36,028 nucleotides of DNA, taken from NCBI GenBank assembly GCA_903838025.1, contig CAILXB010000141.1:1-36028 (forward strand). Reading direction: 5' to 3'. The notes beneath the pieces were generated by a model. It saw only the letters and a list, made by a program, of their open reading frames with translations, did not search any database and was not told where the DNA came from. The position numbers and the translations under genes were made by a program. The stretch comes from an uncultured Chlorobiaceae bacterium (GTDB taxonomy: Bacteria > Bacteroidota > Chlorobiia > Chlorobiales > Chlorobiaceae). How positions within the stretch are numbered: the stretch's first letter is position 1; each line of letters begins with the position of its first letter. Positions 1-36,028 of the stretch are shown here, in pieces.

Positions 1-159
1 AGCATTGGCTCCGCCCTGGGCCGCAGAGGTATGGGAACGGTTAGGATAGACTTTGGAGAGAACGGCGATATTCAGTGCCGGATTGGTTTTCATTGCCTCC
101 ATAGCGGCATAGAGCCCGGCTCCACCGCCTCCGACAATAACAATATCAAATGGTTTCAT
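1..159 (-). CDS. sdhA: Succinate dehydrogenase/fumarate reductase flavoprotein subunit, N-terminal part only
   Basis: The gene runs off the left edge, so only the first 53 codons are visible and the ORF track misses it. The translation starts [19 protein letters not shown], a dinucleotide-binding Rossmann motif ([10 protein letters not shown]). It continues to [10 protein letters not shown], the family motif whose His carries covalent FAD. The start is supported by an AAGGAG ribosome site about 10 bases upstream. In this family the protein is the catalytic subunit of membrane-bound succinate dehydrogenase or fumarate reductase. In green sulfur bacteria it would be expected to run as fumarate reductase in the reverse TCA cycle, which is inference from lineage. 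A CBS-domain gene lies upstream on the same strand; the iron-sulfur and membrane subunits are not in the window. The choice between the names sdhA and frdA cannot be made from 53 residues. Confidence 0.93.
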
Positions 160-307
160 ACGCTCAAATCTCCTTGTGAAGCCGCAGAGAGGGCCTCACT
201 GATTAAATGAAGGGGCACTGCAACCGACCGAAGCGCCCCGCTCATTGAAATTGGTCTTTCTGGTAATACTGAGAAATGCTGTACAAGATACCCTTAAAGC
301 TGGAAGG

Positions 308-760
308 CTACAGGGCGACATGATCATCATGAACAGGAAGCTCCTCAACAGCATGAAGCACATCCGTCATATTGAGAAGACCAAGAATTTTATTGTTTTC
401 CATAACAGTAAGACGCCTGATATTGGTACGTTTCATCAGGCGAAGAGCATACTTGATTCGAAGGCTGGGATTGACACTGATGACCGGCTTGCTCATGATT
501 TGAAACACGGGAGTATTCCATGGATCACGGTGAACATCCTCGCCTGGATCAATCACCTTTTCAAGAATATCTTTCTCAGTCACAATACCATAGCAATCGT
601 CCTCATTACGCGGCTCAACGATAAGACCGCTCTCCTTGCTCCGTTTCATGATTTGCAACGCCTCGGCCACCGTACAACTCCCCTTGATTACGTGAAACTC
701 TTTCTGCATAAGAGCAGATACCGGCAGCGTACGCAATGTTATAAGCTGATCCATAGTCAT
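308..760 (-). CDS. CBS-domain pair protein
   Basis: A stand-alone pair of CBS domains, about 150 residues. The first repeat covers roughly residues 15-75 ([13 protein letters not shown] ... [13 protein letters not shown]) and the second residues 85-140 ([15 protein letters not shown] ... [14 protein letters not shown]). Both end in the usual G-[IL]-x-[TN]-x-x-D turn that closes the adenosine-nucleotide pocket. CBS pairs sense AMP, ATP or SAM and usually regulate a partner protein; no enzymatic domain is attached here, so the partner is unknown. The ORF track starts at a TTG (793). I prefer the ATG at 760, since the extra N-terminus ([11 protein letters not shown]) is not part of the fold. It lies about 150 bases upstream of sdhA on the same strand and could be co-transcribed with it. 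There is no sign of damage. Confidence 0.88.
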
Positions 761-954
761 CAGGTTACTTAAAATTAAAAAAACAGATAACAACCATTTT
801 TACGTGCCTGGACAAAAAAAAACAGGCATCAGAATTTAAGTCAGAAAGCAGAAAAAGAGAGGAACACCCGCCGCTACCCTTACAACTGGTGCAAGCAATT
901 AATTTATAAAAAAAAACAACATAATTACAAGGACATCACCCTTAAAAAGCGAAA

Positions 955-1596
955 TTATGCAATTCCGTGTGTTTTTTTATAAGCCGCCCAGTTTTGTTTC
1001 AAGGCAAGAAAAGCTTTGAAATCTTGCTGAATCAGAAAGGGATTCAGAGCTCGCTCTGCACTGATGGAGGAGATGGGCGACACGCCGTAATCGTGTCCTG
1101 GATAAACTTTTGTCTCCGAAGGAAGCCGCATCAGCTTGCTGTGCAGAGAGTTGTATTCATCAAGAGCCTCCTCTTCAGTACTGGTACCCCCCACCTTTCC
1201 CGTAAAGAGGGTGTCGCCGGTAAAAAGAGCATCACCAACATGAATACAAAGAGAATCCCTTGTATGCCCAGGCGTATGGAGAATGCGGGCCACAAGAGAA
1301 CCAAAAGAAAAAAGAGCCCCATCCTCTACGGTAATGCCAGTCAATGGACAGGTATCACCATAGAGCAAGGGAGAAAGAGCGGTCATCAGCCCGATGGCTT
1401 CGTTGCCATTGGTATGATCGTTATGGCCATGGGTTGAAAAAATGTAACGGATTACAAAATCCCGTTCAGCAGCAAACTGCACAATCATTGAAGGATTGTA
1501 AGAGGCATCAATAACAATGGCATCCTTCGATACCTCATCGGCAACAAGGTACCCAAAGTTTCTGTCGCCGCCTGTACGAAACTGTTCAACAATCAT
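955..1596 (-). CDS. Metallo-beta-lactamase-fold hydrolase (glyoxalase II / persulfide dioxygenase-like)
   Basis: A 213-residue single-domain MBL-fold enzyme. The metal site is visible: STHGHNDHTNG (the THxHxDH motif, near residue 55), HTPGHT, GDTLFTG and a late PGHDYG histidine. The length and the GDTLF segment are those of hydroxyacylglutathione hydrolase-like proteins. ETHE1-type persulfide dioxygenases belong to the same superfamily and cannot be excluded by eye. It is the last gene of the leftward efflux operon, only 14 bases after the RND pump gene, with an AAAGGA ribosome site about 10 bases before the ATG. The context (CstR-like repressor at the head of the operon, sulfide-oxidising lineage) suggests a thiol or persulfide substrate, but that is inference. 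The likely location is cytoplasmic, as there is no signal peptide. Confidence 0.88.
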   Translation of the reverse strand: MIVEQFRTGGDRNFGYLVADEVSKDAIVIDASYNPSMIVQFAAERDFVIRYIFSTHGHNDHTNGNEAIGLMTALSPLLYGDTCPLTGITVEDGALFSFGSLVARILHTPGHTRDSLCIHVGDALFTGDTLFTGKVGGTSTEEEALDEYNSLHSKLMRLPSETKVYPGHDYGVSPISSISAERALNPFLIQQDFKAFLALKQNWAAYKKTHGIA

Positions 1597-1610
1597 GCGA
1601 TTGGCATCCT

Positions 1611-4600
1611 TTAAGGTTTTGATGATTTATTTTCAACAATATAATAGACAATCGGCACAACTACGAGCGTCAAAATAGTTGAAAGAACACCGCCCCAAAT
1701 CAGTGATATTGCAAGTCCCTGAAAAATCGGATCAAAAAGCATGACAAGAGAGCCGATAACAACGGCACCTGAGGTCAGAATAATCGGCTTTGTACGAACC
1801 GCCGCCGACTCAATGACCGCTCGCTTAAGATCCGCCCCTTCCGCCCTGCGGATCTGGATAAAATCAATAAGCAGTACCGAATTGCGTACCATAATGCCCG
1901 CCAGGGCAATCATGCCAATCATACTGGTTGCAGTAAAGAAAGCGCCATGCACAAAATGGCCTGGAATGATGCCCACAAGACTAAGCGGAATGGCAATCAT
2001 CATGATCAACGGAGTTTTGAACGACTGGAACCATCCGATAATCAAAAGATAAATGATGACAAGAACAACGGCAAAGGCGGTACCAAGATCTCTGAACACT
2101 TCAAAGGTAATCTGCCACTCCCCGTCCCATTTCATGGCCAGTTTCTCGTCCGAAGCGGGGCTGGCCGTATAGAGCGGGCTGACGCTGTATCCTCCCGGAA
2201 CCTTGAGCTGCTCTATTTTTTTATCCATGTTGAGCATGGCATAGACCGGACTCTCCGTCGCTCCGGCAACATCTGCCGTCACGTACACAACCCTGCGAAG
2301 ATCCTTGCGATAAATGCTCTTCTCCTGAATTTTTTCTTGAACCGTCACCAGCTCCGAAAGCGGAATCATCTCTCCAGCCCGCAGACGGGTTGTAAGCGTT
2401 CCCATACCCTGCGACTGCACAAAAAGCGTTGAAAGATCATGCAGGGAGGTTCTGTCCGACTGAGGAAGCCTTACCTGGATTGTAACCGGATCCAGCTCCT
2501 TGTCGGTATGCAATACCCCTACATCCATGCCGGCAAGCGACATGCGCAGCGTCTGGGCAATCTGTTCGGCGCTCACTCCACGGAAGGCCGCTCGCTCTTT
2601 ATTGACCACCAAATCGTAGACCTTCTGGTCATCTTCAACCATCCAGTCAACATCAACTACACCAGGAGTCTCTTGAAAAACCTTTTTGACCTGCCGGGCA
2701 AGTGCAATCTGCTGCTCCTGTGAAGGGCCATAAATTTCAGCCACAAGAGTTGAAAGTACCGGAGGGCCTGGAGGAATCTCAACAATCTTGGCATTGGCGT
2801 TGTACCGTCTTGCAATCTGCTGCACCCCGGCCCTTACCTTTTTGGCAATATCGTGGCTCTGCGCCTTGCGCTCATCTTTGGGCACAAGATTGACCTGAAT
2901 GTCGCCCATGTTTTTTGCCTGACGCATATAGTAATGGCGCACAAGGCCGTTAAAATTGATAGGCGCATTGATACCGACATAGTATTGATAACTGCGGACT
3001 TCAGGCACGGTTTTCAGATAGGCCGAAATCTCTTTGGTCACCCTTGCCGTCTGCTCAAGAGCGGTACCTTCCGGCATATCCACAATCACCTGAAACTCAT
3101 TTTTGTTGTCAAAAGGGAGCATCTTCATCTGAACAGCCTTCATCGGCACCAGTAAAATGGCACCAGCGAGCATCAACCCAACCACACCAAAAGCAATCCA
3201 GCGCTTGAAACTGCTCTCAATAAAGGGAGAAAGAATTGTGTTAAAGAGCCTGTAATAGCCCGTTTTGGTAATATCATACTCTTCATGATGCCCCTCTTCT
3301 GTTTTAAGAAGACGGAATGCAAGCCAAGGAGTGGCAATCAGGGCAACAAGCAGCGAAAAAATCATGGCCAGCGAAGCGCCGATTGGCATCGGACTCATAT
3401 AGGGCCCCATCAGACCTGAAACAAAGACCATCGGAAGCACGGCCGCGATAACCGTAAAGGTTGCAAGGATAGTCGGATTACCCACCTCATTGATCGCAGT
3501 AATTGCTGCCTGGAGCTTTGGCTGCCGCTTCATGGCAAAATGACGGTGAATATTTTCGGCAATTATGATCGAGTCATCAACAACAATACCTGTCACAAAA
3601 ATCAGCGCAAAAAGAGTCACCCTGTTGAGTGAATAATCGAGCAGATAGTAGATAAGCAGGGTAAGGGCAAAGGTAATCGGCACCGAGGCAAAAACCACAA
3701 GCGCCCCCCTCCATCCAAGAAAAAAACCAACCACAATCGTTACCGCCACAACTGCCACAATGAGATGCTCAAGAAGGGTAAAAACCTTGTCGGTTGCGGT
3801 TGCACCATAGTTTCTCGTTTCGGTTACCGTCACATCGGCGGGAATAAAACCCTTTTTAAGATTGTCAACCCTTGCGAGCACCTTGTCCGCAAGCTTTGAC
3901 GCATCACTTCCCTGTCGTTTGGCCACCGTCAAGGTCACCGCAGGATACTCGCCCGAAGCAGAACCGTTCGGAGCTGCAGCCGCCCAGCCGAAAAAGTTGT
4001 AATTATTGACCTCCTCAGGCCCATCTACAACACTCGCAACATCGCGAAGGTAGACCGGCGATGAACCGTAGATACCTATTACAATATTGGCAACATCATC
4101 GGCGTTCTCAAGAAAGCGTCCCGAACGAACAATGATCTCCTCATTCATCTGCTTGAAATCACCCGCTCTCATCTGGCTGTTAGACAGTTGTACCTGACGG
4201 GCAATCTGCAGGGGACTCACATTGAACTGCCGGAGTTTTTCCTTGTCGAGCACAATTTTTACCTGACGTTTCAATCCCCCCTTTATCTCAACATCACCGA
4301 TATTCTTGATTTTTTTCAGCTCATCAGCCACCCCGACGGCAGTTTTACGAAGCTGAAAAGGATCCTTCGTCTTGCTCCAGAAGGTGAGGTTAAGCACTGG
4401 AACATCGTCAATCGAGACCTTTTTCATCAACGGGAACTGGACTCCCGGAGGCATCTTGTCCATATTTTTCATCAAGGTCGACCACAACTTGACCATGCTT
4501 TTTTCAGCATCTTCACCCACCTTGTAGCGTACCGTCACCACCGCAAAGTCAGGCATGGAGGTGGAATAGACATAATCAACGCCAGGAATTTCAGTCAAGG

Positions 4601-4823
4601 TACGCTCAACCGGCTTGGCAACCCGTAGCTCCACCTCGGCAGGAGTTGCTCCCGGATAGGGAATATAGAGGTCAACCATCGGCACCACAATCTGGGGCTC
4701 CTCCTCTCTCGGCGTCATAAATGTTGCCATAATACCCACCAGAAGAGCGGCCACCATCAAGAGCGGCGTAATCTTTGAATTGATAAACTGTTTTGCAAGT
4801 TTACCGGCAATACCATCATTCAT
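1611..4823 (-). CDS. RND-family efflux pump inner-membrane transporter (AcrB/HAE-like)
   Basis: A 1070-residue protein with the two-fold repeat of RND transporters: TM1 near residues 15-37, a large periplasmic loop, TM2-6, then TM7, a second loop and TM8-12. TM4 carries the paired Asp of the proton relay (TGIVVDDSIIIAENIHRH), as in drug-type HAE pumps; heavy-metal pumps have a different signature here. Near the start are PREEEPQI and YPGATPAEVE, typical of bacterial efflux RNDs. The pump would take substrate from the periplasm or inner leaflet and pass it to a TolC channel. The start overlaps the end of the adaptor gene by 8 bases and has a GGAGG ribosome site 9 bases upstream, so the two genes are translationally coupled. 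The substrate is unknown. The unusual point is its partner: the adjacent adaptor is far too short. Confidence 0.95.
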   Translation of the reverse strand: MNDGIAGKLAKQFINSKITPLLMVAALLVGIMATFMTPREEEPQIVVPMVDLYIPYPGATPAEVELRVAKPVERTLTEIPGVDYVYSTSMPDFAVVTVRYKVGEDAEKSMVKLWSTLMKNMDKMPPGVQFPLMKKVSIDDVPVLNLTFWSKTKDPFQLRKTAVGVADELKKIKNIGDVEIKGGLKRQVKIVLDKEKLRQFNVSPLQIARQVQLSNSQMRAGDFKQMNEEIIVRSGRFLENADDVANIVIGIYGSSPVYLRDVASVVDGPEEVNNYNFFGWAAAAPNGSASGEYPAVTLTVAKRQGSDASKLADKVLARVDNLKKGFIPADVTVTETRNYGATATDKVFTLLEHLIVAVVAVTIVVGFFLGWRGALVVFASVPITFALTLLIYYLLDYSLNRVTLFALIFVTGIVVDDSIIIAENIHRHFAMKRQPKLQAAITAINEVGNPTILATFTVIAAVLPMVFVSGLMGPYMSPMPIGASLAMIFSLLVALIATPWLAFRLLKTEEGHHEEYDITKTGYYRLFNTILSPFIESSFKRWIAFGVVGLMLAGAILLVPMKAVQMKMLPFDNKNEFQVIVDMPEGTALEQTARVTKEISAYLKTVPEVRSYQYYVGINAPINFNGLVRHYYMRQAKNMGDIQVNLVPKDERKAQSHDIAKKVRAGVQQIARRYNANAKIVEIPPGPPVLSTLVAEIYGPSQEQQIALARQVKKVFQETPGVVDVDWMVEDDQKVYDLVVNKERAAFRGVSAEQIAQTLRMSLAGMDVGVLHTDKELDPVTIQVRLPQSDRTSLHDLSTLFVQSQGMGTLTTRLRAGEMIPLSELVTVQEKIQEKSIYRKDLRRVVYVTADVAGATESPVYAMLNMDKKIEQLKVPGGYSVSPLYTASPASDEKLAMKWDGEWQITFEVFRDLGTAFAVVLVIIYLLIIGWFQSFKTPLIMMIAIPLSLVGIIPGHFVHGAFFTATSMIGMIALAGIMVRNSVLLIDFIQIRRAEGADLKRAVIESAAVRTKPIILTSGAVVIGSLVMLFDPIFQGLAISLIWGGVLSTILTLVVVPIVYYIVENKSSKP

Positions 4824-5232
4824 GGGTTTGATCCTCCACAGTCACACTTTTTATTACTGTTACACCTTCAACAAGCGCAGGAGCAGAGACTCCCACCACA
4901 AATTCCCCTTTATCCAACCCGCCAAGAACGACAAGATCGCCCCGCATGGAGCGACCAGTACTGATCCATCGGACAGTGAGGCGGTTATCAGCCCCGACAA
5001 CAAAAACAGCGGTAAGCTCCCCTTTATGGAAAATTGCCGTTGCAGGCACCAGCAGCACCTCATCGCCCCCGGCTTCAACCGCGCTACGAACGGCAACAAC
5101 ACTCACTACAGCAACAGGAGCCGCCTTGCTCCTGCTTTTTAGCGACTCCGAATTCTGGTTGCTGCACCCTGCAAAGAGCAGGGGAATGGCCACCAGAAAG
5201 GGAAAAAATTTCATTTTTATATCCGCACTCAT
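4816..5232 (-). CDS. Severely shortened periplasmic adaptor (membrane-fusion) lipoprotein
   Basis: Only 138 residues, whereas RND adaptors usually have 350-400. The N-terminus is a lipoprotein-type signal (LLFAGC, Cys near residue 22), followed by APVAVVSVVAVRSA, which resembles the first strand of a mature adaptor. The sequence then goes straight to VLLVPATAIFHKGELTAVFVV ... DLVVLGGLDKGEFVVG, which is the C-terminal membrane-proximal domain. The lipoyl, helical-hairpin and most beta-barrel parts are absent, yet the frame is open and the gene is tightly spaced, with tolC 32 bases upstream and RND overlapping downstream. This looks like an in-frame internal deletion of about 200 codons, or a specialised mini-adaptor. 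Without a hairpin it should not be able to reach a TolC channel in the usual way. An alternative start is the ATG at 5214. Confidence 0.82.
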   Translation of the reverse strand: MSADIKMKFFPFLVAIPLLFAGCSNQNSESLKSRSKAAPVAVVSVVAVRSAVEAGGDEVLLVPATAIFHKGELTAVFVVGADNRLTVRWISTGRSMRGDLVVLGGLDKGEFVVGVSAPALVEGVTVIKSVTVEDQTHE

Positions 5233-5264
5233 AAAATTATTTCACTTCAAGTTAAAAAGGCCTT

Positions 5265-6590
5265 TCAGTTACCACGGTAATAGTCAAGCTCACTTTTCGA
5301 AACACAATAATCGTATGACGCCTGGTTCAACCTCATTTTCGAATAGGTATAGGCCTGCTCCCTCATCAAAAGCTCGAAGGTCATCGCCATACCGGTCTTA
5401 AACTGCTCACCAATAAAACCAAGGCTTACCTTTGCCTCCTCAAGAGCTTTGCGGGCAACAGCTATTCTTGCTTTGGCGGTTTTCATCGACCTGAGCGACC
5501 GGCTCACTTCAGCCTGACTATTACTCTTTGCTGCTTCATAATTGTACATCGCCTCACGCGTCTGCGCCTTGGCCTCCTGGGTACGACCCGCTGTTGCCAT
5601 ACCATCATAAATATTCCACTGCATGTTCATCCCGATCGCCCAACTGGAGCCACCGCCAAAAACATGGTTACTGTGCAGGTTGGTCTGCATAAATGCGTTC
5701 AAACGAGGAAGTGTGGATGCATGAGCCATCTCTTCCTGACTTTCTGCAACTTGCCGAAAGGTTTCGAGTGCCTTGAGATCGGCTCGATTCTCCAGCAGGT
5801 ATTGTTCATTTCCATCTGGCAGCCGATCATCGACAACAAAATCACCCGTCGGCACAATGTTTACACCCGCCTCAAGATTCAGCAACACGGCAAGAACGTC
5901 CGTGCCATTTTTTATCTCGTCATGCAGCAAAAGCTTCTGCTCCTGAAGCTCAGCAAGCCTCACATCGGTCGAAAGCTTGTCAGATTTTGTCAGCAACCCG
6001 GCACGATACCCCTTTGCGGCATCATTGCTGTGAGCCTGCATGGTTTTTATCGACTGTTCGACAGCCTCTATGTTTTTTCGGGCAAGAATGAGCCCGTAAT
6101 AGACTTTGCTGACCTGGAATTCAACACTCTCCTCTGCACGGAGAGCCATCAGTTCCTGGCCCTTTTTGGCGGTTAACGCCATACTCCTGCCGATTGCAGC
6201 ATCCGCATTAAACACCGGCTGCGTCACCTGAAGAGAGGTATTAAAATCGTTGATACCATCAGGGTGATTAAGCGTTTCAGGAATAAAATCACTCTGCTGT
6301 ACACTCTTCTGCTGCAACTTGAAGACCAGCGCCGCCCCCGGATCGTTCGTAACAACCAGCGTCTCCAGCAGCGTCACTTTCGGCAAATATGACTGACGGG
6401 TCTGAACCACCCTCGCCTGAGCCTGATCAACCCTGCTTTTGGCCGCCTTTACCGTGTAATTATTCTGACGGGCCATAGTGATGGCGTCGGAAAGAGAGAG
6501 CCTCATTGCTCTGTCTGCCGTTTTTGCCTGAAGCGGCGAAGCCAGAGCAGCAGCAACACAACAACCGACCAATACCTTATATACCTTCAT
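5265..6590 (-). CDS. TolC-family outer-membrane efflux protein
   Basis: A 441-residue protein with a Sec signal peptide (cleavage after about residue 22, PLQA-K). Two similar halves follow, rich in long amphipathic helices with heptad Ala/Leu/Glu patterns, as in TolC. Recognisable parts are LSLSDAITMARQNNYTVKAA (first helix), LETLVVTNDPGAALVFKLQQ and LQVTQPVFN in the first half, and NMQWNIYDGMATAGRT in the second. In the family, trimers form a channel through the outer membrane and periplasm that exports what the RND pump delivers. The gene begins 6 bases after the CsoR-family repressor stop codon and is followed by the shortened adaptor and the RND gene, so it belongs to the same repressed operon. 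Length and ends look intact. Confidence 0.92.
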   Translation of the reverse strand: MKVYKVLVGCCVAAALASPLQAKTADRAMRLSLSDAITMARQNNYTVKAAKSRVDQAQARVVQTRQSYLPKVTLLETLVVTNDPGAALVFKLQQKSVQQSDFIPETLNHPDGINDFNTSLQVTQPVFNADAAIGRSMALTAKKGQELMALRAEESVEFQVSKVYYGLILARKNIEAVEQSIKTMQAHSNDAAKGYRAGLLTKSDKLSTDVRLAELQEQKLLLHDEIKNGTDVLAVLLNLEAGVNIVPTGDFVVDDRLPDGNEQYLLENRADLKALETFRQVAESQEEMAHASTLPRLNAFMQTNLHSNHVFGGGSSWAIGMNMQWNIYDGMATAGRTQEAKAQTREAMYNYEAAKSNSQAEVSRSLRSMKTAKARIAVARKALEEAKVSLGFIGEQFKTGMAMTFELLMREQAYTYSKMRLNQASYDYCVSKSELDYYRGN

Positions 6591-6596
6591 GTTTTT

Positions 6597-6848
6597 TTAT
6601 TGTTTAGAGATGAGCTTCAAAATCTTTTCAACATTTTTTGAATCATCATTACTCACGCACTCCTTGAGATTGCGGTGCAGTACCAATGAAAACGTGTTGT
6701 CCAAAGCGGCCTTTGCCGCCTGAAACTGCGTAATAATCTGGGAGCACTCCTTCTCCCGTTCAATCATCCTGACAAGACCCTCAACCTGACCAGCAACCCT
6801 TTTCAGCCTGAGAATCACATCACTCATATTCCGTTCAGTTTTAATCAT
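6597..6848 (-). CDS. CsoR/RcnR-family transcriptional repressor, CstR-like
   Basis: A small all-helical DNA-binding repressor (DUF156 family), 83 residues from the ATG at 6848 or 76 from the ATG at 6827. The core RLKRVAGQVEGLVRMIE is the family's N-terminal DNA-contact helix. Sensing residues: Cys in EREKECSQII and Cys in LHRNLKECVS. Four residues before the second Cys sits Asn, where copper-sensing CsoR has His. The same Cys/Asn/Cys arrangement is, to my knowledge, that of CstR, which senses persulfides through the two Cys. I therefore infer a reactive-sulfur sensor rather than a Cu(I) sensor. The track start at 6899 would lie inside or beyond the operator and is rejected. It heads the efflux operon and probably represses itself and the pump genes. 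Confidence 0.88.
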   Translation of the reverse strand: MIKTERNMSDVILRLKRVAGQVEGLVRMIEREKECSQIITQFQAAKAALDNTFSLVLHRNLKECVSNDDSKNVEKILKLISKQ

Positions 6849-6871
6849 AAGAATTGCATCTAAAAATAATA

Positions 6872-6896
6872 AATACCCATACCCCCTATAGGTATT
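6872..6896. promoter_or_regulatory. Probable operator of the CsoR/CstR-like repressor
   Basis: The sequence AATACCCATACCCCCTATAGGTATT contains an AATACC...GGTATT inverted repeat around a C-rich centre. This A/T-flanked C-tract palindrome is the usual shape of CsoR-family operators. It lies 24-48 bases upstream of the preferred repressor start, where it would cover the promoter. The functional assignment is inferred from position and shape. Confidence 0.6.
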
Positions 6897-6958
6897 CAAG
6901 ATATAAAAAAAAAGCTACGCACAAACTTTTTTTATTGAACGCAAGACTGGATGGAAAA

Positions 6959-7636
6959 TCAACCCTTTTTTTTGCCTCCCTCTACAGCAAGTTCAGCCGC
7001 AGTGCAGCAGATATCCGACTGAACCTGACAAAGCATACTTTCTGTTGCCTGCTGCATGATTTGCGACATCACAGCCTCGCTCATAAACCGCAAAATACCC
7101 TCAGGCATAAGGTTCAGGGGAAAAGAGAGTTCAAAATCAAGAGCAATATCGGTATCAAAATAGACTGATGTCCGGCCATCATGCTGATGCAGCAGGCAAA
7201 TTTCAGAACTTGCATGACCGACGAAAGTGTGGGGAGAAATCAGCTCAACTTCAGGATGATCATGAACCGCTTCCCACCGAATCCGCCTTCCATCACCATT
7301 GAGGTGCGACCTGTTTTTTACCCTGGAAGCCAACTGCTGTCCATAACTGTCATCAAACGAAAAAACCTCCTCCAGTTGGCGAACAAAAAACACTGCCGTG
7401 ATCGGATTGTTTCGAGGATCAGCCACCTGAAAAATCCACTGAAAAATACCGAGGTCCACTAAATACCTGACGTTACTGCAATAAGGATTACACTTCAGCA
7501 GCTTTTCATGATCTGAAAAGTAGAGAATCGATTCATGAAAACATGAGTCAAGAACCACATGCGCTTTGCTTTTACCAACAACTTCCATTGATGTACGAAA
7601 AAAAATTGAAGAACCAAAAATCCAGACAAGTGTCAT
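6959..7636 (-). CDS. SRPBCC/DUF1997-like protein
   Basis: A 225-residue protein without signal peptide or membrane helix. From about residue 20 it reads like a START/SRPBCC ligand-binding fold of the DUF1997 type: SKAHVVLDSCFHESILYFSD, a central strand region (GIFQWIFQVADPRNNPITAVFFV) and a C-terminal DFELSFPLNLMPEGILRFMSEAVMSQI helix. The family assignment is by pattern only. Such folds bind hydrophobic ligands, and next to a carotenoid cyclase a pigment or lipid ligand is plausible but unproven. The first ATG overlaps the stop of the preceding gene (ATGA), suggesting translational coupling. An internal ATG at 7588 (MEVVGKSKAHVV) matches the domain start better, so the start is uncertain. 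The C-terminus is Lys-rich (GGKKKG). Confidence 0.6.
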   Translation of the reverse strand: MTLVWIFGSSIFFRTSMEVVGKSKAHVVLDSCFHESILYFSDHEKLLKCNPYCSNVRYLVDLGIFQWIFQVADPRNNPITAVFFVRQLEEVFSFDDSYGQQLASRVKNRSHLNGDGRRIRWEAVHDHPEVELISPHTFVGHASSEICLLHQHDGRTSVYFDTDIALDFELSFPLNLMPEGILRFMSEAVMSQIMQQATESMLCQVQSDICCTAAELAVEGGKKKG

Positions 7637-7914
7637 AAAGCTTTCGAACGCTCATCACGGATTGAGAGTTCCGTATCTTCCCTCTCCATCTCTTTTTGCC
7701 GCATAACCTCTCCCAAATTTTCAACCAACGTGCAGGCAACCTTGTTGGCCACGTTTCCAACCAAAAAGCCACCAAGGCCAGCAAGCAATAACCGTGGGAC
7801 TCCTCGAACAAAAAACGGAATCCCCAACGGAGAGAGAAGAAATGCCCCGCTGACAATTGCTGCCGCTGGCTTGAGAACCCCCTCCGGCAACGGGTGCTGT
7901 TGATTATCAGACAT
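7633..7914 (-). CDS. Small hydrophobic protein of unknown function
   Basis: A 93-residue protein I do not recognise. Residues 12-55 are hydrophobic and glycine-rich (GVLKPAAAIVSGAFLLSPLGIPFF ... LLLAGLGGFLVGN), enough for two short membrane segments or a membrane hairpin. The C-terminal 35 residues are strongly charged (RQKEMEREDTELSIRDERSK). It has a good AGGGG ribosome site 7 bases before the ATG. It overlaps the SRPBCC-like gene by 4 bases and follows the small acidic-tail gene and cruA on the same strand, so it is probably part of a pigment-associated operon. It could be a chlorosome or membrane accessory protein; that is inference from context only. Confidence 0.65.
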   Translation of the reverse strand: MSDNQQHPLPEGVLKPAAAIVSGAFLLSPLGIPFFVRGVPRLLLAGLGGFLVGNVANKVACTLVENLGEVMRQKEMEREDTELSIRDERSKAL

Positions 7915-7996
7915 AAAAGCCCCTGATTTACTTTTTTGACAAGCAGGCCATCACTACCCTATAAACGCCATATCGAAAAAAAACGGTGCCTGGCGC

Positions 7997-8350
7997 CTAC
8001 TCTTTTTTGGCAGTTCCATCAATAATTTTATTGAGTGAATTGGATAACATACCGCAAACCATCTCAACCATCTTCAACTGCGAGGTGCCAATATCAACCA
8101 GAGAGGTGCAATAAACATTGAAGGCCTCAACGGTATCAATAAGGGGCTCAGAGAGTGTTGCATCCTCTGCAGGCTCTGGAGCCACTGCTGCTTTAGGCAA
8201 TACTCCGCCTCCCTTTGTGGCGGCTACAGTGCGGCTTTGCGTCTGGGATGGTGAGGTCGTTGCTGCTTTTATGCCTGGCTCTTCCTGAGGAGAGGCATCA
8301 CTTTTTTTGAACCGGGAAAAAAATCCCCCTTTTTTTTCATCTTTTGCCAT
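7997..8350 (-). CDS. Small protein with amphipathic C-terminal helices, unknown function
   Basis: A 117-residue protein in three parts. The N-terminus is basic (MAKDEKKGGFFSRFKK). Residues 18-70 are low-complexity, rich in Ala/Pro/Ser/Thr and probably disordered. The C-terminus is an amphipathic helical region, IDTVEAFNVYCTSLVDIGTSQLKMVE and onward to NKIID. That last part is loosely like the amphipathic helices of CsmB/CsmF-type chlorosome envelope proteins, but the similarity is too weak to name it. The start at 8350 is chosen because GGAG lies 7 bases upstream; the track start at 8356 leaves only one or two bases. It begins 33 bases after the cruA stop, so it is almost certainly co-transcribed with it. 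Confidence 0.65.
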   Translation of the reverse strand: MAKDEKKGGFFSRFKKSDASPQEEPGIKAATTSPSQTQSRTVAATKGGGVLPKAAVAPEPAEDATLSEPLIDTVEAFNVYCTSLVDIGTSQLKMVEMVCGMLSNSLNKIIDGTAKKE

Positions 8351-8383
8351 GATCATTCTCCATTTGACTGTTAAAAAAAGATA

Positions 8384-9964
8384 TCAATTTTTTAGAGATT
8401 TCTGCGAGAAGGCCCAGCCAATCATATTCTTAATCATACCAATCGATCCATTCAAACCAAGCTTACTGGCCGTTGCCCTTAAAATTCCAGGATAACCGCA
8501 GGCAACATGAACACCGACAACAACAAGATCGGCAAGATCCATCGTATCACGGAACAATGATTCACGATAACGGGTCGGAAGACGATCCAGCACAATCATG
8601 ACCTCATTCATCATCTCATTGACAAAGTTACGGCTATCAGTCTCTTTGCTGTAGCACATATACTTCATGAGGTTTGCCATAGCGGCCACATTGGGCTCAT
8701 AAGCGCTCACCCGCTCAAGACTCCCTTTCTCCAAATGACCACTCTGCAAAACATGCTCCAGCCCAGCAGTCAATAAGTTGATATTACGAACAAATGAGCC
8801 AAAACCACAAAAAGTCAAGGGAGAACCAAGAGAGGCCGCATCGCCTATCATAAGAATATTGTCGGCAGCAACTTCGCGGGCCAAGGTAAAACCGTCATGA
8901 AAATATGCCGGAATAATACCAAAAACCGGACGATGAATCACAAAATCAGCGCCCGGATTTTTATAGGAGGGAAGTTTGCGGAAATAGGTCTCAAACAGAC
9001 CGAGTAGACTCTTGTCGTTAGATGAATCAAGAGAGTCATAAAAAAAAAGATAGGTCGTGTACTGCTTGTTTCCGGCGGGAAACCCCTCCCATATTAACTG
9101 GCGGCCATTTCCTGCACTGTGATCGGCTGGTTCAAGGCTGACAAGTATTTCACCAATCTCTTCATCAATCCCCTCCAAACCGGAAGCAAGGGTACCAACC
9201 GTCGGACAGACATGAGTCTGGGGGCGCCCATTGTTCAACTGCCGCGCAACAGGCGAGGAAACCCCCATCGCATCAGCAAGAAGTCGCGCCTTATAGTAGA
9301 ATTTTTTATGAGCCCGATCTTCAACCTCAACAACAACATAACCCGGAAACTGAAAACACCTTGCAAAAGTCAGGCCACTTAAAACCTGATTACCGGCAAC
9401 AGCAAGAACTTTTTGTTGTGCAAGACCCAGCAGCGTATCGGCCTCAACCGCACAATCAAGCACATTATCGAGATAGAGCCTTTTTTTTCGGCCATCTTCA
9501 ACAAAAAACTCGGCCCAGCCTGTTTTATAACGGCAAACAATACTACGCTCAATCTCTTCGGCCGAAAAACACCCCGTCTCCTCCAGATTTTTCAGCTCAC
9601 TCCTCGATATATTCCAGTCACGAGTCGACTTTCCCGGAGTATTGCGGTCAAAAACAAGCACTGAACGCTGATACTTTTCAACCATAACCGCAGCATGAAA
9701 AAGAGCCAGAGTTCCCCCAGCATACACAATATCATACTCTCCGCTGATCGTTATCCCCTTAGGCATCATATCACCGTTGAAAACCACCTCCAGAGAGAGC
9801 CCACTCTTGACCTGCTCCCAATACCGGTCTATTTCAACAATTTGCTCAAAATGCTTTTGACCATCATCAAGCATACTGAAATGCTTATAAAAAAGCGGAT
9901 GCGTCTGACGTACCTGTTCCAGTCCCATAAGCAGCGAATACCATTTAAAAGAACCGTTGCACAT
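8384..9964 (-). CDS. cruA: CruA/CruB-family lycopene (gamma-carotene) cyclase
   Basis: An FAD/NAD(P)-dependent flavoprotein of the CruA family, which cyclises the ends of lycopene on the way to chlorobactene or isorenieratene, the chlorosome carotenoids. Near the N-terminus is HFEQIVEIDRYWEQ, followed by a Rossmann motif DIVYAGGTLALFHAA. The C-terminal half carries ILMIGDAASLGSPLTFCGFGSF, closely matching the GDA..SPL.FGGFGS signature of cyanobacterial CruA. It has about 526 residues from the ATG at 9964. The track start (10042) is a GTG, with another ATG at 9997, and no ribosome site decides among them. Brown-coloured green sulfur bacteria carry two paralogues, CruA (lycopene cyclase) and CruB (gamma-carotene cyclase), and I cannot separate them without an alignment. 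It heads an operon with three small uncharacterised genes. Confidence 0.85.
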   Translation of the reverse strand: MCNGSFKWYSLLMGLEQVRQTHPLFYKHFSMLDDGQKHFEQIVEIDRYWEQVKSGLSLEVVFNGDMMPKGITISGEYDIVYAGGTLALFHAAVMVEKYQRSVLVFDRNTPGKSTRDWNISRSELKNLEETGCFSAEEIERSIVCRYKTGWAEFFVEDGRKKRLYLDNVLDCAVEADTLLGLAQQKVLAVAGNQVLSGLTFARCFQFPGYVVVEVEDRAHKKFYYKARLLADAMGVSSPVARQLNNGRPQTHVCPTVGTLASGLEGIDEEIGEILVSLEPADHSAGNGRQLIWEGFPAGNKQYTTYLFFYDSLDSSNDKSLLGLFETYFRKLPSYKNPGADFVIHRPVFGIIPAYFHDGFTLAREVAADNILMIGDAASLGSPLTFCGFGSFVRNINLLTAGLEHVLQSGHLEKGSLERVSAYEPNVAAMANLMKYMCYSKETDSRNFVNEMMNEVMIVLDRLPTRYRESLFRDTMDLADLVVVGVHVACGYPGILRATASKLGLNGSIGMIKNMIGWAFSQKSLKN

Positions 9965-10088
9965 AAAAACGAAATTTACACCTTCTTCCCTCTCCATCAA
10001 AACATCATGCACATCCCTAACCCTCAAGAGCCAATTCCGCACATGCCGAAGAGAACCAAAAAGAAAGATTCAAGGAGAGCATTCAACG

Positions 10089-10448
10089 ATGAAAACGCTT
10101 TTAAAGCCGTCAGAATTTTGTAATTTCAAAAGGCTGATGAACGCCTCCCCAAATTACATTCAGCACAAATTCCTTTCGAGTTACTACAAAGCCTATTCAT
10201 GGAAAAATATTACCAACAGGGTAAGAAAAAATCCCTATAAATTCCTTAACCTTATAACAAGCCTTGCCTTCAGAAAAAACATCGAGGAACAGCTCGACAC
10301 CTTTGAACGCCGAAAAACAACAAGAAACAACAACCATGCAGCAAATCACTCTCTACACGTCCATCTACGCACCCGTGCTCTATTTTTTCTCAGGCATTAC
10401 CATCGTCATTCTTCTGAACAAATTTATAGGAAAACACTCCTCCAATAA
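10089..10448 (+). CDS. Small basic hypothetical protein
   Basis: A 119-residue ORF embedded in the longer track ORF 9957-10448. I start it at the ATG at 10089 because AAGGAG lies 11 bases upstream. It is very basic, with aromatic residues early on (YIQHKFLSSYYKAYSWKNI ... NPYKFLNLITSLAF). This resembles the C-terminal tail of B12-binding radical-SAM proteins such as the BchE family, but without any catalytic part; that resemblance is an impression only. The last 35 codons overlap a second small ORF in another frame and look less protein-like. It is transcribed divergently from cruA. It may be a remnant of a deleted gene, a true small protein, or not a gene. Confidence 0.4.
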   Translation: MKTLLKPSEFCNFKRLMNASPNYIQHKFLSSYYKAYSWKNITNRVRKNPYKFLNLITSLAFRKNIEEQLDTFERRKTTRNNNHAANHSLHVHLRTRALFFLRHYHRHSSEQIYRKTLLQ

Positions 10449-10461
10449 AACGGCAAAATAA
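10336..10461 (+). CDS. 41-residue single-span membrane protein (candidate)
   Basis: Below the length cut-off of the track and contained in the 65-residue ORF 10264-10461. From the ATG at 10336 it encodes a short polar start, one hydrophobic span (APVLYFFSGITIVILLNKFIG) and a basic tail (KHSSNKTAK), a convincing single-pass topology with the tail in the cytoplasm. It overlaps the end of the preceding small ORF in a different frame. There is no strong ribosome site, so its reality rests on the protein pattern. It sits between cruA and the flavodoxin-PCP_red gene, so a role in the photosynthetic membrane is possible but unsupported. Confidence 0.35.
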   Translation: MQQITLYTSIYAPVLYFFSGITIVILLNKFIGKHSSNKTAK

Positions 10462-10520
10462 GAGCAAGTGACTGAAAAACCCCGGCACTTCATCTTTACT
10501 TTGCGCGAGCTGGTTCACCG

Positions 10521-11147
10521 CTATGTGCCGCCAAGGGTGTCACGCGCCTCTTCAAGCACGGCAAGGGTAATCTCTTTATATCCCATCTCCTCGGCATACT
10601 CTTCAGCCATTGTCCTGAACTTCCCCTGCATAAAGGAGGGCATAGATTGAAACCACTCCTGGGCCTCCTGAGTCCATTTCGCCGACAAACCTCTGGATTT
10701 CAAGCTTTTATTATACTGATGAAGCACATCTTCAACAAAGATTTCAACAGCATCGCCCTCTGAAAGAACATCTGGTGGAAAAATTGTTTCAACAAGAATT
10801 TTATTGCGGATCAAGTGCATTTTCAACTGCGGCAGATAGAGCACCGCTGCCGTAGACTGCGAACTTCCGCATGTCAAAAAGAGCGCAACTTTTTTCCTTT
10901 TAAGATTTTTTTTCAGGTCGCCAAAAATCAAGGCGCCCAAAAGCTGTGAGGCAACAACAAAATTGTACACCGGCGCACCAAGAATGACAAAATCAAATTC
11001 CCCTACAAAACTGTAGTCTGCCAGCGCCCTGCACTTTGCTTTTTCAACATAAACACCTGATTCCGCCAGGCTGAGCCCTATTGCATCAATAATCGCCTCA
11101 GTAGAACCAGTTGAACTCCTGCTATCGTACAAAATAAGAGCTTTCAT
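10521..11147 (-). CDS. Flavodoxin-like protein fused to a PCP_red domain
   Basis: A 208-residue two-domain protein. Residues 1-150 form a flavodoxin fold: ALILYDSRSSTGSTEAIIDAIG carries the FMN-phosphate loop (S-x-x-S-T-G-x-T), followed by DFVILGAPVYNF and VALFLTCGSS. Residues 157-202 (KWTQEAQEWFQSMPSFMQGK ... EITLAVLEEA) match the PCP_red module, a roughly 45-residue helical domain best known at the C-terminus of the BchB/ChlB subunit of dark-operative protochlorophyllide reductase. I infer a redox protein of bacteriochlorophyll metabolism that may dock to, or deliver electrons to, a BchB-like complex. A perfect 20-base inverted repeat sits just upstream. It is monocistronic as far as visible and convergent with the two small ORFs. 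Confidence 0.85.
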   Translation of the reverse strand: MKALILYDSRSSTGSTEAIIDAIGLSLAESGVYVEKAKCRALADYSFVGEFDFVILGAPVYNFVVASQLLGALIFGDLKKNLKRKKVALFLTCGSSQSTAAVLYLPQLKMHLIRNKILVETIFPPDVLSEGDAVEIFVEDVLHQYNKSLKSRGLSAKWTQEAQEWFQSMPSFMQGKFRTMAEEYAEEMGYKEITLAVLEEARDTLGGT

Positions 11148-11175
11148 CGAACACTTTCTGTTAAATTTTTATATC

Positions 11176-11195
11176 ATATTGTTTTTAAACAATAT
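11176..11195. promoter_or_regulatory. Perfect inverted repeat upstream of the flavodoxin-PCP_red gene
   Basis: ATATTGTTTTTAAACAATAT is a perfect 20-base palindrome (9-base arms, TT centre), 29-48 bases upstream of the flavodoxin-PCP_red start, where an operator or promoter overlap is expected. Its inner part, TTGTT-4-AACAA, has the general shape of a Crp/Fnr-type site. The regulator is unknown, and in such an A/T-rich stretch some palindromes occur by chance. Confidence 0.45.
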
Positions 11196-11372
11196 ATAGG
11201 GAGAAAAACGCACCAAAAACAGCAGAAAATTTACTCGAACAACGCAATAATAATTAAAATTTGTGGAGAAGATACCGAAAGGAAAAAGATAAAGAGTTAT
11301 TGCAACTCTGTAAAACCGAAATTTATACTGTTTTTGGTACCTCTGCGCAAAAAAAGTATTTGTTCTGTGCCA

Positions 11373-11490
11373 AACACTTTATCCCGTAGCAGCAAACTCA
11401 TAAAATTGAGTACTGTGGAGCGCTGAAAAGCTGAATCAAGGATTAAAGAAAAACCTTGCAATCCAACCTGCAACGGGTTCCTAAAGTGTT
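11373..11490 (+). ncRNA. Candidate structured RNA or paired element upstream of csmB
   Basis: The ends of this 118-base segment pair with each other: AACACTTTA (11373) with TAAAGTGTT (11482-11490), then CCCGT with ACGGG, then GCAG with CTGC, separated by a small internal loop and one A/A mismatch, 18 pairs in all. Inside are two further hairpins, ACTCA/TGAGT with a 6-base loop and CAAGG/CCTTG. This may be a csmB leader RNA, a separate small RNA, or a small inverted-repeat (MITE-like) element. I see no target-site duplication, and I do not recognise it as a known RNA family. The strand is assumed from csmB. Confidence 0.4.
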
Positions 11491-11547
11491 GTTTACGCAT
11501 TTTTCTATTTGCTCCATTGTTGAAAATGTTTTAATTTGGCGGGAAAT

Positions 11548-11562
11548 CGGTATCAGATACCG
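11548..11562. promoter_or_regulatory. Perfect palindrome upstream of csmB
   Basis: CGGTATCAGATACCG is a perfect 15-base palindrome (7-base arms, single central base) centred 60 bases before the csmB start codon. A one-base centre suits a protein-binding DNA site better than an RNA hairpin. The binding protein is unknown. Confidence 0.45.
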
Positions 11563-11614
11563 GACACTGTGTTTTATCAGCATTTGTTCTCATAACCAAT
11601 AAACCATACAGACC

Positions 11615-11842
11615 ATGGCAAACGGAACAGGCAATGACGTATCAGGCGCCGTCACCAACCTTTTGGAGACATTGGGAAAGCTTGCCCAGCAGCAGGTTGA
11701 TTTATTGACCAGTGGAATCAAGAGCGCAGTGGGGCTTATTGAGCCTCTTGGCAAAACAGCAACGGATCTCGTTGGCAGCGTAATAAATGCACTGAATCAG
11801 GTGTTGCAAAGCGTTTCGGCTGCGATTGCGCCCAAAAAGTAA
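11615..11842 (+). CDS. csmB: Chlorosome envelope protein, CsmB/CsmF family
   Basis: A 75-residue small amphipathic protein: MANGTGNDVSGAVTNLLETLGKL, then a central IKSAVGLIEPLGKTATDLVG and a C-terminal VLQSVSAAIAPKK. The EPLGKTA..L and SSAIAPKK-like ending are hallmarks of the CsmB/CsmF chlorosome envelope proteins, which coat the lipid monolayer of the green sulfur bacterial light-harvesting organelle. The length is as expected for the family. CsmB and CsmF are close paralogues and I cannot firmly choose between them. There is no clear Shine-Dalgarno sequence before the ATG (CATACAGACC). Upstream are a palindrome and a foldable element; downstream is a strong terminator, so the gene is probably a highly expressed single transcript, insulated from amgK. 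Confidence 0.9.
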   Translation: MANGTGNDVSGAVTNLLETLGKLAQQQVDLLTSGIKSAVGLIEPLGKTATDLVGSVINALNQVLQSVSAAIAPKK

Positions 11843-11856
11843 GATTTTTTTCTTTT

Positions 11857-11896
11857 AAAAGGCGCCTTGTACCTTTGGTATAAGGTGCCTTTTTTT
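11857..11896 (+). terminator. Strong intrinsic terminator after csmB
   Basis: A 17-pair hairpin (AAAAGGCGCCTTGTACC / GGTATAAGGTGCCTTTT, two G-T pairs, three-base TTT loop) runs into a T tract ten bases long in total, ending near 11896. It begins 14 bases after the csmB stop and ends 33 bases before amgK. This argues that csmB and the amgK operon are separately transcribed. Confidence 0.93.
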
Positions 11897-11929
11897 GTTT
11901 TCCGTAAAAAAAATATCGAAGTTGTCCCT

Positions 11930-12934
11930 ATGGCCATCCAAAAAAATATCGCAGCTCTCTTCGACACCTGTTGCAGCAAGCCGCTTTCCATTACTAAAAT
12001 TCAAGGCGACGCTTCAAGCCGTCAGTATTTCAGGGTTACAGGTGCGAACAACTCCGCCGTTGCCTGCTATGATCAGGCATTGAACAGCTCATCGGTTGAT
12101 ACCTATCCCTTTCTGGTGGTGCACGACCTCTTGTCGCGGCACGCTCTTCCTGTACCGGCTGTCATGGCAATTGATGCCGAAAAAAACCTCCTGCTTCTGG
12201 AAGATTGCGGTGAAGTGCTTTTGCAGAACCTCTTCAACTCATCAAGAGAGCAAACTCTTCCTGGCCGATACAAGGAGATTCTTGATATACTTGTACAACT
12301 GCAGGCCATAAGGGGACACAACGACCAGATTCCCTTCAGCATCAGTTTTGATAAAGAAAAACTTATGTTTGAATTTGATTTCTTTATCGAGTACGGCTTG
12401 CGAAACTACTTTGCACCAACATTCGATCAGGAGTTAATCGGGAATTTACGATATGAGTTTGAATCCATTGCCGAACTCCTTGTCAAGCCAGAGCACTTTG
12501 TTTTGAACCACCGCGATTTTCACAGCCGCAACATTCTTATTCACCAGAACAAGCCGGTCATTATTGACTTTCAGGATGCCCGCATGGGTCTGCCTCAATA
12601 TGACGCAGTCTCCCTGATAAAAGATTCCTATGTCCAGCTTGAAGTGTCGTTGACTGATGAACTGAAAGCATACCACTATCAGGCACTCGCGAACAATGAA
12701 TTGACCACGATGAGTTTTGACGAATACCTCTTCTATTTTGATATTATGGCCTTTCAGCGAAATATCAAGGCAATAGGTACCTTTTGTTATCAGACCAGAA
12801 TCGCAAAAAACAGCAGCTTTGAGCACTCGATTGCGCCGACATTAGCCTACCTCCCTGATTACATTGAAGCAAGAAACGAACTGAAAAAAGCAGGAAAACT
12901 CCTGCAAACTCTTTTTGAAGGGCACGGACGATGA
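11930..12934 (+). CDS. amgK: AmgK-like N-acetylmuramate/N-acetylglucosamine anomeric kinase
   Basis: A 334-residue phosphotransferase of the aminoglycoside phosphotransferase (APH) fold. An N-terminal lobe (ITKIQGDASSRQYFRV) is followed by the catalytic loop LNHRDFHSRNILIH and the metal-binding VIIDFQDARMGLPQYDA. The G/S-DAS.R.Y.R start and HRD.HSRN..I motif are characteristic of AmgK, which phosphorylates MurNAc at C1 in peptidoglycan recycling. The ATG at 11930 is used; the track start at 11867 lies inside the csmB terminator. The stop overlaps the next gene by 4 bases (ATGA). Pairing with a sugar-1-phosphate nucleotidyltransferase and a NamZ-type muramidase strongly supports the MurNAc role. 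It is presumably cytoplasmic. Confidence 0.87.
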   Translation: MAIQKNIAALFDTCCSKPLSITKIQGDASSRQYFRVTGANNSAVACYDQALNSSSVDTYPFLVVHDLLSRHALPVPAVMAIDAEKNLLLLEDCGEVLLQNLFNSSREQTLPGRYKEILDILVQLQAIRGHNDQIPFSISFDKEKLMFEFDFFIEYGLRNYFAPTFDQELIGNLRYEFESIAELLVKPEHFVLNHRDFHSRNILIHQNKPVIIDFQDARMGLPQYDAVSLIKDSYVQLEVSLTDELKAYHYQALANNELTTMSFDEYLFYFDIMAFQRNIKAIGTFCYQTRIAKNSSFEHSIAPTLAYLPDYIEARNELKKAGKLLQTLFEGHGR

Positions 12935-13890
12935 AAGCGTTTGTTCTGGCCGCAGGTCTCGGTACCCGTCTAGCTCCCTTGACCGATCATACACCAAAGC
13001 CGCTGATCCCCATTCTCAATATTCCCAGCCTCTTCTACACCTTTTTTCTCTTGAAACAGGCAGGAATAAAAGAGATTATATGCAACATCCATCATCACGG
13101 CGATGCCATACGGCGAACGATCGAATCAAGCGGACTTTCCGGGCTAACTATCACGTTTTCAGAAGAACCCGTTATTCTTGGCACTGGGGGAGGTCTGAAA
13201 AAATGTGAAAAACTGCTCGGTGATGACAACTTTATTCTGGTCAACAGCGATATTATTACCGATATTGATTTTACGGAACTCATGCAACAGCATAAGAGCT
13301 CTGGACGCGGGGGAACGCTAACCCTTTTTGAAACACCTGAGGCGGCCACCATAGGATATGTCGGCGTTGAGAATGGATTGGTAAAAGACTTCCGGAACAT
13401 GCGCCATACCGGGCTTTACTCCTCATTCATCTATACCGGAGCGGCAGTTCTGAGTCCAGAAATCTTCCGTTTTATGAAAGCTGAATTTTCAGGAATTGTC
13501 GACACGGGTTTTACAGGACTCATTGATAACGGAGGTTTAAGTTATTACCACCATAAAGGGCTCTGGATGGATATCGGTACCATGCACAACTACTGGCTCG
13601 CAAATATTGATATAAATTCCGGTATGCGTGATCTTTTTGAACCAATGCATCGCACAATCGCACTCTCTCCACATTCGATCTCTCCGGATGCTCTTATCAG
13701 CCCCGAGGCCACCATCTCATGCTCCGTCATCGGAGCAGGATGCACTATCGGCGCAGGAAGTACCATCACAAACTCCGTACTCCTTCCGGGAGTCGCAATC
13801 AAACCCGGAAGCACCATCGTCAATGCCATTGTTGACCCCTACACTATAACCATCATGGAAAACACGAAACAAAACAGGACACAGAGATGA
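12931..13890 (+). CDS. murU: MurU-like sugar-1-phosphate nucleotidyltransferase with hexapeptide tail
   Basis: A 319-residue protein. Residues 1-225 are a nucleotidyltransferase: the signature AFVLAAGLGTRLAPLTDHTPKPLIP binds the nucleotide, GTGGGLKKC and LVNSDIITDID (metal Asp) follow, and GLWMDIGTMHNY closes the site. Residues 235-310 form a left-handed beta-helix of hexapeptide repeats (ALISPEATISCSVIGAGCTIGAGSTI). Next to AmgK the expected reaction is MurNAc-1-phosphate plus UTP to UDP-MurNAc. Classical MurU is only about 225 residues and lacks the hexapeptide tail, so this is a longer variant. Without the neighbourhood it could equally be a mannose- or glucose-1-phosphate enzyme. It overlaps both neighbours by 4 bases (ATGA junctions), so the first three genes are translationally coupled. 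Confidence 0.8.
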   Translation: MKAFVLAAGLGTRLAPLTDHTPKPLIPILNIPSLFYTFFLLKQAGIKEIICNIHHHGDAIRRTIESSGLSGLTITFSEEPVILGTGGGLKKCEKLLGDDNFILVNSDIITDIDFTELMQQHKSSGRGGTLTLFETPEAATIGYVGVENGLVKDFRNMRHTGLYSSFIYTGAAVLSPEIFRFMKAEFSGIVDTGFTGLIDNGGLSYYHHKGLWMDIGTMHNYWLANIDINSGMRDLFEPMHRTIALSPHSISPDALISPEATISCSVIGAGCTIGAGSTITNSVLLPGVAIKPGSTIVNAIVDPYTITIMENTKQNRTQR

Positions 13891-15050
13891 TCGCAACAGG
13901 ACTCGATATCCTGCTCAGGAAGAGTGAGCATTTTCAAAACAGGAAGATCGGACTGATTGTCAATCAAACCTCCGTGACTCCTGAAATGAACTACTCATGG
14001 AGCGCGCTGCAAGAGAGGGGAATTCAGGTCAAAATGATTTTTTCTCCTGAACACGGCCTCTTTGCCACCGAGCAGGACCAGATTGCCGTGAATTACCAGC
14101 CGGAGTTGGGCTGTGAAATGGTCAGTCTCTACGGCGACTCGGCGGAGTCACTTCTTCCCGACAAGGCACTGCTCGACAATTTAGACCTTATCATCTTCGA
14201 TATTCAGGATGTTGGCTCCCGCTATTACACCTACATCAACACTCTTGCGCTCTTCATGGAAGCCGTCGATGGCATGGATATCGAAATCATGGTGCTCGAC
14301 CGCCCGAATCCGCTGGGAGGCGCAATTGTTGAGGGGCCACTGCTTGACCCAGCATTCCACTCATTTGTTGGAATTTTTCCGGTACCGGTACGGCATGGCT
14401 TGACCGCCGGTGAACTGGCCCTCTTCTACCGCGACATCAAAAAACTCGATATCAATCTCAGCGTTATCAAAATGGAGGGATGGCAGCGCTCCATGCTCTT
14501 CCCTGAAACAGGCTTGCCCTGGATTCCTCCCTCCCCGAACATGCCGACCTTTGCCACGGCAGAGGTCTATCCCGGCATGTGTCTGTTTGAAGGAATCAAC
14601 GCATCTGAAGGAAGAGGAACAACAACCCCCTTCCAGCTCTCCGGCGCTCCCTTCATAAAACCTGACGACCTTGCCCGCCGCTGCCGGGCATACGGCCTCG
14701 AAGGAGTGCTCTTTCGCCCGGTGTGGTTTAAACCTACATTTCACAAATTCTGCGGCTCTGTCATCGGCGGACTCTGGCTTCAAGTGACCGACCACTCCCG
14801 CTTTCGCTCCTTCGCCACCGGAGTAGCCATGACGGCTGCACTGCATGAACTCTACCCTGAAGAGCTGCAATTTTTAAACGGGGTGTACGAATTCAACGAT
14901 CGCATACCGGCCTTTGATCTTCTTGCTGGCAATTCCACCATCCGCAACTCCATTTTGCAGGGGTGCGATACCGACCTTCTCCTCAACTCATGGAAAGGTG
15001 ACGAAGCTGAATTTTTGAGAATCAAGGCCGATTTTCACCTCTACGAATAA
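13887..15050 (+). CDS. namZ: DUF1343 / NamZ-type exo-beta-N-acetylmuramidase
   Basis: A 387-residue protein of the DUF1343 family (GH171), whose characterised member NamZ releases MurNAc from the non-reducing end of peptide-free glycan. Family motifs: GLIVNQTSVT, IFSPEHGLFATEQDQ, LIIFDIQDVGSRYYTYI, VLDRPNPLGG, GLTAGELALFY and PPSPNMPT. Length is as expected. The start is the ATGA overlap with the nucleotidyltransferase stop. Unlike the secreted enzymes, the N-terminus (MIATGLDILLRKSEHF) is not a signal peptide, so it appears cytoplasmic; it may act on imported disaccharide. With AmgK, MurU and the following symporter it completes a plausible MurNAc salvage route. Confidence 0.88.
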   Translation: MIATGLDILLRKSEHFQNRKIGLIVNQTSVTPEMNYSWSALQERGIQVKMIFSPEHGLFATEQDQIAVNYQPELGCEMVSLYGDSAESLLPDKALLDNLDLIIFDIQDVGSRYYTYINTLALFMEAVDGMDIEIMVLDRPNPLGGAIVEGPLLDPAFHSFVGIFPVPVRHGLTAGELALFYRDIKKLDINLSVIKMEGWQRSMLFPETGLPWIPPSPNMPTFATAEVYPGMCLFEGINASEGRGTTTPFQLSGAPFIKPDDLARRCRAYGLEGVLFRPVWFKPTFHKFCGSVIGGLWLQVTDHSRFRSFATGVAMTAALHELYPEELQFLNGVYEFNDRIPAFDLLAGNSTIRNSILQGCDTDLLLNSWKGDEAEFLRIKADFHLYE

Positions 15051-15102
15051 CCATAGTCCAGAGATCAGGCAAACACAACGAACCAAAGGATATTAAACGC
15101 TC

Positions 15103-16578
15103 ATGCAGACTCTCGATCTTGCCATTATCATTCTTTTTCTTGCCGGCAATACCCTGTTCGGTCTCTGGCATGGCAAAAGCAACAAAAGTAACCGAGACTA
15201 TTTTGTAGGTGGTCATACCCTGCCATGGATAGTCTCGATGCTCTCCATTGTCGCCTCTGAAACCTCGGTACTTACCTTTGTCAGCGTTCCCGGTCTTGCC
15301 TTCCGGGGTGACTGGAGCTTTCTTCAACTTGCGATGGGCTACATCATCGGCAGAATCCTTGTCAGCTTCATACTCCTGCCGATGTATTTCAAGCAGGGCG
15401 TCAGCTCTATCTACGAAATTATCGGTATCCGTTTTGGCCCCGCCATGCAAAAACTTGCTGCGGTGATTTTTCTTGTTACCCGAACCCTGGGTGATGCCAT
15501 CCGCTTTCTTGCGGCTGGCGTCGTTGTGCAGGTGGTCACGGGCTGGTCACTGCCCCAGTCAGTCATGATTATTGGGATTGTTACTCTGGTCTACACCCTC
15601 TCGGGTGGCATCAAGGCCGTGGTCTGGCTTGAAAGCTTCCAGTTTGCTCTTTACCTTCTCGGAGGCATTCTCTCCATCCTCTTTTTGCTTCAGAGTATCA
15701 ACATCTCCACTGCCGATATCGTGGCCTCGCTTGCCAACTCAAGCAAACTCAAAATCATCAATTTTGATCCTCATATTTTAACCAACCCCTTCTCATTTTT
15801 CAGCGCATTTATTGGAGGCATCCTGCTTTCACTCTCATCGCACGGAGTCGACCACATGATGGTACAGCGCGTTCTCGGCTGCAAAAATCTGAAATCAGCA
15901 AAAAAAGCGATGATAGGAAGCGGCATTTTTGTTTTTTTCCAGTTTTCGGTTTTTCTTCTCGTTGGCTCCTTGCTCTCCATATTTATGCAGGGCGCACCGA
16001 TGGTAAAAGATCGTGAATTTGCCTTCTTTATTGTTCACTACCTTCCAACCGGATTGAAAGGATTGCTGATCGCCGGAGTTCTGTCGGCAGCAATGTCTAC
16101 ACACAGTTCAGCAATCAACGCTCTGGCATCATCAACAGTGAACGATATCCTTGGTGGAAAGGGCTCTCTTGGCCTCTCAAGGCTGATAAGTCTCTTTTGG
16201 GCAATCCTGCTTATCTTCATTGCACTCATGTTTGATGCTGGAGACAAGGCTATTATCATGGTAGGACTAGAAATTGCATCCTTCACCTACGGTGGCCTGC
16301 TGGGACTCTTTCTCCTCTCAAAAAGCAAAAAAGAATTTCATTCTGCCAGCCTCGGCGTCGGACTTGTTGCAAGCATGGCCATCGTTTTTCTGCTTAAATT
16401 TCTGGGCCTTGCCTGGACTTGGTATATCCTCGTCTCTGTTATTGTCAACATCATCTTTGTTTTTATCTTTGAAACTCTCGTCCGGGCTTTTGTTGCTGCA
16501 AATCAGCAAGCCAACGAGAACCGAGAAGTCCCGTCAGTTTCAGGAACTTTCTTCACTAAGTTTCTGACGAATGAATAA
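15103..16578 (+). CDS. Sodium:solute symporter (SSS family), probable amino-sugar transporter
   Basis: A 491-residue membrane protein with about 13 hydrophobic spans. Early motifs are typical of the SSS/SLC5 family: DLAIIILFLAGNTLFGLWHG, NRDYFVGGHTLPWIVSMLSIVASETS (sodium-site region) and VYTLSGGIKAVVWLESFQF. Later come GVDHMMVQRVLGCKNLKSAKKA and GVLSAAMSTHSSAINALASS. SSS carriers use the sodium gradient to import sugars, amino acids or related solutes. Position after amgK, murU and namZ suggests MurNAc or a muropeptide-derived sugar as substrate, which is inference. A ribosome site AAAGGA lies about 13 bases before the ATG. The 52-base gap after namZ and 45-base gap before the kinase gene keep it in the same apparent operon. 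Confidence 0.9.
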   Translation: MQTLDLAIIILFLAGNTLFGLWHGKSNKSNRDYFVGGHTLPWIVSMLSIVASETSVLTFVSVPGLAFRGDWSFLQLAMGYIIGRILVSFILLPMYFKQGVSSIYEIIGIRFGPAMQKLAAVIFLVTRTLGDAIRFLAAGVVVQVVTGWSLPQSVMIIGIVTLVYTLSGGIKAVVWLESFQFALYLLGGILSILFLLQSINISTADIVASLANSSKLKIINFDPHILTNPFSFFSAFIGGILLSLSSHGVDHMMVQRVLGCKNLKSAKKAMIGSGIFVFFQFSVFLLVGSLLSIFMQGAPMVKDREFAFFIVHYLPTGLKGLLIAGVLSAAMSTHSSAINALASSTVNDILGGKGSLGLSRLISLFWAILLIFIALMFDAGDKAIIMVGLEIASFTYGGLLGLFLLSKSKKEFHSASLGVGLVASMAIVFLLKFLGLAWTWYILVSVIVNIIFVFIFETLVRAFVAANQQANENREVPSVSGTFFTKFLTNE

Positions 16579-16623
16579 CCTTTCGGAATAAACATTCTGA
16601 GAAATCTGAACCGGTAACGTCTC

Positions 16624-19600
16624 ATGCAAAAAGAGAGCCAAGAATTAGAGGCCCGACAAAAACAACTGCAAGCGGAAAATGCCGACCTCAAGAAAAAAAT
16701 TCAGGCCCTTGAAGAGCGTTCCGCCGCTCTTCAAGTACAAAACCGGACTCTCAGCATGGTTGTGGAGGGAACACAGGCTGGATACTGGGACTGGAATATC
16801 AAAACCGGAGATTTGATCATCAATGCTGAATGGGCCTCTTTGATCGGCTACAACCTCGATGAACTTCAACCCGTCACAGTCAACACCTGGATAAACCTTT
16901 GCCATCCGGATGATCTGCCACGTTCAACGCAACTGCTTGAAGAGCATTTTTCCGGAAAAAGCACTTTTTATGAAATGGAGCTCCGGATGCGCCACAAACT
17001 GGGCCACTGGATTTGGCTGCTCGACCGGGGAATGGTTTTCGAACGCGACGCAGAGGGCCAAGCGCTTCGTATGGTCGGATCCCATCAGGATATCTCTACA
17101 AGAAAACATGCGGAAGAGGCACTCGGCCACAGTCGGGAGTTCGAGCACCTCGTAACTGATCTTGCAAATCAATTCATCAGCCTCCCCTTCGACCATATTG
17201 ATAAGATGATTTCTGACACGCTCCAGCTCATCGGTGAATTTGTCAAGGCTGACCGGAGCTACATCTTTCAGTTCCATGACGATCTTCGCCTGATGGACAA
17301 CACCCATGAATGGTGTGCCAAAGGCATTGAACCGGCAATCGACGAACTAAAAAAAATTGAAACGAGCAACTTTCCCTGGTGGATGGAGCAGATCAGAAAC
17401 AACCACATCATTCATCTTCCCCGGATCGCCGATATGGAGAGTAAAGCCTCGGCGGAAAAAGAGATCCTTGAAGCGCAGGATATAAAATCACTTATTGTTA
17501 TTCCACTTGTTGCTGGCTCGCTCCCCTTCGGCTATATCGGCTTTGATGCCGTAACACAAGAGCGAGAGTGGCATCTTGAAACAATATCCATCCTGAAGCT
17601 TGCAGGAGGCATCATTGCCAATGCGCTGCAACGCAAGACTGTTGAGCACTTTATACAGGCAGAGCTTGATCTTGCCATCAAACTCAACATCTCATCTTCT
17701 GTCAAGGAAACCCTGCAAACTTGCCTTCATGCGGCCATTTTTGCTTCCGGGCTGGATTGCGGAGGTATTTATCTGGTCAACCACCTTGATAAAACAATCA
17801 CCCTTACAATTCATGAAGGGTTACCACAATCATTCATCGATCATTCAGAATCATACGGCTTCGACTCCGAAAATGCCCGACTGATTTTAAAAGGAAAACC
17901 CATCTATCACAAGGCTAACCAGCTTGACCTGAAAAACATTCAAATACTGAAAAACGAACAACTAAGGGCCATTGCCATTCTCCCGATAGCCTATCGCGGA
18001 GAGGTTATTGCCTGCCTCAACGTCGCTTCGCACACGCTGAACCAAGTTCCGGAATTTTCACGAAAAGGACTTGAAACCATTACCTCGCATATCGGCTCGG
18101 CCATCATGCAGGCTCGCCAGGAAGAAACAATTGCTGAGGCAAAAAGTAACCTTGAATCGCTCTTCGATACTATTGACGATTTACTCTTCATTGTCAACAT
18201 GGAGGGCAATGTCATTCACGCAAACGCCGCTGTCGGAAAAAAGCTGGCCTACCCTGCAGACGTTGTTCTCAATAAACATGTGCTTGATTTTCACCCCGAA
18301 GAACAATGGGACAAGGCAAAAGAAAATATTGAAGGGATGCTTGCCGGAACCAAAAGTTCCTGTCTTGTCCCGTTAAAAACCAGCTCCGGAGAGCTCATAC
18401 CTGTCGAAACAAAAATTACAAGGGGGCTCTGGAACAACAACCCTGTTCTGTTCGGCATCAGCCGCGATTTTTCAGAACGGATACTTTCAGAAAAAACCTT
18501 GCGAGAGAGCGAGAAACGCTTCAGGGAGTTGACCGAACTCTTGCCGCTCACTCTTTTTGAAACCGACGCAAAGGGTGTTGTGACCTATTCCAATGCCAAA
18601 AGCTTCGAGGTTTTCGGCTACACCCCCGACATCACCGGAAAAAAAATCTTTGCCATTAATTTCTGTATTCCCGAGGATGCAAAAAAAGCACGTATCCATT
18701 TTCAGGCCATAAAAAAAGGGCAGAATATTTCTGAGGAGTACACCGCACTCAGAAAAGATGGAACAACTTTTCCCGCCCAGGTCTACAGCCTGCCTATCAT
18801 TGAAAACGGTCTGGTCAAGGGAATTCGCGGACTCGTTGTCGATCTTACTGAATTGAAAAAAGCGGAAGAGGCCCAGAGAAGCAGTGAAGTCCAACAAAGG
18901 ATTATCGAAGAGTTTCAGGCACTGATCAACAACATTCCGGGAGCTGTCTATCAAACCAGTGAAGAGGGCAAAACAACACTGCTTTCGGTCATAAGTGAAT
19001 TTCTTGACAAGTATACCAATGAAGAGGTCGAGCATGAACTCTTTGAAACCGGACAACTGATCCATCCGGAAGAGCGTGACCTGTTTTTCGAGTCAAACAC
19101 AAATCTGAAATTGTGCAGAACATCCAAAACTCTTCTCTACCGCATCATCACCAAAAGTGGTGCCGTCAAATGGCTCGAAGACAGAAAAACCTCCGTTTTT
19201 TCCCCCAAGGGCAAATTCACCGGAATCGACGGCATTTTATTTGACGTCACTGAACGCATCATGGCACAAAAAGAGCACCAGATGCTCGAAACAAATCTTC
19301 GCAGAACACAGCGTCTTGAAACCATCGGAACACTTGCGGGCGGTATCGCACATGATTTCAACAACATCCTGACACCAATCCTTGGCTATGCTGAAATGGG
19401 TGGGCTCAGCCAAGGCACCGATGCGTTCCAGCAAGAATATTTCACTGAAATTTATAAAGCTGCTGAGCGAGCAAAACATCTTGTTGCACAAATCCTCACC
19501 TTCAGCAAAGTACAAGAGAGTGCCCAGGATATTGTCAGCGTTCAGGAAATTGTCGATGAAGCTCTGAAACTTCTCCGTCCGTCAATACCATCGACCATTA

Positions 19601-20439
19601 CCATCGAAAAGCGTCTCGACCGCACCTGCCGCACAATACTTGCCGACTCCTCGCAAATCCATCAGGTCATTGTCAATCTCTGCACCAACGCATTCCATGC
19701 AATGGAAGAGTCGGGCGGCCTGCTGACGATTCAACTTCAGGAGATCATTGCCAGCAAGAGCCTGAAAAAACAGCTTCCAAAACTGCATGCAGAGAATTAC
19801 GTAAAGCTCAGCATTTCCGACACAGGCAAAGGAATGGATGAGAGCACTATCGAGCGTATTTTCGAACCATTCTTCACCACAAAATCCGTCGACAAAGGGA
19901 GCGGCCTTGGCCTTTCTGTTGTCCATGGTATTGTCACAAACTTTAACGGAGAAATTACTGTTGAGAGTCGACCAGAAAAAGGAACCACCTTCAACGTCTA
20001 TCTTCCAGTCGTCGACAAGCACGCCGGACAAGTACCCGTAACACAAATCTTTAAAAAAGGATACGGTAGCATTCTCCTGGTGGACGACGAATCGGCTGTA
20101 CTCGGGATGATGACAATAATGGTTACAAAACTTGGCTTCAAAATTCAGGCACTGAGCTCACCCCGACAAGCTCTTGAACTGTTCCAGCAAAACCCCGAGC
20201 GCTTCGACCTTCTCATCACCGACCTGACCATGCCTGAAATGACCGGCATTGAACTTGCCGAAGAGATGCACAAATCGGCTCCTCAACTGCCAGTCATTTT
20301 GATGACTGGCTACGAAAAAGATCTTGAGCCCACCTCTTTTTCCGGGGAGTATGGTATCTGCCAATTACTGAAAAAACCGGTAACCATGACACAAATGGCA
20401 ACAGCAATCAACGAAGTAATTTTTGAAACCCAGGCATAA
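16624..20439 (+). CDS. Multi-PAS/GAF hybrid sensor histidine kinase with receiver domain
   Basis: A 1271-residue soluble hybrid kinase with no membrane span. Approximate order: coiled coil 1-45, PAS 45-165 (with PAC motif MVGSHQDIS), GAF 190-335, GAF 360-500, PAS 505-620, PAS 630-750, PAS 765-890, HisKA 897-965, HATPase 1000-1130 and receiver 1145-1265. The phospho-acceptor is His910 (GGIAHDFNN). ATP-site boxes are VNLCTNAFHAME (N), DTGKGMDE (G1), FEPFFTT (F) and GSGLGLS (G2). The receiver phosphorylation site is Asp1200 (LLITDLTMPEMTG), with MTGYEK and LKKPV completing the pocket. The signal is unknown; its position 45 bases after the symporter invites the idea that it responds to envelope or nutrient state. 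A single-domain receiver gene follows after 12 bases. Confidence 0.94.
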   Translation: MQKESQELEARQKQLQAENADLKKKIQALEERSAALQVQNRTLSMVVEGTQAGYWDWNIKTGDLIINAEWASLIGYNLDELQPVTVNTWINLCHPDDLPRSTQLLEEHFSGKSTFYEMELRMRHKLGHWIWLLDRGMVFERDAEGQALRMVGSHQDISTRKHAEEALGHSREFEHLVTDLANQFISLPFDHIDKMISDTLQLIGEFVKADRSYIFQFHDDLRLMDNTHEWCAKGIEPAIDELKKIETSNFPWWMEQIRNNHIIHLPRIADMESKASAEKEILEAQDIKSLIVIPLVAGSLPFGYIGFDAVTQEREWHLETISILKLAGGIIANALQRKTVEHFIQAELDLAIKLNISSSVKETLQTCLHAAIFASGLDCGGIYLVNHLDKTITLTIHEGLPQSFIDHSESYGFDSENARLILKGKPIYHKANQLDLKNIQILKNEQLRAIAILPIAYRGEVIACLNVASHTLNQVPEFSRKGLETITSHIGSAIMQARQEETIAEAKSNLESLFDTIDDLLFIVNMEGNVIHANAAVGKKLAYPADVVLNKHVLDFHPEEQWDKAKENIEGMLAGTKSSCLVPLKTSSGELIPVETKITRGLWNNNPVLFGISRDFSERILSEKTLRESEKRFRELTELLPLTLFETDAKGVVTYSNAKSFEVFGYTPDITGKKIFAINFCIPEDAKKARIHFQAIKKGQNISEEYTALRKDGTTFPAQVYSLPIIENGLVKGIRGLVVDLTELKKAEEAQRSSEVQQRIIEEFQALINNIPGAVYQTSEEGKTTLLSVISEFLDKYTNEEVEHELFETGQLIHPEERDLFFESNTNLKLCRTSKTLLYRIITKSGAVKWLEDRKTSVFSPKGKFTGIDGILFDVTERIMAQKEHQMLETNLRRTQRLETIGTLAGGIAHDFNNILTPILGYAEMGGLSQGTDAFQQEYFTEIYKAAERAKHLVAQILTFSKVQESAQDIVSVQEIVDEALKLLRPSIPSTITIEKRLDRTCRTILADSSQIHQVIVNLCTNAFHAMEESGGLLTIQLQEIIASKSLKKQLPKLHAENYVKLSISDTGKGMDESTIERIFEPFFTTKSVDKGSGLGLSVVHGIVTNFNGEITVESRPEKGTTFNVYLPVVDKHAGQVPVTQIFKKGYGSILLVDDESAVLGMMTIMVTKLGFKIQALSSPRQALELFQQNPERFDLLITDLTMPEMTGIELAEEMHKSAPQLPVILMTGYEKDLEPTSFSGEYGICQLLKKPVTMTQMATAINEVIFETQA

Positions 20440-20451
20440 CCAGCTACTCTT

Positions 20452-20811
20452 ATGAAAATTCTTGTTATTGACGATGACGCAGCCGTCAGAAAATTTATCA
20501 GCATGACACTGCAAAGAAAAAAATACAGTGTTATAGAAGCTGAAAACGGCAAAATCGGCCTCCTGCTTCTACAAGAGCACCGCGACATTTCCGTAATGAT
20601 TACCGACCTCATCATGCCCGAAAAGGAGGGAATTGAAACTATTATCGAAGTCCGGCAACAGTTCCCGGCAATAAAAATCATCGCAATTTCAGGTGGTGGA
20701 AAAGTGAGCCCCGAAAACTACCTCGTCATAGCCGATGCCCTCGGAGCAAACACCACCCTGAAAAAACCCTTCAGCGGCCAGGAACTGATCCATGCCGTTG
20801 AAAATCTGTAA
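20452..20811 (+). CDS. Single-domain response regulator (CheY-like)
   Basis: A 119-residue stand-alone receiver domain with no output domain. The acidic pocket is IDDDAAVRK, the phospho-acceptor is Asp52 (MITDLIMPEKEG), the switch Ser lies in AISGGGK, and the conserved Lys is in LKKPF. It starts 12 bases after the hybrid histidine kinase stop and is likely its partner: either a phosphate sink or a diffusible output acting on another protein, as in a phosphorelay. The target cannot be told from the sequence. The gene is convergent with the following SDR gene, with 32 bases between stops and no clear terminator there. Confidence 0.92.
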   Translation: MKILVIDDDAAVRKFISMTLQRKKYSVIEAENGKIGLLLLQEHRDISVMITDLIMPEKEGIETIIEVRQQFPAIKIIAISGGGKVSPENYLVIADALGANTTLKKPFSGQELIHAVENL

Positions 20812-20843
20812 CGAAAATTGCCAACGTGCGGGTGCTGAACACT

Positions 20844-21545
20844 CTACTCTGGAAGCAAGTCATAGCAGTGTTCAAGAGTAGACTGCACCTCTTCACAATC
20901 ATTGACCACTTCAAAGGTTTTATTTTTAGCCTTTTCAACCCAGAGAGAGAGCACGAGAAGCTCTGCGACATCCGATCGGTTGATCCAGCCGCTCCACAAC
21001 CTGTCACCACTTTCAACATGAAGCTTGTGGAGCAAAGGCTCGCCATCCTTCAACCCGCCGGGTCTGACAATGGTACAAGAGAGTGCTGGCGGCGCAAACA
21101 CCTTCCGAAGATGCTCCTCAGCGTCCCATTTTTTCAGCAATACAGCGCTAAAAAGATTCAAAGGATGATACCACCGTGTAACCCCGAGTGAGCTAACGAG
21201 CCCGAAATGCTTCACCCCCGATTTAGCGGCCTCATCAACAAGCCTCTTCACCCCATCCCGATCAACTTCAGTTGGAGAAGACTCTCCTGAATATGAGCTG
21301 GAACCAAGTGCCGAAAGAACCGCATCACACCCCTTGACTGCACGGGCAATATCCTCTCTGCTTTGTATCCTGCCAGTCACAATTTCAACGCTCTCACCAA
21401 AAAGAGAGAGCGCCTTTTCGGCCTGCCTCGAGAGTACCCTTACCGCTATACCGTAGTGAAGCAAACGCTTCACCACCCACTGACCCGTCCTTCCCGTCGC
21501 ACCGACCACAAGAACCTTTCCACTATAGACCCCTCGACTCTCCAT
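20844..21545 (-). CDS. Atypical SDR / NAD(P)-binding Rossmann-fold protein
   Basis: About 233 residues, an NmrA-like atypical short-chain dehydrogenase. The nucleotide-binding motif is VLVVGATGRTGQWVVKRLL, then VRVLSRQAEKA at the end of strand 2 (Arg fitting NADP). VTGRIQSREDIARAVKGCDAVLSALGSS is typical of the YwnB/TIC62-like group. KHFGLVSSLGV and TIVRPGGL follow; the catalytic Tyr of classical SDRs is not obvious. The substrate is unknown, although relatives in phototrophs include divinyl-chlorophyllide reductase-type and photosystem-assembly proteins. Two ATGs lie in tandem at 21548 and 21545; GGGGAG is 6 bases from the second, so I use 21545. Confidence 0.85.
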   Translation of the reverse strand: MESRGVYSGKVLVVGATGRTGQWVVKRLLHYGIAVRVLSRQAEKALSLFGESVEIVTGRIQSREDIARAVKGCDAVLSALGSSSYSGESSPTEVDRDGVKRLVDEAAKSGVKHFGLVSSLGVTRWYHPLNLFSAVLLKKWDAEEHLRKVFAPPALSCTIVRPGGLKDGEPLLHKLHVESGDRLWSGWINRSDVAELLVLSLWVEKAKNKTFEVVNDCEEVQSTLEHCYDLLPE

Positions 21546-21723
21546 CATATACTCCCCGGAAAATTAAACCCAACTTATTTTTTTATAACATATTACCATA
21601 CAAACCATTTCCAGGCACAATAAATTTTCTTTACAGAGCTTAATTTTCATTACTTTTTGCAAGTGGAACTCTGCTGAGTGAAAAAAAACAGAGCTTACGG
21701 GTCAACAATCATCTAACAATGTC

Positions 21724-22950
21724 ATGAAACCGATTAAGCACAAAGTCATCACACTCTTTCTTGGTTTAGCACTCTCAACCTGCCAGACGGCCTTCGCATA
21801 CGATCCAGAAGCGCTCAGCACACTGAAAAAAAGTATTTCAGAATGGAATTCCATGCGCGTTGCCAGACCCGAAGAGACGTTTGACCTCGAAGAGGCAGAA
21901 CTTGAAGATGCCAGCCTTACCGGAGCGAACCTCAGTAAAACGGTTTTAATCAATGCGGAGCTCAGCGGCTCCACACTCGACCGGGCTGACCTGAAAGAAG
22001 CAAACCTTACAATGGCGTTGATAAAAAAGGCCAACCTCAAAATGAGTGACCTCTCGGGTGCCTGCCTTGTCAAGGCAAATCTTAATGGATCATTCATGAA
22101 AGGAGCAAAGTTCACAGGCGCAAACCTTCAAGAAGCCAATCTTCGATGGGTCATGGCCGAAAATACCGACTTTTCCAGAGCAAACCTGGCCAACGCCACT
22201 CTTTTTGAAGCAAATTTTACTGGCGCCAACTTATGTGGTGCCAACCTGTTGGGAGCGCATTTTCTTCAACAGGTCAATCTCGACGGAGCAAAGCTTTCAA
22301 ACAACACCATCCTGCCATCAGGTGAAAAAGCTACCTCTCAATGGAGTACTCTGCACAATGCACAATTTGTCAATGAAGGAGAAAGCGCACCAATAACCTA
22401 TGCTCCTCCCCTTTCTGCAGGAGCTTCGGGGCATGAAAAGAGCAGCGCTACCCTCAACGAGAGAGTCTCCGAAAAACCCAGAAGCGACAGAAAAAAGCAA
22501 TCGAGGATTTCCGGTAAATCAAATTTTGAAAATGGCTCGCTCAACAATGCAGTGATGGCAGGAGCTGACCTCCACAACGCAAACTTCCATAGAGCCGACC
22601 TGAAATTGGCTCATCTGCAAGGAGCAAACCTTCAGGGCGCAAACCTCGATCGAGCTTTTCTCAAAGGCGCAGATCTCAGCAAAAGCAACCTCTCCAATGC
22701 TCTTCTGTACCGGGCCACACTTGCCGACGCAAACCTGAGCAATGCAAATCTTGAAAAAGCCTCCCTCTTTGAAGCTGATCTTGAAGGGGCAAATCTTGAG
22801 GGTACAAACCTGAAAGATGCCAACATCACAGATGCCAATTTCAACAATGCAACCTTCTCGTCACGCACCACACTGCCGTCAGGAAAACAGGCCACATCAA
22901 GTTGGGCAACCCTTAAAGGCGCCAAATTCAGGGAGATAAAACAAGAATAA
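21724..22950 (+). CDS. Exported pentapeptide-repeat protein with internal duplication
   Basis: A 408-residue protein. A Sec signal peptide (residues 1-26, cleavage after AFA) precedes a short helical segment. Two blocks of A[DN]LxX pentapeptide repeats follow, at about residues 55-190 and 270-380, which should each form a right-handed quadrilateral beta-helix. Each block ends in a near-identical cap: TILPSGEKATSQWSTLHNAQF and TTLPSGKQATSSWATLKGAKF. The blocks are joined by a polar, Ser/Lys-rich linker (residues 220-265). The function is unknown; exported pentapeptide proteins are often scaffolds. The gene is divergent from the SDR gene across about 180 bases. The duplication of repeat block plus cap suggests origin by internal gene duplication. 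Confidence 0.9.
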   Translation: MKPIKHKVITLFLGLALSTCQTAFAYDPEALSTLKKSISEWNSMRVARPEETFDLEEAELEDASLTGANLSKTVLINAELSGSTLDRADLKEANLTMALIKKANLKMSDLSGACLVKANLNGSFMKGAKFTGANLQEANLRWVMAENTDFSRANLANATLFEANFTGANLCGANLLGAHFLQQVNLDGAKLSNNTILPSGEKATSQWSTLHNAQFVNEGESAPITYAPPLSAGASGHEKSSATLNERVSEKPRSDRKKQSRISGKSNFENGSLNNAVMAGADLHNANFHRADLKLAHLQGANLQGANLDRAFLKGADLSKSNLSNALLYRATLADANLSNANLEKASLFEADLEGANLEGTNLKDANITDANFNNATFSSRTTLPSGKQATSSWATLKGAKFREIKQE

Positions 22951-22996
22951 CCCTCTTTGAATGATAGTTTTGCAGTTCACGCCACGCTTTACGGCC

Positions 22997-23015
22997 CGGC
23001 ACAGAAGCCGTGCCG
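22997..23015. other. Small hairpin between convergent genes
   Basis: CGGCAC-7-GTGCCG forms a 6-pair G/C-rich hairpin in the 66-base gap between the pentapeptide gene and the convergent small gene, two bases beyond the latter's stop. There is no T tract on either strand, so a terminator role is only a possibility. Confidence 0.3.
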
Positions 23016-23016
23016 A

Positions 23017-23307
23017 TCATAACGCTTCGGTCAAACATATAAAGCGCTTGCGATAAAGAAGATGCTGAAAAAGATGGGCTTTGGTGATGTTAGGGTCGCT
23101 TGCTTGAAGCTTGTTTTTTTTGCCTGTTCTGGTAACCACATCAAGGGTTCCATCATCATTGACCTTGTCAACTGTCCAGAACTTGTCGACCACATAATGA
23201 TAGGCCTCCCCATGCTCAAGAGGATAAACCTGCTTGGCTCTCGGACCCGGATGAAATGAGCTTTTCGGCTTGTGATAAATAATCTTGTCTCCGACTCTGA
23301 ACCGCAT
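23017..23307 (-). CDS. Small conserved-looking hypothetical protein with an SH3/KOW-like N-terminus
   Basis: A 96-residue soluble protein that I do not recognise by name. It begins MRFRVGDKIIYHKPKSS, a pattern common in small beta-barrel domains. It continues with FWTVDKVNDDGTLDVVTRTGKKNKLQASDP, alternating strands with a turn, consistent with an SH3-like fold for binding nucleic acid or protein. The C-terminus is basic and aromatic (HLLYRKRFICL). The start at 23307 has an excellent AGGGGAGGGG ribosome site 4 or more bases upstream; the track start at 23310 is a TTG. Nothing in the neighbourhood points to a function. Confidence 0.7.
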   Translation of the reverse strand: MRFRVGDKIIYHKPKSSFHPGPRAKQVYPLEHGEAYHYVVDKFWTVDKVNDDGTLDVVTRTGKKNKLQASDPNITKAHLFQHLLYRKRFICLTEAL

Positions 23308-23347
23308 CAACCCCTCCCCTTTCCGGTTGCATGACCGGGTATTATTA

Positions 23348-23389
23348 GTTGTCAGTGGTCAGTTGTCTGATAACTGATGTCTGATAACT
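23348..23389. repeat. Short CAGTT/CTGATAACT-type degenerate repeat
   Basis: An intergenic run of overlapping units: GTCAGT GGTCAGTTG TCTGATAACTGAT GTCTGATAACT. It shares the CTGATAACTGA core with the tandem repeat inside dsbD at 29985-30074, so both probably belong to one family of simple dispersed repeats in this genome. Confidence 0.6.
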
Positions 23390-23411
23390 TTTGTTAATCA
23401 ATGCAAAGCAG

Positions 23412-24086
23412 CTAACTGCCGGGCTTTCTCAAAATCAAGGTATACTCTCTCAAGTCAGACATTGGCCGACATTTTATATAGAGGCACCACTCTACAGCCA
23501 TATAGATACCTTGACCATCTTTAAATCTTGAATGGAAGGTTACAATATCATCCTCCTGCCGTTGTCGCAGTAGCGTACCTTTCACAAGCGCATAATCATC
23601 AGGATGAATCAAAACATCCAGTCTTGCCCCAGACAACGCATTGGGTTCATACCCCAAAAAAGTTTCCAGCGATCCCGTCATATCAACGAAGTGCTCCGAA
23701 GGGTCAATAAATGCATAAGCCTCAATGACCGGCTTGTACCTCTCTGCACCACTATCAACATTCAGATGCACCTGGCGAAACAAGTTGTCGATATCCATAC
23801 GGGAGCGGGAAAAGGCCATGGCATTACCAAGCGAAGCCAATGGCGAATCTTTCAACTGACCACTCTGCAACCACTGTATATCCGCCCCGTCATTTCTGAG
23901 CCTCTCAAGCATTTTTTTGCCGGGGCGGCACTTTCCCTGAAGATAAGGAGTCATCTGTGCAGGATATTTTATCCCGACGGTTTTGCAAAACGAGTTGATT
24001 GAACCATGCTTTTGCAAGATATACTCCCTGAGCCTTTGACTGAACCCGGTATTTGACGGCATAAAAAAGTGCAGTTCGTTGATCAT
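23412..24086 (-). CDS. HTH-PAS one-component regulator
   Basis: About 224 residues. The N-terminal 75 residues look like a lambda-repressor-type helix-turn-helix: LREYILQKHGSINSFCKTVGIKYPAQMTPYLQGKCRPGKKMLERL, i.e. a short helix, turn and recognition helix, then DIQWLQSGQ. Residues 115-220 are a PAS domain with a PAC-like end (GYEPNALSGARLDVLIHPDDYALV, then FHSRFKDGQGIYMAVEW and YTLILRK). A single protein combining DNA binding with a sensory PAS suggests a one-component regulator, perhaps for redox or small-molecule signals; no cofactor residues are evident. Start choice is weak: ATGs at 24086 and 24062 both lack a clear ribosome site, and the track start is a TTG. It is transcribed leftward after terC, separated by about 140 bases. 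Confidence 0.75.
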   Translation of the reverse strand: MINELHFFMPSNTGFSQRLREYILQKHGSINSFCKTVGIKYPAQMTPYLQGKCRPGKKMLERLRNDGADIQWLQSGQLKDSPLASLGNAMAFSRSRMDIDNLFRQVHLNVDSGAERYKPVIEAYAFIDPSEHFVDMTGSLETFLGYEPNALSGARLDVLIHPDDYALVKGTLLRQRQEDDIVTFHSRFKDGQGIYMAVEWCLYIKCRPMSDLREYTLILRKPGS

Positions 24087-24228
24087 TAACAATGATATTC
24101 AATGAAAAAACTATCCCTCATGAATTCACAAGCACCAAGCTATCATGCAAAGCTATATAATACAAGTATAACTGTTTTGCAAAACATAAAGTCTTGCGTC
24201 GCTGTCTGCTCCCTTATTTCCTGCCACA

Positions 24229-24996
24229 TCAACAGCGCCCTTTTCGTGAAATGTTAACCAACACACTTGCAAGCACAGGAACAACAAATATAGCAACCGT
24301 CACTCCAGAGGTAAGAATATCGCCGTTGGTACCTTCCATAAACCTGATAAAAGCAATTTCAGGATAAAAATGCTCCACCGCCGAGAGTGACAGCTTAAGC
24401 CCAAGCAACCCGATGACCAGAAATGCGCAAGTTTCAAGAAACGGATAACGCTCCATCAGCCCTACAAACCCCTGAGCAACAAAACGCATTGCAAGAATTC
24501 CAATAAAAACCCCAACGCAAATCAGCACCAGATTGTCGGTAAAAGCCACCGCTGCAAAAATATTGTCTATCGAAAAAGCGAGATCCATCATTTCGATAAG
24601 AAAAACGGTCGACCAGAAAGTCCCTAACGTACCAGAAAGCGACTGATACAGCCAGTTACTCTGCTTGTCGAAATAATCGTCCTCCTTTTGAGGCGTCTTT
24701 CGACCCTTCAGCCATCCCCATACAAGGTAGAGCAGATAAAGACCACCAATCGGCTTCAGCCACCAGATTTGCACCAGAAAGGAGGCAAAAAAGAGGCATA
24801 TTCCACGAAAGAAATAAGCGCCTATTATACCGTACTTTAATGCAGACGCCCGTTGTTTCGGCGGTAAATCCATGACCATGGTAGCCAGCACCGCCGCATT
24901 ATCGACAGAAAGAAGGCTTTCGATCATAATCAGATTGCCAATAACAAGCAATGATGAAAGCGGATTATGAACAATCTGCTGCAAAAGGTCAATCAT
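24229..24996 (-). CDS. TerC-family integral membrane protein
   Basis: A 255-residue protein with about seven hydrophobic spans. It shows the TerC double motif: IESLLSVDNAAVLATMV in the first half and MMDLAFSIDNIFAAVAF in the second, each with the conserved [ST]-x-D-N-x-x-x-x-A that places paired acidic residues in the membrane. Several TerC relatives export manganese or other metal ions, and others load metal into secreted enzymes; the substrate here is not determined. The gene starts 46 bases after the kup stop on the same strand, so the two are probably co-transcribed. The central loop (KGRKTPQKEDDYFDKQ) is cytoplasmic and charged. Full length, no defects seen. Confidence 0.88.
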   Translation of the reverse strand: MIDLLQQIVHNPLSSLLVIGNLIMIESLLSVDNAAVLATMVMDLPPKQRASALKYGIIGAYFFRGICLFFASFLVQIWWLKPIGGLYLLYLVWGWLKGRKTPQKEDDYFDKQSNWLYQSLSGTLGTFWSTVFLIEMMDLAFSIDNIFAAVAFTDNLVLICVGVFIGILAMRFVAQGFVGLMERYPFLETCAFLVIGLLGLKLSLSAVEHFYPEIAFIRFMEGTNGDILTSGVTVAIFVVPVLASVLVNISRKGRC

Positions 24997-25042
24997 CCCC
25001 TCACCTCTCGGCTACTTAAGCTCACTGCAACTGCACTATCAC

Positions 25043-26956
25043 TCATATCTGTACCAGAACCCCGATCTCAATCACCTGACCAGAAGGAAGATCATAATAG
25101 GCCGTTGCGCTGAGAGCATTACGAGACATCAATGCAAAAAGTTTTTTACGCCACAACACCATTTTCGACTTCAACCCGGTAACAATTTTCTCCCGACTCA
25201 GGAAAAAGCTGATTGCCTCCGGCCTGAAATGGAGCCCCTGATGATTTGCAAGGGCTATGACCTGGCGAATATTGGGATATTCCAGAAATCCGTACCGGGC
25301 AACAACCTTAAAAAAGCCATCACCAAGTTTGGTCACCTCTACCTTCTGACTGTTGGGAACCCTCGGCACCCGCTCCGTGCTGAAATGAAAAAGAGCCACC
25401 TCCGAATGCATAACCTTGTTATGGCGCAAGTTATGAAGCATGGAAACAGGAACGACGTCAGGATTCGCCGTCAGATAGACCGCCTGGCCATTCACCCGGT
25501 AGGGCTGCTGTAATGAAAGACTCTGCAGAAACTCTTCAATCGTCAGTGTGCGATCCTGCAACTGCTGCAACAGAAGGCTGCGTCCCTGCTTCCAGGTCAG
25601 CATAAGAGTAAAGACCACAAGGCCAATTGCCAAAGGAAACCATGCTCCCTGGAAAAGCTTGGTTATACTTGCTCCGAAAAAGGAGAGATCAATGATAGCA
25701 AAAAAGCTGATCAACAGATTGAGGGCAATCTTGTTCCACTGCCAGAGATCACGTGCAACATAATAAAAAAGGATCGTCGAAATCAGCATGGTTGCTGTTA
25801 CCGCAACACCATAAGCGGCAGCAAGCTTGCTTGACGAACCGAAACCGGCAACCAGCGTGATGGTTGCTATCATCAACGCCCAGTTAGCCGCAGGCACATA
25901 AATTTGCCCGATATGCTTGGCCGAAGTATGCGTTACGGTCAAACGGGGCAGGTAGCCAAGCTGGATTGCCTGCTGGGTCAGCGAATACACTCCGGTAATA
26001 AGCGCCTGTGATGCAATAATCGTTGCCAGGGTCGAAAGAATCACCATCGGAATCATTGCCCAGGAGGGTACAAGAGCATAAAACGGATTATGAGACAGCT
26101 CGGGAGAACCAAGCAGCAGCGCACCCTGCCCGAAATAATTCAAAAGCAATGCAGGCAGCACCAGCAAAACCCAGGTCAACCGTATAGGCTTTTTTCCGAA
26201 ATGGCCCATATCGGCATAGAGCGCCTCAGCACCCGTAACAGAGAGGAAAACCGCCCCCAGAACCATAAAACCCTGAAGGTGATTGCTTAAAAGAAAAGAG
26301 AGGCCATACCAGGGCAAAATCGCCTGCAAAATCTGCGGAAATCGAATAATTTCAACAAGACCAAGTAAACCGATAACCACAAACCAGATAAAAATAATCG
26401 GGCCAAACAGAGCACCAACCCTTGCTGTGCCATGATGCTGAAAGAAAAAAAGACCAACAAGAACCAGAATGGTGGCCGGTATGACAAGATCCTTGAATGC
26501 AGGAGCGATGATCTGCATACCCTCAACCGCACTGAGAACCGAAATGGCAGGAGTAATCATACCGTCGCCATAAAGCAATGCGGCTCCAAACAAGCCGATA
26601 ACCACCAGAAACCATCGCTCATAACCTTTTTTCTTGCTTTGCGTAATAATCAAGGCCGTAAGAGCAAGAATACCGCCCTCCCCATCGTTGTCAGCTTTCA
26701 TGATAAACGTCAGATATTTCAGGCTGACAATCAAGAGAAGGGCCCAGACAAGCAGAGAGAGAACACCAAGAACATTTCCCTGTGTGATGGGGATGCCATA
26801 CTCACCATGAAAACACTCCCGAACAGCATAAAGAGGACTGGTACCGATATCGCCAAACACCACCCCAAGAGCGGCAAGAGAGAGACCGGCAAGCCGTTTC
26901 ATGCCCCCTTGTCCCGATTGGTGCCCTGAATCAGGCGCTTCCGATATTTTTGACAT
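25043..26956 (-). CDS. kup: Kup/HAK/KT-family potassium transporter
   Basis: About 637 residues from the ATG at 26956; the longer track start at 27025 adds an unlikely hydrophobic leader. The family signature LGVVFGDIGTSPLYAVRECF is present near the N-terminus. About 12 transmembrane segments follow (for example LLYGDGMITPAISVLSAVEG and AVFLSVTGAEALYADMGHFGKKPI), then a roughly 170-residue soluble C-terminal domain. Kup proteins import potassium, usually with protons, in the inner membrane. terC follows 46 bases downstream. The gene is divergent from rlpA across a roughly 490-base gap with several inverted repeats. Confidence 0.95.
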   Translation of the reverse strand: MSKISEAPDSGHQSGQGGMKRLAGLSLAALGVVFGDIGTSPLYAVRECFHGEYGIPITQGNVLGVLSLLVWALLLIVSLKYLTFIMKADNDGEGGILALTALIITQSKKKGYERWFLVVIGLFGAALLYGDGMITPAISVLSAVEGMQIIAPAFKDLVIPATILVLVGLFFFQHHGTARVGALFGPIIFIWFVVIGLLGLVEIIRFPQILQAILPWYGLSFLLSNHLQGFMVLGAVFLSVTGAEALYADMGHFGKKPIRLTWVLLVLPALLLNYFGQGALLLGSPELSHNPFYALVPSWAMIPMVILSTLATIIASQALITGVYSLTQQAIQLGYLPRLTVTHTSAKHIGQIYVPAANWALMIATITLVAGFGSSSKLAAAYGVAVTATMLISTILFYYVARDLWQWNKIALNLLISFFAIIDLSFFGASITKLFQGAWFPLAIGLVVFTLMLTWKQGRSLLLQQLQDRTLTIEEFLQSLSLQQPYRVNGQAVYLTANPDVVPVSMLHNLRHNKVMHSEVALFHFSTERVPRVPNSQKVEVTKLGDGFFKVVARYGFLEYPNIRQVIALANHQGLHFRPEAISFFLSREKIVTGLKSKMVLWRKKLFALMSRNALSATAYYDLPSGQVIEIGVLVQI

Positions 26957-27449
26957 AATCAACGAAGGAAAAATAAAAACCGTATTGAACAAAAAAATTG
27001 TCACACACTGACCAGAAAATTTCACCTGTCAATATAAGACAATAAGTTCTAAATCGAAGAAACCAGCGACAACGACAACTCGGCGCGCTGCTTCACAAAA
27101 AGAGGGTAGTGTGTTGGTAAAAAGAAGGTCACGGAGAGGTCTCCGGCAAGGCGAAATGAATACTTATTCATAAAAAAGAATTAAAAAAGGAGGCGCCTCG
27201 CTTAAAAGAACAAACAAGAAAAGAGCCTGATTAAACGACAAAAAAGAGTCCTATTTCAAAAAAAACACATCAATAAAGGGCTTTAAACCCTTTGCAGGCA
27301 AGCGCTCCGGCAGATATTTCTTGCTTTAACATATTTTCTCTATATTGGGTCACGTAACAACATTGAATAGCCGTAGTGATTTTAATTCATTTTTACCTGT
27401 TCCCTGCATAAATGCCCGTTAGAGAACAGCGGATTTAAACCATGAGCGC
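26957..27449. other. Long intergenic region between divergent kup and rlpA, with several inverted repeats
   Basis: 493 bases with no convincing gene. It contains CGGAGA-GG-TCTCCG (27132-27145), the palindrome GAGGCGCCTC (27190-27199) and AAAGGG-7-CCCTTT (27275-27293). The rest is A-rich. Promoters for both genes must lie here, but I could not pick convincing -35/-10 pairs. Confidence 0.5.
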
Positions 27450-27959
27450 ATGAAGCATGAAAAACAATTTTTTTCCTTGTCATTTGTTGCAATCCTGATC
27501 ACCATTGCCCTCGGAGCAAGCCATCCCAATCCGCATTTTTCAGGAATCGCTACACCCTATAACCCGCTGTACAGCTCAGCCGAGGCTGCTTTACGCCCCA
27601 CTCTCCTTACGAGAGCGCTCCCTCGTACACACAAAAAAGCTCGCGTAACCGAAGGCAGAGCATCCTTTTACGCCGACCAGTTTCACGGCCGCAAAACAGC
27701 AAGCGGTGAAACCTTTAACCGTGAAAAGCTGACCGCAGCTCACCCATTCCTGCCTTTCGGTACCTGGGTAAGAGTGACCAATCTGCGAAACGGAAAAGAT
27801 GTCATTGTGCGCATCAACGACCGGGGTCCATTTGTTAAAGGAAGAATCATCGACTTATCGAGAGGCGCAGCAAAAGAGATCGGGCTTACACAAGCCGGTA
27901 CAGCGCGGGTAAAACTCGAAGCACTCAGTTCAGGCAAGTCAGCTTTTATCGCTGGCTGA
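27450..27959 (+). CDS. rlpA: RlpA-like septal-ring lytic transglycosylase, copy 1
   Basis: A 169-residue protein: signal peptide or membrane anchor ([17 protein letters not shown]), a 40-residue linker, then a double-psi beta-barrel domain from about residue 68. RlpA motifs are complete: [62 protein letters not shown]. The Glu in SGE and the Asp in NDRGPF correspond to catalytic acids of RlpA, which cleaves peptide-free glycan strands during cell separation. There is no SPOR domain at the C-terminus, so it would not be targeted to septa in the usual way. A paralogue follows 86 bases downstream. The start ATG at 27450 lacks a clear ribosome site. Confidence 0.9.
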
Positions 27960-28045
27960 TTATCAAAAATACAAGATCAACGACTTTTCCAGAAAGAGTC
28001 GAGATAACAACGTTTCACAAAACGCTCGTAACCTTTTTTTGTATT

Positions 28046-28570
28046 ATGACAAAAAAAAACCTGTCGCTGCCCGGAACAGTACTTCGGACACTCTTTGCAA
28101 TAACGCTCTGTGCCACACTGAACCAGGGTAGCCTTCACGCAGAAGAGAGTACGGAACTCCCCAATCCTGCCACGTCAGGCATGCAGTGGTTTCCCGAAAA
28201 TAGCGGAGCAAATCCAGCTTCGTCAACAGGCGCACAAGCAATGCTTCCGGCGACCAGCGCTCTTGTCGCCGAAGGCAAAGCCTCATACTACGCTGGAAAG
28301 TTTCAGGGCAGAAAAACAGCCAACGGCGAATACTTCAGCCTCAGCCACTTCACGGCCGCACACCGCACCCTTCCTTTCGGTACCACGGTCAAGGTTATCA
28401 ATCTTGAAAACGGGAAAACTGTTATGGTACGCATTAACGACCGGGGCCCTTTCCGGCACGGAAGAATCATCGATGTTTCGCAAGCGGCAGCCAGAGTGAT
28501 CGGGCTTGTCGGAAGTGGAGTTGCCAATGTCCGCATTGAGGCATACCAGGAAAGTACTTCCGTCTTGTAA
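28046..28570 (+). CDS. rlpA: RlpA-like septal-ring lytic transglycosylase, copy 2
   Basis: A 174-residue protein with a Sec signal peptide (cleavage near residue 32, LHA-E), a Pro/Ser-rich linker and a double-psi beta-barrel very like copy 1. Motifs: [23 protein letters not shown], then [29 protein letters not shown]. The acidic residues matching RlpA catalysis are kept (NGE and NDRGPF). It again lacks a SPOR domain. Tandem position and the shared layout suggest local duplication, with strong divergence in the linker and signal peptide. It converges on dsbD. The only structure in the gap is a small hairpin (GCCACA/TGTGGC, 28589-28606) without a T tract. Confidence 0.9.
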
Positions 28571-28631
28571 AAGAGAGGAGTAAGGGTGGCCACAGTTCCA
28601 TGTGGCAGCCTGCCTTGACCACCAACCGATC

Positions 28632-30509
28632 CTACTTGCCCGTTACAAGCTTGCTGACATGGTCAAAAAAAGCACGAGCTTCAAGAACGCCCACGACCCG
28701 GCTTCCAGCAATCTCTTTTCCTGTCGTGTCAAAAAAGATCATTCCTGGAGGGCCGAAGAGGCCGAAACGCTTCATGAGTGCACGATCATCCTCACTGTTG
28801 GCGGTCACATCGACCTGCAGCAGCGTCAGCCCCCCAAGTTGCTCAATCACCTTGGGGTCATGAAAGGTAAAGCGATCCATCTCCTTACAGGCAACACACC
28901 AGTCGGCATAAAAATCGAGCATGACCGGTTTTTTTGCGGAAACTAACGCCTGGTCGAGCTCGGCTACTGTCCGGATACGGGTAAAATGGACTCCCTTCTC
29001 CTCTCCCTGGCTGACTGTCGATGCCCCGCGAACCGTCGAAAGCGGCTCAAACACATTGGTACCACCCGCCGCAGCCCCCACAAGCTCAAGTAACCCGGCA
29101 ACAAAAAGAACCAAACCAAGGGTTTTGCCAAAACGAAGCGCAATGGTTGGTTTGGCCGTTGACGTATCAAAAACGCCAAGAAAAACCGAGCAGAGAATGG
29201 CGAAGGCACCCCAAAAAAGCATCATTGCAGGAGCTGAAAGAATTGGCGAAACCATCCAGATAGCAACGGCTATCAACAGAAGCCCAAACACATACTTCAC
29301 ACCAATCATCCAGGCTCCAGCCTTGGGCAGCAAACTACCTGCTGAAAGCCCGACAAGCAGCAGCGGCAGACTCATCCCCATAGCCATCGAAAAGAGGGCA
29401 AGACCACCAAGAAGTACGTCACGCGTCTGGCTGATATAGACCAGGGTTCCGGCAAGCGGCGCAGCAACACATGGACCCACAATAAGCGCCGACAGGGCTC
29501 CCATAAAAAAGACCCCGGCAAAACGACCACGCTTCAAACCACCGGAAGCCTTGCCCAACTTGCTTTGCAGGGAAGTTGGCAACTGCAACTGATAAACATC
29601 GAACATGGAAAGTGAGAGCAGCAGAAGCAGCAACGCAAAGAGTACCAGAACCCATGGTTTTTGCAGGGCTCCAGCCAGCCCTTCACCCGCAAGACCGGCA
29701 GCAACACCAAGTGAGGTATAGACTAACGCCATCCCAAGGCAATAGGCGAGCGCCATCAAAAAACTACGACGACGGGTAACAACACCCTCGCCCACAATGA
29801 TCGAAGAGAGAATCGGAACCATCGGCAAAACGCAAGGGGTAAACGACAGAAGCAGACCGAATGCAAGAAAGGCAAGGGAGATTTTCCATAAACTTCCCCC
29901 TGCAAGAGTGGCTGTTGCCAGAGAGAGATCTCCATCCGTTTTGCTCTCTTTAACAAGAGGTGAAGCCTCTGCATGTGCTGCAACTGGCTGACGACTGATA
30001 ACTGACGACGGAGAACTGATAACTGACGACGGAGAACTGATGACTGACGACTGACGGCTGACGGCCGACGGCTGAAGATTAAACGTAAAGCTCTTCGTGA
30101 TAGGCGCATAACAGAGTCCGTCCTCTGCACACCCCTGGTATCCGACTATCAACGTAAAGGGAGCTGCCCCCTTGGTAATGGGAAGTACGACCGTAAGCCT
30201 GTCGTGATAGATATCGATCTTTTCGTTGGTTGTTAAATCAGTAATGGTAATGCCTTTTGGGAGCACAGGTACCTTAAAAGGAGCCTTTCCACTTTTGACG
30301 CCGACAGTAATCTTGTCGCGATAAAGTTTATAGCCTTTCGCTATTTCCCAATGCAGGGTTACTGAATTCTGGCTGGTCACATTGGCCTTAAGCTTGAAAG
30401 CCTGTTCAGGGTCAAGAAATTCTGCGGCAAACAGTGTACTCACCCTGAAAAAAAGGGCCAAAACAATACCGGTCACAATGACCGCAAACCGTGGGGATGG
30501 CCTATGCAT
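28632..30509 (-). CDS. dsbD: Thiol:disulfide interchange protein DsbD
   Basis: A 625-residue three-part protein. After a signal peptide (residues 1-28) comes the periplasmic immunoglobulin-like domain with the Cys pair of GCAEDGLCYAP (Cys127, Cys133). Next is an eight-helix membrane domain (LLSFTPCVLPMVPI and IVGPCVAAPLAGT carry its two Cys), then a C-terminal thioredoxin-like domain with YADWCVACKEMD. DsbD moves electrons from cytoplasmic thioredoxin to periplasmic thiol proteins such as TlpA-like ones. The linker between the first two parts (residues 151-174) is made of a 7-residue tandem repeat, SSVISSP, created by a DNA repeat. It is the last gene of the six-gene leftward TlpA/DUF3570/ApbE block, 47 bases after apbE, and is the likely electron source for the TlpA-like protein. 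Confidence 0.95.
   Translation of the reverse strand: MHRPSPRFAVIVTGIVLALFFRVSTLFAAEFLDPEQAFKLKANVTSQNSVTLHWEIAKGYKLYRDKITVGVKSGKAPFKVPVLPKGITITDLTTNEKIDIYHDRLTVVLPITKGAAPFTLIVGYQGCAEDGLCYAPITKSFTFNLQPSAVSRQSSVISSPSSVISSPSSVISRQPVAAHAEASPLVKESKTDGDLSLATATLAGGSLWKISLAFLAFGLLLSFTPCVLPMVPILSSIIVGEGVVTRRRSFLMALAYCLGMALVYTSLGVAAGLAGEGLAGALQKPWVLVLFALLLLLLSLSMFDVYQLQLPTSLQSKLGKASGGLKRGRFAGVFFMGALSALIVGPCVAAPLAGTLVYISQTRDVLLGGLALFSMAMGMSLPLLLVGLSAGSLLPKAGAWMIGVKYVFGLLLIAVAIWMVSPILSAPAMMLFWGAFAILCSVFLGVFDTSTAKPTIALRFGKTLGLVLFVAGLLELVGAAAGGTNVFEPLSTVRGASTVSQGEEKGVHFTRIRTVAELDQALVSAKKPVMLDFYADWCVACKEMDRFTFHDPKVIEQLGGLTLLQVDVTANSEDDRALMKRFGLFGPPGMIFFDTTGKEIAGSRVVGVLEARAFFDHVSKLVTGK
29985..30074. repeat. 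21-base tandem repeat inside dsbD
   Basis: Units AACTGATAACTGACGACGGAG recur, with degenerate copies on both sides (ACTGATGACTGACGACTGACGG). The 21-base period keeps the dsbD frame and encodes SSVISSP repeats in the periplasmic linker. The core matches the intergenic repeat at 23348-23389. Confidence 0.85.
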
Positions 30510-30556
30510 AAAAATTTTACAAAAAAGGTTATTGAAATATTTTTTTTAAAATCGCG

Positions 30557-31447
30557 CTATACATCCTTGTGATAGATTTGACCAAGCCGATCGACCGCGA
30601 AATACCCAAACCCTGACTCCTGCAAAAACCCGAGTCCATCAGCCTCTTTTAACATTGCTATGGTCGTATGACTCCCTGCGGTGACCGCTAAAGGAGCTAT
30701 AACCGTTACTGATCTCCAATGTGCTACCGGATAACCGGAACGAGGATGGATGATGTGGCAGTACCGTCTGCCATCAACTTCAAAATAACGCTCATAATCC
30801 CCGCTTGTCGCCAAAGCCCCGGTAAAAAGAGGCAGAGAGGCAATCGTACGCTCCCTGTTGCGGGGATCCTGAATCCCGATCATCCATGGGCTACCGTCTG
30901 GTTTAGGGCCTATAACCCTTATATCACCAGCAAGGTTGACATATCCATGCCTCACCCCTTTACCGTGCATAATCGAGGCCGCCCGGTCAGCCGCATACTC
31001 TTTGCCAAACCCGCCAAAATCAAACTCCATACCTGCCAGAGGCAGCCGAACTTCCTTACCATGACGTTCAACACGCTTCCAGCCAATCAAAGCCAGAATC
31101 GGAGCCAACGTTTCCTCGTCAGGCACAACACCACTTCTGAAATCCCAAGCCCGCCTCAAAACACCAGCCGTGATATCAAAAAGCCCACCACTACTCGAAT
31201 AAAGAATATCAGCATACTTAAAAAGAGCAAGGGTCTCATCATCGCACTTCACACCTTCAACTCCGGCAACTGCATTGATTCTCGAAACGATGCTCTCCGA
31301 CCGATAACGGGAGTACTTTCGCTCTATTCTCGACACCTCCTCTATGGCAAGTGCGGCAATCGACTGAGCCTCTGTATTGCTTGTGGAAACAAGTACCACC
31401 TCACACCCGCTCCCCATGGCCTGAAACCCAAAACAAAAAGTATCCAT
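30557..31447 (-). CDS. apbE: ApbE-family FAD:protein FMN transferase
   Basis: A 296-residue flavin transferase. Family motifs: FQAMGSGCEVVL at the start, SRYRSESIVSRIN, GGLFDITAGVLRRAWDF, FDFGGFGKEYAADRAA and YVNLAGDIRVIG. ApbE attaches FMN through a phosphoester to Thr or Ser in D-x-x-[ST]-G-A-[ST] motifs of target proteins. Two oddities: there is no signal peptide (an in-frame stop lies a few codons upstream of the ATG), so it should be cytoplasmic, unlike most bacterial ApbE. The C-terminal metal motif, normally T-A-D-x-x-x-T, reads TAGSHTT, with Gly at the usual metal-binding Asp. Its neighbours are DUF3570, DUF4266 and TlpA genes upstream and dsbD downstream. The DUF3570 protein offers candidate target motifs. 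Confidence 0.9.
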   Translation of the reverse strand: MDTFCFGFQAMGSGCEVVLVSTSNTEAQSIAALAIEEVSRIERKYSRYRSESIVSRINAVAGVEGVKCDDETLALFKYADILYSSSGGLFDITAGVLRRAWDFRSGVVPDEETLAPILALIGWKRVERHGKEVRLPLAGMEFDFGGFGKEYAADRAASIMHGKGVRHGYVNLAGDIRVIGPKPDGSPWMIGIQDPRNRERTIASLPLFTGALATSGDYERYFEVDGRRYCHIIHPRSGYPVAHWRSVTVIAPLAVTAGSHTTIAMLKEADGLGFLQESGFGYFAVDRLGQIYHKDV

Positions 31448-31633
31448 GTGGCTATAATTTTAATCCTGTTACTTATTTTAGACCGCTTTCAACCATCAGA
31501 CTACCCTGCCGAACGCAGCAGCCTAAGCACCATTTTTTACGGGAAACCCGGACAGGTGATAAGCCGAAGAGCCATCGGCCATTATTGCGTCAACGTGTTC
31601 AAACAGAAAGCAGTATCCCGACGGGTTGATGAA

Positions 31634-32482
31634 TCAAAACTCAAGCCCTACCCTGAGACCATACTCTGTGGAGTTGTTTTGAGGCTCAATAATACCGCTT
31701 GAACCATTAACAACCAGCGCGGAAGTTTCCTTATCCCTTGCCAGTTCTGAAGTGTTAATATTCCAATATCTGACAAACGGCTCAACTGAAAGAAAGGTAC
31801 CCTTGCCAATATTTTTGCTGACTTTAACCGATGCTCTCAAGCCATATCCACCACTCTGATGATTCGTAAACGGAGCAAAAGGGGTGTAATGAGAAGTCAT
31901 CTGGGTTCCAGACCACAAATAATCATACTCAAAGGAACCATCAAGAGTCCATCCATCCTTTAAACTGGTCGATATTTCAACACCGACGGGAGAGTAATAG
32001 TAATTTGACTGCCTGTCGTACCCTAAGCTTCCCGTTGTTGATGTCATTCCATAAGAATTATCAGTCAATCTCCGATACCCAAACCCCAAATATTGTACAA
32101 TAACAACTGAGTCTTTTTCTACAATGTTTTGGCCAAACAGAACTCTTGTTTCAAAAAAAGAATCAGGAACGGTCTGCATCGTGCCCGTACGTGAAGAGGT
32201 ATAGTCAACCGAGCCCCATGCAGCATCAGCTTCAGTTCTGAACTTATCGAAAAGACCAAAAACACGCCCATGCAGAGAGTACGCAGCCGAAACCCCATAC
32301 AGAACACCTGCGTTCTGCATATATCCCGGTTCCTTATAGGTGAGGTGCAACAAGGAAGGTGCAATCTCAAAAGAGCTCTTCTGATCGGCCGTGGCTGCAC
32401 CAAGAGTGCCTGCACCAAAAAAGTGCAGAGACACAGCACACACAACAACTTTGCATATCGAAGCTTTCACTTTTTCCCCCAT
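31634..32482 (-). CDS. Outer-membrane beta-barrel protein of unknown family
   Basis: A 282-residue protein with a Sec signal peptide (cleavage near residue 31, LGA-A). The mature part alternates short amphipathic strands, many ending in aromatic residues (DGWTLDGSFEYDYLW, FLSVEPFVRYWNI), and ends in a C-terminal Phe (YGLRVGLEF), the standard signal for outer-membrane insertion. Around 10-12 strands are plausible. I do not recognise the family. It lies between the DUF3570 and ApbE genes, on the same strand, with gaps of 119 and 186 bases, wide enough for separate promoters. It could be a partner barrel of the DUF3570 protein or an unrelated porin. Confidence 0.82.
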   Translation of the reverse strand: MGEKVKASICKVVVCAVSLHFFGAGTLGAATADQKSSFEIAPSLLHLTYKEPGYMQNAGVLYGVSAAYSLHGRVFGLFDKFRTEADAAWGSVDYTSSRTGTMQTVPDSFFETRVLFGQNIVEKDSVVIVQYLGFGYRRLTDNSYGMTSTTGSLGYDRQSNYYYSPVGVEISTSLKDGWTLDGSFEYDYLWSGTQMTSHYTPFAPFTNHQSGGYGLRASVKVSKNIGKGTFLSVEPFVRYWNINTSELARDKETSALVVNGSSGIIEPQNNSTEYGLRVGLEF

Positions 32483-32517
32483 TTACTGTTTAGAAAAACT
32501 CTTGCTGGCAGCAAACA

Positions 32518-32588
32518 CTCTGAAGAGGTTCACTTCGCCCGGTAGAACAAGATAGCCCGAATTATTACCAAGCGAAGTGAAAACAGAG
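32518..32588 (-). other. Long imperfect hairpin between the two beta-barrel genes
   Basis: TTCACTTCGC (32529-32538) pairs perfectly with GCGAAGTGAA (32572-32581), an outer CTCTG/CAGAG pair encloses it, and GGTA/TACC lie inside. It falls exactly in the 119-base gap between the DUF3570 stop and the next gene's start. There is no T tract, so it may be an mRNA stabiliser or attenuator that sets different expression levels. It could also be a dispersed repeat. Confidence 0.55.
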
Positions 32589-32601
32589 TCCTCATCCTAA
32601 G

Positions 32602-33936
32602 CTAAAACTCTCTGGAGATGCCCAGTTGAATACTTCTCGCAGAAAACGATGCAAGTGCAGTGTCGGCATGACCGCTCAAAGCCCAATCACTCCGCTGCTC
32701 ATACATCTCGACCTTTACATCAACCAGCCAGTCTGGATTCAACTGTTTGCTCACTTTCAACCCTACTGTCAGAGCCCCAAACGCTGAAAGTCGCTGATCC
32801 TCACTATAGTAGACTGCGCTGGCAGACGGAGTAGTCACAACCGACGGATTAGCTTTTTCAGCGGCACTGGTAGCAACGTAGAAATCGGCCTCCGTTTGAG
32901 TGTAGATGCGCAAAAGAGGCGCAACAGTCCAGCCATGCTTCAGCGGCTGCACGTACTCACCCTCAAGGGTGTGTGCACGTATACCGAAGGTGTCGGTATA
33001 GTAACGGTAGGAGGTGCGTGACGTCCCGTCAGAACCGTCGAAATGGTGATTCCACTTCCCCATGACCGTCGTATTATTACGCTTGCCTGGCCTGTTGTCA
33101 TAGTATTTGTAAGGATCCGAGTAGTAACCCTCTCCTTTACTGTACCCTATGTTAAGCTGAACGATGTCATTCTTCGACAGCACCCTTGTTACGCCGAACA
33201 ACGCTGCATTAATATCTTTTTTGGAGGTGACATTCGGCTGCGTCTTGGGTGTAATCGTATCATTGGTAATACTACCGCCAAGCGTAAAGGTGGTATTTTT
33301 ATCCTCGGTAGAGAGGCTGCCCTGCAAAGAGTAACTTTTTGAGAGATAGTCGGACTCCTTTGAGTAACTCGTTCCCACAGCAACATTACCACTTGAAAAA
33401 TAATGGGTAAGCTGTACGTCAGCAACGTCGCGGGTGTCTTTCATGTGGGTCAGGCCAGACGTGTGGTAGGTCGGAGATGCACCTGAAACCGAATCATGGA
33501 TATAGGTGGTTGCAATAGACCACTTTCCGGCAATCGGCGCCATCGCCATAATCGAATAGGCATTGACACTGATGCGATCCTGGGCAGATGACCCTGTAGT
33601 CGAAGAGACGGAAGAGGGCGTAACAACAGATGGCGTTGCTGTTGTCAAAGTGGAGGCTCCGGAAACAAGATCGACCCATACAGCGTTTTCTTTTTTACTA
33701 CCAGACTCCTTCTCAATTTTGTCCTCAACCTCTTTACTCTCACTTACAGAGCCTGAAGAGGAGGAGGAGCTGCCCAACGCGCCCTGACGCTCCGAATAAT
33801 TAAGATATTTAAAACTGATAATGCCTCGCTCCGGCGCCACATCTGCAGAAGCAAACTGCACAGAGGGCAGCATCATGGCCGCAGTGGCGAGAGCAGTCCC
33901 AAGAAGGGTTGACCTTTTTTTACTCTTTAATCTCAT
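32602..33936 (-). CDS. DUF3570-family outer-membrane beta-barrel with flavinylation-like motifs
   Basis: A 444-residue protein. A signal peptide (cleavage near residue 31, ASA-D) precedes GIISFKYLNYSERQ, a Ser/Glu/Lys-rich stretch, and then a roughly 16-strand-like barrel region of alternating strands ending in QLGISREF (C-terminal Phe). I recognise it as DUF3570 from the opening strand, the SGAS motif and its company (DUF4266, TlpA-like, ApbE). Two motifs stand out, DLVSGAST at residues 89-96 and DSVSGASP at 148-155. Both fit D-x-x-S-G-A-S, the pattern ApbE modifies with FMN. Whether they are modified is untested. It lies 24 bases downstream of the DUF4266 gene, so the two are surely co-transcribed. 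Confidence 0.85.
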   Translation of the reverse strand: MRLKSKKRSTLLGTALATAAMMLPSVQFASADVAPERGIISFKYLNYSERQGALGSSSSSSGSVSESKEVEDKIEKESGSKKENAVWVDLVSGASTLTTATPSVVTPSSVSSTTGSSAQDRISVNAYSIMAMAPIAGKWSIATTYIHDSVSGASPTYHTSGLTHMKDTRDVADVQLTHYFSSGNVAVGTSYSKESDYLSKSYSLQGSLSTEDKNTTFTLGGSITNDTITPKTQPNVTSKKDINAALFGVTRVLSKNDIVQLNIGYSKGEGYYSDPYKYYDNRPGKRNNTTVMGKWNHHFDGSDGTSRTSYRYYTDTFGIRAHTLEGEYVQPLKHGWTVAPLLRIYTQTEADFYVATSAAEKANPSVVTTPSASAVYYSEDQRLSAFGALTVGLKVSKQLNPDWLVDVKVEMYEQRSDWALSGHADTALASFSARSIQLGISREF

Positions 33937-33960
33937 AGTGGGGGTAAGTTAAAATTCAGG

Positions 33961-34203
33961 TTAATTGCATCCGCAGCCACCGCCGCCAACACCGGCACCG
34001 CCGGACGCGGCCTCTGTACTGCTGTAGATATGCTCGGTGTAACCAGTGTCGAGCTTATCGCCACCAAAGGTCATTTCAGGTCTTGCCAAAGTCCCTTTTT
34101 CCCATGGCTGGACTGCCGTACCCATCGAACAGGCCGACAAGCCAAGAGCAAGCAACAGCAAAAGAGCCTGAAGCGATTTTTGAAGCTGGTTTTTTTTCAT
34201 CAT
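33961..34203 (-). CDS. DUF4266-family small lipoprotein with Gly/Cys tail
   Basis: An 80-residue protein. The signal peptide ends in a lipobox, LGLSACSMG (Cys about residue 25), so it is lipid-anchored. The mature part is only about 55 residues: VQPWEKGTLARPEMTF is the recognisable DUF4266 core. The C-terminus is SGGAGVGGGGCGCN, a Gly-rich tail ending with two Cys. Such a C-x-C tail could bind metal, form a disulfide handled by the neighbouring thioredoxin, or be modified. The gene overlaps the TlpA-like gene by 4 bases (ATGA) and is followed by DUF3570 after 24 bases. The function is unknown; the conserved company suggests it is an accessory of the DUF3570 barrel. Confidence 0.85.
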   Translation of the reverse strand: MMKKNQLQKSLQALLLLLALGLSACSMGTAVQPWEKGTLARPEMTFGGDKLDTGYTEHIYSSTEAASGGAGVGGGGCGCN

Positions 34204-34715
34204 TTTTTTGCCTCCAATGCTGCGTTGATCTCTTGTTCAAGTTTTTCGCTATCAGCCTCTTTAAACCCCAGGTGCTGAAAAATAATTTTGCCATCCCTGC
34301 CCACAAGAAAACTGGTAGGCATACCCTTTACTCCGTAACTCTGGGGTGTCACACCTTTAGAGTCAAAAGCGACAGTAAAGTGGGCCGGAGTCTGCGCCAA
34401 AAACTTCCGGGCATCCTCGCTTTTACCATCAAGATTGATCCCGATAATCTTCAACCCCTTCTCTCTGTACTTCTCCTGCATGGTGTTCATCCATCCAAAC
34501 GACTGCTTGCAGGGGCCGCACCACGACGCCCAGAAATCGACATAAACAACCGAACCGGCAGCGCCCGAAAGCTCCACCGTACCCTGCGCTCCCGGCAGGC
34601 TGAAATCGGGCGCTTTGCTGCCGACCTCAAGCGCATAAGAGGTGCCATTGCAACTCAAATACAAAAGGGAGGCAAAAAGAAGCGTCCTGAACGTTTTCCT
34701 CTGAAAAGTCACCAT
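34200..34715 (-). CDS. TlpA-like periplasmic thioredoxin
   Basis: A 171-residue protein from the ATG at 34715 (MVTFQRKTFRTLLFASLLYLSC). It has an N-terminal signal or anchor, then a TlpA/ResA-type thioredoxin fold: VGSKAPDFSLPGAQG, VVYVDFWASWCGPCKQSF (active-site CxxC), GINLDGKSEDARKFL and a cis-Pro loop KGMPTSFLVGRDG. The longer track start at 34811 adds an unlikely basic leader. TlpA-like proteins reduce disulfides in the periplasm using electrons from DsbD, which is encoded at the end of the same block. It is the first gene of the block. Its likely client here is the Cys-tailed DUF4266 lipoprotein; this is inference from the 4-base overlap of the two genes. Confidence 0.9.
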   Translation of the reverse strand: MVTFQRKTFRTLLFASLLYLSCNGTSYALEVGSKAPDFSLPGAQGTVELSGAAGSVVYVDFWASWCGPCKQSFGWMNTMQEKYREKGLKIIGINLDGKSEDARKFLAQTPAHFTVAFDSKGVTPQSYGVKGMPTSFLVGRDGKIIFQHLGFKEADSEKLEQEINAALEAKK

Positions 34716-34912
34716 AGTTTGTAGGTTTTTGATTAGGAAAGGTAGCAGAGAAAACCCTTTTTCGCGATGTGCCCACAAGCGCAGCATCCACCAGCCGAAA
34801 GTTCTTTTCAACTCTCATTTTACAACATAAAACCTTAATAGACTATTAGCTGACGCTTAAAATTCACTTAAAAAGCAAGAGTTAAGCTGATAGAGAGGAT
34901 ATTGAGAGTAAA

Positions 34913-34953
34913 AAAAAGAGGCATGTCCATAAAAAATGAACATGCCTCTTTTT
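34913..34953 (-). terminator. Intrinsic terminator after the porin-like gene
   Basis: AAAGAGGCATGTCCAT pairs with ATGAACATGCCTCTTT with one mismatch and a five-base loop. On the minus strand it runs into a T tract. It lies about 50 bases after the stop of the porin-like gene and is symmetrical enough to work in both directions. It separates that gene from the tlpA block. Confidence 0.85.
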
Positions 34954-35002
34954 CAAAAACAGGCTATCCCAAGTACTTCAGGAGAGCCAAGTCAACAAGT
35001 GA

Positions 35003-36028
35003 TCAGAAACCAGCCCTGACAGCAACAACAACCTGATTCTGGTTGGTATTGCCGGTCGCAGTTACCTTCCTGTCCTTTGTGTAAATAGTGGCCGTCGTGG
35101 TAAGAGAGATGTTCGGAGCAATATACCAAGCCAGAGAAGGAGCAATCGTCGGCTGATGAATATCATAGGAGGACGCGGTATTCAAAAGAGCTGCATTCGA
35201 TACGTCAGCATAGGCAACCTTTGCAAAAAGCCATGGATAGATGAAGTACCCAGCCTCAACCTTGATGTTGTTCAGCTTCAGGTCCTTGTCATGACTGGCT
35301 GCTACGCCAACCAGGAAGTCATCATAGACACCCTGTACATCGCCGCCGTAGACCAGAGTCTCGCCAGTATAAGTCGTGGCAAAACCGATTGGAGCTGTAG
35401 CCACGTTGTAGTTTTTCCTGGCATAAGAGAGACCTGCACCAAGTGTAACCTGATTGTCAAGGCCATTGTACTGGTTGCCAAATTCTCCATTGGCACCGCT
35501 GAGAAGACCTGCACCGAAGAGCTTTACCTTGCCACGAAGGTAGAGGATATCATCAAGCCTGTTCTGGGTTGCAATGATAGCCGAAGCCTTTGCGCCCATG
35601 CTTCCACCCGCAACGATAGAATAACCACCGGTCTCACCTCTGGTGAAGTTCAACTCAGCATAGGTACTCGGAGCAGGAAGGACACCGGAGACGTTGACAA
35701 CACCGCCACCACTCACACCATTCCATGAAGCGTTGGTGAAGTTGTTACCCAGAGCAAGGTTAAAGCCAGGAGAGAACTGGTATACCGCTCTTACATTGCA
35801 ACTTTCTTCTGTAGCCGCAGATCCTGTCCCTGGCGCGGATCCGAAGGTACCAAGCTCACCAAAAATGGAGATATTGTCACCAATGGTTGCACCCCAAAAG
35901 AGGGCGACGGTAGCCGGCACGTCAAATGCGTACTGTGGATTTGCCACCTGCACTCCAGCCGCATCCTTTGAAATCGTCTTGTAGGTGAACATGTTACCAG
36001 TGAGGACAACGCTCAACGGATCAAACTG
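35003..36028 (-). CDS. Porin-like outer-membrane protein, 5' end outside the window
   Basis: The frame stays open to the right edge (FDPLSVVLTGNMFTYK...), so the true start is outside; the track start at 36016 is an internal TTG Leu codon. The visible 341 codons show repeated amphipathic strands with Gly/Asn turns (FGELGTFGSAPGTGSA, YAELNFTRGETGGYSIVAGG). They end in VVVAVRAGF, with the C-terminal Phe used for outer-membrane assembly. It resembles the abundant porin-like proteins of green sulfur bacteria in composition. A specific substrate cannot be given. One Cys (ESCNVRAV) is unusual for a barrel. A strong terminator follows the stop, consistent with a highly expressed single gene. Confidence 0.85.
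   Translation of the reverse strand, partial: QFDPLSVVLTGNMFTYKTISKDAAGVQVANPQYAFDVPATVALFWGATIGDNISIFGELGTFGSAPGTGSAATEESCNVRAVYQFSPGFNLALGNNFTNASWNGVSGGGVVNVSGVLPAPSTYAELNFTRGETGGYSIVAGGSMGAKASAIIATQNRLDDILYLRGKVKLFGAGLLSGANGEFGNQYNGLDNQVTLGAGLSYARKNYNVATAPIGFATTYTGETLVYGGDVQGVYDDFLVGVAASHDKDLKLNNIKVEAGYFIYPWLFAKVAYADVSNAALLNTASSYDIHQPTIAPSLAWYIAPNISLTTTATIYTKDRKVTATGNTNQNQVVVAVRAGF

Follow-up and report, generated by a model that had tools for sequence, protein, structure and literature searches.

The window analysed here, a 36,028-nucleotide stretch of DNA from an uncultured Chlorobiaceae bacterium, encodes on its minus strand (10521-11147) a protein of 208 residues in which a flavodoxin-fold domain is joined to a PCP_red module. 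The open reading frame starts with ATG, and the assignment is supported by profile matches, conservation and purifying selection. Since the same two-domain protein was seen again in relatives at 50-98% identity, the fusion is no frameshift or assembly artefact. It was found in green sulfur bacteria only and often lies beside antenna-pigment genes. These facts suggest that the fusion is a probable redox partner in the pigment pathway. Neither the flavodoxin nor the PCP_red domain is new in itself. Their combination and its lineage history appear to be undescribed in the literature searched, which included few subscription journals and yielded no paper on the fusion or on the function of PCP_red.

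The PCP_red module, proposed for this protein in the initial annotation, was confirmed by a full-length match to PF08369 (Pfam; 57 bits against a cut-off of 32.5, E 2e-15, profile positions 1-45 of 45) at residues 158-202 (10542-10676, minus strand). All eight long forms tested, that is, two-domain proteins of this family, scored above the gathering threshold of PF08369. The best match of the C-terminus among profiles of solved structures was 2kru (E 7e-13), deposited under the name 'Light-independent protochlorophyllide reductase subunit B'. BchB/ChlB carries PCP_red at its C-terminus as the fusion does, with 31-41% identity over about 50 residues. The BchB equivalog models, however, aligned to the window protein only through their final ~55 positions; TIGR01278 (BchB/ChlB) matched at model positions 459-511 with 34 bits against a cut-off of 490. 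The nitrogenase-type catalytic oxidoreductase domain of BchB/ChlB is thus absent from the fusion, which has a flavodoxin fold in its place.

The flavodoxin-fold domain covers residues 1-150 (10698-11147, minus strand). PF12724 (Flavodoxin_5, Pfam) matched residues 4-106 with 28 bits, just above the cut-off of 27, and the fusion scored far under the flavodoxin equivalog cut-offs. In the AlphaFold2 model (mean pLDDT 86.8, from a 39-row alignment) the order of strands and helices is flavodoxin-like and is followed by a helical C-terminal module. Structural alignment with VIA-align placed residues 1-145 of the model on the short-chain flavodoxin of D. vulgaris (1f4p) with a Z of about 18, at 2.4 Å over 140 residues with 23% identity. 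As modelled, the N-terminal domain has the flavodoxin alpha/beta fold, in common with 1f4p. The profile match and the fold match together bear out the proposal that a flavodoxin-like domain is joined to PCP_red.

The predicted flavin site was compared with that of D. vulgaris flavodoxin. The glycine-rich loop of the window protein reads SRSSTGST (residues 9-16), with the family consensus DSxSxGGST. Compared with the D. vulgaris phosphate loop, TTGNT, the loop of the fusion family is two residues longer, with GGST replacing TGNT. Gly14, Tyr61, Cys93 and Gly94 are invariant in the alignments of the long forms and the short, flavodoxin-only forms, and Thr16 is nearly so. Tyr61 aligns next to the 60s loop, where flavodoxins have an aromatic residue that stacks on FMN. 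Asp95 and Tyr98 are the acidic and aromatic 90s-loop residues of D. vulgaris flavodoxin. In the alignment the Tyr98/Asp95 position is apparently not conserved in the fusion, so the FMN affinity and potential are uncertain. The second aromatic residue and the acidic 90s loop of D. vulgaris flavodoxin thus seem not to be conserved, and the added PCP_red is a further difference. The fusion likely binds FMN.

A relative of the fusion was found by profile search in all 98 Chlorobiales genomes. The complete two-domain form was present in 78 of the 86 Chlorobiaceae genomes, including that of C. tepidum TLS, and in none of the 12 other Chlorobiales, which have only a flavodoxin of ~150 residues. In these profile-based searches, which covered Bacteroidota genomes, the flavodoxin domain was detected at E 1e-6 in 75/75 Chlorobiales and 0/221 other Bacteroidota. 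When 84,980 species were scanned by DNA pattern, a method that detects close relatives only, 18 Chlorobiaceae matched, and one weak match in Desulfobacterales was limited to the first 60 residues. A search of plasmids gave no match to the fusion. PCP_red clusters were seen in five other Bacteroidota genomes, and the three that were read contained no flavodoxin fusion. The fusion was accordingly found in Chlorobiaceae only and in no non-phototroph, in line with the restriction to phototrophs implied by the initial annotation.

Synteny pointed to the origin of the gene. The ancestral site, occupied across the order by the flavodoxin-only paralogue, reads gap-[short]-dnaJ-grpE-hrcA. Chlorobaculum genomes, that of C. 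tepidum TLS (G106) among them, have the short and long forms in tandem at this gap/dnaJ site. In some Chlorobium genomes (G075, G060) the long form alone is found there, and in most Chlorobium the short form is at the gap/dnaJ site and the long form at a separate, pigment-linked locus. The long form is present twice in G060 and in G259. In the flavodoxin tree the long forms clustered together (support 84/85), and those from pigment sites formed a strong clade (100/99). In the PCP_red tree, built on ~48 columns, the fusion modules formed one clade apart from BchB and BchZ (98/81). As read from the sequences, the fusion descends from the flavodoxin-only paralogue found across Chlorobiales, PCP_red presumably having been acquired after this flavodoxin was duplicated. 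The best fit is one fusion event with a later relocation, and in the lineage of the window the long gene was relocated to a pigment locus. Within the clade of the window, the dN/dS of the flavodoxin part was about 0.08-0.20 and that of PCP_red about 0 to 0.09. Both domains are maintained by purifying selection, PCP_red being the more constrained.

Among the 24 distinct pigment-site loci (L102 duplicates L035, and the two were counted once), 15 have an intact bchQ, bchR and/or bchU within about 5 kb; these 15 are related and do not represent 15 independent events. Two radical-SAM proteins encoded beside the fusion belong to the BchE family, and their C. tepidum orthologues lie at 1.683 Mb and 1.242 Mb. 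These positions fit CT1777 and CT1320, which we take to be BchQ and BchR, respectively. BchQ and BchR are radical-SAM methyltransferases (PMC7242693). The identity of BchU is certain (TIGR02716, 484 bits), and the BchU of C. tepidum TLS is identical to 1x19. Within about 5 kb of the fusion, bchU was found in 10 genomes. Three arrangements were observed: a bchU-bchQ-Get3/ArsA block divergent upstream of the fusion (e.g. L041, L044, L047, L061), bchR directly upstream (L038, L039, L040, L043), and bchQ convergent and downstream (L032-L035). The existence of three different arrangements argues against one frozen accident. In addition, decayed C-terminal pieces of a fusion copy (L160:1287-1409 and L161:1676-1798; 78% identity over residues 168-208) adjoin bchU in G244, which has no intact fusion, and in G213, which has an intact copy elsewhere. 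The pigment-gene context is limited to certain lineages, since the fusion of C. tepidum sits between gap and dnaJ, distant from pigment genes.

In the window, a relic of bchQ is convergent to the fusion (10140-10313, plus strand). It retains 58 C-terminal codons and is 86% identical by tblastn to the BchQ-type radical-SAM protein of L032, where the fusion is 98% identical to that of the window and an intact bchQ lies between the fusion and the cyclase gene. DNA alignment with L032 showed that about 1.3 kb of bchQ was deleted in the window. No intact bchQ was found in the genome to which the window belongs, which is 80% complete; the fusion is intact despite the truncated neighbour. The relic, lying between the fusion and the cyclase gene, had been overlooked in the initial annotation.

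The gene beyond the relic (8384-10042, minus strand) likely encodes a lycopene/gamma-carotene cyclase of the CruA/CruB type, as suggested by synteny and a sub-threshold match to the GG-reductase superfamily. It is found beside the fusion only in the sub-clade of the window. Further downstream are the genes of a 119-residue protein with no family match (7997-8356, minus strand), which follows the fusion at most pigment-site loci, and of a 225-residue protein (6959-7636, minus strand), which does so at nearly all of them and matches DUF1997 weakly (26.1 bits, cut-off 27). On the other side, a divergent gene (11615-11842, plus strand) encodes a putative CsmB/CsmF-like chlorosome envelope protein of 75 residues, with orthologue alignment and synteny as the evidence. 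It has no Pfam or NCBIfam match. We presume it to be CsmB-like, and it is most likely the 'chlorosome gene' mentioned in the initial annotation.

Since the fusion is limited to makers of BChl c/d/e and adjoins pigment-methylation genes, its function is best read as a part in chlorosome pigment synthesis. Radical-SAM methylases of the BchQ/BchR type require a one-electron reductant, and radical-SAM enzymes are reduced by flavodoxins in other bacteria. The position of a flavodoxin beside two radical-SAM methylases therefore suggests the role of a reductant. We tentatively propose that the fusion may be an FMN carrier serving the enzymes that tailor the chlorosome bacteriochlorophyll ring. The FMN of its flavodoxin domain would take up electrons from the ferredoxin/FNR pool, which is reduced photosynthetically, and would hand them on to these enzymes. 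BchQ and BchR, as radical-SAM methylases of the B12 type, are the best candidate acceptors. Docking of the carrier, whether to a tetrapyrrole enzyme or to the pigment substrate, would fall to the PCP_red module. We infer each element of this scheme: that FMN is bound, that electrons are donated, which enzyme is the partner, and that PCP_red docks the carrier.

Our confidence in this proposal is limited, and it could well be wrong, because one genome (G102) does without the fusion, the C. tepidum gene is away from pigment genes, and bchQ is broken in the window. The fusion-less G102 has bchU and, in its case at least, also bchQ and bchR. Two more genomes with bchU and no fusion (G028, G189) probably do without it as well. 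All three keep the short flavodoxin. Chloroherpeton likewise has bchU and no fusion. A dependence of the fusion on bchU was accordingly rejected. For BchQ and BchR, and likewise for the nitrogenase-like steps, the literature found established no physiological electron donor in green sulfur bacteria; a lineage-specific flavodoxin bearing PCP_red is a concrete candidate. C. tepidum TLS, which is naturally transformable, offers the fusion in tandem with its flavodoxin-only paralogue.

In the initial annotation the fusion was read as the electron donor, or else an assembly factor, dedicated to a bacteriochlorophyll enzyme, with BchB or BchN as suggested pull-down partners. The broader part of this proposal is upheld by the confinement to phototrophs and by the neighbouring bchQ, bchR, bchU and CsmB-like genes; the tie to BchB and DPOR is not. 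With such a tie, the fusion would serve DPOR (BchLNB) or COR (BchXYZ), its PCP_red imitating the C-terminus of BchB or BchZ and docking near the Fe protein. BchB and BchZ of the same Chlorobiaceae do end in PCP_red, the fusion is confined to lineages that make BChl, and the donor to BchL is given only generally, as ferredoxin 'or similar' (PMC12518044, PMC7948495). However, no fusion locus that was read adjoins bchN/B/L or bchX/Y/Z, the neighbours at the pigment loci being ring-methylation genes, and the DPOR-containing Chlorobiales genomes G005, G087 and G125 have no fusion, nor do Chloroherpeton-type genomes with DPOR. The fusion modules are also separate from BchB and BchZ in the PCP_red tree, albeit on few columns. 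Moreover, the flavodoxin-only form is still present in Chlorobiales genomes that yielded no BchB. A search for BchB was negative in G079, G133, G137 and G237 of the Chlorobiales family f3, which are 95-100% complete; their close relative G125 has it. We therefore consider a donor to DPOR or COR unlikely. BchB also seemed to be missing from C. tepidum, C. limnaeum and G052, but this was not taken as real. Matches to BchB break off at round coordinates within open frames of great length (G173:C1 near 2650000 and G052:C1 near 2017500), which suggests masked genome sequence in two of these cases.

It is worth noting another interpretation, to which we give a similarly low probability. The fusion might have a regulatory or scaffolding function and no physiological redox role; together with the 119-, 93- and 225-residue neighbours it would then act in chlorosome biogenesis or in adaptation to low light. 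The one-strand gene order fusion-119aa-(93aa)-225aa is kept at most pigment-site loci, where CsoR-like, TolC-like and RND genes often follow; a CsmB-like gene is adjacent or near at many of them, and the stronger constraint on PCP_red than on the flavodoxin domain would also be in keeping with such a role. On the other hand, neither the glycine loop nor Tyr61 or Cys93 varies among the short and long forms, which suggests selection on the flavin pocket.

It is very unlikely that the fusion is itself a flavoenzyme with a tetrapyrrole or carotenoid as its direct substrate, such as a HemG-like protoporphyrinogen dehydrogenase with PCP_red binding the pigment. Flavodoxin_5 is the family that contains HemG (PgdH1), and the C. 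tepidum protein gave a weak match to the HemG profile. In Chlorobiaceae, HemJ was not found and the HemY-like proteins are divergent (L126:628-1878 and L127:616-1869, both minus strand; 91-92 bits, cut-off 97.85), and their protoporphyrinogen oxidase may be divergent. The HemG model NF008316, however, scored only 16.1 bits for the window protein and 22.6 bits for that of C. tepidum, far under its cut-off of 142. In addition, a near-threshold HemY does exist in Chlorobiaceae, and Thermochlorobacter-type relatives carry a canonical HemY (297 bits) alongside the flavodoxin, so HemY is not replaced there. A HemG-type replacement, once a candidate, was demoted to a rival on account of these HemY proteins.

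The initial annotation had described PCP_red as mainly a piece of BchB/ChlB. It does occur on BchB; it is not specific to BchB, being present also on BchZ, in the stand-alone cyanobacterial protein Asr4154, the structure of which is solved (2l09), and on radical-SAM and UspA proteins. The last two were seen in three Bacteroidota genomes outside Chlorobiales (G030, G183 and G167; L053, L054 and L055), which share a conserved cluster with several PCP_red proteins. The partners of PCP_red in this cluster are a SPASM radical-SAM protein and a double UspA protein, the latter with several copies and a rubredoxin-like motif; a small zinc-ribbon-like PCP_red protein lies beside an Mrp-type ATPase, and cytochrome genes adjoin. 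These genomes yielded no BchB-like PCP_red protein. Asr4154 and these proteins resemble the fusion in having PCP_red outside BchB and, unlike the fusion, have no flavodoxin domain.

PCP_red is found on BchB, which works with BchL, on BchZ, which works with BchX, and, in Bacteroidota outside Chlorobiales, on SPASM radical-SAM and other proteins beside an Mrp-type ATPase, and relatives of the PCP_red-bearing flavodoxin adjoin BchQ and a Get3/ArsA ATPase. For these reasons PCP_red could conceivably serve as a general module for docking in anaerobic redox systems built around radical-SAM enzymes and ATPases of the NifH/Mrp/Get3 class, although we regard this as improbable. If it were so, the fusion would be the first recognised electron carrier into chlorosome pigment tailoring. 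The spread of PCP_red to proteins of non-phototrophs makes its function a wider question.

A small open reading frame (MQQITLYTSIYAPVLYFFSG..., ~41 residues with one likely membrane helix) is also convergent to the fusion in the window, at about 10336-10461 on the plus strand. Homologues at 53-73% were seen at L046, L061 and L103, suggesting that this open reading frame is real.

Follow-up and report, generated by a model that had tools for sequence, protein, structure and literature searches.

A DUF3570 protein with two predicted ApbE flavinylation sites beside a signal-less ApbE in an uncultured Chlorobiaceae bacterium

Results

Gene cluster around DUF3570

The window (the whole stretch of DNA that was analysed, 36,028 nucleotides of contig CAILXB010000141.1) contains a complete DsbD/TlpA-like/DUF4266/DUF3570/ApbE cluster, as identified with Pfam searches. 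The cluster occupies positions 28632-34811 of the minus strand and includes one additional gene for a small barrel protein, with the following members in order of transcription:

34200..34811, minus strand, TlpA/ResA-like exported thioredoxin with a WCGPC motif (Pfam Redoxin/AhpC-TSA; likely start ATG at 34715)
33961..34203, minus strand, DUF4266 lipoprotein of 80 aa with an LSAC lipobox and a Gly-rich tail that ends in CGCN (PF14086, E = 1e-21)
32602..33936, minus strand, DUF3570 protein of 444 aa with a Sec-type signal peptide, predicted to form an outer-membrane beta-barrel of 16 strands and ending in Phe (F444)
31634..32482, minus strand, small outer-membrane beta-barrel protein between DUF3570 and apbE (weak OpcA/OMP_b-brl matches)
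30557..31447, minus strand, ApbE, FAD:protein FMN transferase of 296 aa (PF02424, E = 1e-72), without a signal peptide, Glu150/Gly258 variant (KEYA ... AGS)
28632..30509, minus strand, DsbD, transmembrane thiol electron carrier flanked by redox domains at both termini (DsbD_TM, E = 4e-91; DsbD_N, E = 3e-26)

The DUF3570 protein is a confident member of its family (PF12094, E = 6e-65, 220 bits against a cut-off of 25). The original prediction had described it as an exported protein three genes from apbE; the export and the shared cluster stand, while apbE lies two genes downstream, with only the small barrel gene between them. The OpcA and OMP_b-brl matches are weak for the window copy of this small barrel and pass the curated cut-off for its orthologues, and homologues of it adjoin DUF3570 genes of the upstream class (see below) at seven other loci (L015, L021, L034-L036, L089, and L090). 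The DUF4266 tail, HIYSSxEAASGGxGVGGGGCGCN, is near-invariant across the Chlorobi, and its Gly-rich arm ending in CxC could serve as a swinging redox arm. Beyond the cluster, two adjacent small exported proteins (27450-27959 and 28046-28570) that by eye resemble RlpA-type double-psi barrels are convergent with the end of dsbD.

Two candidate flavinylation motifs

Two segments of the DUF3570 protein had been proposed as ApbE sites from the sequence, and the open reading frame, both peptides, and their coordinates were recovered as claimed:

33649..33672, minus strand, flavinylation site 1, DLVSGAST, residues 89-96, predicted acceptor Ser95, in loop L1 (52-118), the secondary site in its upstream class
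33472..33495, minus strand, flavinylation site 2, DSVSGASP, residues 148-155, predicted acceptor Ser154, at the end of strand 3 and start of loop L2

Both match D-x-x-[S/T]-G-A-[S/T], the consensus that a recent review (PMC12052999) gives for recognition by ApbE, with the [S/T]GA[S/T] cores at residues 92-95 and 151-154. Two full motifs arise by chance at a frequency of about 1e-4 (mature sequence shuffled 20,000 times). Even the core is absent from every other main ORF (33 main ORFs of the window), which leaves no alternative candidate substrate of ApbE there and bears out the claim that no other exported protein of the block has such a clear match. The FMN_bind domain (PF04205), for its part, had no Pfam match in the DUF3570 protein.

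Two conserved [S/T]GA[S/T] motifs have been reported previously in apbE-linked DUF3570 proteins by Meheust et al. 2021 (PMC8238504), who described the cluster of DsbD, thioredoxin-like protein, DUF4266, DUF3570, and ApbE and proposed DsbD as the electron source. In that study the orthologous DUF3570 protein of Chlorobium luteolum was flavinylated by its cognate ApbE, seen as UV fluorescence upon co-expression, and the modification was abolished only when both serines were replaced by alanine (PMC8238504). The two systems share the Pfam family, the two [S/T]GA[S/T] sites, the gene set, and the bacterial family. The interpretation of the two motifs as ApbE sites is well supported, with covalent FMN predicted on Ser95 and Ser154 of the window protein. 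The motif finding rediscovers, independently and in another genome, what had already been published, and its novelty is low; new are the mobile second site, a two-residue swap in ApbE, the probable compartment of modification, and the topology of the barrel.

Number and place of the sites among relatives

A family alignment had been suggested as a check on whether the motif at residues 148-155 is invariant, and among 83 distinct Chlorobi DUF3570 proteins this main site, Dxx[ST]GASP, was kept in all 83; the loss of conservation that would have spoken against the prediction was therefore not seen. Exactly one second site was present in 79 of the 83, located either upstream (26 proteins, including that of the window; 35-62 residues away) or downstream (53 proteins; 11-26 residues away) of the main site. 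None of the 83 possessed upstream and downstream second sites together, and stray matches elsewhere numbered only two. A tree of the DUF3570 region behind the sites requires three to four changes of class, forced by well-supported branches, and because of these forced changes the second site must have been relocated at least twice, with the total of two preserved.

Outside of the Chlorobi, most Gammaproteobacteria carry the main site as D[ST]LTGA[ST]P, with no second strict site found, and Bacteroidota proteins usually show a looser pair, [ST]SAS together with SGAS or SSAS. In a set of Bacteroidota DUF3570 proteins, mostly encoded beside apbE (L054-L071), [ST]SAS replaces SGAS at the main site, which suggests a relaxed ApbE recognition motif in these proteins. 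Several Chlorobi loci (L072, L073, L074, L077, L078, L080, and L083) keep both sites, with apbE, DsbD, and DUF4266 absent from the fetched stretch.

Predicted fold and side of the sites

An AlphaFold model of the DUF3570 protein (med1fb078c59d; alignment of 19 sequences) is a 16-stranded barrel with a mean pLDDT of 73, rising to about 90 through most of the barrel. Foldseek and VIA-align returned full-length matches to FadL, OmpG, CymA, and porins in the same N-to-C direction. The model of a downstream-class relative (L037; pLDDT 84) has the same barrel, and its two sites occupy opposite arms of a single hairpin. Between the strands, turns of 2-4 residues and near-constant length alternate with loops that are variable and mostly longer, the turns at one side of the barrel and the loops at the other, and both Ser95 (loop L1) and Ser154 (start of loop L2) are on the long-loop side of the modelled barrel; the pLDDT of loop L1 is below 50 and Ser95 is placed only as within that loop. 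The even number of strands, the short turns versus long loops, and the C-terminal F444 predict an outer-membrane beta-barrel.

As a general rule, barrels assembled by BAM have their termini and short turns in the periplasm. Since this rule would make the long-loop side the extracellular one, both sites are predicted to be extracellular-side. A concentration of conserved positions toward the extracellular end was considered as proof of the topology and set aside, as it holds for 16 invariant residues and is weak for the wider set (37 of the 50 top residues in the outer half versus 60% of positions, with no bias among strand residues).

An ApbE without a signal peptide

The window ApbE starts MDTFCFGFQAMG, and because an in-frame stop lies only four codons upstream of the ATG, the gene as read cannot encode a signal peptide or lipobox. 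Among 50 Chlorobi DUF3570-type ApbEs, none had a convincing signal peptide by inspection, and in 30 the frame is closed by a stop codon no more than 20 residues ahead of the catalytic core; a hidden upstream start was ruled out by close stop codons in most loci. Nine Rnf-type ApbEs of the same bacterial family, from genomes containing FMN_bind, have hydrophobic N-termini of the exported type, most with a lipobox, and the ApbEs of most Bacteroidota DUF3570 clusters have a clear signal peptide.

The genome of the window (329 contigs, 80% complete) contains one ApbE and one DUF3570, with no FMN_bind domain found, and DUF3570 is thus the only recognised ApbE substrate found in it. Across 86 Chlorobiaceae genomes, DUF3570 was present in 67 and FMN_bind in 11, and ApbE tracks these two kinds of substrate, occurring in 73 of the 77 genomes with either one versus two of the nine with neither. 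Two Chlorobi genomes (G040 and G209) possess an ApbE with no DUF3570 found, one of these near a contig end and the other with a large repetitive protein upstream. Additionally, at four loci (L151, L156, L157, and L158) apbE-dsbD pairs sit behind a very large repetitive protein and do not adjoin DUF3570, and some of the repeats hold SGAT or TGAT.

A coupled residue swap in ApbE

The window ApbE retains the catalytic segments ATSGDYERY (TSGDY) and HIIHPRSGY (HxxxPxxG) and has structure matches in the PDB (1vrm and 5mgy). Two positions depart from the classical enzyme in the alignment:

30998..31000, minus strand, ApbE Glu150 codon (Gly in the classical KGYA motif)
30674..30676, minus strand, ApbE Gly258 codon (Asp in the AD..T segment of classical ApbE)

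By motif, Gly258 corresponds to D280 of E. coli ApbE, a metal-1 ligand (PMC4767422). The metal-ligand Asp typical of ApbE is absent in the window protein, and as this residue is typical rather than family-defining, the protein was filed as an ApbE variant. Over 87 ApbEs, the changes from KGYA to KEYA and from AD..T to AG..T are strictly coupled (59 Glu/Gly, 28 Gly/Asp, and no mixtures), and the swap is common to the DUF3570-type ApbEs of Chlorobi and Gammaproteobacteria; carriers compared include the window (30557-31447), L097:3978-4898, and ApbE genes of the L001-L049 and L132-L158 set. The active-site carboxylate may have been functionally moved in the swapped enzymes.

One carrier, L097, is from a genome (G075) of the GTDB genus of the window that we take to be Chlorobium luteolum DSM 273. 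Its DUF3570 has sites at 75 and 119 in the upstream arrangement seen in the window, and its ApbE has the Glu/Gly swap. As the cognate C. luteolum ApbE is active (PMC8238504), ApbE probably tolerates the swap.

Discussion

Taking the sites, the operon, the missing signal peptide, and the barrel prediction from the sequence, we infer a compartment of modification, a surface position, an electron route, and an acceptor. The reading that we favor, with a probability of roughly 0.6, is a DUF3570 with two FMNs that is loaded in the cytosol, exported through Sec, and inserted by BAM, and that takes part in a thiol-to-flavin electron route. The signal-less ApbE would add both FMNs to the unfolded DUF3570 pre-protein in the cytosol, a compartment rich in FAD, and the flavinylated chain would then be exported through Sec and inserted by BAM into the outer membrane, so that both sites come to lie in the outer part of the barrel lumen or at the extracellular, long-loop end. 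Transfer of FMN before export is proposed because ApbE lacks a signal peptide, its substrate is an exported barrel, and the sites are predicted to end on the outer side. Short, SGAS-containing tags of seven residues suffice for ApbE (PMC12052999), and for that reason a chain that has yet to fold could plausibly be modified. Export through Tat, with the flavoprotein already folded, was rejected, as DUF3570 signal peptides are without a conserved twin-arginine motif. Electrons would pass from DsbD to the TlpA-like thioredoxin, the CGC tail of DUF4266, the DUF3570 flavins, and an acceptor located at the outer membrane or beyond it; counted against this route is the periplasmic position of the DUF4266 CxC tail versus flavins at the outer end. 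The most specific form of the proposal, in which a cytosolic transferase pre-loads the barrel with two FMNs before Sec, the flavins are at the surface of a haem-free thiol-to-flavin route across the outer membrane, and the variant ApbE has a moved active-site carboxylate, is tentative, and we would put it at somewhat below even odds.

Three known systems come closest. The cytosolic ApbE of Klebsiella pneumoniae (PMC12052999) is also without a signal peptide and flavinylates in the cytosol; its substrate, however, is a soluble fumarate reductase that stays cytosolic, whereas the window substrate carries a Sec signal and is predicted to form an outer-membrane barrel. Conduits of the MtrCAB type are likewise an outer-membrane barrel with redox cofactors, and MtrB (6r2q_B) is among the weak fold matches of DUF3570, but MtrCAB carries haems in place of the covalent flavins and thiols here, there is no sequence relation, and electron export in the window is a proposal. 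Relative to the C. luteolum study (PMC8238504), which treats the system as extracytosolic flavinylation in a text without a barrel or a cytosolic ApbE, the window differs in the barrel model, the signal-less swapped ApbE, the mobile second site, and the extra small barrel gene. The papers searched gave no report of the mobile second site, the barrel topology, or the signal-less ApbE of Chlorobi with its coupled residue swap. Searches of the open-access literature for DUF3570, DUF4266, and ApbE with Chlorobium returned nothing further, and no paper was found on passage of a flavinylated chain or of covalent adducts through Sec/SecYEG.

The standard published view would instead have flavinylation occur outside of the cytosol, with DUF3570 facing the periplasm and fed by DsbD, TlpA, and DUF4266, and with ApbE exported by an unrecognised route. 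It draws on the description of the cluster as extracytosolic (PMC8238504), on three partner proteins that all act in the periplasm, and on the signal peptides of most Bacteroidota ApbEs from DUF3570 clusters, and we consider it unlikely, if a serious contender, as the nearby stop leaves the Chlorobi ApbE no room for a signal peptide and both sites map to the long-loop side in the barrel model. An ApbE without a signal peptide that is satisfied by short SGAS-containing tags (PMC12052999) might alternatively serve another cytosolic target in vivo, with DUF3570 flavinylated only in vitro or on over-expression and its SGAS motifs structural. This is improbable, since a structural role would not predict a count of two that is kept while the second site shifts between two loops, and apbE tracks DUF3570 or FMN_bind over the 86 genomes. 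The richness of the protein in Ser, Thr, and Gly would be the basis for regarding the motifs as chance matches in a barrel of this composition, a reading that can hardly be sustained given the shuffle frequency, the invariance of the main site in 83 relatives, and the experimentally modified orthologue, whose Ser-to-Ala variants refute it at the level of the family (PMC8238504).

If ApbE acts before export, as in the reading we favor, then Sec passes flavinylated chains and a periplasmic supply of FAD is unnecessary, and flavins could be placed outside the outer membrane, out of reach of a periplasmic enzyme. For green sulfur bacteria and Gammaproteobacteria, the DsbD/DUF4266/DUF3570 cluster would, if this is true, become a candidate for a haem-free electron route at the outer membrane.
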